This document shows positions 1-64,000 of a DNA stretch of 64,000 bases, in pieces; positions within the stretch are counted from its first letter, which is position 1, and each line of letters begins with the position of its first letter. The stretch comes from Desulfovibrionaceae bacterium (lineage in GTDB: Bacteria; Desulfobacterota; Desulfovibrionia; Desulfovibrionales; Desulfovibrionaceae). Location of the stretch: the NCBI GenBank assembly GCA_009782775.1, contig WRIL01000011.1, positions 1 through 64,000 of the forward strand, written 5' to 3'. A program made the translations under genes and the position numbers. The notes beneath the pieces were generated by a model that saw only the letters and a program-made list of their open reading frames with translations, was not told where the DNA came from and did no database searches.

Positions 1-135
1 GTACGCCGGCATAAGATGGTAGCCGTCGGTCAGCGCCGCCACCATAGCGCACACGGGCGCGAACAGGATGACCGAATAGCCTTTATAGGCTATGTAGGTC
101 AACAAGGCCAAGGAGAGAATTATGCCGATAACCAT
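1..135 (-). CDS. GntP-family (gluconate/H+ symporter-like) permease, N-terminal part only, runs off the window start
   Basis: Reverse-strand ATG at 133-135 gives MVIGIILSLALLTYIAYKGYSVILFAPVCAMVAALTDGYHLMPAY, resembling GntP permease N-termini; SD-like GGAGG upstream. Not in the ORF track because it is truncated. Confidence 0.7.
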   Translation of the reverse strand, partial: MVIGIILSLALLTYIAYKGYSVILFAPVCAMVAALTDGYHLMPAY

Positions 136-336
136 AGAATACCTCCGGGAGTGATAAGGTTTAGATTATAGATTAGATTAGATTTAGATTAGCCACGTCG
201 AAATCTGCAATACCTCTGAGGTTCTCAGCCATTGTTCCCGATATCCCGGAGAAGCCCTCAACAAATTGAACAACCGGCGCCGCCGGACATCAGACGGCGA
301 TCATACGACTTTTATGAAATTTGCCTGGAGTAATAG

Positions 337-1053
337 CTAATTCACCACCCCGATGCAAGAGGTTTTTAGCAAATTTTCCACCCAGGCCGGAACCACTTTG
401 GTGGCCGGCCCATAATCGCTTTCCTGGAAGACTTTGGCCTGGTTGGAAGGCTCCAGGTTCAGCTCCACGGTTCTGGCCCCGCTGTGCCGGGCCATGACGC
501 AAAACTGCGCCGCCGGATAGACATTGCCGGAGGTGCCGATGGAGACGAAGATGGCGCATCTCCTCAGGGCAGCCTCTATTTCTGACATAAAAAAAGGCAC
601 CTCGCCGAACCAGACGATGTTGGGCCGGAGCGAACCGGCCGCCCCGCACTTGGGACAGGGGGTGGAGGTAAATAGATCTTCACTCCAGGGCATAACCGTA
701 GCGCACTTCCGGCAACGGACCTGCAAAAGTTCGCCGTGCATGTGCAACACGTTCCGGCTGCCCCCGCGCTCGTGCAGATCGTCAATATTTTGGGTGATGA
801 TCAGGGTTTCGCCCGGATATTCTTTTTCCAGACGGGCCAGGGCGAGGTGGGCCGCATTGGGCTGAATCGAACCGCTCAGCAAGGTGCGGCGCAGGGCGTT
901 ATGAAAGTTGTGCGACTGTTCCGGATCGCGCTCAAAACCTTCCGGGGTGACCACATCTTCCATGCGCACCTTTTGCCAGAGCCCGTCGGCATCGCGAAAG
1001 GTATCCAGGCCGCTTTCCTTGCTGATGCCAGCTCCGGTGAGAATTACCAACAT
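337..1053 (-). CDS. Sir2 family NAD-dependent protein deacylase
   Basis: MLVILTGAGISKESGLDTFRDADGLW, TQNIDDLHERGG, HMHGEL and two CxxC zinc pairs (CRKC...CPKC). Start placed at MLVIL rather than the longer ORF start. Confidence 0.93.
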   Translation of the reverse strand: MLVILTGAGISKESGLDTFRDADGLWQKVRMEDVVTPEGFERDPEQSHNFHNALRRTLLSGSIQPNAAHLALARLEKEYPGETLIITQNIDDLHERGGSRNVLHMHGELLQVRCRKCATVMPWSEDLFTSTPCPKCGAAGSLRPNIVWFGEVPFFMSEIEAALRRCAIFVSIGTSGNVYPAAQFCVMARHSGARTVELNLEPSNQAKVFQESDYGPATKVVPAWVENLLKTSCIGVVN

Positions 1054-1290
1054 GTCAACCTGCCTTTGCCGCATCCCGGGCGGCGCCGCCAATGATTGCC
1101 CGTTCCTCTCCACGCAGGGCCGTCTCCGCATACGTGAACTATGTGCGTAACTCCGGCTTTTTGCAATATAAAAATGGGTTGTCTTTTTGGCGGACTCGCC
1201 TTATAAAGATCAGGTCAGCGGCTTAAACCCGCCGGATTGAGCCGCGTAAACTTGAAAAAACCCTGGGCAAACCCAACAGGAGTCTTGAAT

Positions 1291-2202
1291 ATGCGTCTGG
1301 TGACCCGTTCGGATTTTGACGGCCTGGCCTGCGCTGTGTTGCTACGTTCCATTGGCCTGATTGAAGAGTACAAGTTCGCCCATCCCAAAGATTTGCAGGA
1401 CGGCCTGGTGGATGTGACGGACAACGACGTGCTGGCCAATGTGCCTTATGTGAACGGCTGCGGCATGTGGTTTGACCACCACAGCAGCGAACACGACCGT
1501 CTGGGCGTCGTGGAATTTGAGGGCAATTCCAAACTCGCCCCCAGTTGCGCCCGGGTAATCTGGGACTATTACAAAGGCCATGAAAGCTTTCCGGCAAGCT
1601 TGGACTCCATGATGGAAGCCGTGGATAAAGTGGACAGCGCCAACCTGAGCCGCGATGACATCCTTAATCCCAAAGGCTGGGTGCTCCTGGGCATGATCAT
1701 GGACCCGCGCACCGGCCTGGGCCGCTACCGCGACTATCGCATCAGCAATTACCAGCTCATGCTGGACATGATCAATTACTGCAAAGAAAAAAGCGCCGAG
1801 GAAATCCTGGAAACCGACGACGTCAAAGAGAGAACAGACCGCTATTTCGCCCACCAGAAAGACTTTGTGGCCATGTTATCCCGTTGCTCAAAAACCGACG
1901 GCAACGTGCTCATCATTGATCTGCGCGATGAGCCGGAGATTTTTTCGGGCAACCGTTTTACCGTCTATGCCCTGTACCCGGACACCAATGTCAGCGTCCA
2001 GGTCATCTGGGGACTGAAACAACAGAATGTGGTGATCACCGTGGGACACTCCATTCTCAACCGAGGCTGCACCGCGAACGTGGGTAAGCTGATGCTGGCC
2101 CATGGCGGCGGCGGGCATTTCCAGGTGGGAACCTGCCAAGTACCCACGGAAAAAGCCGCCCAGTCCATCCAGGAAATCGTCCAGGCGCTCAAGGGCACAT
2201 GA
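1291..2202 (+). CDS. DHH-family phosphoesterase (exopolyphosphatase-like)
   Basis: MRLVTRSDFDGLACAVLL, FDHHSSE and C-terminal GGGGHFQVGTCQV (DHHA1-like). Confidence 0.85.
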   Translation: MRLVTRSDFDGLACAVLLRSIGLIEEYKFAHPKDLQDGLVDVTDNDVLANVPYVNGCGMWFDHHSSEHDRLGVVEFEGNSKLAPSCARVIWDYYKGHESFPASLDSMMEAVDKVDSANLSRDDILNPKGWVLLGMIMDPRTGLGRYRDYRISNYQLMLDMINYCKEKSAEEILETDDVKERTDRYFAHQKDFVAMLSRCSKTDGNVLIIDLRDEPEIFSGNRFTVYALYPDTNVSVQVIWGLKQQNVVITVGHSILNRGCTANVGKLMLAHGGGGHFQVGTCQVPTEKAAQSIQEIVQALKGT

Positions 2203-2254
2203 TGCCGCCGGCCCGCAGCCCCCTTTGTCTTTAGACCGGGAGAGGGGTGCGGCC

Positions 2255-3094
2255 TTGAACGCCCTTGGGAAAAAGCGACAACTCCTCACTGAATACCTGC
2301 GCGGCCTAGGGAGCGTGGCTGTGGCTTTTTCCGGGGGGACGGATTCCGCCTTTTTGCTGCAAACCGCCCATGACGCCCTGGGTGACGGGGTCATGGCCGT
2401 GACCGGCTGTTCCCCGAGCTTTCCCCAGAGGGAATTGTGGACGGCCCAGGAATTTACCAGAACCAGGGGAATACGGCATTACTTGGTGAATTCCGAGGAA
2501 CTGGCCCTGGAAGATTTTGCCAAAAACCCGCCGGATCGCTGTTACTGGTGCAAAAAGCAGCTCCTGGGCAAAATCATGGACTTGGCCGCCCAAAAAGGGG
2601 CGGTCCGGGTAGCCGAGGCCTCCAACCTGGACGACGAAAACGATTACCGCCCAGGCTTAAAGGCCGTGGCCGAAATGGGTGTGCTCAGCCCCCTGCGCCT
2701 AGCCCGCCTGGGCAAGGCGGAAATCCGCGCCCTGTCCAAAGAAATGGGGCTGCCCACCTGGAACAAGCCCGCCTTTGCCTGCCTAGCCTCCCGTTTCCCT
2801 TACGGAGAGCGCATAAGCCCGGAAGGCTTGGCCCGCGTTGACGCCGCCGAACAGTTCCTGCTGGACCAGGGGTTTGAACAGGTGCGGGTGCGCTTTCATG
2901 AACAGGGGCGTCTGGCCCGCCTGGAACTGGACGAAGACGGCCTGGACCGCCTGGCGGACGCGGCTCTGCGCCGGCGCGTTGACCTGCATCTGCGCGAGCT
3001 GGGCTTTATATACAGCGCCGTTGATCTCCGCGGCTACCTCCCCGGCAGCCTGAACGCCCTCCTGGCGGAATACCGCCAGCAAGGAAACGAATAA
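2255..3094 (+). CDS. larE: ATP-dependent sulfur transferase LarE (PP-loop)
   Basis: PP-loop AVAFSGGTDSAFLL, RCYWCKKQLL, FACLASRFPYGERI. Probable TTG start at 2255 after GAGAGGGG. Confidence 0.88.
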   Translation: MNALGKKRQLLTEYLRGLGSVAVAFSGGTDSAFLLQTAHDALGDGVMAVTGCSPSFPQRELWTAQEFTRTRGIRHYLVNSEELALEDFAKNPPDRCYWCKKQLLGKIMDLAAQKGAVRVAEASNLDDENDYRPGLKAVAEMGVLSPLRLARLGKAEIRALSKEMGLPTWNKPAFACLASRFPYGERISPEGLARVDAAEQFLLDQGFEQVRVRFHEQGRLARLELDEDGLDRLADAALRRRVDLHLRELGFIYSAVDLRGYLPGSLNALLAEYRQQGNE

Positions 3095-3207
3095 TGGCGG
3101 CTTAGGCTCTACTTTCTGAACCTTATAAAAAATGGGGAGATTCCCCTTGAGCCTTTTGAAAACTAGAAGGAGTTCTCTCCAATACTGTCCGCCGCCCATG
3201 ACCGGCA

Positions 3208-4278
3208 TTATACGCCGATCTTCCGGCGCAACCGGCGCAGGCTCCTGGAATACGGCGGCCGGAACACCCCGTATTCGGTTATGAAGCCGCTAATCAGCCC
3301 GGCCGGGGTGACATCAAAGGCAAAATTATAGGCCGACACCCCTTCGGGGGCGATACGTCCGCCTCCCAAAAAGGTCACCTCCTGCTCAGGCCGCTCCTCC
3401 AGAGGTATGCCCGTCCCGTCGGGACAATGAAAATCAAAGGTGGAAGAAGGGGCGGCGACATAAAAAGGAACTCTAAAGCGCCTAGCCAGCAGAGCCACCC
3501 CGTAAGTGCCGATCTTGTTGGCCGTGTCGCCGTTGGCCGCGATGCGGTCCGCCCCCACCAGCGCCTTCCGCGCCAGCCCCCGGCTCAGGAGCAGGGCGCA
3601 AGCATTGTCACAGGCCAGACGCACTTCCACCCCGGCCGCCTTGAGTTCGTACGCGCTCAACCGGGCGCCCTGAAGCAGGGGGCGGGTTTCGTCGGCAATG
3701 ACCCGGATCTTCTTGCCCGCCTCCACGGCCGCGTAAATCACCCCCAGAGCCGTGCCGAAGCCGGAGGTGGCCAAAATCCCGGCATTGCAGTGGGTAAGCA
3801 CGGTATCTCCATCATCCAGCAGGGCCGCGCCATGTCCCCCCAGGCGGCGGTTGACGGAAATGTCTTCTTCCTGAATTGCCCAGGCCTCCGCCTCCCAAAC
3901 CACGATCAGGCCCGGCGGCTCCAAGCCCGGAGCGCGGCGCCAGACCTCGCGCATGCGTTCCACCGCCCGGCGCAGATTCACCGCCGTGGGCCGGACGGCA
4001 GCCAGCTTTTCCAACTGCGCATTTAACCAGGCCGGCCAGCCCGGCCCGACGACTCCCCGTTCTTCGAGTTCCAAGGCGGCCAGCCAGCAACCCCAGGCCG
4101 CGCTCACCCCTATGGCCGGAGCCCCGCGCACGGCCATATCCCGGATAGCCAAGATGAGGCCATCCACTGACCGGCAGCACAGATATTCCTCGCGCTCTGG
4201 CAGAAGGCGCTGGTCCAACAGACGCAACCGCCGCTCCGCGGGTTCAGGAATGATGGGGCAAAGCCTTCCTTGGTTCAT
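3208..4278 (-). CDS. mtnA: S-methyl-5-thioribose-1-phosphate isomerase
   Basis: [79 protein letters not shown]. Confidence 0.93.
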
Positions 4279-4472
4279 TATCTCCTCGCTTGCTGGCGTC
4301 AGGATACGGTAGGGAATGCTTCTTGACAAGTCCGAAATTGCAATTATCTGCTATAAGTGAACCTTAAACCAGACGGCTCCGCAACTGGCAAACATGCCGG
4401 CCTGTTGTCCGGGTATGAAGGCTGAATGTGATAATTTAAAAAATTAAATATTCCAAGATACTGGAGGTCACT

Positions 4473-4883
4473 ATGGTTATTGATTTCAGTTCAATTTATG
4501 ATGTGCCCAATGATTTGGAACGTTTTTTGAATGGAGTATTCCGTAATTCTCCTCTTAATTCGCGTGGAATGGATTATCCAAGAGTAAATATCGCGGAAAA
4601 TGACGATGGGTACATCGTGGATGTCTGTCTCCCAGGAGTGGATACGGCGGAAGTTGAGCTGACGATCACGGCGCGCAACTTGATCATCAAGGGTGAACGC
4701 AAATCTCCAGAAGGGCGCTACTTTCGCCAGGAACGCGGGGCCGGCGTGTTCCAGCGGGCCATCAGGCTCAATGTGCCGGTGGACCGCGACAAAGTGACGG
4801 CCAAAAGTGAAAATGGCATTCTGCGCGTGACTCTGCCCAAGGCCGAAGAAGTCAAGCAGCGCAAGATCAGCATTACATCCTGA
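4473..4883 (+). CDS. Hsp20/alpha-crystallin family small heat shock protein (1)
   Basis: Alpha-crystallin fold pattern: VNIAENDDGYIVDVCLPGVDTAEVELTITARNLIIKGER...NGILRVTLPKAE. Confidence 0.93.
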   Translation: MVIDFSSIYDVPNDLERFLNGVFRNSPLNSRGMDYPRVNIAENDDGYIVDVCLPGVDTAEVELTITARNLIIKGERKSPEGRYFRQERGAGVFQRAIRLNVPVDRDKVTAKSENGILRVTLPKAEEVKQRKISITS

Positions 4884-4910
4884 ATTTATCATCTTGCACA
4901 GGAGTAAAAC

Positions 4911-5261
4911 ATGAACAAAACAACCAGAAAGAGTACCGGAATCATCCCGCCCACAGACATACTGGAAATGGAGGACGGCTTCCATATCATCATGGACCTG
5001 CCTGGGGTCAGCCAGGAAAACCTGACCGTGGACATTGAGGAATCGGAATTGGCCATCAACGCGACCAGCTCATATTCGGAGGCTGGCAACGATTCCCGCA
5101 GACTGCACACCGAGTTCGGCAACCACAATTACCAGCGCAGTTTCACCCTGTCCGACATGGTGGACCGGGAGCATGTCAAGGCGGTGTTGCGCCACGGCGT
5201 CCTGCGCCTATACCTGCCCAAGGCTGAAGCCATGAAGCCCAGGCGCATAAAAATCAGTTGA
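4911..5261 (+). CDS. Hsp20/alpha-crystallin family small heat shock protein (2)
   Basis: DGFHIIMDLPGVSQENLTVDIEESELAINA...HGVLRLYLPKAEAMKPRRIKI; tandem with the first Hsp20. Confidence 0.92.
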   Translation: MNKTTRKSTGIIPPTDILEMEDGFHIIMDLPGVSQENLTVDIEESELAINATSSYSEAGNDSRRLHTEFGNHNYQRSFTLSDMVDREHVKAVLRHGVLRLYLPKAEAMKPRRIKIS

Positions 5262-5506
5262 AAAAACACACGCCAGCCCCGTTTTAGCGTAAACCCGCGC
5301 AACAAGACTGAGGTTACTGGAAAAGCGGGCTGGGCGCGGGGGTGAAAAAAATTCATGGAGATATGCCCTATTTTTTCCTTGACTATTGACGTAGGCAAAT
5401 AAATCAGGCATTTGCCCAAAAGAGGATCGCACGCTGCGTTGGTCATTTGTGACACCGGCATATCAGCTGCGGAGGTTGAACAATTTCTTTGCGAGGTTTT
5501 TTATTT

Positions 5507-5770
5507 ATGTCCAAGTCTCTCTATGTGGGCAATCTGCCCTGGTCCGCCACAAAAGAAGAAGTACAGAACCTGTTTGAAGCCCACGGTAGTGTGCTTTCGG
5601 TAAAACTCGTCAGCGACCGTGAAACCGGTCGCGCCCGCGGCTTCGGTTTTGTGGAAATGGAAGATCCTGACGCCGCCAAGGCCATTCAGGAACTGGACGG
5701 CGCCAGCTTCGGCGGACGCACCCTGCGGGTGAATGAAGCCCAGCCCAAGGCTCCTCGCCAGCAGTTTTAA
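5507..5770 (+). CDS. RNA-binding protein, single RRM domain
   Basis: RNP2 SLYVGNLPW and RNP1 RARGFGFVEM; start MSKSLYVGNLPW at 5507. Confidence 0.93.
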   Translation: MSKSLYVGNLPWSATKEEVQNLFEAHGSVLSVKLVSDRETGRARGFGFVEMEDPDAAKAIQELDGASFGGRTLRVNEAQPKAPRQQF

Positions 5771-5790
5771 CTTATGGCTTTATGAAAAAA

Positions 5791-5824
5791 AGACAGACCC
5801 CGCCCCGGTGGGGTCTGTCTTTTT
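5791..5824 (+). terminator. Rho-independent terminator after the RRM gene
   Basis: AGACAGACCCCGCCCCGGTGGGGTCTGTCTTTTT: strong hairpin plus T tract. Confidence 0.9.
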
Positions 5825-5838
5825 ACAGGAATTGCAAA

Positions 5839-6183
5839 ATGCTGAAAAGCCTCCTCTTGATTGGCGCGGCCCTGCTCATGTTGCCGGGTTGCTCTTCAAT
5901 ATTTACGGATGACGTCATGGTCAATAAGGAAGAGCGCGGCGCTTCCTTCAGCGTGCGTCGGGGCGTGGTGCTGAACGTCCGCGACATCTACGTCCCTTCA
6001 GGTCCACGGGCCGGCAGGGGCGCAAACCCCGTGCAGGAGGCGAATTTCCTGGAGATAACCATTCTTCTGGAAAGCGGTGAGGAAATCATATCGCAACGCG
6101 AGGCTGACGATTTCTTCAAAAAAGGGGATCGGGTGCGCGTACTGACCGACCAAAACAACCATTTACGCGTCCAGCACGAATAA
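5839..6183 (+). CDS. Small lipoprotein of unknown function
   Basis: MLKSLLLIGAALLMLPGCSS signal peptide with lipobox; start placed downstream of the terminator. Confidence 0.75.
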   Translation: MLKSLLLIGAALLMLPGCSSIFTDDVMVNKEERGASFSVRRGVVLNVRDIYVPSGPRAGRGANPVQEANFLEITILLESGEEIISQREADDFFKKGDRVRVLTDQNNHLRVQHE

Positions 6184-6254
6184 TCCCGAAAAATAAAAAT
6201 TCCTTGCCAAATTTTCACTCGCCTATTGATCTTAATTTTATTTTATATTAATAT

Positions 6255-6269
6255 CAGTAATAATTATCA
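6255..6269. promoter_or_regulatory. Putative Fur/PerR-type operator
   Basis: CAGTAATAATTATCA matches the 7-1-7 Fur-type box TGATAAT-N-ATTATCA at 11 of 14 positions; AT-rich region upstream of a Fur-family gene. Confidence 0.4.
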
Positions 6270-6367
6270 GATTAGATAAGAAAATAAAAAACTATTTCAT
6301 GAAAGCCCGCTTGGTTTTTTTAGATATTTAACTTGGCGAGCCGTTTATGCATTTATTAGGAGAAGCC

Positions 6368-6751
6368 ATGCAAAACACCAGAATGACCAAGCAGAGGGCT
6401 ACTATCCTGGATGAGCTACGCAAAGTCACCTCCCATCCCACAGCGGATGAAATATATGGCATGGTGCGCTGTAAAATGCCGCACATCAGCCTGGGCACGG
6501 TTTATCGCAACCTTGAACTCCTTACCGAGAACAAGGAAGTGCAAAAATTGGAATACGCGGGCTTCCAGAAGCGCTTTGACGGGAATACGCGCCCCCACGC
6601 CCATGTGCGTTGCGAACGTTGTGGCCGGGTGGCCGATGTTTACGGCCATCTGCCGGAACCTCAAATGCCGGAAGGCATGGAGGCCCCAGGTTTTACCATT
6701 CTCACGGTCCGCATGGAATTCCTGGGGCTGTGCGCCCAGTGCGGCCAGTAG
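6368..6751 (+). CDS. Fur family transcriptional regulator (PerR-like)
   Basis: MTKQRATILDELRKVTSHPTADEIYGMVR...ISLGTVYRNLELL...HAHVRCERCGRVADV...CAQCG. Confidence 0.92.
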   Translation: MQNTRMTKQRATILDELRKVTSHPTADEIYGMVRCKMPHISLGTVYRNLELLTENKEVQKLEYAGFQKRFDGNTRPHAHVRCERCGRVADVYGHLPEPQMPEGMEAPGFTILTVRMEFLGLCAQCGQ

Positions 6752-6757
6752 CCTGCC

Positions 6758-8035
6758 TTATTTGCGCGGTTCCCAAGAGCGCAGAGCCTCCAGGGCGCGG
6801 CTGAAATCCTCCTCCTTATGCGCGAAAGAAACCATGGCCGCCTCAAAGCATGAAGGAGCCAGGTAAACGCCGCATCCCCGCATATGCTTGTACAGGTTGG
6901 TATAAAGCGCCGCATCCGCGCTTTGGGCGGAGGCGAAATCCAGCACCTTCCGGCCGGTAAAGAAAATGGTGAACATGCTGGCCAGACGGTTTATGCGCGC
7001 CTCCACTCCCTTGGCCGCGAAAATTTTTTCCATCTCCCGGCAGAATTCCTCCACCCTGGCGGCCAGAGCCGCATAATCCGAGACCCGCAGAGCCTCCAGA
7101 GCGGCCAGCCCGGCAGCCATGGCCACCGGGTTGCCGGAAAGAGTGCCTGCCTGATATACCGAGCCTTCAGGGGCTATGCGGGCCATAATCTCGCGTCTGC
7201 CTCCATAGGCCCCCACCGGCATGCCGGCGCCGATGATTTTCCCCAGGGTTGTCAGATCCGGCTTCACACCGTAATATCCCTGGGCGCAATTGTAGGAGAC
7301 CCTGAACCCGGTAATAACCTCATCAAAAACCAACAGGGCGCCGTAACGATCGCAGATGGCGCGCAGGGCCTCCAAAAAACCCGGTTCAGGAAGCACCAGT
7401 CCCATATTGCCGGCCGCCGGCTCCACGAAAATAGCGGCAATCTCCTCCCCCTGCCGGCGGAAAAGTTCCTCCACCGCCGGGGTATCGTTATAAGGGGCGA
7501 TGAGCGTATCCTCAACCACCGAAGGCGGGACTCCTGGAGTGCCGGGCAGGGAGAGGGTGGCGACTCCGGATCCGGCCCTGGCCAGGAAGGCGTCTCCGTG
7601 ACCGTGATAACCTCCGTCAAATTTGACCAGCCGGTTGCGTCCGGTAAAAGCCCTGGCCAAGCGCAGGGCGCTCATGGTCGCCTCGGTGCCGGAACTTACC
7701 ATGCGGATCATTTCCATAGCGGGCAAAGCCGCGCAGACGACCTCAGCCAGACGCACCTCCGCCTCGCAAGGCGCTCCGAAGCTGCTTCCGCGCTCTGCCG
7801 CTTCCACGATCGCCCGCAACACCCCTGGATGGGCATGCCCCAGGATCAACGGCCCCCAGGACTGCACAAAATCAATATATTCCACCCCATCCGCCGTGGT
7901 GATCCGGCTGCCACTACCCCGGACAATGAACAAAGGAACGCTGTCCACCGCCAGGCAGGCGCGCACCGGACTGTTCACCCCGCCTGGGATATACTTCCGG
8001 GCCAGGTCGAACAATTCCTCTGAGCGTTTTTCCAT
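6758..8035 (-). CDS. hemL: Glutamate-1-semialdehyde 2,1-aminomutase
   Basis: [71 protein letters not shown]. Confidence 0.96.
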
Positions 8036-8055
8036 AATTCCTCTCTTTACCAAGA

Positions 8056-9042
8056 TTACTCTTCTTTAAGCGCCCGCGCCATCAATTGCCTGGCCGCCTC
8101 CCCGGCGCCCAGAGAGCCGCGCAGCAAGGTATGCACCGTAGCGGCCACCGGCAATTCCACTCCCAAATCCCGGCCCAGAGCCAGAGCCGCCTCGGTGGTC
8201 TTGACCCCCTCGGCGACCATGCCTATTTCCGCCTGGATCTGTTCTAAATTTTTACCGGCGGCCAGACCCAGACCCATTCGCCGGTTACGCGAAAGATCCC
8301 CCGCGCAGGTGAGCGCCAGATCCCCCAGACCGGACAGCCCCATAAAGGTAACCGGCTGCGCCCCCATGGCCGCTCCCAGACGGCTTATTTCGGCCAAGCC
8401 GCGGGTCAGGAGCGCGGCCCTGGCGTTATGCCCCAGACCCAGGCCATCGCTGACCCCGGCGGCGATGGCGATGATGTTTTTCAAGGCTCCGCCCAGTTCC
8501 ACCCCTAGAACGTCCATGCTGGAATAAACCCGGAAGCGCGGGGTGGAAAAAATATGACGCAGGCGGCCGCCCAAATCCTTGTCGGCGCAGCCCAGAGCCA
8601 CGGCGCAGGGCAGACCACGCAGCACTTCGGCCGCGAAAGACGGCCCTGAAAGAATCGCATACGGCGTACGGGGCAGCTCTTCCGCGACCATACCCGACAT
8701 GGTCTTGTGGCTGACCAGTTCCAGCCCCTTGCTGGCGCAGATCAGGGGCAGGTCCGGGGTGAAACGCGGAACCAGGGAGCGCAGCACGTCGCGGGCGCCC
8801 TGGCAAGGCACCGCCAGCACGCAAAGAGCCGCCCCGGCAAAAGCCTCGTCCGGATCCAGGCTGGCCCTCAGACGCTCGTGCAGGGGCAGGCCCGGCAAGT
8901 AACGCGGATTTTCGCGGCTGGTGTTCACCGCCAGGGCAATTTCCGCATCGCGCAACCACAAGGTAACCGTCAGCCCCTTGGAGGCAAGCATGTTGCCCAG
9001 GGCCGTGCCCCAGCTTCCTCCGCCAAGAATGACCGCACGCAT
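8056..9042 (-). CDS. gpsA: NAD(P)-dependent glycerol-3-phosphate dehydrogenase
   Basis: [64 protein letters not shown]. Confidence 0.95.
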
Positions 9043-9077
9043 TTGTCTTCTCCGCTCTTTTAGGCTATGCTTTTGGA

Positions 9078-9569
9078 ATGGGAAAAACATATAGCGAATT
9101 CACCCAAACGGAAAGGCGAATCCTGGCCCTGGCGCAGAAAAACCTGCCGGACAGCGCGACTCCTTACGCGGAAATCGCCGCCATGGCCGGCGCCACTGAG
9201 GCCGAGGTACTGGAACTTTTGCGATCTCTCAAGGCCGCCGGGGTGATCCGGCGTTTCGGGGCCAGCCTGAAACACCAGCGCGCCGGCTTCAAACACAATC
9301 TTATGGTGGCCTGGAAGGTGAAGGATCGACAGGAGGCGGACGCGGCTGCGCGAGCAGCCACTGCCCTGCCGCAGATTTCCCATTGCTATTACCGTCCTTC
9401 CCCGGAGAAGGACCGTTGGCCCTGGGAATTTTTCACCATGTTCCACGGCCGGCGGGAGGAAGACTGCGCGGTGGGCATGGCCGAACTCTCTCAAAAAACC
9501 GGGCTGACCGAATACGCTGCCCTGCGTAGCCTGCGGGAACTGAAAAAAATATCCATGACTTATTTTTAG
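9078..9569 (+). CDS. Siroheme decarboxylase subunit (AhbB-like, Lrp/AsnC fold)
   Basis: AAGVIRRFGASLKHQRAGFKHNLMVAWKV...QISHCYYRP resembles AhbB; located next to hemL. Confidence 0.82.
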   Translation: MGKTYSEFTQTERRILALAQKNLPDSATPYAEIAAMAGATEAEVLELLRSLKAAGVIRRFGASLKHQRAGFKHNLMVAWKVKDRQEADAAARAATALPQISHCYYRPSPEKDRWPWEFFTMFHGRREEDCAVGMAELSQKTGLTEYAALRSLRELKKISMTYF

Positions 9570-9573
9570 AGCA

Positions 9574-12500
9574 TCATCCGCCGGATTGCCTATGGGTCAG
9601 TTCCAGGCTGGAAAGATAACGCTGGACGCGCTCAGCCAGGGCTTCAGCCAATTCAGCCGCCGCTTCGGCCTCGCCGGACCTCGCGGCCTCGAACACACAC
9701 ACGGACATGCGCATCAATGGGACCAGCCCGTAAGCCTCCCCCTGACGCAACATCAGGGAGGCGGCCTTTTCCAGCCCGGCCAAATCCACGGCTTCCATGG
9801 AATCCCGCAAATCCCGCAAACTCTCCCGCAGCGCTTCCAGAAAACCGGGAATGGCGGAAAGCATCTCCGCGTACATGAAATCGCCGGTGTCGCCGACAAT
9901 GGTCAAGGCCGGGGCATTCCTCCGATCTTCCGGCAGGGAGGATCGCCAAACCCCCTCAGCGTCAGTGGCTCCGGATCCGTCATAGTCATCCAGTACAAAC
10001 ATATCTTCCAGAGGTACCCTGCGGCCTTTATCCGCCATTGGCTCCGGATGCAGGGGCAGGACCGCATCCTCCCCCAGCCCGGACCAGGTCGAATAAGAAT
10101 GATCCGGATGCGGGCATAAACGCAACGCCGTTTCTTGGAACTCGGAGCGGCTGATGAATTTTACCAGGCATTCGGTACAACCCAGACGCAGCATCCTTTC
10201 GGCCTGGGATTCATGCGAAAGCAAAGCCAGGGCCGGAGTTGCCGCCATGCCCCGCGTCTGATCGGCAGCCCGGATCTGTTCCACGGCCTCCCGCAGCTCC
10301 GATTCCGGCATGTCCGCGTCAAACAGCAAAAGCCCCACCGGGTGTTTCGCGCAAACCCTGAGCGCTTCCGCCGCGTTCTTAGCTTCCAGAGGCTTATGCG
10401 GCAACCCTTCCAACTGGCGCTTCATCAGCCTGCGCCCGCTGGCCGCCGGGTCCAGCAAGACCACATATTCCCTGAGCGGAGGCAGGATATCCTCGGGCGG
10501 GGGCAGAGGCTCCTCCTGCTTTTTCTTATATCTGTATCCCCCCCCTGCCGGACGATCCGACTTTGGAACGGAGAGCGCGAACGGCGTTCTTTCTTCAGCG
10601 GGCGGGGTGGATGCCCCGGACGGTTGCTCAGAATCCCACGAAGGCGCGCAATCCAGGGTAAAAGAAAAGGTTGTGCCCTGGTCCGGGGCAAAATCCATAT
10701 TAAATACAAAACCCGAGGCGCAGGCCTGCTCCCAGGCCTGGTTCATCCATTCTGAAGGAAAACGCATCTGCTCGATGTTCATGCAGACTTCCAGAAGACT
10801 GAAACGCAGCCGCCCCTGTTCGGCTTCCAGGGCTTCACGCACGGTCAGACGCACCGAGCCGCTCTCCGCCGCCTCCACACTGCCCCGCACCAGAAACCGG
10901 ATAAGCCGGGAAAGGCGATCCGCATCACCCTGATAAAACAGCGGAAGCGAAGGGGCCACAAACCAGGAAAGATTGATCCCCCTGGCTTCGGCCATCGGCA
11001 GAACCTGTTCGTGGATATGCCGGATGAGCTCGGCCAGGTTGAATACCGGCCGCCGTTCCATCCCAAGGTCTCCCCCGGCTTCCACTGACTTTATTAAAAC
11101 CAGGCCCGGCTCTTCCTCGTCCCGGATGTACAGCGCCCCGTGCCCAGGCCCGTCGGCAAATCCGGGAGCGCTTTCCTCCGCCAGGATATCTTCCGGCATG
11201 GCCAACGCATCCGGCGCGGACGGCGCGACCGACACATCCGGCAGACGCAAACTGGCGTCCAATTCCAGGACCGCTTCATTACCGTCCGCATATACGGGGG
11301 TTATGGGCGTGCCCTCACTCCACTCCGGCATACATCCGGCTTGTGAGGCTTCCCGCGAAAGCGCGTCCTTCGGGTATAAACCCTCCCGCATAAACGCGGC
11401 CAGGGCCGGATTTTCCTCCGGGACCTCCATGAACGGCCCCCCATTTTCCAGGTAGCTGTCCAGGGGGAAAAAATCTTTCTTTTCCCTGGGGGCCGGACCT
11501 TTCATCAGCGACAGGAAAAGTCCGGTCACCAGCCAGCCGAAACTGGAAATCTGCGGCCCAAGCTCCCTGAATGGCAATTCCACCTGGAAGCGCAGGCTGT
11601 ACCAAGCCGCCAGCGCGCCAGCCAAAGGGGAGAGAAGCAAGAGGGCATAGGCCGCGCCTCCTTCCTTGCGCGCCAGGAAGGCGCAACAGGCGAGCAGAAA
11701 CGGCGGAAGCAACGCCAGCGGCGCAAAAGGAAGCAGGCGGGCGGTCCAGCCGAAATCCGGCATCAGGGGCAGAAGGGCCAGGATCATCCCGGGCAGGCTG
11801 AAAAGGATCAAGGTTTTGCCCAAGATCCCTTCGTCGCCGCCATCCATAAAATAACGCCCCAAGTGCGGCAGGATCATCACCGCCAGTCCCGGCGCCAGAA
11901 GGCGCGGAACGTCTTCCGGACGGATCCGGAGCAGTTCCGCTCCGTTATCGCCATACATGGCGTAGATCAAAGCGCAGGCCAAGGCCATGGCTCCCCAGAC
12001 ACGCCAGCCTTCGCCCTGGATCGCGCCGCGCAAAAGACAGATCAAAATGACCAGGGCCAGCAAGGCGCGTAAACCCAGCGTCCAGGCCAGCTCTTCATCC
12101 GGCGGCACGGCCCCCCTGCCGAAAAGCAAGGGGTCAAACCAGAATCCCGGCAGATGTTCCAGACGCAAATATACGGTCATGGGCAAAAATTCCGGGTCCG
12201 GCAGGGCGAGGATTCCCTGGCGCGAGGCCGGGGCGTCCCGCCACTCCCTGACCTCTCCTTCCGGATTCAATTTTTCCGCCCAGTATATCCTGGCCGGGGG
12301 CGCGTCCCTGCCCAAATCCAGGCGAAAAACTACGCGCTCCCGCCCGGACTCCGGGCTGTTCCTGAACAGGGAAACCCGCAGCCAAAGCGCGCCGCTTTCG
12401 TTCCATGGCAGACCCGCGACCAGAGGTCGGAAACGCTCGTTCTGCCTGGGCGAAGCGGCCTCCTGCACCGTCATCCGGCCTCCGGGGTCCACCAGATAGG

Positions 12501-12636
12501 CAACGGAATTTTTTAACGACAAAACCCCGGAAAGCTGATCCACGGCCACGGGAGAGGCCCCCAGACCCTCAGAGCCTCCAGAGACCGTCACTGACAAGAG
12601 CAGAAAGAAAAACGCGACCCGCCGCCCTGATAGCAT
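9574..12636 (-). CDS. 7TMR-DISM-type membrane sensor with degenerate kinase, receiver and Hpt-like regions
   Basis: Signal peptide, extracellular beta-rich region, about 7 hydrophobic segments, GHKL-like remnant, receiver-like VVLLDPAASGRRLMKRQL...LLFDADMPE...ECLVKFIS, C-terminal helical Hpt-like region. Confidence 0.7.
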   Translation of the reverse strand: MLSGRRVAFFFLLLSVTVSGGSEGLGASPVAVDQLSGVLSLKNSVAYLVDPGGRMTVQEAASPRQNERFRPLVAGLPWNESGALWLRVSLFRNSPESGRERVVFRLDLGRDAPPARIYWAEKLNPEGEVREWRDAPASRQGILALPDPEFLPMTVYLRLEHLPGFWFDPLLFGRGAVPPDEELAWTLGLRALLALVILICLLRGAIQGEGWRVWGAMALACALIYAMYGDNGAELLRIRPEDVPRLLAPGLAVMILPHLGRYFMDGGDEGILGKTLILFSLPGMILALLPLMPDFGWTARLLPFAPLALLPPFLLACCAFLARKEGGAAYALLLLSPLAGALAAWYSLRFQVELPFRELGPQISSFGWLVTGLFLSLMKGPAPREKKDFFPLDSYLENGGPFMEVPEENPALAAFMREGLYPKDALSREASQAGCMPEWSEGTPITPVYADGNEAVLELDASLRLPDVSVAPSAPDALAMPEDILAEESAPGFADGPGHGALYIRDEEEPGLVLIKSVEAGGDLGMERRPVFNLAELIRHIHEQVLPMAEARGINLSWFVAPSLPLFYQGDADRLSRLIRFLVRGSVEAAESGSVRLTVREALEAEQGRLRFSLLEVCMNIEQMRFPSEWMNQAWEQACASGFVFNMDFAPDQGTTFSFTLDCAPSWDSEQPSGASTPPAEERTPFALSVPKSDRPAGGGYRYKKKQEEPLPPPEDILPPLREYVVLLDPAASGRRLMKRQLEGLPHKPLEAKNAAEALRVCAKHPVGLLLFDADMPESELREAVEQIRAADQTRGMAATPALALLSHESQAERMLRLGCTECLVKFISRSEFQETALRLCPHPDHSYSTWSGLGEDAVLPLHPEPMADKGRRVPLEDMFVLDDYDGSGATDAEGVWRSSLPEDRRNAPALTIVGDTGDFMYAEMLSAIPGFLEALRESLRDLRDSMEAVDLAGLEKAASLMLRQGEAYGLVPLMRMSVCVFEAARSGEAEAAAELAEALAERVQRYLSSLELTHRQSGG

Positions 12637-12725
12637 AAAACTTGCCTACCTTCCGCCGGACTTGGCCGGAATCGCCAGTTTTCCGCCTCTTGGGGCGCGG
12701 TAATCCGGAATTTTTTCCATACGCT

Positions 12726-13697
12726 TTATTCCCCGGCAAAGAGCGGCATAAAATCCAGTCCCAGCCGTAGGTCATAATTTTCCAGGAGCCGGCCGGCCAC
12801 CATCTTCGCATCATAATAGTGTTCCTGGGTGCCCAAGCGCTCCACGCAGAAAGACGCGCACACCGATCCCAATAAGGCGCATTCTTCCAGGGACAAGCCG
12901 TGAAGCAGGCCCTTGATCATGCCCGCACGGTAAGCGTCGCCTGCCCCGGTGGGGTCATGCACGCAGGCGGCCCTGGCCGCCGGGATATGCACGCTCTCCA
13001 TCCCCTGGCGGGAGATGCGCGATCCTTCATGCCCCAGGGTGGTGATCACCACCGGGACAAGCTCCAGCAACTTGGACAGATCCACCCTGAACATATTCAG
13101 GATAAGCTCCAGCTCGTAATCATTGCTTACCAGCATGGCCGCACCGTTTATGCCGGCCAGGAGCCGTTCCAGGCTTAAACCGATGATCTGCTGCCCGGGG
13201 TCAAAAATATAACGGATGCCATTGGCCCTATAAAACTTGGCGTGCTCTTCCATGTCTTCATTGTTGGTCGGGGCGATGATGCCCAAGTCCACCGCCGGGT
13301 CCAGCGCAGGAAAGACATAACCGCAGGGCATGTTCATGGCCGCCGAGTGGAAGGCGGTAATCTGGTTGTCCTGCAAATCCGTGGTGATGTAGGCCCCGGC
13401 GGTGAATTCATCCGGCAGGCAGCGCAGGCCTTCAAGAGAAAGGCCGGCCCGACGCAAAAAAGCTCCATAAGGCCCGAAGTCACGGCCCACTGAAGCCAGC
13501 AGGATGCCCGGCTCACCCAGCAGGGCCAGATTATAGGCGATGTTGCCGCCGGTGCCGCCGCGCTTTTCATCCATCTTTCCGATGGAAAAAGAGACATTCA
13601 GCCGGTGGATTTTATCCGGCAAGATATGATCCGTAAACAGACCCTGGAAGCTCATCACCCTGTCGTAGGCCATGGAACCGGAAATATAAACCGACAT
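12726..13697 (-). CDS. PfkB family carbohydrate/adenosine kinase
   Basis: MSVYISGSMAYDRVM, GGTGGNIAYNLALLG and DPTGAGDAYRAGMIKG. Confidence 0.9.
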   Translation of the reverse strand: MSVYISGSMAYDRVMSFQGLFTDHILPDKIHRLNVSFSIGKMDEKRGGTGGNIAYNLALLGEPGILLASVGRDFGPYGAFLRRAGLSLEGLRCLPDEFTAGAYITTDLQDNQITAFHSAAMNMPCGYVFPALDPAVDLGIIAPTNNEDMEEHAKFYRANGIRYIFDPGQQIIGLSLERLLAGINGAAMLVSNDYELELILNMFRVDLSKLLELVPVVITTLGHEGSRISRQGMESVHIPAARAACVHDPTGAGDAYRAGMIKGLLHGLSLEECALLGSVCASFCVERLGTQEHYYDAKMVAGRLLENYDLRLGLDFMPLFAGE

Positions 13698-14029
13698 CAG
13701 TCCTTCCCTCCAGCCGTAACCATGTTGCCCCCCAGCCAATTGAGATAATCCGGACTGCCGGCCAGAATCGGCAAGGCGACTATGCAGGGCACGTCATAGC
13801 TGTGCAAAGCGCACACCCGGTCCCGCAGGGTCTCGAACAGCCCAAGTTCGCTCTTGAGCAGCAATACAACCTCCTCGGCCTCTTCCAGCTTTTCCTCCCA
13901 CCAGTACAGGGAACGCATGGGCGCGATGATGTTTGCGCAGGCGGCCAGTTTCTCCCCTACCACAGCGGCGGCGATGCGCCCGGCCTCAGCCTGGTCGCCA
14001 ACCGTGACATAGACCAGGATATATTGCAT
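13697..14029 (-). CDS. cutA: Divalent cation tolerance protein CutA
   Basis: YILVYVTVGDQAEAGRIAAAVVGEKLAACANIIAPMRSLYWWEEKLEEAEEVVLLLKS. Confidence 0.93.
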   Translation of the reverse strand: MQYILVYVTVGDQAEAGRIAAAVVGEKLAACANIIAPMRSLYWWEEKLEEAEEVVLLLKSELGLFETLRDRVCALHSYDVPCIVALPILAGSPDYLNWLGGNMVTAGGKD

Positions 14030-14337
14030 GACGCCAGTCTAGCCTAAGCCCGTGATAAGGGCAAGGTGACTCTTCCCCCTTTTTATGGTTATAAGACAGG
14101 AATCTCCACCATCCGGAGGCTCCGTTGCGAGAAAAAATCCATCTTTACTCAGTGCAGGGATTTCCTCCCTGCCAAGCATCTCCCCCGCCCCGCCCGCTGC
14201 AAATGATAGGTCTTGGCCAATTCAGGATCCTGCCGGAAGATCAGCGCTGTCCCAAATGCCAAACCTACTTTCTGTCACTGGCCGGGCGAAAGCCCCAAAT
14301 CCGTGACTTCCAAAACGGATCGGGTTAAGCTTGCCCC

Positions 14338-15006
14338 ATGAGCAAAAACGAAACCGCCCGTGCGCTTCTCGCGGCTCTCAAGCGGCTTTACCCGCAAAGC
14401 GGGCCGCACCTGGCGCACAAGAACGCCTGGGAACTCCTGGCGGCCACCGTCCTCTCAGCCCAATGCACGGATGAACGGGTAAACCGGATCACCCCTGCCC
14501 TTTTCAGCCGTCTGCCGGGCCCGGCGGCCTTCGCCGCCGCCGCGCCCGCCGAACTAGAAGAACTCATCCGGCCCACTGGTTTTTATCGTAACAAGGCCAG
14601 ACACCTCATCCGCGCAGCGCAAAAAATCCTAGCCGATTTCGGCGGAGAGGTGCCGCGCAGCATGGAAAAGCTGCTCACTCTGGACGGGGTGGCGCGAAAA
14701 ACCGCCAATGTGGTGCTTTCCGGCGCCTTCGGGATCAACGAAGGGCTGGCCGTGGATACCCATGTGGCCCGCATAGCGATACGGCTGGAGCTGACCGCTT
14801 CAAAAGATCCCAAAACAATCGAACTGGACCTCCTGCCACTCTTTCCACGGGAAGAATGGGGCGGGGTCAACCACCGCCTAGTCTCCTTCGGCCGGGAAAT
14901 CTGCAAAGCCAGAAGTCCGCGCTGCCTTAAGCCGCCGGAAACGTCCGGCCCGGACTGCCCCCTGCGGACCCTTTGCCCCCAAAAAAGGCTTAAACAAGGC
15001 CGCTGA
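14338..15006 (+). CDS. nth: Endonuclease III
   Basis: ATVLSAQCTDERVN, LDGVARKTANVVL (catalytic Lys), VDTHVARIAIRL (catalytic Asp), C-terminal Cys-rich FeS loop. Confidence 0.92.
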   Translation: MSKNETARALLAALKRLYPQSGPHLAHKNAWELLAATVLSAQCTDERVNRITPALFSRLPGPAAFAAAAPAELEELIRPTGFYRNKARHLIRAAQKILADFGGEVPRSMEKLLTLDGVARKTANVVLSGAFGINEGLAVDTHVARIAIRLELTASKDPKTIELDLLPLFPREEWGGVNHRLVSFGREICKARSPRCLKPPETSGPDCPLRTLCPQKRLKQGR

Positions 15007-15825
15007 ATGCTGACGTCCGGCTTTCTCCATTTGCCCGGCATAGGGCCGGCCACGGACGCCAAGTTGCGGGCCGCCGGACTGGACAATTGGGAAAAGGCTC
15101 TGGCCCATCCCGCTCCGCCGCTGAATCCGGCGACGCTGGCGGATTTCCGGCGTGGGCTCCTGGAATCTCAGGAACGCCTGGACCGGCTTGGACCTGACGA
15201 TGCCCTCTGGTTCAGCGAGCGCCTGCCGCCCAGGGAGCAGTGGCGGCTCTTTCCGCATTTCCGCAGCTCAGCGGCCTACGTGGACATTGAAACCAACGGC
15301 CTGGGAGGCAGGGAAGCCGTAGTCACCGCCATATCCCTTTACGATGGCAAAAACTTGCGGAGCTATGTAAACGGACGCGACCTGGAGGGCTTTCCCGAGG
15401 ATCTGTCCCGCCACAGCCTGCTGGTGACCTGGAACGGCCGCGCCTTTGACCTCCCCTTTATCCGCCGCTGTCTGCGCATCCCGGCGCGCATGGCCCACCT
15501 GGATTTGCTCCCGGTCTTCCGCGCCATGAACTTGCGCGGCGGGCTGAAAAAAGTGGAAAAAAGCCTGGGTCTCGACAGGGATGAGTTGGAGGGCGTGGAC
15601 GGCCTTGACGCCGTCCGGCTATGGCGGGAACACCAGATAGGCGTCCCCGGAGCCCTGGAAACGCTCCTGGCCTATAACGCGGCGGATGTGCTTTCTCTGG
15701 AGCGCCTCTGCCTCCACGCCTGCGCGACTCACGGCCTGGAATTGCCCTCCGGAGGAAAAACGCGCAACCCCTACCGGGCCGACATCTCCATCCTGGCCCG
15801 CTTAAAAGCTTGGCGCAAAATATAA
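15007..15825 (+). CDS. RNase H-like exonuclease (YprB-type) with N-terminal helix-hairpin-helix
   Basis: LPGIGPATDAKLRAAG (HhH), YVDIETNGLGG, LVTWNGRAFDLPFI, LAYNAADVLSLERL. Confidence 0.8.
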   Translation: MLTSGFLHLPGIGPATDAKLRAAGLDNWEKALAHPAPPLNPATLADFRRGLLESQERLDRLGPDDALWFSERLPPREQWRLFPHFRSSAAYVDIETNGLGGREAVVTAISLYDGKNLRSYVNGRDLEGFPEDLSRHSLLVTWNGRAFDLPFIRRCLRIPARMAHLDLLPVFRAMNLRGGLKKVEKSLGLDRDELEGVDGLDAVRLWREHQIGVPGALETLLAYNAADVLSLERLCLHACATHGLELPSGGKTRNPYRADISILARLKAWRKI

Positions 15826-15912
15826 ACGCCGGTTGCCTTTGTTCCGTTTTTCTTTTATTTACGGAAATAAATATAGTATATTCGTTGCGCCAGGAATACG
15901 GGAGGTTTCTTT

Positions 15913-16869
15913 GTGACCTACGACGTTAAAGACGAACGCGCCTCCGTCCTGGAGGTGATCGAGTTTTATCTGGACGAAACACTGGGAGACGGTAGCCCCT
16001 ACCGTAGCTACTTCGGCATGAATGTGGCCAAAGTGCTGGAGATCATCCGTATGCCCGAGAGCGTCGTGTCCGTTCCCGGCAAACGCCACGAAGCCGCCGT
16101 GGGGACCTTCAACTTGCGGGACCGGGTCATGCCCCTGGTGGACCTGAGCATCTGGCTGGAGAAAAAAAACGACCAGCAGGACAACCGCAAGGTGATTGTT
16201 TCAGAGTTCAGCGGCATTGTAACGGCTTTCATTGTTTCCGGGGTTACGCGCATCCACCGGATGACCTGGGCCCAGGTGGAGCCGCCGGGCAAATATCTGC
16301 AATATTTCAGCCACGACTGCGTCACCGGGGTGGTACGCCTGGAAGATCGCATAATTTTCCTGCTGGACATGGAGCATATCATTTCCTCCATCAACCCCTC
16401 CCTGCACCTGGAGATCACCCCCGTTCACGGTCTGGCTGACAGCCATTCCGGCGCCGGGCGCACGGTGCTGGTGGCCGACGACTCGGCGATCATCCGCAAA
16501 ACCATTTCCGCCTCCCTGAACGCCGCCGGCTACAACGTGGTGCAGACCACCTGCGGCCGCGAAGCCTGGGAAAAACTGGAACGCTGGAAACACGAAAGCG
16601 CGGCGCAAGACGCTCCCATAGGCGATTTCGTGAATCTGATCATTTCCGACATCGAAATGCCGGAAATGAGCGGACACGAATTAACCCGCAAAATAAAAAG
16701 CGATCCCTCCCTGAAAGGCATCCCCGTGGTTCTCTTCTCTTCCCTGATTTCCGACGTGGTCAGGGAGGAAGGGCGTATGGCCGGGGCGGATGACCAGATT
16801 TCCAAGCCGGATCTGCCGATGCTGGCTGTAAAAATTAAAGAACTCATCGAGCGTTTCAGCAATGCCTGA
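15913..16869 (+). CDS. cheV: CheV-type chemotaxis coupling protein (CheW + receiver)
   Basis: CheW-like N-terminus (FGMNVAKVLEIIR...LRDRVMPLVDLSIWL) then receiver VLVADDSAIIRKTI...LIISDIEMPEMSGHEL...KPDLP. Confidence 0.88.
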   Translation: MTYDVKDERASVLEVIEFYLDETLGDGSPYRSYFGMNVAKVLEIIRMPESVVSVPGKRHEAAVGTFNLRDRVMPLVDLSIWLEKKNDQQDNRKVIVSEFSGIVTAFIVSGVTRIHRMTWAQVEPPGKYLQYFSHDCVTGVVRLEDRIIFLLDMEHIISSINPSLHLEITPVHGLADSHSGAGRTVLVADDSAIIRKTISASLNAAGYNVVQTTCGREAWEKLERWKHESAAQDAPIGDFVNLIISDIEMPEMSGHELTRKIKSDPSLKGIPVVLFSSLISDVVREEGRMAGADDQISKPDLPMLAVKIKELIERFSNA

Positions 16870-20430
<3,561 letters not shown>

Positions 20431-20489
20431 GGATAACAGCATCCAGGGAGGTCAATGCCTCCCCGGACCATCTCATAAGGAGACGGGAC

Positions 20490-21035
20490 ATGCCACATAT
20501 AGATGAAATACTGAAATTCAACGAAAAGTTCGTAGCCGGCAAAAGCTATGAATCCTACGCCACAACCAAATATCCCGACAAAAAAATCGCCGTTCTCTCC
20601 TGCATGGACACGCGCCTGACCAGGCTTTTGCCGGCGGCCCTGAATCTCAAAAACGGAGACGCCAAAATCGTCAAAAGCGCTGGCGCGATCATCCGGAGTC
20701 CTTTTGACGGCGCTATGCTCAGTCTGCTTGTCGCCGTGTATGAACTGAAGGTAGAGAGTATCATAGTCGTCGGCCACCATGACTGCGGCATGAGAGGCCT
20801 GAAAGCTCCCGGGCTGCTCCGCAAGATGGAGGAGCGGCGCATCAGCCGGGAAAAAATGGATCTCCTCCGCTATGGCGGCATGGATCTGGATAAATGGCTC
20901 ACCGGCTTCGATAATACCGAAGACGCCATCCGCGACACCGTAAGGCTTATCCAGGACCATCCTTTGATGCCCGCAGAGATCCGGACGAGTGGCTTCATCA
21001 TCGATCCGGGGACCGGAAAGCTCGACCTGGTGTAA
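20490..21035 (+). CDS. Beta-carbonic anhydrase
   Basis: VLSCMDTRLTRLLP, AGAIIRSPFDGAMLSLLVAVYELKVESIIVVGHHDCGM. Confidence 0.92.
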   Translation: MPHIDEILKFNEKFVAGKSYESYATTKYPDKKIAVLSCMDTRLTRLLPAALNLKNGDAKIVKSAGAIIRSPFDGAMLSLLVAVYELKVESIIVVGHHDCGMRGLKAPGLLRKMEERRISREKMDLLRYGGMDLDKWLTGFDNTEDAIRDTVRLIQDHPLMPAEIRTSGFIIDPGTGKLDLV

Positions 21036-21125
21036 GCAATGGTTTAGCGCCTTCTGCAAAATCGCGGCAGTTTTTCCTTGCCTAAACGCCAGATTTTACA
21101 TAAGGTCTTCGGCAACAGGCAAACC

Positions 21126-21152
21126 GCGCCGGGGGAACCGTTCCCCGGCGCG
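21126..21152. other. Strong GC-rich hairpin between carbonic anhydrase and porin
   Basis: GCGCCGGGGGAACCGTTCCCCGGCGCGC near-perfect inverted repeat without a clear T tract. Confidence 0.6.
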
Positions 21153-21190
21153 CCTAAGTTAATTTCTCATGCAAAGGAAGGTTTGTAACG

Positions 21191-22534
21191 ATGAAACGCT
21201 TGCTGATTCTTCTGGCAGTGGCGGCCCTGGTGCTCGGCTCCGGTCTCCAGGCCGGCGCGGCCATAAAATTCGGGGCCACCGGACATGTGGATTCCGCGAT
21301 CATGTTCAACAACAACACGGATGATTTCAACAGTGAAACAAAGGATGACAACACCCAGCACGTCACTGCCGCCACCAGGCTACGGGCCACGGTGAGCGCC
21401 GAGGGCAGCGAGTATGCCAAGGCCCACTACCAGTTCCAGGTGGGCAACTATGAATGGGGCCGCGATGGCGGTGGCGGCCTGAGCACCGACGGACAGGATT
21501 TCAAGACCCGGCTGCTCTGGGCGAATGTGCATGTACCTAACACCCCGGTCGCGGTCAGCGCCGGCTTGCTTTACCTGGCCCTGCCCAGCGCGGTGGCCGG
21601 CAACCCGGTCTTCGGCGACCGGGTAGGCGGGGTGATCTTGGGCGCCCAACTGGCCGACCCCGCGAACCTCAGCCTCTTCTGGGCTCGTCCCAGATTTAGT
21701 GAGGAGTTCCCCAGCGGTAGCGGCATCAGCGCCATCAATAACCACAACACCATAGATATGTTCGGCGGCATCCTGGCCCTGAACCTGGACCAGGTGGAAG
21801 TCAGCCCCTACCTGGTTTACGGCAGGGCCGGGGCCAATTCCGATCCCGATGCCGACTTTACCTGGACCGGCGGGGATGAGGCCAAGATCTTCGTGGGCGG
21901 CGCGGCGGTGACCTACAACCCCATTGAACCCCTGACCCTGATGCTGGACGCGATTTACGGCAGCGCCAAAAACTCGGCCAAAGATAAAAGCGGCGAAACC
22001 AGCGGCTTCATGGCGGCCCTGGGCGCGGATTATTCCCTGCCTTTCGGCACCCCCGGCCTGCGCGCATGGTACGCCTCGGGCATGGATAAAGACGGCAACG
22101 GCGTCCTGCCGGTCATCGGCGCGGACGACGGGGTCACCTTCACCCGCTTGGGTTCCTACGGCACCGCTTCCCTGGCCATGGAAGGCATAGTCTCCACCTC
22201 CATGGTCGGAACCATGGGCGTGGCCGCGCAGATCCAGGATGTCAGCTTCGTGGACAAACTCACCCACATGGCCCGCATCGCCTACTACAAGGGCCTGAAC
22301 GACAAAGAATTCACAGGGTCAGCGCTTTATGGCGACACCTATATGGGCATTCATGAGGGCGCGTCCTTCATCGAACTCAACCTGGACACCACCTACAACA
22401 TCGTGGACAACATCTCCAGCGTCCTGGAAATCGGCTACATCGTTCCCTCTTTCAGCAATGACGCCAAACCTTTAAACGGCGACAAGGCCGACCCGGCCTT
22501 CAACACCAACCTCTACCTGCGCTTTGTCTTTTAA
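21191..22534 (+). CDS. Outer-membrane homotrimeric-type porin
   Basis: Signal peptide, TGHVDSAIMFNNNTDDFNSETKDDN, beta-barrel alternation, C-terminal aromatic NLYLRFVF. Confidence 0.85.
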   Translation: MKRLLILLAVAALVLGSGLQAGAAIKFGATGHVDSAIMFNNNTDDFNSETKDDNTQHVTAATRLRATVSAEGSEYAKAHYQFQVGNYEWGRDGGGGLSTDGQDFKTRLLWANVHVPNTPVAVSAGLLYLALPSAVAGNPVFGDRVGGVILGAQLADPANLSLFWARPRFSEEFPSGSGISAINNHNTIDMFGGILALNLDQVEVSPYLVYGRAGANSDPDADFTWTGGDEAKIFVGGAAVTYNPIEPLTLMLDAIYGSAKNSAKDKSGETSGFMAALGADYSLPFGTPGLRAWYASGMDKDGNGVLPVIGADDGVTFTRLGSYGTASLAMEGIVSTSMVGTMGVAAQIQDVSFVDKLTHMARIAYYKGLNDKEFTGSALYGDTYMGIHEGASFIELNLDTTYNIVDNISSVLEIGYIVPSFSNDAKPLNGDKADPAFNTNLYLRFVF

Positions 22535-22555
22535 GGCGCGCGACTGTTGACCACG

Positions 22556-22586
22556 CAAGGCCGGGAGCAATCCCGGCCTTTTTTGT
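22556..22586 (+). terminator. Rho-independent terminator after the porin
   Basis: AAGGCCGGGAGCAATCCCGGCCTTTTTT. Confidence 0.9.
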
Positions 22587-22699
22587 AGCCGCCGCAAACT
22601 ATTCTGGAAGCCGTAACATAACCATATATGCGCACCTGGTTCTGTAACAGACGCTGAACCGCCAACCTTGACAGAAAGAGGACTCACGGAATATATTGC

Positions 22700-22875
22700 C
22701 TTGGCCTGTGGGGGGCCGGTTGTCGCCGGCCCATGGGAAACCGGTGTGAATCCGGTACGGACCCGCCGCCGTAATCGGGGACGAAATCCGCAAGAAGTCA
22801 CTGTCGGAACACTGACGGGAAGACGCGGAAAGTAGGTTGATCCGAGAGTCGGAAGACCGCCCCCTGGCTTGATGA
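22700..22875 (+). promoter_or_regulatory. Cobalamin (adenosylcobalamin) riboswitch
   Basis: Class hallmarks in order: CATGGGAAACCGGTGTGAATCCGGTACGGACCCGCCGCCGTAATCGGGGACGAAATCC...GTCACTG...GGGAAGACGCGG...GAGTCGGAAGACCGCC; directly upstream of B12 transport genes. Confidence 0.93.
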
Positions 22876-23030
22876 TGCCGGCTTACGAGGACTTAAGCCA
22901 TCGCCTTCCTTGGGAAAAACGGGTTCCTTGGGGATAAGATCCCCGGGGAATCTTCTTTTTTGCCAGCCTCTGGCGGCGAGTCTTGCCTCTTCCGCCGTTG
23001 TATCCAAACCTTCGACGCTTGGAGAACAAC

Positions 23031-24989
23031 ATGAAGAAGTTGATTACGGCCTTATCCCTGCTGACCCTGCTCTGCCCCGCTCATCCCTCCCGGGCCGCCC
23101 CGGCCTCCAGGGAAGTGCTCCTGGAGGAGCTGGTGATCTCGGCCAATAAAATCCGCACCCCGGCGGAACAAAACACCACCACGGTGCATGTCGTAAGCCA
23201 GGAGGAACTGGAGGCGGCCAGGGCGCATACCCTGGAGGAGGCCCTCGGCCAGGCTCCGGGAGTATATTCGACCACCCCCGGCGGCCCGGCCATGCTTAAC
23301 CGCACCCATATCCGGGGAGCCCACAACGACTACACCCAAATACGCCTGAATGACTTCCCCCTGCGCGATCCCACAGCCATCAGCGGCAATTTCAGCCCTT
23401 TCCAAAGTTCCCTGCTCCTGCCCTCCGGTAGCCTGGAACGCCTGGAGGTGCTCAAGAACGCGCAGAGCACCCTGTATGGCAGCAACGCCATGGGTGGGGT
23501 GATCAGCCTCTTTCCGGCCAAGACCTGGGAGAGCGGGAACCAGACCGATCTCAGCCTGAGCTGGGGCAGTTTTTCCACCTTGGAAGGATCGGCCCGGCTG
23601 GCCTGGGGCGATGAACGGAATTACCTGAATTTCACGCCCGTGTATGTGAAATCAGACGGCTTCAAGGATATCTGGTCAGAGCAAAAGGCCTTCAGCTTGG
23701 GCGCGGGCCGCCGCCTGGAAGGCGGCGGGGAAATGGAAGTGAATCTATACCATACGGACAGCCGCTTTGCCAACTACGACAGCCCGGAAATCCCCTTTGG
23801 CAGCGATAGTGTGTATCCGCAAAAAGCTGTCACAGAGCCGGGCAACAGCACAGACAATGTTTTCACCCTGGCCGGACTTACCTACAGCCTTTCGCCCATG
23901 GAGGGCTGGGATGCCCGCCTCAAAGCGGCTTACAGCCGCTCTGACAGAACTCGTAAGGATAATGTAGATTTTCCTTACCCTTCTTCCGGCATCACCGCCT
24001 ATAAAGGGGAGAACTGGTACGCCGAATGGCTGAACACCCTCTCGTCCATGGAGATCTTCACCTTGATCCTGGGAGCGGATTATGAAAACCAACGGATGGA
24101 ACAAAGCAATTATGACAATTATAGCCTCGGCGGCCTGGGTTTTACCCGTGCCAGCCTGCAGTCTGAATCCTTCTTCGCCAAGGGGCTGATCCGACTGCTG
24201 GACGGCAAGCTGAATTTCGACCTGGGCGGGCGCTATAATCTTTATGATCACTTTGACGGGGCCTTTATCCACAGCCTGGGAGCCGCTTATCTCTTTGACT
24301 GCGATCTGCGTTTGTACGCCAACAGCGGCGCCGGCTACCGCGTGCCCACCGCCTTTGAAATGTATGGAATAAATGTTTGGACAAACCAAAAGGTGGGTAA
24401 CCCCGATCTGAAGCCGGAAGAATCCCTTTCCCATGAAATCGGGATCGAACAGAAACTCCTGGACAAACGTCTGGTTTTAAACGCGGCCTATTTCTATACC
24501 GATTTCAAAAACAAGATTGGTTCTGTCGCTTGGGGTACTCCTTACTATAACAAAGATAAAATCAGAAGCCAGGGGGTGGAGCTGACCGCCGCCTTCAGCC
24601 CGCTGGAGGAAATCACCTTAAACTTGGCCTATGTCCAGTCCAAATCTGAAGAACCGGGGAATTCCGGCTGGGTGAAAACCATGAAACATTTGCCGGAAAG
24701 GCGTTTCAGCGGCAGCCTCACCGCCCGGCCGCTGAAATGCTTGACCCTGTACCTGGGCGGACGCTGGCAGGACCAAGCCGAGATCACAGTATTCGATAAT
24801 AATATTTTCAGCACTACTACACTCTCGGAAAACGGCTTCTTTACCATGGATTTGGCCGTTACTTGCGATGTCAACGAGCATCTGGGCTTCTTCTTCAAGA
24901 TCAACAACCTGCTGGATAAAAAATATACCCTGGAATACAACGAAATGCCGGGCGCGAACTTCAGCCTGGGGGTGAGGGCAAGCTTCTGA
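23031..24989 (+). CDS. btuB: TonB-dependent vitamin B12 receptor BtuB
   Basis: Signal peptide, plug LEELVISANKIRTPAEQNTTTVHVVSQEELE...LKNAQSTLYGSNAMGGVI, C-terminal barrel NFSLGVRASF; under a cobalamin riboswitch. Confidence 0.9.
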   Translation: MKKLITALSLLTLLCPAHPSRAAPASREVLLEELVISANKIRTPAEQNTTTVHVVSQEELEAARAHTLEEALGQAPGVYSTTPGGPAMLNRTHIRGAHNDYTQIRLNDFPLRDPTAISGNFSPFQSSLLLPSGSLERLEVLKNAQSTLYGSNAMGGVISLFPAKTWESGNQTDLSLSWGSFSTLEGSARLAWGDERNYLNFTPVYVKSDGFKDIWSEQKAFSLGAGRRLEGGGEMEVNLYHTDSRFANYDSPEIPFGSDSVYPQKAVTEPGNSTDNVFTLAGLTYSLSPMEGWDARLKAAYSRSDRTRKDNVDFPYPSSGITAYKGENWYAEWLNTLSSMEIFTLILGADYENQRMEQSNYDNYSLGGLGFTRASLQSESFFAKGLIRLLDGKLNFDLGGRYNLYDHFDGAFIHSLGAAYLFDCDLRLYANSGAGYRVPTAFEMYGINVWTNQKVGNPDLKPEESLSHEIGIEQKLLDKRLVLNAAYFYTDFKNKIGSVAWGTPYYNKDKIRSQGVELTAAFSPLEEITLNLAYVQSKSEEPGNSGWVKTMKHLPERRFSGSLTARPLKCLTLYLGGRWQDQAEITVFDNNIFSTTTLSENGFFTMDLAVTCDVNEHLGFFFKINNLLDKKYTLEYNEMPGANFSLGVRASF

Positions 24990-25936
24990 AGGCTTCCAAA
25001 CTGTTTCAGGTCTTTTTCCTGACATTCTGCTGCCTGCTGCCGGACGGCCCGGTCCTGAGCCGGGAACGCATTATCACGCTGGGCGCGCCGGCGGCGGAAC
25101 TGGTTTACGCCCTGGGCCTGGGAGATCGAATTGTCGGCAGGGGAACTTGGGATCTCTGGCCCCCGGCCCTGCGCAATCTACCCCAGGTGGGCGGAGACGG
25201 AAATCCCAACCTGGAACTGATCCTGCACCTGCGGCCGGATCTGCTGGTCGCGGACAGCCGCTTCGCGGGCCTGGCCGTGGTCCTGGACGGCTACGGCATC
25301 CCCACGATCCTGTTCAGCGCCTACCTCACCCAGGAGGTCATCCCTGCCGTGAACTTCCTGGCGGAAAAGCTGGGGCGGGAAGCGCGGGGGGAAGAACTGG
25401 CGGCGGCTCTACAAACCCTGCTGGACTTAACGAAGGAAAGGCTGCGTGGCATCCAGCCGGAAGATCGCCCGGCGGGCCTGGCCCTGACCGGGGGCAAGGG
25501 AGAGTATTTTTCCTTTTCCGGGGAAGACGGTTGGCGCTTCCTGGACATTGCCGGGGCACGCAACCTCTGCGCCGGAATGCCCCGGACTTTCCCGGTAATC
25601 TCCAGGGAATGGCTGGCCCTGGCCAAGCCGGACTTTGTGCTGATCTCGCCCTACCGCGCGGATTACGTGGAAGAAGAGCGAGAAACGGCCCTGGAAAAGG
25701 CCTGGAAGGACTTCACCCGGAACAGCCCCTGGCCCGAACCAGCTGAAGGCGGGCCGCAGGTCATCGTCCTGGACGACCTGCTGACCTTCGGGCCGCGATC
25801 GCTTGCCGGAATGCTCTACCTGGCCAAAGCCCTGCACCCGGAACGCTTCGCGGACCTGGACGCGGAGAAAATACACTCGGATTTTCTGCGGAAATACTTC
25901 AGTATTTTCCCGGACGGGAAGCATATCCACCCATGA
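24986..25936 (+). CDS. btuF: Cobalamin ABC transporter substrate-binding protein BtuF
   Basis: In-frame coding begins upstream of the ORF-track start (25187): LKASKLFQVFFLTFCCLLPDGPVLSRERIITLGAPAAELVYALGLGDRIVGRGTWDLWP...; CTG at 24986 after GGTGAGG with an 8-nt spacer. Confidence 0.8.
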   Translation: MKASKLFQVFFLTFCCLLPDGPVLSRERIITLGAPAAELVYALGLGDRIVGRGTWDLWPPALRNLPQVGGDGNPNLELILHLRPDLLVADSRFAGLAVVLDGYGIPTILFSAYLTQEVIPAVNFLAEKLGREARGEELAAALQTLLDLTKERLRGIQPEDRPAGLALTGGKGEYFSFSGEDGWRFLDIAGARNLCAGMPRTFPVISREWLALAKPDFVLISPYRADYVEEERETALEKAWKDFTRNSPWPEPAEGGPQVIVLDDLLTFGPRSLAGMLYLAKALHPERFADLDAEKIHSDFLRKYFSIFPDGKHIHP

Positions 25937-26964
25937 AGCCGAAGCAGATCAGCATGCCCCTCCGCCTGGCCGGGCTAGCCCTGGCCCTGGCCCTCTGCCT
26001 GATTTGGGCCCTGGGTGCTGGACTCCCGGAACTGGGACAGGCGGAGTTGTGGCGGACGCTGGTGGCTTGGTGGCGAAATGAGGCGGTGGACCCGGCTTGG
26101 CGGACGGTATTCATGGATCTGCGCCTGCCCAGGATCGCCCTGGCCCTGGCGGCCGGGGCCGGGCTGGCCCTGGCCGGAGCCGGAGCCCAGGCCGCCCTGG
26201 CCAATCCCCTGGTTTCTCCTTCGGTCCTGGGACTCAGCGCCGGGGCCGCCTTCGGAGCCTCTATCGTGATCCTTTACGGAGGAGCGGCCTATATCGCGTT
26301 CGGACGGCCCCTGCTGGCCGGGGCCGCCTTCGCCATGGCCATGCTGGCCGCGCTTTGCACCTGCCTGGCCGCGTCCCTGGGCCGTTTTTCCAAGGAGACC
26401 ATCCTCCTGGCCGGGATCGCGGTCAGTTTCATCTTCGCCGCAGGCACGGTCTTTCTGCAATACTTGGCTCCCTATCAGGATTTGCGCGCCATCGTATTCT
26501 GGACCATCGGGAGCCTGTGGAACGCCAATTTCCAGAACGCCGGGCTCCTGGTCCTGCTGGACCTTACGGCCCTGGCCGCCCTGCTGCTACTCGCCCCGCG
26601 CCTGAACGCCCTGGCCCTGGGCGAGGAAGGAGCCTTGGGCGTAGGCGTGCGGGCAGGGGGCCTGCGCCTCGCGACCTTGAGCCTGTGCGCCCTGGTGAGC
26701 GCGGGCATCGTCTCCTGTACCGGAGCCATCGGCTTCGTGGACCTGGTGGCCCCGCATTTGGCCCGCGGTCTCCTGGGCCAGGACAATCGCCGCCTGTTCC
26801 CCGGGGCCATGCTCACCGGAGGACTGCTCCTGCTGGCTGCGGACACGGCGTCCCGGACCCTGGCCTGGCCCGGAGAACTGCCTGTAGGCGTAATGACTTC
26901 GCTCCTGGGCGGGCCTTTCCTGCTCTTCCTGATCTTGCGGCATAAAAAGGATTGGTGGGCATGA
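25933..26964 (+). CDS. btuC: Cobalamin ABC transporter permease BtuC (FecCD family)
   Basis: DLRLPRIALALAAGAGLALAGAGAQAALANPLVSPSVLGLSAGAAFGA; C-terminal GELPVGVMTSLLGGPFLLFLI; ATGA overlap with btuF. Confidence 0.93.
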   Translation: MKPKQISMPLRLAGLALALALCLIWALGAGLPELGQAELWRTLVAWWRNEAVDPAWRTVFMDLRLPRIALALAAGAGLALAGAGAQAALANPLVSPSVLGLSAGAAFGASIVILYGGAAYIAFGRPLLAGAAFAMAMLAALCTCLAASLGRFSKETILLAGIAVSFIFAAGTVFLQYLAPYQDLRAIVFWTIGSLWNANFQNAGLLVLLDLTALAALLLLAPRLNALALGEEGALGVGVRAGGLRLATLSLCALVSAGIVSCTGAIGFVDLVAPHLARGLLGQDNRRLFPGAMLTGGLLLLAADTASRTLAWPGELPVGVMTSLLGGPFLLFLILRHKKDWWA

Positions 26965-27767
26965 TACTGAAGGCGGAGAAGCTTTGTTTCCGCTACCCGG
27001 ACGGGCCGGAATTCCGGAATCTTTCCCTGGAATTAAACTCCGGAGGCCCGCATATCCTGATTGGACCCAACGGCGCTGGAAAAAGCGCCCTGCTGCGCGC
27101 CTTGGTCGGCGCACTCCCTCTGACTGGAGGGCGGCTCAGCCTAAACGGGGAGGATCTCGCCGCCCTCTCCAGCCGGGAAAGGGCCAAGCGCCTGGCCTAC
27201 ATACCCCAGGAACTCCCGGCCTCGCCCCTGACCGTCTATGAAACCGTCCTCCTGGGGCGTACCCCGCACCTGCGCTTCACCCCAGACCGCCGGGACCGAC
27301 TGGCGACAGAAGCGTCCCTGGAACGCCTGGGCATAGTAACTTGGCGCGATCGCCAGCAAAAAGAACTTTCCGGAGGAGAACGCCGCCAGGTCTTCCTGGC
27401 TCTGGCTCTGGCCCAGGCCGCCACGGTACTGCTGCTGGACGAACCGGCCGGGAGCCTGGACCAACGCCGAGGGATGGAGATCTATGAACTCCTCCGCTCT
27501 CTGGGCCGGGAAGAGGGCAAGCTCATCCTGGCGGCGGAGCATGATCTGAACTTGGCCGCCCGCTACGGCGAACAGATCCTGGCCCTGCATCAGGGCCGGG
27601 TTGTGGCCCTGGGCAGGCCGGAGACCGCCATCACCCAGGAGCTGCTAAGCAAACTCTACGGCCTGAAAAGCCTAGTACAAAAAATTAAGGTGCATGGCCC
27701 GGACGGGCAATGGGAAGAGCGGCCCCAGGCCATACACCTCGGCCTGGACTGCGAAGATATCTCATAA
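26961..27767 (+). CDS. btuD: Cobalamin ABC transporter ATP-binding protein BtuD
   Basis: Walker A GPNGAGKSALL, signature LSGGERRQVFLA, Walker B VLLLDEPA; ATGA overlap with btuC. Confidence 0.93.
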   Translation: MILKAEKLCFRYPDGPEFRNLSLELNSGGPHILIGPNGAGKSALLRALVGALPLTGGRLSLNGEDLAALSSRERAKRLAYIPQELPASPLTVYETVLLGRTPHLRFTPDRRDRLATEASLERLGIVTWRDRQQKELSGGERRQVFLALALAQAATVLLLDEPAGSLDQRRGMEIYELLRSLGREEGKLILAAEHDLNLAARYGEQILALHQGRVVALGRPETAITQELLSKLYGLKSLVQKIKVHGPDGQWEERPQAIHLGLDCEDIS

Positions 27768-27776
27768 TTAGCCTTT

Positions 27777-27980
27777 TCAGGCGTCAAAACCAGCGCGGCG
27801 CACAGCTTCCTTGACCTTTTCCGGGTCCACCGGACGGGCCGGATCTTGATCCCGCCAAGCGGCCAGCTCTCTGGACAAATCCACCCTGACCTCCGCGATG
27901 CCGGGCAAAGCGCTCAGAGCCTTGGTCACAGAGGCCCGGCAATGCTCGCAGTTCATGCCGTTCACTTTGATTTCCGGCAT
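27777..27980 (-). CDS. Heavy-metal-associated (HMA, CopZ-like) protein
   Basis: IKVNGMNCEHCRASVTKALSALPGIAEVRVDL. Confidence 0.88.
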   Translation of the reverse strand: MPEIKVNGMNCEHCRASVTKALSALPGIAEVRVDLSRELAAWRDQDPARPVDPEKVKEAVRRAGFDA

Positions 27981-28000
27981 AGCATGCCTCCTGAAAAAGA

Positions 28001-28044
28001 CCTGCTATAAAAAAGGCGGCTTGCGCCGCCTTTTTTATAGCAGG
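28001..28044. terminator. Perfect 20-bp stem terminator after rpsI
   Basis: CCTGCTATAAAAAAGGCGGC-TTGC-GCCGCCTTTTTTATAGCAGG. Confidence 0.88.
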
Positions 28045-28055
28045 TGTAGGTATTT

Positions 28056-28448
28056 TTAACGCTTGGAATACTGGAACCTGGCCCTGGCGGAGCGCAGACC
28101 GTACTTTTTACGCTCTTTTTTACGCGCGTCGCGGGTAAGCAAACCGGCCTTCTTCAAGGGTGCCCGAAGTTGCACATCCGACTCCAACAAGGCGCGGGCA
28201 ATACCGTGGCGCACGGCTTCGGCCTGGCCGGTCACTCCGCCGCCCCGCACGTTGACCTTGACATCAACCTTGTCGATCAAGCGGGCCAGCACCAAAGGCT
28301 GACGCACAATCATCTGCAGGGTTTTACGTGTGAAATAATTCTCTATGGACCGTCCGTTGATCTCGATATTCCCGCTCCCGCTATATAGGCGGGTACGGGC
28401 GGTGGCGTTCTTGCGGCGGCCGGTGCCGTAGTTGAAAGTGCTGGGCAT
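28056..28448 (-). CDS. rpsI: 30S ribosomal protein S9
   Basis: [16 protein letters not shown]...[17 protein letters not shown]. Confidence 0.98.
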
Positions 28449-28457
28449 GATGGCTCC

Positions 28458-28892
28458 TTAATATGGCAGGACAAGTGGTTGCGGCTTCTGGGCCGTGTGC
28501 GGGTGATCCTTGCCTGCGTAAATTTTCAATTTCTTCATCAAGGCGCGGCTCAGACGATTCTTGGGCAACATGCCGCGCACCGCGTGCCGGAGCGCCTCTT
28601 CGGGCTTTCTGACCAGGAGTTTTTCCAGGCTGGTTTCCTTGATGCCGCCGGGATAACCCGTGTGCCGGTAATACTTCTTTTGCGCGAGTTTTTTGCCGGA
28701 GACCGCGACTTTTTCGCAGTTAACCACCACGATGAAATCCCCGTTGTCCATGTGCGGCGCGAATTCCGGCTTGTGCTTTCCGCGAAGCCGGTGGGCGAGC
28801 TGGGCGGCCAGACGCCCCAAAATTTTATTTTCGGCGTCCACCACATACCATTCCCGATTAATATCCTTGGGGGTGGGGCTGAATGTTTTCAT
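28458..28892 (-). CDS. rplM: 50S ribosomal protein L13
   Basis: [27 protein letters not shown]...[24 protein letters not shown]. Confidence 0.98.
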
Positions 28893-29073
28893 AAAAAGTT
28901 ACTCCTTGGCCGGTTGCCCGGACGCGCCTCCGCGCCTGTCGGCGTAAATGGCCTAAAGAGGGTTTACTTAAAAGTTTCTCCGGGGCTTGTCAACAGGAAA
29001 TAAAGATTCCGCCGCGCCCGGCCTTGCCAGCTTAAGCCGGATATGATGTAAGCGGGCGGAGAGGAACGCATCT

Positions 29074-30315
29074 ATGGCCGACATCCGAAAAAGCCTTTTG
29101 CAATTTATCTTTGACGGCGCCTACATGAAGCGCTGGAACGACAAGCTGCGCCCCATGGAGTTCATCGAGGCTGACAAACAGGCGCACAAAATGATCCTGG
29201 CCTGGATACTCTGCCGGATCAACAGCGCGGACCTGCCGATGGAAGATCGCCTGACCCTGGAGCAGGAAGTCATCGAGCGGGCCATGTACGATTATTTTCT
29301 GCGGCTGGTGATCACCGACATCAAGCCCCCGGTCTATTACCGCATCCGGCGCACCCCTGAGCATTACCGTGAACTCTCCGCCTGGGCCTTGAAAGAACTC
29401 GAACCCCTCCTGGGCGTCCTGGGGAACGAGTTTTGGAGCCGCCTGGAGTCCCATGTGCTCTCCCCGGACAAAGAAGATCTCGCGGCGCATATTCTGGACG
29501 CCGCCCATAACTACGCCAGCGGTTGGGAACTCGGCCTGCTGAAAGATATGAACGAATTTGATCCTGAAATGCCGGAAATCATTCGTGATTTCGATAAAAA
29601 ATTCTCCCGCCACCAGGACTTGCCGGGCTACAGCGCCGTTGAATCGAAAAAGTCCAGCCTGGGAGCCTTCGCCAGGCTTTGCGGGCAACTGCGCTTTCAA
29701 AAGCGCTGGTCCCAGACCCCACGCATCCCGGAAACCTCGGTCATGGGGCACATGTTCTTCGTGGCCTGTTACGCCTACTTTTTCAGCCTGGCCGTGGGAG
29801 CCGGACGGGCCAGGCGCAACAACAATTTCTTCTGCGCCCTCTTTCATGATCTGCCGGAACTCCTGACCCGCGACATCATCTCTCCGGTGAAAAAATCCGT
29901 GCATGATCTTGAGGCCCTGATCCGGGCCTATGAGGTAGAAGAACTCAAGCGCCGCGTCTTTGAACCCCTGCGCCTGGAAGGGTGGACGGATCTTGCGGAT
30001 CGCCTGGGCTACTACCTGGGCCTGGAACTAGGGTCGGAATTTTACGAGAGCGTCCGGGTGGACGGACGGGCTGTGCGTGTGGAGGGCTTTGACAAGCTGC
30101 ACGCCGAATACGACGAAGATCATTATGACCCCAAAGACGGCGCGCTGCTCAAGGCCTGCGACAACCTGGCCGCCTTCATTGAGGCCTATACCGCCACCCG
30201 CAACGGCATAAGCACGGACGAACTGCACGCGGGCATCTGGCGCATCCGCGGGCAACTGGCCCAGGTGACCCTGGGACAACTGAACTTGGGAACCATTCTG
30301 GCGGACTTTGACTAA
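29074..30315 (+). CDS. HD-domain phosphohydrolase-like protein
   Basis: ETSVMGHMFFVACYAYFFSL...NNNFFCALFHDLPELLTRDIISPVKK: HD metal-binding pattern. Confidence 0.75.
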   Translation: MADIRKSLLQFIFDGAYMKRWNDKLRPMEFIEADKQAHKMILAWILCRINSADLPMEDRLTLEQEVIERAMYDYFLRLVITDIKPPVYYRIRRTPEHYRELSAWALKELEPLLGVLGNEFWSRLESHVLSPDKEDLAAHILDAAHNYASGWELGLLKDMNEFDPEMPEIIRDFDKKFSRHQDLPGYSAVESKKSSLGAFARLCGQLRFQKRWSQTPRIPETSVMGHMFFVACYAYFFSLAVGAGRARRNNNFFCALFHDLPELLTRDIISPVKKSVHDLEALIRAYEVEELKRRVFEPLRLEGWTDLADRLGYYLGLELGSEFYESVRVDGRAVRVEGFDKLHAEYDEDHYDPKDGALLKACDNLAAFIEAYTATRNGISTDELHAGIWRIRGQLAQVTLGQLNLGTILADFD

Positions 30316-30390
30316 AAAGACCCACGGTTCTTTACAAGCATTGTCTTTTAATTCAGCCCTACAGCAAAACGGGCACAAGGAGGCACGGCC

Positions 30391-30873
30391 ATGCTGATGC
30401 GTAAACGGGCCTGGGATATCGTCCGAGAAGATTATGTGCGGGTGAAGCGGGAATCATCCCTGGTGGAAGTCATGCGCCTGCTTCTGGATTGCCTGAAGAG
30501 CGGCGACGGATGCCTGTGCGCCTTGGTATTTGAGGGCGCGCACCTGTTGGGTGCGATATCCGTCTGGGACGCCGTCCGTTTCATGCATGCCACCCTCAGG
30601 CAGGCGGGGCTGACCCGCGAAGCCGATGAAGTAGATTTTGAAGACCTCTTCCGCGTCGCCTGCCGGGTGGGAGCGGACACCAAAGTTACGGAGATCATGG
30701 ATACAGCATACACAGAACTGTCCCCGGATCTGCCAATTCCGCTGATCATGGAAAAATTTGTCAAAAAAGGCCGCGACTGCGCTGTGGTCAAGGAAGGGGC
30801 GCGAGTCCTGGGCGTGATCCTGATCCAGGACATCTTTGTGGAACTTACCGAGGCCGTGCGGATAAGGGTATAA
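30391..30873 (+). CDS. CBS-domain protein
   Basis: VREDYVRVKRESSLVEVMRLLLDCL...LIMEKFVKKGRDCAVVKEGARVLGVILIQDIF: tandem CBS pattern. Confidence 0.8.
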   Translation: MLMRKRAWDIVREDYVRVKRESSLVEVMRLLLDCLKSGDGCLCALVFEGAHLLGAISVWDAVRFMHATLRQAGLTREADEVDFEDLFRVACRVGADTKVTEIMDTAYTELSPDLPIPLIMEKFVKKGRDCAVVKEGARVLGVILIQDIFVELTEAVRIRV

Positions 30874-30946
30874 ACTGCCTACCGGGGATTGACATGCGTG
30901 AGAAAACCGCACCGGTTCTGCCTTACGGCCAAGCCGGCGCGGGGGC

Positions 30947-31591
30947 TTAGTCGTCCTGCTGGGAAATTTTGAAAGACAGGGCGTACAGATGGTTGCAGAA
31001 ATCCACATTCTCCACGAAAACTTCATCCGGCGCGAAAACATGGGCTGAAGCGAAATTGAGCAACCCCCGGATCCCCACTTCCACAAGATAATCCGCCATA
31101 ATCTGGGCTTTATCCGGGGGAGTGGCGATGATCCCTATCTGCACGTCCTGGCCGACGATGTATTCAGGCAGGCTTTTGCAGTCGCGCACCTTCAGGCCGC
31201 TTATACTTTGGCCGATCTTTAAGGGATCACTGTCAAATACGGCAATGATGCTGTACTGCCCACGACGGAATTCCCGGTGATTCAACAGGGCGCTGCCCAT
31301 GTTGCCCACGCCCAGCAGCACGCAATTCCAGGGCCGGTCAATGCCCAAGGCCATCTTGATGCAGGAGATAAGCCTCTGGACATTATAGCCCACGCCCCTT
31401 ACGCCGAATTCTCCGAAATAGGTGAGATCCTTGCGTATTTGCGCCGCGTTGATTTCGCAGTCCCCGGCCAGCATTTCGGATGAAACCAATTCCGCACCCT
31501 CCAGCAACATGCGTTCCAGCCTTTGCAAATAAACGGCCAAACGCTGGATGGAGGCCCGGGGAATTTTATCGGCGCGCAAAGATAAAGGCAT
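30947..31591 (-). CDS. rex: Redox-sensing transcriptional repressor Rex
   Basis: VSSEMLAGDCEINAAQIRKDLTYFGEFGVRGVGYNV, LLGVGNMGSALLNH. Confidence 0.96.
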   Translation of the reverse strand: MPLSLRADKIPRASIQRLAVYLQRLERMLLEGAELVSSEMLAGDCEINAAQIRKDLTYFGEFGVRGVGYNVQRLISCIKMALGIDRPWNCVLLGVGNMGSALLNHREFRRGQYSIIAVFDSDPLKIGQSISGLKVRDCKSLPEYIVGQDVQIGIIATPPDKAQIMADYLVEVGIRGLLNFASAHVFAPDEVFVENVDFCNHLYALSFKISQQDD

Positions 31592-31627
31592 CCGCCCCCC
31601 GTGTTCCGCTGGAGCCACCTCCCCCGC

Positions 31628-31957
31628 TTACCCCGAAAACGGATTGGCGAAAAGCAGGATCAGATTGACCACCAGGGCGTAAATGGCCAGGGATTCGATA
31701 AAGGCCAGGCCCAGGATCAAGGTGACGGTGATCTTGTTGCTGGCTTCCGGATTGCGGGCCGTGCCTTCGCAGGCGGCTTTCAAGCCCAGGCCCTGGCCTA
31801 TTCCGCAGCCAAAGGCGGCTATGGCCATGCCAATAGCCGCGGCCGCGCAGATCAGGCCGAGGTTGTCGCCGCTCAGAGTTGAGTCCGCGGCCAGGGCCAG
31901 GCTGGAAAAGGAAAGAAAAACCAGGGTACTCAAGGTGACGGTAATCAGTTTACGCAT
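31628..31957 (-). CDS. atpE: ATP synthase Fo subunit c
   Basis: [35 protein letters not shown]...[26 protein letters not shown]. Confidence 0.95.
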
Positions 31958-32019
31958 GAAAGGCTCCTTAATCTGTTGATATTCAGGTCAAAAGACCATT
32001 TCCGCAATCCCGCGACGCT

Positions 32020-32727
32020 TCAATGGGCGTGCTCGATGGCGCCCTTTAGATAGATCATGGTAAGCATGAAAAAAATGAAGGCCTGCAAACCTTTGGCCAA
32101 CCCGAAAAGGAAGTAAATGGGCAAGGTGGAAAAAAGCGGCGCCATGGTGAAAAAAATCACCAGCACCAGTTCCTCGCCGCGGATATTCCCGAAAAGACGC
32201 AAGGTAAGCGAAAGGGGCCTGGCCAAGTGGCTGATGATCTCCAGGGGGAACATCAAGGGGGCCAGGGGCAGCATCGGCCCCATGAAGTGCTTGATATAGG
32301 CCGGCCCCCAGCGGCGCAGCCCCACCATGTTATAATACAGGAAGACGCACACCGCCATGGCCGCCGTGGTGTTGAGGTTGGCCGTAGCCGCATCCAGACC
32401 AGGAACCAGTCCCATGAAATTCATGGTCAGGATGAACAGAAAAATGCCGCACAATATCGGCATAAAGCGCCGGCCGGCCTCGCCGATGTTGGACACCACA
32501 AAATCTTCCAGACCGCCGATGAGCGTCTCCAGCACATTCTGGGCCCCGGTGGGGACCAGACGGAGCCGGCCGCGCACGGTCAGGCCAAGAATAACCAGGA
32601 TACCCAAGGCCATCCAGGTGTAAAACACATGGCCGAATTCCACCTCTTTCCCCAGGATGGTCATCTCACCCAGACCCAAGCCCTCGGAAAGCAATAATGG
32701 ATGAATCAGGCCGCCTTCAGCCGACAT
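32020..32727 (-). CDS. atpB: ATP synthase Fo subunit a
   Basis: Hydrophobic; [33 protein letters not shown] (conserved Arg region). Confidence 0.96.
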
Positions 32728-32766
32728 ATCCGCCTCCTCTTTCAAAAACCGCCCGCATCCAGACCC

Positions 32767-33177
32767 CTAATCGGCCAGGCAAATCGCGCCCGTAAAGCCG
32801 ATAACCGCCAGACTGCCGAAAATCCCCAGGGCCAGAGCCAAAGGTGGCGCTCCGGCCAGCAGGGCGGCGGCCAAAATCACGCACAGCAAGAAAAGCCGCG
32901 CCAAAAACCTGAAAAAATGCCCCTTGATCAGGCCGGTGCTGTAATTTCCAGGCAGGATCTTCAAAAGAGAGCTGCTCATGCCCCAGAAATTCATGCTGAA
33001 AAGCGCGGCCCCGATAAAGAAAAATATGCCCCAACTGGTCCTGACGAGCAATGCCGCTCCCACCAGCAAGGCCAGGGCCAGAAAAAACATCTGCGCCATG
33101 ATGATGGCCCGGAGCGGCTCACTGGCGAAGCCCCTGGTCCGCAGGTAGTGATCAATTTTATTTTTCAGAGCCGGCAT
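32767..33177 (-). CDS. ATP synthase subunit I-like membrane protein
   Basis: Four predicted hydrophobic segments; placed between the AtpZ-like gene and atpB. Confidence 0.65.
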   Translation of the reverse strand: MPALKNKIDHYLRTRGFASEPLRAIIMAQMFFLALALLVGAALLVRTSWGIFFFIGAALFSMNFWGMSSSLLKILPGNYSTGLIKGHFFRFLARLFLLCVILAAALLAGAPPLALALGIFGSLAVIGFTGAICLAD

Positions 33178-33448
33178 CTTCTTCCTGTTCCCGCAAGATC
33201 AGCTTCAAGTCCAGGTAAATATTGCGCGCCCCTGCGCCCAGACCCAGGATAAAAAAAACCAATTTCAGCCAAGGACCTGTGCCTAAATGCTTGTCCAAAA
33301 AATAACCCAGCGCCCCGCCTACCAACATGCCGGAAACCAGATGCAGACCCAGCACGCTGGCCCGGCCGGCGGTTCCCCATAAACCGCTCCGCTGCCCGCG
33401 CCGCTTTTCCAAACCCGCCTCCCGCCGCGGCGGGGGCTTTCCCGGCAC
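33158..33448 (-). CDS. AtpZ/AtpI family protein
   Basis: LHLVSGMLVGGALGYFLDKHLGTGPWLKLVFFILGLGAGARNIY. Confidence 0.8.
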   Translation of the reverse strand: MPGKPPPRREAGLEKRRGQRSGLWGTAGRASVLGLHLVSGMLVGGALGYFLDKHLGTGPWLKLVFFILGLGAGARNIYLDLKLILREQEEDAGSEK

Positions 33449-33504
33449 GGCAATAACTATCTAACACAACCCCCGGCCAACGTCAAACATACCGTGGGCG
33501 CGGC

Positions 33505-34854
33505 TCAATTTAAGCGCAGCAAGGCCACGCTCTCCACATGCGGGGTATGCGGGAAGAAATCCACCGCTTCTATGGCCGCGAGTCCATATTCCGGGGCCAG
33601 CAGGGTCAAATCCCTGGCCAGGGCGGCGGGATCGCAGGAAACATAGAGCAGCCCCGGCGAAACCTTGGCCTTGATCGCGGCAATCACCAGCCTGTCCAGG
33701 CCGCTCCTCGGCGGATCCAGGATCAGCAAATCCGGGCGTCCAGGCAGTTCTGGCAGAATTGTGGCCGCATCCCCGGCCACAAAACGGCAGGAACCCAAAC
33801 CCAGGCGTCTGGCGTTATCTTCCGCCGCCCGCGCCGCTTCCTCCTCAATTTCCACGCCCACAAGTTCCGCCGCTTCCCGGGACAGGGAAAAACCCAGCCC
33901 CCCCACCCCGGCGTAAAGATCCCAAATTTTACCGCCGCCGGAAAGACCGGCCAGTTCACGCGCCCGGGAATAAAGCAGTTCCGCCGCCCAAGGATTGGTC
34001 TGCATGAAGCCCCAGGCCGGAAATTCCAACCAGAGATCCCCAAGGCGTTCTCCCAGGCTCCGGCTTCCGAAAAGCTCCAGGCGCTCCTCGCCCCTGGCCA
34101 GATCCCTAGCGGAGCGCCGCCGGCTGATCAAAAACGAGCCTACCCCCAAATCCCGCAAGCCATCCCACAGAGCACGGCCAGCCGCCTCCGGCGGCGCTTC
34201 ATCCCCGCAGACCAACTCAGCCATGCGCTCCGGGTTACCCTTGGGTTCGCGCAGGATAAAATAACGCAGGCACCCAGCGTTCCTCTCCCAGGCCCGCAAC
34301 CGCCATTCCCCGGCCCAGGCCCGCACCTTGCCCAGAATTTTGCCGGAAGCGGCGGATTGCAAGGCGCAGACCTCGACCGGACACAGGGCGTGGGAAAACT
34401 TTTGGCGCAGCCCCAGGAGGGGCTCACCCCCGGCCCCAGGGGCAAAGGCATATTCCACTTTGTTGCGGAAGGCCTGAAGCCGGGGTGAAGGCGTAAGCGG
34501 CGGAACTTTCACGGACAGACCGGCGATGCGTTGCAGGGCCGCCTCCAACCGTCCGCGCTTCCACTCAAGCTGTCCGGTATAGGACAGATCCTGCCAGGCG
34601 CAGCCCCCGCACACCCCGAAATAGGAGCAAAAAGGCCGTTCTTCCCAAGGCGACGGGCGCAGCGTTTCCAAAACCCTGGCCTCCACCCTCCTCTTTTTCA
34701 CGGCCTCCACCACGGCCCGCACCCGCGAGCCTGGCAGGGCATGGTCCAAAAAACAGACCACTCCTCCGTGCCTACCCACCGCTCCGCCGTCAACATTCAG
34801 ATCCGTGACCTCAAGTTCCAATTCCGCGCCCATGGTCGGCAAAAGATCCGACAT
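33505..34854 (-). CDS. RNA m5U methyltransferase (TrmA/RlmD family, TRAM domain, FeS cluster)
   Basis: CSYFGVCGGCAWQDLSY, FMQTNPWAAELLY, LYAGVGGLGFSLS, LILDPPRSGL, LLYVSCDPAALARDL. Confidence 0.92.
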   Translation of the reverse strand: MSDLLPTMGAELELEVTDLNVDGGAVGRHGGVVCFLDHALPGSRVRAVVEAVKKRRVEARVLETLRPSPWEERPFCSYFGVCGGCAWQDLSYTGQLEWKRGRLEAALQRIAGLSVKVPPLTPSPRLQAFRNKVEYAFAPGAGGEPLLGLRQKFSHALCPVEVCALQSAASGKILGKVRAWAGEWRLRAWERNAGCLRYFILREPKGNPERMAELVCGDEAPPEAAGRALWDGLRDLGVGSFLISRRRSARDLARGEERLELFGSRSLGERLGDLWLEFPAWGFMQTNPWAAELLYSRARELAGLSGGGKIWDLYAGVGGLGFSLSREAAELVGVEIEEEAARAAEDNARRLGLGSCRFVAGDAATILPELPGRPDLLILDPPRSGLDRLVIAAIKAKVSPGLLYVSCDPAALARDLTLLAPEYGLAAIEAVDFFPHTPHVESVALLRLN

Positions 34855-34856
34855 AA

Positions 34857-35528
34857 TCACTCCAGAAATCCGCCCAGGGGGCAGGACCGGCAATCCGGGT
34901 TACGTTTGTGGCAGAAAGTTTTGCCCAGGCGGACAATCAGGGCGTGACATTCATTATAAATCCGGACCTCTTCTGGCAGGACGGCGACAAAGGCTTCCCG
35001 CAGCTCTTCATAGCCGGCTTCTTCGCCCACAAAGCCGTGCCGGTGCAATAGGCGAAAGGTATAGGCATCCGCGACGAAGATGGGCAAATCCAGGGCATAG
35101 AGCAGGATGGAATCCGCGCTCTCCGGGCCTATGCCCCGGACGGCCAGAAGTTCCTCCCGCAGTCCCTCCAGAGGCAGGCCGCGCAGGCAGTCAAGGCGGT
35201 CATCCTCCGGCGGGACGTTCTTCCCAGATTTGCGGGCCAGAAAGGCCAGCAAGTTACGCAGACGTCCGGCTTTTAAGGTGAAATATCCTGAAGGGCGGAT
35301 GGCCTCGGCCAGGTCCTCCGGGGAGAGGCTCCAGAGAAAGGCCGGGGTAAGCGGTCCCCGGCGCCGTAAATTGGCCAGAGCCTTTTCCACGTTGCGCCAG
35401 TTGGTGTTCTGGGTGAGCACTACCCCCACGGCCACCTCAAAGGGAGAGGAGGCCGGCCACCAATGGCCGGGGCCGAAATGCTCCAACAGGGCCGCGTAGT
35501 AGGCAAGCAGATCCGCTTTTTTAGGCAC
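34857..35528 (-). CDS. HhH-GPD / endonuclease III-like DNA glycosylase (MagIII-like)
   Basis: VGVVLTQNTNWRNVEKALANL, LAVRGIGPESADSILLYAL, VADAYTFRLLHRHG; GTG start at 35528 overlaps prmA (alternative start 35579). Confidence 0.82.
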   Translation of the reverse strand: MPKKADLLAYYAALLEHFGPGHWWPASSPFEVAVGVVLTQNTNWRNVEKALANLRRRGPLTPAFLWSLSPEDLAEAIRPSGYFTLKAGRLRNLLAFLARKSGKNVPPEDDRLDCLRGLPLEGLREELLAVRGIGPESADSILLYALDLPIFVADAYTFRLLHRHGFVGEEAGYEELREAFVAVLPEEVRIYNECHALIVRLGKTFCHKRNPDCRSCPLGGFLE

Positions 35529-36411
35529 GGCCGGCTCCTGTCCCGTTCCCGGCAAAAAGCAGAGCCGCCCATTCGCCACGCCCCAGGCGTTTGAGCAGGC
35601 GAAGGCCCTGGCTGCGATATTCCAGAACCACCTTACCGGCCTGGGAGCGGAGCAGGCCGGAAAGAACCAGAAAACCCTCCGGCCTTAAACGGGCGGCGAT
35701 CTCTCCGGCCATTTCCAGCAGGGGTTCGGCCAGGATATTGGCCAGGATCAGCCCAAAATCCTTCTCCGGGACCACCTCCAGACTCCCGAGGCGCGCCTGG
35801 AAATCTTCCCCGGAAACCCGGTTCAGATGGCGGTTTTCCAGGGCGTTTTCCACCGCCGCCGGGTCCGGATCCACCCCGAGGCCGCGCAGACCCAACAAGG
35901 CCGCGCCCAGGCCCAGAATGCCCGAGCCGGTTCCCAGATCCAAAAAACGCCTTCCGGGGCCGATAAGCCCGGCATCAGCCAGGTCTGAGATCGCCCGCAG
36001 GCAGAGAACCGTGCTGGCGTGATGCCCGGTACCGAAAGCGGTTTTAGGTTCGATGACGATAATGTTGCGCCGCCCAGCCCGTACCGGAGAATCCCGGCCG
36101 GCCAGCCAGGGCGGCAGGATCAGAAAACGCCGGCCGGCCCGCACCGGGGTGAAAAATTCCTTCCAGGCGCTCAGCCAGTCCCGCTCCGGAGCGGTGAAAG
36201 GCCGCAGGATCCATGTTTTGGACGCCGAGGCCATAAGCCCGGATTCCACGATTAGGGCAGCATCCTCCGAAGACGCATATACCCTGGCCAGGAGGCCGCC
36301 TTCCTTCTCCTCTTCCTCCCAGCCATGCGGCGCATGCCGGGCCAGCGCCGCATGCAAAAGTTCCCCCTCGTCCACGGGAACCCAAATCTCCAAACCCCGC
36401 AAGTCCGCCAT
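35521..36411 (-). CDS. prmA: Ribosomal protein L11 methyltransferase
   Basis: FGTGHHASTVLCLRAI, FLDLGTGSGILGLGAALLG, LILANILAEPLLEMA. Confidence 0.92.
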   Translation of the reverse strand: MADLRGLEIWVPVDEGELLHAALARHAPHGWEEEEKEGGLLARVYASSEDAALIVESGLMASASKTWILRPFTAPERDWLSAWKEFFTPVRAGRRFLILPPWLAGRDSPVRAGRRNIIVIEPKTAFGTGHHASTVLCLRAISDLADAGLIGPGRRFLDLGTGSGILGLGAALLGLRGLGVDPDPAAVENALENRHLNRVSGEDFQARLGSLEVVPEKDFGLILANILAEPLLEMAGEIAARLRPEGFLVLSGLLRSQAGKVVLEYRSQGLRLLKRLGRGEWAALLFAGNGTGAGRA

Positions 36412-36566
36412 GCCCCCCTCTATCCGCCGGAACCGGCCCTGTCAATAACGGCATCGCGGAATCGCCGCGCATAGGTCATTGACGGATAAAGCCACGAACC
36501 CGCTGAAAGCGGACGGCTGAAATTGGTCATTGAACAGCGGCAACGAATGGCGTATAGAAACGGGTC

Positions 36567-37256
36567 ATGTTGATACCTGTGGGCAGTCTGGTCAATGCCG
36601 GGGCCATTATGGCCGGCGGAACGCTGGGGCTTTTTCTTGGCCGCCGCCTGACCAGCGGTTTGCAGAGCATCGCCTTTCACGGCCTGGGGCTCTGCCTGGT
36701 GGTAATCGCCCTGCAAATGGCTCTGCAGATGGAACGCCCCCTACAACTGCTTTTCAGCATACTCCTTGGCGGAATCCTGGGAGAGATCTGCGACCTGGAC
36801 CGGCTGTTCAACCTAGGGGGCGACAAGCTGAAACGCACCCTGCGCTCCGGCGACAGCCGCTTTACCGAAGGCTTTGTCAGCGCCACCGCCCTTTTCGGCA
36901 TAGGTTCCATGGTCATTCTCGGCCCCCTGGACGAAGGTCTGACCGGCGACCATACCATCCTGTTCACCAAATCCATACTGGATTTCTGCTTTGCCATCGC
37001 CCTCTCCGCCGCCTTCGGGATCGGGGTGATCTTCTCCGCTTTTCCCATTCTGCTGGTGGAGGGACTGATCACCATCATGGCCGGTTCCTTGCAAAGCATG
37101 CTCACCACCCCGGTGATCCTGGACATCAAGGTCACCGGCGGGGTGATTATCCTGGCCATTGCCCTGAACATCCTGGAACTCGCCAGGATCAAGCTCGCCA
37201 ACCTGCTGCCCGCCCTGCCCGCGGCCGCGTTTCTGGCTCACTGGACGGCGGGTTGA
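36567..37256 (+). CDS. DUF554 family membrane protein
   Basis: VGSLVNAGAIMAGGTLGLFLGRRL...GEICDLDRLF...FTKSILDFCFAIALSAAFGIGVIFSAFPILLVEGLI. Confidence 0.88.
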   Translation: MLIPVGSLVNAGAIMAGGTLGLFLGRRLTSGLQSIAFHGLGLCLVVIALQMALQMERPLQLLFSILLGGILGEICDLDRLFNLGGDKLKRTLRSGDSRFTEGFVSATALFGIGSMVILGPLDEGLTGDHTILFTKSILDFCFAIALSAAFGIGVIFSAFPILLVEGLITIMAGSLQSMLTTPVILDIKVTGGVIILAIALNILELARIKLANLLPALPAAAFLAHWTAG

Positions 37257-37261
37257 ACCCC

Positions 37262-40102
37262 ATGGGCAAGAACTGCATTCATATTGAAGGGGCGAGACAG
37301 CACAACCTCAAGAACCTTACCCTGGACATACCCAGAGAGGAGCTGGTGGTCATCTGCGGACCTTCGGGATCCGGCAAATCCACCCTGGCCTTTGATCTGG
37401 TCTATGCCGAAGGGCAACGCCGCTATGTGGAATCTCTCTCCGCCTATGCCCGGCAGTTTCTGCCGCAGATGGACAAACCGGCAGTGGATAAAATCGAGGG
37501 ACTTTCTCCGGCCATTTCCCTGGAACAGCAGGGGGCGGCGCGCAACCCCCGCTCCACCGTGGGCACAGTCACGGAGGTTTACGATTTTCTGCGGGTCTTT
37601 TACGCCCGCCTGGGGCGCATGTATTGCCCAAGCTGCGGCCGCCCCATTGAATCCAGAGCCACGGACGAGATCATCGCCGACATCCTGGCCCTGGAAGAAG
37701 GAACGCGCTGCCTGATCCTGGCCCCGCTGGCCGAGCAACAAAAAGGCACGCACCAGGATCGCTTCAAAAAACTCCGGGCCGAAGGCTTTGTCCGCATCCG
37801 GGTGGGCGGCGAGATCCACAGCCTGGAAAATCCGCCGGCCCTGGACAAGAACAAGAAACACACCCTGGAACTGGTGGTGGATCGCTTGGTCATCCGCGAG
37901 GGAATCCGGGGACGCCTGGCGGATTCTGTGGAACTGGCCCTGCGTTACGGCGAAGGCCGCCTTCTGGTCGCCATCTCGGATAAACCCCAGGCCGACACCA
38001 TTCACAGCACCCTCTCGGCCTGTCCCCACTGCCGCATCAGCCTGCCGGCCCTGAGTCCGCAGCTTTTTTCCTTCAACAGCCCTATCGGGGCCTGTCCGCG
38101 CTGCCTGGGGCTCGGCAGCGTGGAGTATTTCGAGCCCGCGCTCATCGCCCCCAACAAGGGCCTGTCCATCGGCCAAGGGGCCTTGCTGCCCTGGAAAGAT
38201 TCCAAGGTCCTGGCGCGTTACGCCCAGGATCTTGAAAAACTGGGTCGGCGCTGGGGTTTTAACCTGGATCTGCCCCTGGCTTCTTTCAGCCATGACGCTA
38301 TGGATGCTCTGTTCTACGGGGAAATGGAGGACGGCAGTCCGGCCAGGGAGGCGGAAAGCGGATTGCGCCGCAACTGGTTCGGGGGCAGCCGCTCCCTCCG
38401 CCGCCGGACGGACGGCAAAAGCGCCTGGGGCGGCCTAATCGCCGTCCTTGAAGAAGGAATGAAACACGGCGAAGCCTGGCGGGAACTGCTCTCCCGCTAC
38501 CGCCAGAACACGGACTGCCCGGCCTGCCGGGGGGCCAGACTCAAGCCCGAGGCCCTGGCGGTGCGGGTGGGTGATCTGAATATCGCCCAGTTCTGCGGCC
38601 AGTCCATATCCCGCGCCCTGGACTGGCTGGGACGGCAGAAGTTCGTGGGCAAACAACTGCCCGTGGCCGACCCCCTGCTTAAAGAGCTGAATCACCGCTT
38701 GTCCTTCATGGTCAATGTGGGACTGGATTACCTGTCTCTGGGGCGCAACATGTCTACCCTCTCCGGGGGCGAGGCCCAGCGCATCCGCCTGGCCTCCCAA
38801 CTGGGTTCCGGACTGGTGGGGGTGACCTATGTGCTGGATGAGCCTTCAATCGGCCTCCATCCAAGGGACAACGCCCGCCTGCTCAATACCCTGCGCGATC
38901 TCCAACGGCGAGGCAACAGCGTGCTGGTGGTGGAACATGATGAAGCCACCATCCGGGAGGCCGACACCGTGCTGGAACTCGGCCCCGGCTCCGGGGAGCA
39001 TGGCGGGGAACTGGTCTTCGCCGGCAGCGTGAAAAAACTCCTGAAAGACGCCTCTTCTCTCACCGCCAAATACCTGCGCGGAGACCTGCGCATCCAGGCC
39101 CCGGAGCGCCGGCGCAAGCCCACGGGAGAGTTGCTCCTGCAAGAGGTTCGCGCCAACAACCTGCGCGGCTTTGACTGTTCCATTCCCCTGGGGGTGATGA
39201 CCTGCGTCACCGGAGTGTCGGGATCCGGCAAAAGTTCGCTGGTGGTGGATACCCTGTACAAGCACCTAGCCCTGCATCAGGGTCTGAAGGTGGAATATCC
39301 GGGGCGCATCGGCGGCATCCGCGGTCTGGAGGCCGTCGAACGGATAGCCATCATCGACCAGACCCCCATCGGGCGCACCCCTCGCTCCAATCCGGCCACC
39401 TATACCAAAATTTTTGACGAGATCCGCGAAATCTTCGCCCTGACCCCGGACGCCAGGAAACGCGGCTACAAGTCCGGCCGCTTCAGCTTCAACGTCAAGG
39501 GCGGGCGTTGCGAAGCCTGCGCCGGCGACGGACAGATCCGGGTGGAAATGCATTTTCTGCCCGATGTCTTTGTGACCTGCGATCTCTGTAAGGGACGGCG
39601 CTACAACCATGAAACCCTGGACGTGCGCTACAAGGGCCTGAACATCGCCGAAGTGCTGGACCTGACGGTGAACCGGGCCCAGGAATTTTTCGCCAATTAT
39701 CCGGGGCTGGAGCGACGGCTCTCGGTGCTCAAGGATGTGGGGCTGGAATACCTGCGCCTGGGGCAACCGGCCACCACCCTTTCCGGCGGGGAGGCCCAGC
39801 GTATCAAAATTTCCCGCGAACTGGGGAAAAAAAGCCTGCCCGGCGCCCTGTATGTTCTGGATGAACCCACCACCGGCCTGCACATGCATGAGGTGGGCAA
39901 ACTCATCGGCGTGCTCAACCAACTGGTGGAACGAGGGGCCAGCGTGGTGGTCATTGAACATAACATCGAGGTGATCCGAGCCGCGGACCACGTCATTGAC
40001 CTGGGGCCTGGCGGAGGGGAAAACGGCGGAAGGATCATCGCCAGCGGTTCCCCCGAGGAGATCGCCGATAACCCGAAATCGGCCACCGGCAAGTTTATTT
40101 AG
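37262..40102 (+). CDS. uvrA: Excinuclease ABC subunit UvrA
   Basis: GARQHNLKNLTLDIPREELVVICGPSGSGKSTLAFD, two ABC signatures, zinc-finger CEACAGDGQIRVEMHFLPDVFVTCDLCKGRRYN. Start at MGKNCIHIEG. Confidence 0.97.
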   Translation: MGKNCIHIEGARQHNLKNLTLDIPREELVVICGPSGSGKSTLAFDLVYAEGQRRYVESLSAYARQFLPQMDKPAVDKIEGLSPAISLEQQGAARNPRSTVGTVTEVYDFLRVFYARLGRMYCPSCGRPIESRATDEIIADILALEEGTRCLILAPLAEQQKGTHQDRFKKLRAEGFVRIRVGGEIHSLENPPALDKNKKHTLELVVDRLVIREGIRGRLADSVELALRYGEGRLLVAISDKPQADTIHSTLSACPHCRISLPALSPQLFSFNSPIGACPRCLGLGSVEYFEPALIAPNKGLSIGQGALLPWKDSKVLARYAQDLEKLGRRWGFNLDLPLASFSHDAMDALFYGEMEDGSPAREAESGLRRNWFGGSRSLRRRTDGKSAWGGLIAVLEEGMKHGEAWRELLSRYRQNTDCPACRGARLKPEALAVRVGDLNIAQFCGQSISRALDWLGRQKFVGKQLPVADPLLKELNHRLSFMVNVGLDYLSLGRNMSTLSGGEAQRIRLASQLGSGLVGVTYVLDEPSIGLHPRDNARLLNTLRDLQRRGNSVLVVEHDEATIREADTVLELGPGSGEHGGELVFAGSVKKLLKDASSLTAKYLRGDLRIQAPERRRKPTGELLLQEVRANNLRGFDCSIPLGVMTCVTGVSGSGKSSLVVDTLYKHLALHQGLKVEYPGRIGGIRGLEAVERIAIIDQTPIGRTPRSNPATYTKIFDEIREIFALTPDARKRGYKSGRFSFNVKGGRCEACAGDGQIRVEMHFLPDVFVTCDLCKGRRYNHETLDVRYKGLNIAEVLDLTVNRAQEFFANYPGLERRLSVLKDVGLEYLRLGQPATTLSGGEAQRIKISRELGKKSLPGALYVLDEPTTGLHMHEVGKLIGVLNQLVERGASVVVIEHNIEVIRAADHVIDLGPGGGENGGRIIASGSPEEIADNPKSATGKFI

Positions 40103-40214
40103 AACTGGCAGATCGGCGGCGCGGGCTTGCCAATTTTCCCTCCTTGCGATATTCCACAAAAATCAGACTTATTCCGATCTGTCCGGCTTCAAAAGACTAG
40201 GCAAAGGATTACTG

Positions 40215-41732
40215 ATGGCCCTATTTCTCACCGTGGGTCTGGACGCGGACGCCAGGGACAGCTTGGCTACCCTGGCCGACGCCATGGGACATCACGTCGC
40301 GCATAGCGATGACTACGAGTATTGCGCTAGGCTGGTGAATGGGCAGGACTGCTCCATCGTCATCTCCTACCTGAACAGCGGGCGGAAGGACCAGTGGCCG
40401 CTCCTCCGCTCCCTGCCCCATCTGCCAGGCTCGCCGGACATCATGGCCGTGGTGGAGGAAAATGATACCGGGGCGGCGGAATACGCCGTGCAATCCGGGT
40501 TCTGGGACATCCTCTACCTGCCCCTTTCCATAAAATCCGCCAAAATCAGCCTGAACCGCTGCCTTTACCATCGCTTGGCCCTGAGCGCCCAGGACAATAC
40601 CAGCAAGATCAAACGCGACAGGATCATCGGCGGCAGCCCGCTTCTGGAGCGCTGCCTGCGCCAGATGCACATTGTGGCGCAATCGGATTCCAACGTGCTG
40701 GTCCTGGGCGAAACCGGAACCGGCAAGGAACTTTTCGCCAAGGCCGTGCATGAAAACAGCGGACGCGCCCGCCACCCTCTCATCGTGGTGGACTGCACCA
40801 ATCTGCCAGCCACCCTGGCCGAAAGCATCCTTTTCGGACATGCCAGAGGATCCTTCACCGGCGCGGTGGAAGCCACCGACGGCCTGTTCAAGCAGGCGGA
40901 TAAAGGCACTATCTTTCTGGATGAGATCGGCGAACTGGACCTGAACATCCAAAAATCGCTCCTGCGGGTGATCCAGGAGAGGCGCTTCCGTCCGCTCAGC
41001 GCCAAAAAAGAAGTGGAGTGCGACTTCCGGATCATCGCGGCCACCAACATGGACCTGGATGTCATGGTCCAGGAGGGCAAGTTCCGGGCGGATCTTTACC
41101 ACCGCATCAATACCCGAACCATCATCCTGCCTTCCCTGCGCGAGCGGCAGGAAGACATTCCGCAACTGGCCGAGCATTACGCCAAGCTCTTCTGTTCCAA
41201 CCTGAATTGCGGCCCCAAGGAAATTGACGATGAAACGCTGGATGCCCTCAGGCTTTACCCCTGGCCAGGCAACATCCGGGAACTGGTCAATATCATACAT
41301 GCCACCGTGCTCAACGGCATCGCGGAAAACCGACTCTACCCCCAGCACCTGCCCGGAGAAATCCGCCTCTTTCTGATCCGCTCCAAAGGCGGTCCGCATG
41401 CCCCCGTTGCCGGAAGCGTCCGTCCGGGACGCCAGGACCATGCCCTGCAACGACCCGAGCCTGACCGGAAGCCGGCCCCCGCCGCCGCCAGCCCCAAGGC
41501 CGGAGACAACGCCCCCCCCTTGAAAAGCGGCTCCCGCTTCTCTTTCCAGCACTATTCGCAACTGCCGGCCATCAAAGAGGTGCGTGAAGAAATCGTCAGG
41601 CAGATGGAGCAGGATTATCTGCGCGAGCTCATCCAGCGCTGCCAGGGCAATTTCAATTCCGCGCAAAGCATCTCCGGCCTCTCCAGGGCCAGATTATATG
41701 AATTGCTGCAAAAACATGAACTGAGCGTTTAA
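40215..41732 (+). CDS. Sigma54-dependent transcriptional regulator with degenerate receiver
   Basis: VLVLGETGTGKELFAKAVHENSGR, GHARGSFTGAVEATDGLFKQADKGTIFLDEIGELD, C-terminal Fis-type HTH (FNSAQSISGLSRARLYELLQKH). Start at MALFLTVGLDAD. Confidence 0.9.
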   Translation: MALFLTVGLDADARDSLATLADAMGHHVAHSDDYEYCARLVNGQDCSIVISYLNSGRKDQWPLLRSLPHLPGSPDIMAVVEENDTGAAEYAVQSGFWDILYLPLSIKSAKISLNRCLYHRLALSAQDNTSKIKRDRIIGGSPLLERCLRQMHIVAQSDSNVLVLGETGTGKELFAKAVHENSGRARHPLIVVDCTNLPATLAESILFGHARGSFTGAVEATDGLFKQADKGTIFLDEIGELDLNIQKSLLRVIQERRFRPLSAKKEVECDFRIIAATNMDLDVMVQEGKFRADLYHRINTRTIILPSLRERQEDIPQLAEHYAKLFCSNLNCGPKEIDDETLDALRLYPWPGNIRELVNIIHATVLNGIAENRLYPQHLPGEIRLFLIRSKGGPHAPVAGSVRPGRQDHALQRPEPDRKPAPAAASPKAGDNAPPLKSGSRFSFQHYSQLPAIKEVREEIVRQMEQDYLRELIQRCQGNFNSAQSISGLSRARLYELLQKHELSV

Positions 41733-41748
41733 TAGTTGGAACACGACC

Positions 41749-42252
41749 ATGAGCAAACTCACCATTGAATTGCCGGAAAAACTGTGCGTTTCCCTGGAAC
41801 GCGAGGCGGGCCGCCTGGATATCAGCGTTGATTCCCTGGTGGAGGGCCTGATTAAAAAATTCCTGCAAAAACAGCGCGTGGATGTGGAGAAGGCCGTGAA
41901 ACGTCCACAGAAGGAACGCCGCGCCACCTTCCGCCAAAAGATAGATCAACTAGCCATCCTGTACTTCAAGACCGACGACGGGCATTACGGTCTGTATAAA
42001 ACCGGCGATCTAAAAAATCTGGCCCCCGGAGGAGCTCTGGTGGAGTGCGCGTCCAACGTGAGCAACGACAACTTCTTACGCATGAATGAAGAATTCGAAC
42101 TGATCTTCCAGGTGAGGGATCTCCAGCAGCCCCTGTACCTGCTTTGCAAAATCAACCGGGTGATCCAGACCAAGACCAAAACCGTTCTGGGGGTGAGTTT
42201 CACCCGCACTGACGATGACAATTACCGGACTATGCTGAAATATTTGGATTAA
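41749..42252 (+). CDS. N-terminal RHH-like segment plus PilZ-like domain protein
   Basis: MSKLTIELPEKLCVSLEREAGRLDISVDSLVEGLIKKFL (RHH-like) then RRATFRQKI...DLKNLAPGGALVE (PilZ-like). Confidence 0.65.
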   Translation: MSKLTIELPEKLCVSLEREAGRLDISVDSLVEGLIKKFLQKQRVDVEKAVKRPQKERRATFRQKIDQLAILYFKTDDGHYGLYKTGDLKNLAPGGALVECASNVSNDNFLRMNEEFELIFQVRDLQQPLYLLCKINRVIQTKTKTVLGVSFTRTDDDNYRTMLKYLD

Positions 42253-42983
42253 TCCCAGACACCCGGCCTGGGTACGAAGCGCAGAAGTTTTTCCAGAGGA
42301 ATATCGCAGCGTTGCGCTCCGGCGGAGTAAGGCGCAAGCTGATAGGGGGGGAAAAACAGGCTGAGACCGGCAGGGGTGACCGCGAAGTGCTTGAACGACT
42401 CTTCCTTGGGGTCCAGACCCGCCTCGTATTCCGGCATGGTCCGCCAGTGGGCTTCAAGCGCGGGCCGCAGGACGGCGCGGGCATAATCCGCCAGAAATTC
42501 CCACAGGCCTTCCGGCCTGGAAAAAAGATCCCGGTAGCCCATCTCGGAGCCGTTGTCCAGACGCAGGGTCACCGCGCGTACCCCTTCCAGTCCGTGCGCC
42601 CCGCCAGTATATATCCAGGTGTCAAAACGCACGGAAACCGTCTGCCGGGTGTTGAAAACCAGGGAAGCGGCCTCAAAGGAATCACGCGGATTCTTGCCTG
42701 CTTCTCCAGGACAGCCTTGGTCCAGTTCGGCCAGGATATCCCGGAAAAAACGCTCCGCCCGCTGCCTTACGGCCTGATCCAACGCCTGGCGGCCGAAAAA
42801 GGGATAATCCAGACGCGCCGTGTAGCAGGCATTGGCCTCGTTCAAAGACTCACTGGGAAAGCCCGCCGGGGCGGATTCTTCAAGAGCGGGCGGAATGGAC
42901 CTGACGGAACTGACGGCCCCTTCACAGGCGGCCAGCCCGAATGACAACAAAACCGCGCATAAACGCACAGACATAGTCACCAC
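42249..42983 (-). CDS. DUF3298-domain lipoprotein/exported protein
   Basis: Signal LLSFGLAACEG; FDTWIYTGGAHGLEGVRAVTLRLDNGSEMGYRDLF...PPYQLAPYSAGAQRCDIP. Confidence 0.8.
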   Translation of the reverse strand: MVTMSVRLCAVLLSFGLAACEGAVSSVRSIPPALEESAPAGFPSESLNEANACYTARLDYPFFGRQALDQAVRQRAERFFRDILAELDQGCPGEAGKNPRDSFEAASLVFNTRQTVSVRFDTWIYTGGAHGLEGVRAVTLRLDNGSEMGYRDLFSRPEGLWEFLADYARAVLRPALEAHWRTMPEYEAGLDPKEESFKHFAVTPAGLSLFFPPYQLAPYSAGAQRCDIPLEKLLRFVPRPGVWD

Positions 42984-43045
42984 GCGGGTTTATCCGGCCA
43001 CTCTGGACTTGTCATTTTTCCTCCGATCCGGCATGAGGATATTTT

Positions 43046-44083
43046 ATGCCACATCATCGGATATTCCGCCACCTCTGTCTTTTGCTGATCTGCCTTTTTC
43101 CGGAGCGGCTTTTGGCTGTCGAACCGGACCTGGGGGGCGTGGCCGTGAAAAAATTCAACGATTTTGTCGGTCTCGAATATGCTTCGACAGCGGCCTTTTC
43201 CGCGGCGCGTTTGCAAGCCCTGGAAAAAGTCGGCGGGACCCTGTCCCTGCCGGAGGAATTCCGCCGGAGCATCGATGGCGCTCCCGCCGGAAACCAGGCC
43301 GGCGCGGAACAGGCTCTAGCCCTGATCCTGTTCCGCTACGTCCCGAATGGCATCATCCTCACCCCTTCCTTCGATGGCATGCAGGTAGAAGCGCATATAA
43401 TGCCCGTTCCTGTCCGGCCCGGACAGGAACGTGAGCAGATCCTGGCCTCTCTGAAACAGCCTCTCTGGTTTGATTGTTACAACCGGGCCATCCTGCTGGA
43501 AAAATCGGCGCTCCTGGCCTATGATCAAGCCTCTGAAGACTTGTTGCGCGGAGAGACGCGGGAAGCGACCAGAGAAAAATTGCGCCGGGCGGTGGAAGCC
43601 CTGGCCGCCGGCAGCGCCTACATCGAACTCTTGCCGGAATTGCGCCGGAACACTGGACAAAGCCCCGAGGAAGCGGCCAGGCTGGACGGACTGGCCGCAA
43701 TACTTGAAGAACTGCAAGGGCGCGCTCCGGAACATTACCTGATCCCGGCCGAACTGGGGCGGTTACAGCTTCTGCGGCACCATCCGCTGGAAGCTAGGCG
43801 TCTTATGGATCTCTCCCTGGCCCTGCAAGACAACTTCGCCCTGGCCCATGACCTGCGCGGCGTGGCCCTGCTGGCCCTGAACCTCCCCTCCCTGGCCCTG
43901 GAAGATTTCAACAGGGCCGTCAACCTCCAGCCAAGGACCCCGTCTTTTTATGAAAACCGGGCTCTGGCCAGGAAAATTCTGCAAATGGAAGAAGGCATGT
44001 GCCGGGACTTGGTCATGGCCTGCTCCCTGGGCAGTTGCGCGGGGATGAAATGGGCCGCCGGAGAAGGCCGATGCCTGGATTGA
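43046..44083 (+). CDS. Exported TPR-like protein of unknown function
   Basis: Signal peptide; C-terminal helix repeats (LEARRLMDLSLALQDNFALAHDLRGVALLALNLPSLALEDFNRAVNLQP). Confidence 0.7.
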   Translation: MPHHRIFRHLCLLLICLFPERLLAVEPDLGGVAVKKFNDFVGLEYASTAAFSAARLQALEKVGGTLSLPEEFRRSIDGAPAGNQAGAEQALALILFRYVPNGIILTPSFDGMQVEAHIMPVPVRPGQEREQILASLKQPLWFDCYNRAILLEKSALLAYDQASEDLLRGETREATREKLRRAVEALAAGSAYIELLPELRRNTGQSPEEAARLDGLAAILEELQGRAPEHYLIPAELGRLQLLRHHPLEARRLMDLSLALQDNFALAHDLRGVALLALNLPSLALEDFNRAVNLQPRTPSFYENRALARKILQMEEGMCRDLVMACSLGSCAGMKWAAGEGRCLD

Positions 44084-44118
44084 AGCCCTGGGACAAAGTC
44101 CTCGGAGGGAAATAGGCC

Positions 44119-45519
44119 ATGCCTCTGCCGCGCGCCGTGGTGAAAGACTGGCCGGAGTTTTCCGCCCTACTGGATCGCCTGGGGATGTTCCATATCCGCC
44201 CCGGTCTGGAGCGCATGGAAAAGGCCCTGGAGCGGCTGCGCCTGACGCGCCCTTCCAGGCCCCTGGCGCAGGTGGCCGGAACCAACGGCAAGGGTTCCAC
44301 TTGCTCCTTTATAGCTTCCCTGGCTAGGGCGCATGGGCTCCGCTGCCTCCTATACACCTCCCCGCATTTTGTCTCGGTGCGGGAAAGGTTGCGCCTGGCG
44401 CGCCCCGGAGGCCCGGACGAAGGAGAAGTTCTTCCGGAAAAGGCCTGGCTTGAGGCCGCGAACGCGGTCTTGAGCGGGAGCGGAGAAGATCTGACCTATT
44501 TTGAACTGATCACGGTCATGGCCGCCTGTATGCTGGAAAGGACGGACGCGGATCTGGCGGTTATGGAAAGCGGCCTGGGCGGCAGCCTGGACGCCGTCAC
44601 CGCCCTGGCGGCGGACCTGGTCATCTTCACGCCCATCGGCCTGGACCACTGCGAGATCCTGGGAAACAGCCTTAAAGCCATCGCCGAGGACAAGGCCGGG
44701 GCCATACGGCCCAGCAGGCCGGCAATCACGGCCCGGCAGGCTCCGGAGGCTATGGCCGCCATCGAGCGGGAGGCGCTCCGCCAAACCGCCCCCTTATACC
44801 TGGCCCCCAGGCTTCCGGAAGATTTTTTCACGGGCAACAGAATCCTGGGCCTGGCCGGGGAGCACCAACAGGAAAACGCCGCCCTGGCCCTGGCCGCCTG
44901 GAGGCATCTGGCCCCAGGAATCCTGAAAGGCTATGCCCCTCCACCCGCCGGAGGCATTTCCGAGGAAGAAAAAAAAGGGCTGGCCACCGCCTGGATGCCC
45001 GGACGCCTGCAATGCCTTCAGCCGCAAGACGGCCTTCCGGCCATGATCCTTGACGGAGGACATAACCCGCACGGCCTTGCGGCTTTGGGATTGAGCCTCG
45101 CGCGGATGGAACTGTCCCCAGGAGCGGTGATCTTTTCCTGCCTGAAGAACAAACAACCGGAAAAAATCCTCCCGAACCTGCGCGCCCTGGCAGCCGGCGG
45201 TCCGATCTTCGTGCCAAGCCTCCAAAGCCATCCCCAGGCCATGCCGCCCGACGCCCTGGCCGAACTCATCGGCCTTGCCGCCACGCCCTTGCCGGACCTG
45301 CCCGCGGCCCTGGAAGCGGCCCGGCAATACTTCCGCAAGCGCTTGCCCGAAGAAGACAGACCGTATATAGAGCCTGAACCACCCCCAGGCAGACACCCGC
45401 TGCTCATCTGCGGCTCCTTATACCTGCTGGGGGAATTTTACGCCCTGCATCCTCAATGCCTGCGCAAAGAAAACCCGCCCCGGCCGCGCCGCCGGGGCCA
45501 GACCGGGGAAACGCCATGA
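44119..45519 (+). CDS. folC: Folylpolyglutamate synthase / dihydrofolate synthase
   Basis: [66 protein letters not shown]. Confidence 0.93.
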
Positions 45520-46379
45520 ATCTGCAACAGGAAGAAGCCAGGATCCTGATCGAATGCCTGCCATACATAAGAAAATTCAACGGCCAGACCATGGTCATCA
45601 AGTACGGCGGGCACGCCATGCTGGACGAAAAACTGAAACAGGCCTTTGCCCTGAACATCTCCCTCCTGCACTATGTGGGCATCCAGCCCGTCCTGGTGCA
45701 TGGCGGCGGGCCACAAATAGAAAAACTGCTGGAGCGGCTGCAAATCAGCTCGATCTTCAGGGACGGCCAGCGGGTCACCGATGAGGCCACCATGGACGTG
45801 GTGGAGATGGTTTTGGTAGGCAAGGTGAACAACGACATCGTAAACCTGCTGAATCAGGCCGGGGTCCGGGCCGTGGGGCTTTCAGGCAAGGACGGCGGCC
45901 TGCTCCGGGCGGAAAAACTCGTGGACAGCGACGGCCTGGATTGGGGCAAGGTGGGCAGGGTCACCGCGGTGAATACCGAGCTTCTGCACAGCCTGAACGC
46001 CGCGGGCTTTACCCCGGTCATCGCCCCGGTGGGGGTGGGCGAACAGGGGGACACATACAACATCAACGCGGATTCGGTCGCCGGGGCCGTGGCCGCGGCC
46101 CTGCGGGCCAAACGCCTGATTTTGCTCACCGATGTGCAGGGGGTGCTGGATGCCAAGGGACGGCTCATCCCCAGCCTGGGCATGGAAGAAGTGGATGAAC
46201 TCCTGCAAAAAGGAGTGCTCCGGGGAGGGATGATCCCCAAGATCCGCTGTTGCCTGGAAGCCCTGCGCGGCGGAGTGGAAAAGGCCATGGTGGTGGACGG
46301 CCGGGTGGAAAACTGCCTGCTCCTAGAGCTGTTCACCGACTCCGGCATCGGCACGGAGGTGGTCGGGAACGCCCGATAA
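45516..46379 (+). CDS. argB: Acetylglutamate kinase
   Basis: [79 protein letters not shown] overlap with folC. Confidence 0.97.
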
Positions 46380-46404
46380 CACGCATCCCGCGCCGCCTCG
46401 CGAA

Positions 46405-46749
46405 TCAGTTCCTTTCCAGCTTCAGCATCGCCCGCGCCATTTCAGCGGCAACATTGACGACAGCCTTTTGAGAATCCGGGGATAACGGGCGAAGCATATC
46501 CGCAAAGAATATGTCCGGTTCATCGCCGACTTTTTGCTCGAACAGGGCCGCGACCGGGCACCCCAAAGCCCCGGCCAGTTCCTGAAGCCGGTCAAATCTT
46601 GGGGCGATATGCCCTCTTTCCATGCGGGACAAGGATTGTTGGCCGATGCCGACCATCTCCGCCAGTTTTTCCTGGGTCAGGTTACGTCTTTTGCGCCGAA
46701 TAAAGATATTTTCGCCGACTATTTTCTCCAAGGCTTTGCTGCCAACCAT
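46405..46749 (-). CDS. XRE family HTH transcriptional regulator
   Basis: IFIRRKRRNLTQEKLAEMVGIGQQSLSRMERGHIAPRFDRLQELAGALG. Confidence 0.92.
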   Translation of the reverse strand: MVGSKALEKIVGENIFIRRKRRNLTQEKLAEMVGIGQQSLSRMERGHIAPRFDRLQELAGALGCPVAALFEQKVGDEPDIFFADMLRPLSPDSQKAVVNVAAEMARAMLKLERN

Positions 46750-46766
46750 CGCCGCCTTCCTTCGAC

Positions 46767-46859
46767 ACGCTTTTTACGTATATTTTCAGTCAGGAACGGC
46801 TTTATCCAGGCCATAAAAAGCGTAAAATTATTGACATAAAAAGCGTAAAACTTTATACC
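46767..46859. promoter_or_regulatory. Putative operator repeats for the XRE regulator plus a + strand sigma70-like promoter
   Basis: Direct repeats CATAAAAAGCGTAAAA at 46812 and 46835 (23 bp apart) and inverted ACGCTTTTTACGTA at 46767-46780; TTGACA 46831-46836, 17 bp, TATACC 46854-46859. Confidence 0.6.
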
Positions 46860-47138
46860 CACGGGGAAGCGCCGGAAAGGCTCTCCCAAAATGGACCGCG
46901 CTTTCAAAAGGAGCGGACGAGAGGGCGTGGATTGTTTGGGCGGGGACACAAAATGGGCAAGATGTCCGATTGTAAGTCTTACTGCAAAAAACAGGATACG
47001 GCAAGCGGGACGTATGATAGCCGCCCGCATATATCCGGAAAATCCCTAACGCCTCTGCGAGGTTTTCTTTTTCTCGACCCCTGGCGAGACCCTACGGCGT
47101 CACCCGTTAACCACCCATAAACCTGTTTTGGAGGTCCC

Positions 47139-47837
47139 ATGCGTTTGCCGGTCTTTTCCCGTATGTTCACGTTGCTGTGCGTTTTTCTGTTTTGCGCCGG
47201 AGTAGGCCTCGCGCAGGCCGCCTCGCCGGAGGAAGCCGCCCAGGAAGGCGCGGCCATGAAGGCGGAAGTGGACGCCCAGGTGCAGGCCTTGCTGAATTCG
47301 CCCGCCGGGGTATTCGACATCGAATACGAAGACGGCCAGCTTATGCGCCTCAAAATAAAGGGCGAATCCGAGGTGGCCACCTCCCTCCAGGGAGCGCGGG
47401 GAGATCGCCAGGCGCGTGAAAAGGCCGAGCGCTCCGCCAAGGCCTCCTTCTCCCAATTTTTGAACGAACAGGTCACGGTGGTCAGCTCCGACACCGAAGG
47501 TTTTTTGATCCAGGAAAAGGACGGCAAGGAAAGCGCCGAATACCTGAACGCCAGCCAGAGAACCATGGCCAGCCTCTCGAACAGCTTCCAGCGCGGATTG
47601 ATCACCCTTTTTGACCACGTGGAAGGCGAAGGGGCCAACCGCAAGGCCGTGGTCGTGCTCGGCTGGTCCAAGAAGCTGGTGGACGCCTCGGCCGGCGCCC
47701 AAAGCACCATGAACCAGAGCCGCGCGAACGAAAGCAACGCGGCGGCTGGCCAGCAGGCGGCCCCGGCGGCCGGGGGCGCCGGAACCCAGCCGAATACCCA
47801 GACCCAGACGCGCACCGGCAACCTGAACAAGTTTTAA
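47139..47837 (+). CDS. Exported protein of unknown function (exported cluster gene A)
   Basis: Signal peptide MFTLLCVFLFCAGVGLAQAA; LPP20-like segment; Q/A-rich low-complexity C-terminus. Confidence 0.7.
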   Translation: MRLPVFSRMFTLLCVFLFCAGVGLAQAASPEEAAQEGAAMKAEVDAQVQALLNSPAGVFDIEYEDGQLMRLKIKGESEVATSLQGARGDRQAREKAERSAKASFSQFLNEQVTVVSSDTEGFLIQEKDGKESAEYLNASQRTMASLSNSFQRGLITLFDHVEGEGANRKAVVVLGWSKKLVDASAGAQSTMNQSRANESNAAAGQQAAPAAGGAGTQPNTQTQTRTGNLNKF

Positions 47838-47848
47838 AGGAGATTCGC

Positions 47849-49054
47849 ATGAAACGGCATATACTTTTAGCCTTGTGCCTGATTTGCGCGCTCTGTCTCC
47901 CCTTGGCGGCAAAGGCCGCCGATGACGAACGCCAGGTGGTGGTCACCGGCGTGGGCATGAATGAAGAGGACGCCAAGCGGCAGGCTTACCGCAACGCCGT
48001 GCAGAGCGTCGTCGGGGCCATGGTCGTGGCCGAAACCCTGGTGGAAAACGACGCCCTGGTGCGCGACAAGGTGCTTTCGCACAGTGACGGCTACATCACC
48101 AAAACCGAACAGGTGGGGCAGACCGTTTCCCTCTCCGGCGGGCTGGTGGAGGTGACCATGAAGGTCACGGTGAAAAGCCAGCAGCTCAAGGACAAGCTTA
48201 AGGCGGAAAACATCAGCGTGATCGGCATGGACGGCGAAAGCCTCTTCACCAGGGCCGCCACCCAGACCGAACAGACCAAGGACGCCGCCGCCATTGTGGC
48301 CGAGGCTCTCAAGAATAATCTCCCCGCGAGCCTGATCAGTTCGGCCGCGAACATCGGCCAGGCCGAGGTCAAGGAATCCGGCGGCACGGCCACCGTCAAG
48401 GTGCCAATCTCCGTGTCCGTGAACATGGACGCCTACCGCAAGTTCACCGGCGACCTGAAAAAGACGCTGACGGACCTGGGCTATAAGGGCCAGACCGTCA
48501 GTTTCGGTATTGCTTTCGGGCAGTATGATTTTGACGAAATAACTGTCTATGACAATGCCGGCTGGAGAAACTTGAACCTATGGGCAAGCCCGGTATGCGT
48601 CATCGCCATTTGTGAAATGTATTCCCTGGAGTCCAAGCAAAGCCGCTGGACCTTTTTCAAGGTGCCCAAAAATGTGCTTGAACCCTTCCTGCCTTTGCAT
48701 ACGTATGAGCCCAACTATGTGGAAATCAAGACCGACCTCTATGACGGCGGACAAAACCTGATCACCAGCCAGAATGTCCGGCTTACCACAAACGAAAAAG
48801 ATGGCGATAACCGGTATAAAACCGATATCTTCAGCTCGAAAATCTGGACGGGCAACGATGACGGTTACGGCCTGGCGATTATATCGCCGGTGCTGAGATC
48901 GAAGTTGTATCCCAACACGAATAACCTGCCCATAGGCAACAAGGGCTATGCCCCTGGAAAACTGGAGGCCACCTTTGTGCTGGACGCCGAAGAACTGAAG
49001 GCGGCCAAGTCCATCCAGACCAGCGCGCAGAATGTCCTGGCTCCGGCCAATTAA
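47849..49054 (+). CDS. Exported protein with LPP20/FlgT-N-like domain (exported cluster gene B)
   Basis: Signal MKRHILLALCLICALCLPLAAKA; VVVTGVGMNEEDAKRQAYRNAVQSVVGAMVVAETLVENDALVRDKVLSHSDGYITKTE. Confidence 0.72.
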   Translation: MKRHILLALCLICALCLPLAAKAADDERQVVVTGVGMNEEDAKRQAYRNAVQSVVGAMVVAETLVENDALVRDKVLSHSDGYITKTEQVGQTVSLSGGLVEVTMKVTVKSQQLKDKLKAENISVIGMDGESLFTRAATQTEQTKDAAAIVAEALKNNLPASLISSAANIGQAEVKESGGTATVKVPISVSVNMDAYRKFTGDLKKTLTDLGYKGQTVSFGIAFGQYDFDEITVYDNAGWRNLNLWASPVCVIAICEMYSLESKQSRWTFFKVPKNVLEPFLPLHTYEPNYVEIKTDLYDGGQNLITSQNVRLTTNEKDGDNRYKTDIFSSKIWTGNDDGYGLAIISPVLRSKLYPNTNNLPIGNKGYAPGKLEATFVLDAEELKAAKSIQTSAQNVLAPAN

Positions 49055-49064
49055 TAACAAACTG

Positions 49065-49086
49065 TTTGGGGGCGAAAGCCCCCAAA
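49065..49086 (+). other. Intercistronic GNRA-loop hairpin
   Basis: TTTGGGGGC-GAAA-GCCCCCAAA: 9-bp perfect stem with GAAA tetraloop and no following T tract, between cluster genes B and C. Confidence 0.7.
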
Positions 49087-49105
49087 AAAATATGCATCAG
49101 GAAAT

Positions 49106-50428
49106 ATGCTTATGCCCAAAATTATACCTCTCCCGGTATTCCTCTTCTGGCTAGGGCTTTTCTTTTTTTGCGCCGTTTCCGCCACTGTCTCCGCCGCCCC
49201 GCCGGACTGGCTGATGCAGGAAATAAAAGACCCGGCCAAGCTGGAAACTCCGGGGGTGTACCCGCTCTCGCAAAACCGCCTGCTGGCGGTGGGGGCCGGG
49301 CGCGTCACCACCCAATTGCGCGAGGATCGGGCCTTGCGCCTGGCCGGCCTGCTGGCTGAAAACGACGCCAAGGCGCACCTGACCAGGCATCTTTTCAGCG
49401 ATGCCTTGCGCAAGGAGCCGCAACGCCGTTTCAGCGTGAATATCTCCGGCGGCCAGCTGGTCTCCCAGACGCGCGCCGGTGACAAGGCGTTTGTGGCTAT
49501 CCTGGCCGAGGCCCAAGCCGTCAGCCTGGCGCCGCTTTCACCCCTGGCCGACTGTTATGACGTGCGGGTGGCCCCCCTGGTGGAGGAGCTTCTGGATCAA
49601 AACCCGATGCTGGCCGACGGCGGCGGCGGAATATTCCCGCAAGAACAGGGATGGGTGGCGCTGGGCGTGGGTTTTGCCGCCCTGGACTCGAACACGGATC
49701 GCGAAGCGCGGATCATCGCCGTGGGGAATGCGCGCAAGGCCTTGAGTGAAGCGATCTTCGGGCTTTCCATCAGTAAACAAGAGCAATATGAGGAGATTAC
49801 GGCAGAAGGGCCGGGCGGCAACCTGCTGCGCGAATGGGCCAAGACCTCCACCAAGGAGACCGTGCAGGGACTTTTGCAGGGCGCTGAACAGGCCGGCGAA
49901 TGGAAGACGGATGACGAGCACCTGGGGGTAGCCGTGCTGGTGGGCAGGCCCCCGATAGTCCTTGCGGGCGGCGAGACCGTGAATACGGACAAGCTGCCGG
50001 GCTTCAGCCTGGAAGAAGAATGGCGGGAGGCCTTTTTGCAACGTCCCTGGATGATTGACGGCGGGGCCGGACTCCATGTACATAAGGGAATATCCTATCT
50101 CCTGGTGGTGGAAGGCGCTCCCCTGAAAGGTGACCCGCTGGCGGACAGAACGCAAACGCCGTTGCTCATCGATGTGAAAGGCAGAAACGCCGCCGCGAAA
50201 TATCTTTCCGGGGTCAATTCGGACAGCCTGACCGTGGAAACCGAGGAACGGAGCCTGACCGTGCAGGGGACTGATGAGAAAGAAACGCTGCGGGATTCGT
50301 TGCGCAAGTTGACCAAGGAAAGCGTTTTGGGAGTGGTGCAGGGGATGCGCAAGGTCGGTTCCTGGCAGAGCGAGGACCGCAGAATTCTGCGCCAGGCGTA
50401 TATCATCCCGTTGCCCGGCTCACGCTGA
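49106..50428 (+). CDS. Exported protein with duplicated LPP20-like module (exported cluster gene C)
   Basis: Signal PVFLFWLGLFFFCAVSATVSA; internal duplication TKETVQGLLQGAEQAGEWKTDD / TKESVLGVVQGMRKVGSWQSED. Confidence 0.72.
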   Translation: MLMPKIIPLPVFLFWLGLFFFCAVSATVSAAPPDWLMQEIKDPAKLETPGVYPLSQNRLLAVGAGRVTTQLREDRALRLAGLLAENDAKAHLTRHLFSDALRKEPQRRFSVNISGGQLVSQTRAGDKAFVAILAEAQAVSLAPLSPLADCYDVRVAPLVEELLDQNPMLADGGGGIFPQEQGWVALGVGFAALDSNTDREARIIAVGNARKALSEAIFGLSISKQEQYEEITAEGPGGNLLREWAKTSTKETVQGLLQGAEQAGEWKTDDEHLGVAVLVGRPPIVLAGGETVNTDKLPGFSLEEEWREAFLQRPWMIDGGAGLHVHKGISYLLVVEGAPLKGDPLADRTQTPLLIDVKGRNAAAKYLSGVNSDSLTVETEERSLTVQGTDEKETLRDSLRKLTKESVLGVVQGMRKVGSWQSEDRRILRQAYIIPLPGSR

Positions 50429-50455
50429 GGTAAAGCACAAGGAGGCGGTTTATCC

Positions 50456-51538
50456 ATGAAAAAACGGCAAGACGCGGCAGCACTTTGTACGCGAATCACC
50501 CCGGCTCTGTTTGTAATGCTCGCGCTATGCGCCCCCGGCTGTTTTCAGATCGCGGAACGGCAAGATTCCGGCCAGAGCTATTACTACAACCAGTACGACG
50601 ATGATTATTACCGCAGGGAAGCCGAGCGCGGACAATGGCTTTATGAGCAGGAACGCGCCCGGCGCCTGGAAAACGAACGCCGGGCCAGCCAGGCGGAACG
50701 GATTCGCCTGGAACAGGAACGCCTGAACTGGGAGTGGCGGCAGAAACAGGTTCTCGAACAGCAACGCCTGGAATTGGAACGCTACCGGCAGGAAGCGGCG
50801 CGGGAACAACAGCGCTATGACGCGGAACGCGCCCGACGCTTGGAAAGCGAACGCCGGGCCAGCCAGGCGGAACGGATTCGCCTGGAACAGGAGCGCCTGG
50901 CCTGGGAACGGCACGAACAGCAAAAGCGCTACGACGTGGAACAAGCCCGGCGCATGAAAGCCGAAAACCAGACCCAGGATCAGACGGAGCGAAACCGCCT
51001 GGCGCAGGAACGCCTGGCCTGGGAACAACAACAACAGCGGCAGCGCGATAGACAACAACGCGAGCAGCAGCAACAGCGCCAGCAGGCTCCCCAGCAGGTT
51101 GACCGTCCTGCTCCAGCACCCGCATCCACGCCCGCACAGCGCGAACAGCAGCAACGTGAACAGCAGCAACGTCAACAGCAACAGCGTGAGCAACAGCGTG
51201 AGCAACAGCAACGCCAGCAGGCTCCCCAGCAGATTGACCGTCCCGCTCCAGCACCCGCATCCACGCCCGCGCAGCGCGAACAGCAGCAACGTGAACAGCA
51301 GCAGCGCGAACAGCAGCAACGTCAACAGCAACAGCGTGAGCAACAGCAACGCCAGCAGGCTCCCCAGCAGATTGACCGTCCCGCTGCGCCCGCACCGGCG
51401 GCCAAACCCAGCGCTCCTGCACAGCAAACCGGCCGTATCGGCGCCACGGACAGTAAACCGGCTACGAAAGGGAGCGGCAACAGCCAGGATGACGACAACC
51501 AGAGAAATTCCAGCAACAGGGGCAACAACAGGCAGTGA
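50456..51538 (+). CDS. Exported/lipoprotein-like Glu/Arg/Gln-rich coiled-coil repeat protein (exported cluster gene D)
   Basis: Signal ALFVMLALCAPGC; ERARRLE(N/S)ERRASQAERIRLEQERL repeats, then Q-rich tandem repeats. Confidence 0.75.
   Translation: MKKRQDAAALCTRITPALFVMLALCAPGCFQIAERQDSGQSYYYNQYDDDYYRREAERGQWLYEQERARRLENERRASQAERIRLEQERLNWEWRQKQVLEQQRLELERYRQEAAREQQRYDAERARRLESERRASQAERIRLEQERLAWERHEQQKRYDVEQARRMKAENQTQDQTERNRLAQERLAWEQQQQRQRDRQQREQQQQRQQAPQQVDRPAPAPASTPAQREQQQREQQQRQQQQREQQREQQQRQQAPQQIDRPAPAPASTPAQREQQQREQQQREQQQRQQQQREQQQRQQAPQQIDRPAAPAPAAKPSAPAQQTGRIGATDSKPATKGSGNSQDDDNQRNSSNRGNNRQ
51080..51420 (+). repeat. In-frame tandem repeats inside cluster gene D
   Basis: CAGCAGGCTCCCCAGCAG(G/A)TTGACCGTCC units begin at 51080, 51215 and 51353 (periods 135 and 138 bp), separated by CAG/CAA-rich DNA. 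Confidence 0.88.
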
Positions 51539-51617
51539 GTTTGGAGCGACGCCCCGGCTTTGGCCTGTGCCCAAGGCCGGAGTGCGTGGCGAATCGTGCC
51601 CTTCTTGGGGTATCCAG

Positions 51618-52391
51618 CTAGACTTCTCTGATCCGAGGGTGTTCGCCGCAAAGAGGACAGCCGGGATCCTTGCGTAGGCGGAACTCATGGAAGCGCATGG
51701 CCCAGGCGTCAAAGCCCAGCAGACGATCAATGAGTGCCCGTCCGCTCCCCAGGATGAGCTTAATCGTCTCATTGGCTTGGATACAGCCCACAATCCCCGG
51801 CAGAACAGCCAGGACGCCGGCTTCACCGCCGGAAGGGATCTCGCCCGCTTCCGGAGGCTCCGGGTAAAGGCAGCGCAGACAGCTTCCCCTGCCGGCGTCA
51901 AAGACGCCGGTCTGGCCTTCAAAACGCAGGACCGCGCCGTAAACCTCCGGCTTGCCCAGAAGGACGCAAGCGTCATTGATCAGGTAGCGGGTGGCGAAAT
52001 TATCCGAGGCATCGGCAATGATGTCAAAATCCCGAAAAATCTCCAGAACATTGGCACGGCTGAGCCTGACGCTGAATTCCGGCACTCGCGCCCAGGGGTT
52101 GATCCCCTGGATGCGCTCGCGGGCGGAAGATGTTTTCAGCCGGCCCAGGGACGAAGAGCTGTGGATGACCTGCCGCTGCAAGTTGCTCGCCTCCACCGCA
52201 TCATCGTCCACCAGCCCGATGACCCCCACCCCGGCCGCCGCCAGATATAGCCCCAGGGCGGAACCCAGGCCGCCAGCGCCCACTATGAGCACCCTGGCGG
52301 CTTTAAGTTTTTGCTGCCCCGGCGGGCCTATCTCCGGCATAACCAGGTGGCGGCTGTAACGGATCATTTCGTCATCGGAGAGTTCAGCCAT
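51618..52391 (-). CDS. HesA/MoeB/ThiF family adenylyltransferase
   Basis: RYSRHLVMPEIGPPGQQKLKAARVLIVGAGGLGSALGLYLAAAGVG, DDDAVEASNLQRQVIH, DASDNFATRYLINDAC, zinc pairs CLRC and CPLC. Confidence 0.93.
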   Translation of the reverse strand: MAELSDDEMIRYSRHLVMPEIGPPGQQKLKAARVLIVGAGGLGSALGLYLAAAGVGVIGLVDDDAVEASNLQRQVIHSSSSLGRLKTSSARERIQGINPWARVPEFSVRLSRANVLEIFRDFDIIADASDNFATRYLINDACVLLGKPEVYGAVLRFEGQTGVFDAGRGSCLRCLYPEPPEAGEIPSGGEAGVLAVLPGIVGCIQANETIKLILGSGRALIDRLLGFDAWAMRFHEFRLRKDPGCPLCGEHPRIREV

Positions 52392-52506
52392 ACCGGCTCC
52401 TTGCGTTCACCCGGATCATTAACATTTTCCGGGCCAAAGCGCTCCAAGTTTTTCCAGGGCCATAAAAAACTTGACTGAGGTTCCCGGATGGTCAATTAAC
52501 AGAGCC

Positions 52507-53400
52507 ATGCAGATCAGCAGACGCAAGGCCATCGCCCTTCTATTGCTCATTGTCTTCTTCTGGGGCACAACCTGGGTGGCCATGGGGGCGCTTGTGCGCG
52601 AAATTGCCCCGGTCTGGCTGGCCTCCTTCCGCTACATCATCGCCCTGGCCGCGGTGATCCTCGTCCAGGGAGCGAGCGGCAATCTGGCCCTACCCAGAAA
52701 AGGGGATACTCCGATCATCCTGGTGGTCGCCATCTTCTCCCTTACCCTCTGCTCCATTACCATGGCCACCGGTCTACAGTTCGTCCCCCCCGGACGCTCC
52801 GTGGTGCTGGGTTACACCCATTCCCTGTGGGTGGTCCCAGGGGCTTGGCTCTTTCTGCGCGAAGAGCTTCCTCCCAAGCGTCTGGCCGGGGTTATCCTGG
52901 GCATAAGCGGCATCATCACGCTCTGTGACCCGCCGGCCATAATCCACGGCCAGGGATTCAATCCTCTGGGTTATGCCATGCTCCTGCTGAACGCCCTGTC
53001 CTTTTCCGTAGCCATACTCTATACCCGCAGGCATATCTGGGTTTCCTCCCCCTTTCAGGTGCTTTTCTGGCAATTTCTCCTGGCCGCCACCATGCTCTCA
53101 CTGCTGGCCCTGCTCATAGAAGGCCCGCCGGATTTTTCCCTTTCGCCCCTGAACATCCTGCTCCTGCTCCATATCGGCATCCCCGGCGGAGCGCTGGCCT
53201 TCTGGGCCGTGAGCGTGGTCAGTTCCAGCCTGCCCGCCACCGCCACCTCCCTCGGCATCCTGGCCGCCCCCCTGGTGGGCATCTTCTTTTCCGCCATCTT
53301 CATGAACGAACGGATAGACGCCAGCTTAATCGCGGCCGTCTTCATGATTCTGGGGGGGATCCTTCTGGGGAACAGCCCCAAAGCATCGAAAAGCGCCTGA
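52507..53400 (+). CDS. EamA/DMT-family transporter
   Basis: Ten hydrophobic segments; FFWGTTWVAMGALVREIAPVWLASFRY. Confidence 0.88.
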   Translation: MQISRRKAIALLLLIVFFWGTTWVAMGALVREIAPVWLASFRYIIALAAVILVQGASGNLALPRKGDTPIILVVAIFSLTLCSITMATGLQFVPPGRSVVLGYTHSLWVVPGAWLFLREELPPKRLAGVILGISGIITLCDPPAIIHGQGFNPLGYAMLLLNALSFSVAILYTRRHIWVSSPFQVLFWQFLLAATMLSLLALLIEGPPDFSLSPLNILLLLHIGIPGGALAFWAVSVVSSSLPATATSLGILAAPLVGIFFSAIFMNERIDASLIAAVFMILGGILLGNSPKASKSA

Positions 53401-53466
53401 ACTGGCTTGCCGCCCCCCTCTTGCCTATTTCAGAAAAATCAGGCAGAGTATCACCCTGCATCAAGA

Positions 53467-53500
53467 CCGCGCCCCGGCCCAAACCCCGGCGCGGCTTTTA
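53467..53500 (+). terminator. Putative rho-independent terminator after the DMT transporter
   Basis: CCGCGCC...GGCGCGG stem followed by CTTTTA. Confidence 0.55.
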
Positions 53501-53530
53501 TATAAAGACCAGACCCCAGGAACCAATGTT

Positions 53531-54019
53531 ATGAGCACGCCCATATCCCGCAAGGGTTTCAATCTTCTGCTGGAAGAGTTGGAACAACTGAAAAAAAACC
53601 GCCCGGTAATCGCCAAAATCATCCAAGAGGCCAGGGAAGAAGGCGATTTGAGCGAAAACGCCGCCTATGACGCGGCCCGCGAACGTCAGGGACTTCAGGA
53701 AGCCCGCATCAATTACCTGGAATCGCGCCTGCCGCTCTTGAATGTGGTTGACTTCTCCCGCCTGAACAGCGAAAAAATCACTTACGGGGCCAAGGTCACC
53801 CTTCACGACCAGGATACCGAAGAGGAAAAATCGTATACCCTGCTCGGCCCGGATGAAACCGGCCTGGTCAAGGGGGCTATTTCCGTGGAATCACCCGTGG
53901 CCCGCGCCCTGCTGGGCAGGGAAGTTGGCGATGAAATAGTTGTGGATGCGCCCAGGGGCAAGATATATTACGAAATTACCGCCCTCAGCTTCCCGGGCGA
54001 GGCCATGTTTGAAGGCTGA
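53531..54019 (+). CDS. greA: Transcription elongation factor GreA
   Basis: PISRKGFNLLLEELEQLKKNRPVIAKIIQEAREEGDLSENAAYDAARERQ. Confidence 0.95.
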   Translation: MSTPISRKGFNLLLEELEQLKKNRPVIAKIIQEAREEGDLSENAAYDAARERQGLQEARINYLESRLPLLNVVDFSRLNSEKITYGAKVTLHDQDTEEEKSYTLLGPDETGLVKGAISVESPVARALLGREVGDEIVVDAPRGKIYYEITALSFPGEAMFEG

Positions 54020-54081
54020 AACTTTACCGTTGACCATGCCCCTGAATGGGATTAAATTGCCCAATTCCAGGGATTCTCAAA

Positions 54082-54168
54082 GCCGTGGTGGTGGAATTGG
54101 TAGACACACTAGCTTGAGGGGCTAGCGTTCGCAAGGACATGGGAGTTCGAGTCTCCCCCACGGCACCA
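54082..54168 (+). tRNA. tRNA-Leu (anticodon GAG)
   Basis: GCCGTGGTGG...CTAGC-TTGAGGG-GCTAG anticodon arm, long variable arm, GTTCGAGTC T-loop, CCCACGGCACCA 3' end with encoded CCA. Confidence 0.95.
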
Positions 54169-54183
54169 GGGAAGAATTTCAGA

Positions 54184-54262
54184 AAGTCTCATAAGGTCAC
54201 ATAAGCCTTGTGAGACTTTGATTTTATGAAAAGGCGTCCTCTCATATAGTCTCATAAGGTCA
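54184..54262. repeat. Direct and inverted repeats downstream of tRNA-Leu (putative integrase arm sites / att region)
   Basis: AGTCTCATAAGGTCA at 54185-54199 and 54248-54262, plus inverted CCTTGTGAGACTT near 54207-54219. Confidence 0.6.
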
Positions 54263-54341
54263 TTTGACATACCCCGGTTTCAGGGGTAACTCTCTGGGAT
54301 AGATTGATTTTTTCTGCTACCCCGCCCGAGGAGTTACCCCG

Positions 54342-54830
54342 ATGTCAGCAAGCCTTACAGACGCACGAATCAGGAACATGCGTTCCTCGGAAAAATCCAA
54401 GAAATTTTTTGACGGTGAAGGTCTTTTTTTACAACTTACCCCTGCCGGGGGGAAATGGTGGCGTTTTCGCTATTGGTTTCAAGGGAAAGAAAAATTGCTG
54501 TCCCTTGGAACTTACCCCGGCATATCTCTGAAAATGGCGCGGCAACGGCGCGATGCGGCGCGGGAACTGATTGCCCAAGGCTTAGACCCGAGCAAACAAA
54601 GGCAAGCAGCCAAGGACGAAGCCGCCGCCCTTGCCAAAGAAGAGGCTCTGACCTTCAAAACGGTTGCGGCTGAATGGCTGGAAGTCAGAAAAGATACCTA
54701 TGCCGCTTCAAATATCAAAAAAAAGGACTGGCTTATCGGCCTGTTGTGCGCACATTTGGGCAATACGCCTATTGCAAAAATTGCCCCCGCCGACATTTTA
54801 GCCGCGATCCGGCCTGTTGAGGCACCATGA
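54342..54830 (+). pseudogene. Truncated P4-type tyrosine integrase (Arm and core-binding N-terminus only)
   Basis: LTDARIRNMRSSEKSKKFFDGEGLFLQLTPAGGKWWRFRYWFQGKEKLLSLGTYPGISLKMARQRRDAARELIAQGLDPS; ends at ILAAIRPVEAP with no catalytic domain. Confidence 0.9.
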
Positions 54831-55246
54831 ACTTCATTTTGTCGTTCCACGAATGGAGCTGGCGAGCGGTAAAGCCTTCAACGCCTTCCCACCGGGCTGG
54901 GAAAAAGCCTTTGGCGTATTCCGCGATCTCCATAATCATCGGGAAGGTTGGGCAAGGCCGGATGATCCCGCCCGCGCCCGTCTGCATACCCCGGAACATG
55001 CCGATCTGCACCGGGCACGATTGATCCGCTGGGGCAAAACGCCGGGAAAGGATGAGCGGGCTGAGGCCCAGGACGCCGTTCACACCTACATTACGGCCAA
55101 ATTGGAGCAAGGTCTTGTCCATAACCGAAAAGATGTGCTTGCCGCCTTGCAGGACGCGGGGCTTTCCATCAACCGGGCAGGCCGGGACTACATCACCGTC
55201 AAAGACCCCGACAGCGGGGAAAAACTGCGCCTCAAGGGAGGAATAT

Positions 55247-55780
55247 ATGCAGAACACTGGAAATTTGACTTCTTTGGCCGAGCGCATCAGAGCCAAAACC
55301 GAGCAGGACGCCCAGGAGATCGAGAGCCTGACCCGGCAACAGTTCGAGAGCTTGAGCAGGAGCTTGTCCGCATCATCGAAAACCGCGCTCAGTACAACAG
55401 ACAACGCTATCCGCAACAGTATCGCGGAATTGGAGAAGGATATCACTTCCCGTTGCCAGAGCCTGGAGGCGATGTTCAACCGGAAATATCTGTACTCCAT
55501 TCTGTTGAGCGCGGGGATTCTGCTGTTGACCATGTTCACCAGTTGGGGGCTGATCGCTTTGTGCCGCTACCAGATCACGGACTTGCAACAGGAGATCGCC
55601 GGTCTCAAGGCGCAGAAAGAAATTTGGGACAGGGACTTTCCCCTGATCCAACGCGCCTTTTCCGGCCTGGAACTGTATCAGTCGCAAGGGAAGAATTACC
55701 TACTGCTGCCGGAGGGACGGACGGCTATAATGGCCGGGACAGTGGGCAAGCGGGAAGCCTTGGAAATCGTGAGGAAATAA
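55247..55780 (+). CDS. MbeB-like mobilization protein nested in the relaxase frame
   Basis: LTSLAERIRAKTEQDAQEIESLTRQQFESLSRSLSASSKTAL...transmembrane LYSILLSAGILLLTMFTSWGLIALC; SD GGGAGGA before ATG 55247. Confidence 0.75.
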   Translation: MQNTGNLTSLAERIRAKTEQDAQEIESLTRQQFESLSRSLSASSKTALSTTDNAIRNSIAELEKDITSRCQSLEAMFNRKYLYSILLSAGILLLTMFTSWGLIALCRYQITDLQQEIAGLKAQKEIWDRDFPLIQRAFSGLELYQSQGKNYLLLPEGRTAIMAGTVGKREALEIVRK

Positions 55781-55783
55781 GCC

Positions 55784-56053
55784 ATGACCGAACTGGAAAA
55801 AATGCTCAAAAACACGCTGACCCGAATGGAGCAGGACATCACCGCCACATTGACCGGCCAGGGCAAAACCCTGGAAGAACAGCAACTCACCCTGACGGCG
55901 CACAGTCAGGGCTTGCGGCAGTTACAGGAGGCGAGCAGCCGGAGCAGCGCCGATTTGCAGGCCTTGACGAAGCGCTTGGAAGACTTGGCCGGGCTATACA
56001 AGAGCTTGGAAATCTTGCTGCCGCGCTTGAGCGGGCTATTGAGCGGCAGGTAG
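55784..56053 (+). CDS. MbeD-like mobilization protein nested in the relaxase frame
   Basis: MTELEKMLKNTLTRMEQDITATLTGQGKTLEEQQLTLTAHSQGLRQLQ; position and N-terminus resemble MbeD. Confidence 0.7.
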   Translation: MTELEKMLKNTLTRMEQDITATLTGQGKTLEEQQLTLTAHSQGLRQLQEASSRSSADLQALTKRLEDLAGLYKSLEILLPRLSGLLSGR

Positions 56054-56246
56054 CGCGGGCCAGAGAAAAGGAGCGAAGCCGGGGGCCGAGGATGGGATTG
56101 TAATTACAATAGGTGTCATATAGACGGCGGATTTGCGATATTTGTTTGTATTTATTCACAATAAAAAAAGTTACTTCCGGCGACAAAAAACCTTGACATC
56201 GCATCAGTGATTACTTATAGTGCTCTTAACAAAGGAGAGTAATCAC

Positions 56247-56801
56247 ATGAAGCCAACCGCCACAGCCCCCTCGCAAAGGACGACATTTTGCCTCCCTAAC
56301 ACAGCGCACCAAGCCATTAAAATGATTTCTGAAATAAAGGGGCAAAATCTAAAAACTTGCTTTGAATTCTTAATAACGATGATAACCCCTGGTGAGCAGC
56401 ACTATAAGGAAGTGGCTCATGCTGTTAAAAGCATGGATAAATCTAGCTATACACGAAAGACTTATGTGATCGATGCGGATGTAAAGAATAGGCTACAGAA
56501 GCATGCAAGAATACAAAATTTGTCTAGAGATGAATTAATTATTATTTGCATAACAATCCTATCTGAAAAATTAGCAGAACTAAAATTATCTGTAAAAGAA
56601 AAAATTGAACATGCAAATAAAATAATCAAAGCAGCAGAGCTTGCACTTCATGAATGGAATAAATGCCATGAATCATTAGCAGCAATTGGGGATGATAAAG
56701 AATTTTCTATAGTTAATGAGTATATAGCATATATTGGACAATTGAATGAATTACCAATCTATGTTCAAGAATATATAGATAAAATATCATCAAAAAAATA
56801 A
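56247..56801 (+). CDS. Hypothetical protein with two putative RHH segments
   Basis: QRTTFCLPNTAHQAIKMISEIKGQNLKTCFEFLITMI and RKTYVIDADVKNRLQKHARIQNLSRDELIIICITILSEKL (strand-helix-helix patterns); SD GGAGAG. Confidence 0.6.
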   Translation: MKPTATAPSQRTTFCLPNTAHQAIKMISEIKGQNLKTCFEFLITMITPGEQHYKEVAHAVKSMDKSSYTRKTYVIDADVKNRLQKHARIQNLSRDELIIICITILSEKLAELKLSVKEKIEHANKIIKAAELALHEWNKCHESLAAIGDDKEFSIVNEYIAYIGQLNELPIYVQEYIDKISSKK

Positions 56802-56817
56802 TACATTGGAGGAAAAA

Positions 56818-57042
56818 ATGAAACTGACAAAACACGCTCAAGTGCGAATAAAGCAGCGCGGGATATCTGATATTGAATTGTTACTAATATCAATATTTGG
56901 AGTTGTGGACGCGAAAAATAGAATGACGCTTCCTGAACGCACACAGAAAAAAATAATTCAAGCACTTGATAAGTGCAACAAAATGCTCGTTGTAGATGAT
57001 GAAGTGAGTGCATTAATAACTGCATATGCCATATCAAGATAA
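56818..57042 (+). CDS. Small DUF4258-like protein
   Basis: MKLTKHAQVRIKQRGISDIELLLISIFGVVDAKNRM...MLVVDDEVSALITAYAIS. Confidence 0.55.
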   Translation: MKLTKHAQVRIKQRGISDIELLLISIFGVVDAKNRMTLPERTQKKIIQALDKCNKMLVVDDEVSALITAYAISR

Positions 57043-57139
57043 CCTTTATAGGTGCGGCTGTGTGTTAAAAAAATGAATTTGTTATACCACTGCCTCATCC
57101 AGTGGCAGATGATTTCTAAAAAGAATGGAGGGTAGTTTC

Positions 57140-57328
57140 ATGGCTGGAACGCGCTCAAAATGTCCTATCCCTTGCCAGCATAAAGATGTCATCGGGGGAG
57201 GTCAATTCTGCAAGTTCAACAAAGAGTTTGAAAATGGAAAATCTCCATGCCCCTTGGTAAAGCCAAGCAAAATGACTGCAAAGGCTAAATTAAAAGAGTT
57301 TTGGCGCGAAATGAATGAAATCAAATAG
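57140..57328 (+). CDS. Small Cys-containing hypothetical protein
   Basis: MAGTRSKCPIPCQHKDVIGGGQFCKFNKEFENGKSPCPL; SD ATGGAGGG. Confidence 0.5.
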   Translation: MAGTRSKCPIPCQHKDVIGGGQFCKFNKEFENGKSPCPLVKPSKMTAKAKLKEFWREMNEIK

Positions 57329-57368
57329 TTATTAGCATAACTGCATTGCCATATATATGGAGGGCACC

Positions 57369-57863
57369 ATGCTTTCAAAGTTAGATAATAATATTCATTG
57401 CGAGTATTCGAATCTGCAAAATGAACATCATAAAACGCATATAGATGGCAAATGGTATAAAAAACCTGACAAATTTCCATGCGTACTACATGATAAGGCT
57501 GGGTGCCTTTGCGTATCAAAAGAAAAATACATGGAACTTGTCTTTTCTGGAGTGTTTCGAGAATACCAAGGTAGAGACAAGATTACATTTGATGTTGGTA
57601 ATAAAGAAAATAATGTCAAAAAAATTTCAGAAATTCTAGGCTATAAGCTATGTGCATCAAAGACAACTTGTCCAAGGTATCGTCCCAAATATCAAAAATC
57701 TGACGATAAAATCAAGGCCAACATATCTACACGGAAGCCAGGCCAGAAGCGCGGTCTCAGCAGAGATCCTGTCGCTAAAGCACTTGCTCTATTCGACTCT
57801 TTGCCGCCAGAATACCAAGCAAAACTTCTTGCCGAACTCAGTGCAATGCAACAAAAAAGTTGA
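57369..57863 (+). CDS. Hypothetical protein
   Basis: Intact 164-aa ORF with SD GGAGGG; Cys/His-rich N-terminus. Confidence 0.55.
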   Translation: MLSKLDNNIHCEYSNLQNEHHKTHIDGKWYKKPDKFPCVLHDKAGCLCVSKEKYMELVFSGVFREYQGRDKITFDVGNKENNVKKISEILGYKLCASKTTCPRYRPKYQKSDDKIKANISTRKPGQKRGLSRDPVAKALALFDSLPPEYQAKLLAELSAMQQKS

Positions 57864-58287
57864 ATTAGCAGGTTCCTTACAAGTAAAATTTGAGTTCTGA
57901 TTGCGATAACAACCGCAAATTGTTATGAGAGAAGGGAGGCGGCGATGCCCCTCCCTTTGTTTACTCTCATTCCTGCCCTTATCTCACCTCGTCTTACAGC
58001 CTCTTGTTACAGCCGCAAATAATAGGGGGCTGTTTTGGGGGTTTGCAGCAATGGCTGTGTTATCACTATATTGATATAATACAATTTTTATATTGAATAA
58101 GCTGACTATTTGGATTCCTTGAAATAAAATATTTGTTAAACTCCCCTCTGGACAAATTCTTTTTCGGTATTATTTACATATTTGGGGTATCTTACTCCAA
58201 CGATAGAGGCTTTTCAGGAAACACCTGAATTTTATTAACTTTTAACAGGAGGTTTGTAACCCCACATAATAAAAGGAGAAATTTATT

Positions 58288-58503
58288 ATGAATGATTTAA
58301 GTATAAGATTTATAAGAAGAAAAGAAGTAGAAGCACTCACAGGTTTGTCCAGGTCAAGCATCTACGCCATGATGTCCAATGGCAACTTTCCTAAACCCTT
58401 GAAATTAAGCACTCGTGCAGTCGGATGGACTTCCCATGACCTTGAGGCATGGATGGAAAGCAAAATCGTAGCCACCAGACAGTGGGAGGATAAGACCCAT
58501 TAA
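58288..58503 (+). CDS. AlpA-family HTH regulator / excisionase-like
   Basis: RFIRRKEVEALTGLSRSSIYAMMSNGNFPKPLKLSTRAVGWTSHDLEAWMESKI. Confidence 0.9.
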   Translation: MNDLSIRFIRRKEVEALTGLSRSSIYAMMSNGNFPKPLKLSTRAVGWTSHDLEAWMESKIVATRQWEDKTH

Positions 58504-58549
58504 AACCAGAAACCTTTTACCCAGGACAACCACATGAAAAGACCTGGAT

Positions 58550-58595
58550 AGCCCGGAGGTGGATACCAAAAAATCCATTTCCGGGCTTTTTCTTT
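58550..58595 (+). terminator. Rho-independent terminator after alpA-like gene
   Basis: AGCCCGGAGGTGGAT...ATCCATTTCCGGGCTTTTTC. Confidence 0.8.
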
Positions 58596-58724
58596 TGTCC
58601 CGGTAAAAATCCGGTAGGGATTTTCAATGCCATGTACTAAATTAATGTGTTTTAAGCCTTAAAAATCGCATGAAATAATCTGACCTGTATATGAACTCAT
58701 TTTTTCGATTTCGATTGATTCTAG

Positions 58725-58931
58725 GGCGAATCTTCTTATTCAGTATATAGAGAAAAAACATATCTGGGGGATGGTTCTACCCCGGAGAATAGGTCAGAGG
58801 TTGAACCGGGGTATCAGGAGGGGTTGCCAAGCTCGAACAGTCGGTTTGATTTTTCAGGGGAATCTATTACAGTAGCTATCGCCTGGGTAAACGCTGAACC
58901 GGAAATGCCCAAGGTTGAGGTAATTATTTGA
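58725..58931 (+). pseudogene. Start-less ORF fragment of an unknown protein
   Basis: Open frame GESSYSVYREKTYLGDGSTPENRSEVEPGYQEGLPSSNSRFDFSGESITVAIAWVNAEPEMPKVEVII* bounded by TAG 58722-58724 and TGA; no start codon at its 5' end. Confidence 0.4.
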
Positions 58932-58957
58932 AATTTCGTCCGTAGGAGCAATAAATA

Positions 58958-59572
58958 ATGAAAAAATATACCTTCACCTGCTTTGTTTTAGTACTGTGCT
59001 TTTTAATGCCTGATGTATCGCTGGCAGTACAACAAACAGATAAGTGTCAGTACGATATTGATAGTGATGATATTACTATTGAAGGAGGATTATGGGTAAA
59101 AAATGGTTCTCCACTTACCGGATTATTATGCGGATATAAAAATGGAATGATTGTATTTGCAACCCCTATGATAAAAAGTAAGACAGAAGGCATAGTAAAA
59201 ATTTACTACGAAAGTGGTAAGCTTAATGAAGAAATCCCATACAAAAATGATAAGATAGAAGGAATAAAGAAAGAATACTATGAAAGTGGCAAGCTTAAGG
59301 CAGAAATCCCATACAAAAATGATAAGATAGAAGGCATATATAAACATTATAATGAAGATGGCACATTGTCGCAAGAAACCACTTGCAAAAACGATCTCAA
59401 AGAAGGAACAATGAACCGTTACAGAAAAAATGGAAAAATGTTTGCAACCATAACATACAAAAACAACTCACCCGTTAGCGGCATGTGCCATCACAACAAC
59501 GGCAGGACATCTCCTTTAACCAATGCTGAACTGGCAAATTGGGAAAACGGACTGCCTATTACCTGTGATTAA
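58958..59572 (+). CDS. Exported MORN-like (YwqK-type) repeat protein
   Basis: Signal peptide; repeated YYESGKL..EIPYKNDKIEGI..YYESGKLKAEIPYKNDKIEGI..HYNEDGTL. Confidence 0.82.
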   Translation: MKKYTFTCFVLVLCFLMPDVSLAVQQTDKCQYDIDSDDITIEGGLWVKNGSPLTGLLCGYKNGMIVFATPMIKSKTEGIVKIYYESGKLNEEIPYKNDKIEGIKKEYYESGKLKAEIPYKNDKIEGIYKHYNEDGTLSQETTCKNDLKEGTMNRYRKNGKMFATITYKNNSPVSGMCHHNNGRTSPLTNAELANWENGLPITCD

Positions 59573-59673
59573 CTGTCAGAGCAATTATTTTGACCATACC
59601 TCTAGAAAATATATGGTTCTAATTACCTTATCCGGTTATTGATGATCCGTATTGCCCATGAGGGCCGTTTGCC

Positions 59674-59787
59674 GTGAAGAAGCCCAACGCTGAAACGCGG
59701 CGGGCTATTGATAAACTGGAAGCCGGGAAGGGGCAAAGGTTTAATACAGTAGCTGAAATGATGGCTGACCTCGATGCGGATGATTGA
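59674..59787 (+). pseudogene. Remnant of RelB/DinJ-type antitoxin (C-terminus)
   Basis: VKKPNAETRRAIDKLEAGKGQRFNTVAEMMADLDADD*; MIRIAHEGRLP lies just upstream in another frame, consistent with a frameshift. Confidence 0.65.
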
Positions 59788-59890
59788 CCTGTCTACGTCC
59801 TTCAAGAAGGACTACAAGAAAGCCAAGGCAAACCCGCGCCATGCAAATGACGTAAGCGCCTTATTTGGAATAAAATATATAAAAATGTAG
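59774..59890 (+). pseudogene. Remnant of YafQ/RelE-type toxin (N-terminus)
   Basis: MRMIDLSTSFKKDYKKAKANPRHANDVSALFGIKYIKM*: about 38 aa of an expected ~90 aa protein, overlapping the antitoxin remnant. Confidence 0.6.
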
Positions 59891-59907
59891 CAGGTAAAGG
59901 AGTTATT

Positions 59908-60378
59908 ATGCGCAAATTCTTTATGTTTGTTATACTCGTTGTATTGTTCGGTATGTCAGGGTGTGCGACTGTTCCCTTGGCAGACCCTGAACTATCAGCT
60001 ATCGCTAAGGAATTTACTCAACCTCCATCTGACAAAGCCGGGTTATATATTTATCGTTCTACTTTTGCAGGGCAGGCACTCAAGAAAGATATTTGGGTAA
60101 ATGGAATATGTGTCGGACAATCCGCAAATGACGTTTTCTTTTACCGTGAAGTACCTGGAAATATAGAACATACTATTGCGACTGAATCCGAGTTCTCCCC
60201 TAACGAATTAAAAATTGTCGGACAAGGTGGCGTGAACTACTTTATAGAACAGTATATAAAAATTGGATTGTTCGTTAGTGGCGCCGACTTAAGAATAATT
60301 GACCCCGAGACAGCCAAAGGAACTATAACTAAACTCAATATGGCTATAGGCGGCGATTGCAGCAAACCGACTCCATAA
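59908..60378 (+). CDS. DUF2846-type lipoprotein
   Basis: VLFGMSGCATVPL lipobox; SDKAGLYIYRSTFAGQALKKDIWVNGICVGQ. Confidence 0.78.
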   Translation: MRKFFMFVILVVLFGMSGCATVPLADPELSAIAKEFTQPPSDKAGLYIYRSTFAGQALKKDIWVNGICVGQSANDVFFYREVPGNIEHTIATESEFSPNELKIVGQGGVNYFIEQYIKIGLFVSGADLRIIDPETAKGTITKLNMAIGGDCSKPTP

Positions 60379-60563
60379 ATGTTTTTGCTAATGTGCGTAG
60401 CTATTGGCTAGGCTTGCCCTGGTAATTGGCTTATCAAAAAAATAAGTCTTCTGTCAGGGCAGTTTCTAAGGACTATGTAAAAAGTTATACTGTATTCCTA
60501 TAGCCGGGGGCGGGGCTTTCGTGCGTCTGTAGGCGAATGCGACAGGAAAAGGCGAGCGTGCCC

Positions 60564-61763
60564 CTAACGCGCTTTCAGTCCCCAAGCGGCAGCAAAGCCT
60601 AAGATCATCAACGGCACGCTGAACCATACAGTGGCATTCCACCCGGCACTGTCCATGATCATGCCATAGACGGCCGGGCCGAGAACCATGCCTCCGTTCG
60701 AACCCGCAATCAGGATGGCAAGCGCCCTTCCCGTGTCCTCCGGGCGCTGCGCCACCTCTGACGCTGCGGACACGCTTGGCGTCACTACCATCCCGCTCAC
60801 GCCGCCCACCAGCAGCATGACCGCGACAACACCGTATCCCGGCTGGAAATAGAACAACATGACAAGAACCAGTATGGCATGAGGCACAATGATACACTTT
60901 TTACGCGTGCCCAGCGCGTCGGAGAGAAGGCCGCCGCCGAAAACGGTCAGCATATTGACCGCAATCAGGCAGGTAACCCAAAACCTGGATTCATCGCCGG
61001 TAAAGCCGCGTTCTCGCATCAGGTACGGAGTCATGAAGCTGATCAGCGCCACGATAAGTGCGTTATAGCAGGCAAAGGAGATCGCCAACTTCCAAGGGTC
61101 GGCCTTTTTCAACACTGCTCTCATGCCTTCCCATTCCTGCCGGAACCCGGGGAACCGGTTTTCTGGCGATGCGCTCCTCCCAGGCATACGGAACAGCAGA
61201 AGAAACACCGCTGTGGCCAGGGCGGTATAAACGAGGCTCACCCACCACATGCCTCTCCAGCCAAATTGGGAGGTAATGGTTCCTGCGGCGGCAAAAGCAA
61301 GGATGCTGGCGAAAGGTACCCATGTCCCCCATACGCCCAAGGCCAAACCTCGCCGTTCAGGGGGGAACCAGACGGCCAACGCCGTTGGAGCCACAATGGA
61401 CATAAGACACATGCCCATTCCTTCAATGACCCGGCCAACGGTCATGGCGGCCATGCTTTGAGCCAGTGCGCCGCAACAGCAACCAGCCAGCAGGAACGCC
61501 AGGGCGAGGAACCCTGAACGCTTCACTCCCAGACGCCCGATGATGAAACCGGAAGGCAACGCCAGGAGCAGGCCTATCATGGAGAAAACGGACATAAGCC
61601 ACCCCCCGGCACCCAGTGTCACGCCAAAGGCTTGGGTAACGTCCTGGAGTACCGGGGGCGCTTTGAACTGATTCATAGGGGCGGCCAGGCTACTGAAAAA
61701 AATCACCGCCAGGATCATCCAGGCCGCCGGCGGCACAACCGCTCGTTGTGTGTTTTGTTGCAT
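60564..61763 (-). CDS. MFS transporter
   Basis: 12 hydrophobic segments; GFIIGRLGVKRSGFLALAF; start MQQNTQRAV after GGAGGACGT. Confidence 0.88.
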   Translation of the reverse strand: MQQNTQRAVVPPAAWMILAVIFFSSLAAPMNQFKAPPVLQDVTQAFGVTLGAGGWLMSVFSMIGLLLALPSGFIIGRLGVKRSGFLALAFLLAGCCCGALAQSMAAMTVGRVIEGMGMCLMSIVAPTALAVWFPPERRGLALGVWGTWVPFASILAFAAAGTITSQFGWRGMWWVSLVYTALATAVFLLLFRMPGRSASPENRFPGFRQEWEGMRAVLKKADPWKLAISFACYNALIVALISFMTPYLMRERGFTGDESRFWVTCLIAVNMLTVFGGGLLSDALGTRKKCIIVPHAILVLVMLFYFQPGYGVVAVMLLVGGVSGMVVTPSVSAASEVAQRPEDTGRALAILIAGSNGGMVLGPAVYGMIMDSAGWNATVWFSVPLMILGFAAAWGLKAR

Positions 61764-61814
61764 ACGTCCTCCTGAGCCCATCCTGTCGCGCGCGTCAAGG
61801 TGGTCGCTCCTCTT

Positions 61815-62156
61815 TTAACGTTTTTTCACCGCGTTGAGGATGTCTTCTTTGATGTAGTCCGCCAGATAGGAGAAATACTTATACTGAGCAGCCCTGATTG
61901 CCTCCTGGGCCGCGCCAAGATCAGGGAATCTGACGGAAAGGTGAGCCCATTCCCAGGTTCCATCGGAGCCGCCGCCGTCACCCGGAACAACTTTATTGCG
62001 CTGGAAGCGGACTCGCCAGATTCCCTCCTCTTGAACAATATATCCGGCGTTAATTCCGTTAAACCGAATATCATAGCGTTCCGGGCCTTGATCCCAAATG
62101 TTGTAGTTATATTTTTTGAAGGTCAGGCGCACCTTGCCTCTCCAATTTCTAAACCT
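61815..62156 (-). CDS. Conserved-looking hypothetical protein
   Basis: MEKRFRNWRGKVRLTFKKYNYNIWDQGPERYDIRFNGINAGYIVQEEGIWRVRFQRNKVV. Confidence 0.45.
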   Translation of the reverse strand, partial: RFRNWRGKVRLTFKKYNYNIWDQGPERYDIRFNGINAGYIVQEEGIWRVRFQRNKVVPGDGGGSDGTWEWAHLSVRFPDLGAAQEAIRAAQYKYFSYLADYIKEDILNAVKKR

Positions 62157-62262
62157 CTTCTCCATCCGCAAGGGCGCCGGGGTATGGGGAAAAGGGCTGC
62201 GCTCTTAACGGTTTACAGATCCGCATATATACCATATTTTTTGAAAAAAAGAAGGCGCGCCC

Positions 62263-62643
62263 ATGCCTAACATTCTGATCATTGACGACGATGAAGAACT
62301 TTTCCGCCTTATGGAGGATTATCTGAAAGATGAAGGCTTTTCCTGCGCCTATGCCCCGGAGCCTGAAGACGGCTTACGGAAAATCGCCGAAAACGACTTT
62401 GATGCCGTAGTGCTGGATGTCATGTTGCCTGGCGTCAACGGTTTTGAGGTGTTGCGCTCTATTCGGAACAGCGATGCCAGGGCCGCGCTGCCGGTGCTTA
62501 TGCTTACAGCCAGGCTAAGAGCCATACTGCGCCGCGCCGTCCAATACGTTACGCTATGTTACATTCATTCAGCCTTATATTACCATAGTTCAGATATTTT
62601 CTTTGGAAAACGGCGCTTTTTATGCGCCATCAACCAATCGTGA
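62263..62643 (+). pseudogene. Decayed OmpR/CpxR-type response regulator
   Basis: Intact receiver start NILIIDDDEELFRLM...DAVVLDVMLPGVNGFEVLRSI...MLTAR joined directly to LRAILRRA; no wHTH domain. Confidence 0.75.
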
Positions 62644-62650
62644 GGCGGAT

Positions 62651-64000
62651 ATGCATCTCCGGTTTACCAGTCTGCTGGAAAAATCCCGCCTACATTATCT
62701 GGCGCCGCTTTCCATCCTGTTCTTCACGATCAATCTTGCCACCCGCATTGCCTTCCAACTGGCTTTTCCAGGCATGCTGCCTTTCTCGGCAGAAACAGCC
62801 CCCGGCCTTGGGGCAGGTTTTTTGAACGATGCCGCGACCCTGCCTTTTGTACTGTTGTTCCCGGCTACGCTGCTGCTCTTGCCTAAAGAAAGCTTTATGG
62901 GAAAAACAACCGGGAAGGCCTATGTCATTTCGATTTTCCTGCTATTTTCCTTAATTTTCATATTCACGGCTTTCGCGGAGTTCTTTTTTTGGGATGAATT
63001 CAGCTCCCGCTTCAATTTCATCGCCGTGGACTATCTGATTTACACAACTGAACTTGTGCGCAATATAGTGGAATCATATCCGCTGCCCGAGTTATTATCG
63101 GCAGTGTTCATTCTGGCGGTCGCGGCCGCCTTGGGCATGTGGAAAATTCTACGGCGCATCCAGAAAAAAATGGCTGAACTGCCCACGCCGGCGCAAAATC
63201 GCGCGCCTTGGAGCACGCGGCTCATCACCCTCGGCGGGCTATATATGACGGCCCTGATGTTATTCATATTCTTTTCACCTCTCGCGCCGAGCCGGAACAG
63301 ATTCTGGAATGAATACGCCCAAAACGGCGTGTACGAAATATTTTCCGCATACCTTAATAACCAGCTCGACTATCATTCCTTTTACAGGACGATGGACCAG
63401 GGCGAAGCCTTCTCCCTTCTGCGAGGCACAATAAAAGGCGCCGATAAAACATTCGCGGCGGCGCCAGGGAATAATTTCATCCGCACGGCCGACGCTTCCC
63501 CCCACCCCCATACGCCGAATGTGATCATCGTGATCATGGAGAGCATGGGCATCCGGCAACTCGGTGAAAATACGCCGAACCTGAACGCCCTCGCCTCAGC
63601 AGGGCTTTCTTTCACCAACATGTTGTCCACCGGAACCAGGACGGTGCGCGGGCTTGAAGCCATCATGCTCAGTATTCCGCCGACTCCCGGCAACTCCATT
63701 GTACGCAGGCCGGACAACGATCAGTTATTCAATTTGGGAACGCCATTCAGAAAAAAAGGTTATGACTTGTCATTCATCTACGGAGGAATCGGCTTTTTCG
63801 ACAATATGAACGCCTTCTTCGCGAATAACGGATACGAAGCCATCGACAAACTCGGCTTCAACCGGGAGAACAAAACCTTCGCCAATGCCTGGGGGCAATG
63901 CGATGAGGATTTGTACGCCCAAAGCCTGACCATGGCCGACAAAAGCCACGCGGCGGGGAGGCTCTTTCAGCAGGTGCTTTTAACAACTTCAAACCACCGC
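62651..64000 (+). CDS. Sulfatase / LTA synthase-family membrane protein, truncated by window end
   Basis: Frame from ATG 62651 stays open to the edge: MHLRFTSLLEKSRLHYLAPLSILFFTINLATRIAF..., PNVIIVIMESMGIRQLGENTPNLNALASAGLSFTNMLSTGTRTVRGLEAI. Absent from the ORF track because no stop is present. Confidence 0.85.
   Translation, partial: MHLRFTSLLEKSRLHYLAPLSILFFTINLATRIAFQLAFPGMLPFSAETAPGLGAGFLNDAATLPFVLLFPATLLLLPKESFMGKTTGKAYVISIFLLFSLIFIFTAFAEFFFWDEFSSRFNFIAVDYLIYTTELVRNIVESYPLPELLSAVFILAVAAALGMWKILRRIQKKMAELPTPAQNRAPWSTRLITLGGLYMTALMLFIFFSPLAPSRNRFWNEYAQNGVYEIFSAYLNNQLDYHSFYRTMDQGEAFSLLRGTIKGADKTFAAAPGNNFIRTADASPHPHTPNVIIVIMESMGIRQLGENTPNLNALASAGLSFTNMLSTGTRTVRGLEAIMLSIPPTPGNSIVRRPDNDQLFNLGTPFRKKGYDLSFIYGGIGFFDNMNAFFANNGYEAIDKLGFNRENKTFANAWGQCDEDLYAQSLTMADKSHAAGRLFQQVLLTTSNHR

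Follow-up and report, generated by a model that had tools for sequence, protein, structure and literature searches.

A linked exported-protein operon in Desulfovibrionaceae as a candidate SHS2-class periplasmic scaffold

RESULTS

Four exported-protein genes lie downstream of a putative XRE-controlled promoter

We analyzed a 64,000-nucleotide stretch of contig WRIL01000011.1 (here called the window) from the genome (GCA_009782775.1) of a Desulfovibrionaceae bacterium, a sulfate reducer of gut type. The interval from argB to a ThiF-family gene carries, on the plus strand, gene A (47139..47837; 232 aa), gene B (47849..49054; 401 aa), gene C (49106..50428; 440 aa), and gene D (50456..51538; 360 aa), separated by gaps of 11 nt (A-B), 51 nt (B-C), and 27 nt (C-D). 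The co-directional and closely spaced arrangement described in the initial annotation was thus confirmed. A hydrophobic N-terminal h-region was found in each of the four proteins, in line with the signal peptides that had been proposed for all of them, and the scan of all four revealed no further strong transmembrane-like stretch beyond this N-terminal segment. Judged by eye, A, B, and C resemble Sec/SPI substrates with cleavage sites AQA-A, AKA-A, and VSA-A, respectively, and inspection of these three sequences revealed no lipobox. Searches of A-D against Pfam, NCBIfam, and PHROGs assigned no family, with none of the four proteins reaching a curated domain cutoff, and nothing was found when the region was compared with Rfam.

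The gap between B and C contains a hairpin (49065-49086, plus strand) with a perfect 9-bp stem and a GAAA loop but no U tail in the plus sense. This hairpin is possibly an mRNA stability or processing element; being very stable, it could set the ratio of the B and C products. Farther downstream in the window (54082-54830), a tRNA-Leu gene precedes a fragment that bears integrase N-terminal domains. This is likely a mobile-element attachment site that lies beside A-D and does not include them.

Upstream of A, an XRE-family (HTH_3) regulator is encoded divergently (46405..46749, minus strand). Two direct repeats of CATAAAAAGCGTAAAA (46812..46850, plus strand) are spaced 23 nt start to start, and an inverted copy, ACGCTTTTTACGT, is located at 46767-46779 between the XRE gene and A. 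Furthermore, a sigma-70-like promoter directed at A (46831..46859, plus strand; TTGACA-17-TATACC, 10/12 match) overlaps the repeats. The operator claimed previously at this place was recovered. The second CATAAAAAGCGTAAAA copy sits inside the promoter spacer, which is the usual arrangement for a repressor site. From the sequence, the XRE-family protein likely binds the CATAAAAAGCGTAAAA/ACGCTTTTTACGT repeats, and as a repressor it could gate the A-B-C promoter in this genome. In the region upstream of A, the best sigma-54 candidates were no better than those in shuffled sequences, and no good sigma-28 site was detected.

A, B, and C are linked in three genomes

A profile search with A gave matches in 3 of 288 Desulfovibrionaceae genomes, and a search with C identified the same three. 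Full-length B was also confined to these genomes, which are the window's genome, the same-genus MAG TD116_bin81, and Desulfovibrio cuneatus DSM 11391. All three carriers have the genes in the order A-B-C, separated by short gaps. Under independent distribution of A and C, the chance of their sharing the same 3 of 288 genomes would be approximately 1 in 4 million, a figure that ignores the fact that two of the carriers are congeneric. When B was used to scan about 85,000 species genomes, only TD116_bin81 and D. cuneatus DSM 11391 were recovered; a search with C in a 395-genome sample of the phylum matched the window's own genome alone, and a single-sequence B query against genome contigs gave no match. 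With only three A-B-C genomes known, conservation is thinly sampled.

The neighborhoods of the three loci are wholly different. In place of the argB and ThiF-family flanks of the window's genome, TD116_bin81 has a transglycosylase gene just upstream, plus DedA-like and Fic genes, and in D. cuneatus genes for an S41 protease, a TIR-Sel1 protein, an FtsX-type ABC transporter, and a formylglycine-type (SUMF) protein are located nearby. Moreover, the argB loci of same-genus relatives contain no A-B-C. This combination of constant gene order, differing surroundings, and empty argB loci is in keeping with a unit that is moved in one piece. The exported genes might instead be adjacent by chance and form no functional unit, as the small number of carriers and the lack of conservation of D could suggest. 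However, A and C were found independently in the same three genomes, beside B and in the same order, within different surroundings; chance adjacency is already disfavored, and we consider it very improbable.

D. cuneatus is the genome with two extra copies of B (L021, 11755-14427; L022, 440-1606), one of which adjoins a TIR-Sel1 gene and the other genes for DHH-family proteins. The linkage of A-B-C contrasts with the scattered occurrence of B's distant relatives on their own. No A-B-C relatives were found in plasmids, phages, or viral contigs. One phage hit, MT835698, was rejected: it lies within a 1,605-aa ORF of an unverified, unannotated record, which looks like a bacterial TamB-type sequence. 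Three BFVD proteins of uncultured tailed phages (A0A6J5P175, A0A6J7WUI0, and A0A6J5LYS9) resemble the model of B over most of its length, with Foldseek E values of 1e-7 to 1e-11 but TM scores of 0.3-0.4 and 11-14% identity.

Gene D behaves differently. Its product is rich in Gln (24%), Arg (16%), and Glu (11%), contains a Gly/Pro-free stretch at residues 60-211, and has a weak lipobox (ALCAPGC); the gene includes a 135-nt tandem repeat. These features agree with the earlier description of D as a Glu/Arg/Gln-rich repeat protein with a weak lipobox. D has no counterpart at the A-B-C loci of TD116_bin81 and D. cuneatus and therefore lies outside the conserved block, as a local addition. A coiled-coil lipoprotein encoded upstream of A in D. 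cuneatus was considered as an equivalent of D and rejected (E=0.12, low-complexity matches only). Hence, of the set of four genes originally proposed, the neighborhood search kept A-B-C together, with linked homologs and not scattered ones, and removed D.

B carries an SHS2-type domain

Although direct Pfam searches with B left FlgT_N and LPP20 below detection, its relatives placed it clearly. FlgT_N (PF16548) was matched by 20 of the 28 members of the B family alignment (best E value, 2.8e-13), and by hhalign the N-terminal part of the close B family aligned to distant FlgT_N relatives with 99.4% probability. Comparison of B with the LPP20 set gave 95-96%, with 0/189 decoys scoring as high. 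In addition, a profile of B and its relatives identified Campylobacter FlgP (9hmf, E=1.1e-5) among PDB sequences. The D. cuneatus B protein matched LPP20 (PF02169) at positions 7-94 of 97 with 14.7 bits, short of the Pfam cutoff of 25.9 bits.

Structure prediction pointed in the same direction. In the AF2 model of B, the helix and core strands of the N-domain reach a pLDDT of ~90, and Foldseek comparison of this model with the PDB retrieved dodecins (probability up to 1.00), TIP-alpha, and FlgP (9hmf_A), with weak E values of 0.03-0.2. B carries the stretch VVAETLVENDALVRDKVLSHSDGYI, which appears to correspond to an insert that follows the SHS2 helix and precedes the second strand; the profile and fold matches to FlgP include this insert region, of which residues 60-67 were modeled at low confidence. 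We conclude that the ~100 residues that follow the signal peptide (~27-120) almost certainly form a domain of SHS2 type, in the class of FlgT_N, FlgP, and LPP20. The LPP20/FlgT-N-like domain noted for B in the initial annotation is thereby strongly confirmed.

The remainder of B (~126-401) is family specific: for the last ~275 residues, relatives could be detected in the close family only. FlgT_M and FlgT_C were not matched in B, and its C-terminal half scored 0.2% against the FlgT_N relatives. No CsgG, LpoB, or PelC-like domain was matched in A-D.

The distant relatives of B suggest two further readings of the locus. Their genes adjoin those for CsgG-, TPR-, AsmA-, and LPP20-type exported proteins, and some of the relatives themselves bear LpoB- or CsgG-like domains; together with the transglycosylase gene in TD116_bin81 (G002), this would suit a role of A-B-C in modulating peptidoglycan or outer-membrane homeostasis without a ring, like the LpoB/CsgG/TPR lipoprotein sets. 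However, no relation of the C-terminal half of B to LpoB/CsgG-like domains was detected (0.2%), and the neighboring genes differ among the three loci, so that we regard such a role as improbable. In distant B relatives, a middle domain is weakly similar to PelC. This domain and the transporter, S41 protease, SUMF, and TIR-Sel1 genes near the D. cuneatus locus could indicate that A-B-C belongs to an apparatus for secretion or polymer export, or to a conflict-related surface system. Yet by profile comparison the PelC-like part was not detected in B, and the D. cuneatus neighbors recur at neither of the other loci; this possibility is thus quite remote.

C and A appear to be built from related units

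C apparently consists of tandem LPP20/FlgP-like units at residues ~52-145, 178-290, and 310-440. Units 178-290 and 310-440 were recognized as an internal repeat (88.6%, P=2.6e-6; 0/189 decoys as high), and unit 2 (178-290) aligned to the LPP20 set with 56-81% probability in hhalign, again with 0/189 decoys as high. A search of the PDB with the C profile returned six weak hits in total, of which three were FlgP-type entries, all on unit 2. For unit 1 (52-145), the same strand-helix-strands order was predicted in a low-confidence model. The structure model of C as a whole was too poor to be relied on (pLDDT 42.6), and a fold search with it gave no match. Thus, by decoy-controlled comparison, C appears to hold at least two copies of an LPP20/FlgP-like unit, on evidence weaker than that for B, and it is probably built on the SHS2/LPP20-FlgP fold.

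A is conserved at residues ~40-185. Its helix segment matched C unit 1 by profile comparison (55-67% probability; 0/189 decoys as high), but no match between A and C was obtained by BLASTP. The relatedness of segments in A and C, which had been pointed out before, is therefore visible to profile comparison and not to BLASTP. Direct comparison of A with the LPP20 and FlgT_N sets detected no link, so that A is connected to them through C alone. On balance, A is slightly more likely than not to be built on the same fold, with confidence declining from B to C to A.

DISCUSSION

The gene products resemble parts of known systems. Like FlgT of Vibrio, an H-ring protein of the sodium-driven flagellar motor, B appears to have an exported N-domain of SHS2 fold and FlgT_N type in which an insertion follows the helix. 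In contrast to FlgT, B has no detected FlgT_M or FlgT_C, the locus is not flagellar, and A and C accompany B. In the Campylobacter basal disc, FlgP, an outer-membrane-anchored lipoprotein that forms concentric rings, is matched by the B profile, with weak matches of C unit 2 to FlgP entries, and FlgQ is a tandem of units, as C appears to be. However, unlike FlgP, A, B, and C have no lipobox, C probably has three units, and no basal-disc genes are nearby. The LPP20 family (PF02169; e.g., Helicobacter pylori Lpp20) appears to have its fold class in common with B and shows profile similarity to B and to C unit 2, but no member of A-D exceeds the Pfam cutoff, and A-C are not lipoproteins, unlike Lpp20.

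Could A-B-C therefore be a flagellar-motor accessory, such as an extra periplasmic disc or a stator scaffold, encoded apart from the main flagellar genes? FlgT_N and FlgP are the closest to B, and the flagellum marker FlgI is present in all three carrier genomes. However, FlgI also occurs in most relatives (54 of 59), and A-B-C is missing from almost all of these, so that flagella do not predict the module. Moreover, no flagellar genes were recognized near any of the three loci. We consider a flagellar role unlikely and conclude that A-B-C probably does not have one.

Instead, we tentatively propose, with not quite an even chance of being right, that A-B-C is a linked exported-protein operon of the SHS2 class, the products of which assemble in the periplasm, close to the outer membrane, into a ring or scaffold. 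Such an operon would be small and horizontally exchanged, and its three products would be soluble SHS2-fold proteins that reach the periplasm via Sec. B would be the ring former, combining its single SHS2 domain and the apparent insertion between the helix and strand 2 with a private C-terminal half. C, as a two- or three-unit tandem protein, could, in the manner of FlgQ, serve as a linker or cap made of several units, and A, probably a single-unit protein, could be a partner. We infer that their oligomers would form the ring or scaffold between the peptidoglycan and the outer membrane. Since A-C have no lipoboxes, anchoring would need another protein; in the window's genome, the strain-specific, helical, lipoprotein-like D may tether the assembly.

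The SHS2 fold does not imply a ring: dodecin, for one, does not form an envelope ring, and none is known for H. pylori Lpp20. A correlation has been described in the FlgP/FlgT class between the forming of rings and an insert that follows the SHS2 helix and precedes the second strand; FlgQ, in turn, resembles a two-FlgP repeat (PMC12222027). The most far-reaching reading, which we hold to be unlikely, is that A-B-C builds a non-flagellar multiprotein SHS2 ring or disc in the periplasm, as a stand-alone mobile cousin of the basal-disc and H-ring proteins. If A-B-C is linked, mobile, and non-flagellar, it offers a simple place to test whether this fold forms envelope rings outside the motor, and one of the carriers, D. 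cuneatus DSM 11391, can be cultured.

The initial annotation also suggested an undescribed system that might build an envelope structure. For A-B-C this suggestion is supported, and no description of such a set was found in the open-access literature, the coverage of which is incomplete; "undescribed" has to be qualified, since the fold class of the building blocks is known already. Furthermore, since the genus contains other, unrelated LPP20/FlgT/CsgG-type clusters of exported proteins and distant B relatives occur in exported clusters, A-B-C is a divergent case of a recurring exported-protein arrangement and not a wholly new kind. The clusters of FlgT_N proteins with TPR, CsgG, or DUF6340 lipoproteins in other Desulfovibrionales and Thermodesulfobacteriota likewise comprise several exported proteins, including one with a B-like N-domain, but their partner genes differ and the B-like protein has another C-terminal half.

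Two genomes of the same genus without A-B-C contain larger co-directional exported clusters with FlgT_M/CsgG, LPP20, PEGA, and SUMF-type domains (L109, G001:C67:364-10839; L110, G003:C41, 6576-13753). These LPP20-type clusters were considered as orthologs of A, B, and C and rejected, as the comparison shows no orthology. Two further loci (L028 and L035, in G013 and G057) are conserved exported clusters with FlgT_N-like, LPP20-like, and TPR-type proteins. At L028, one TPR-type protein has an SLH domain and an AsmA/YhdP-like protein is present. The B-like protein of the L028/L035 clusters recurs in many species of genus g8.
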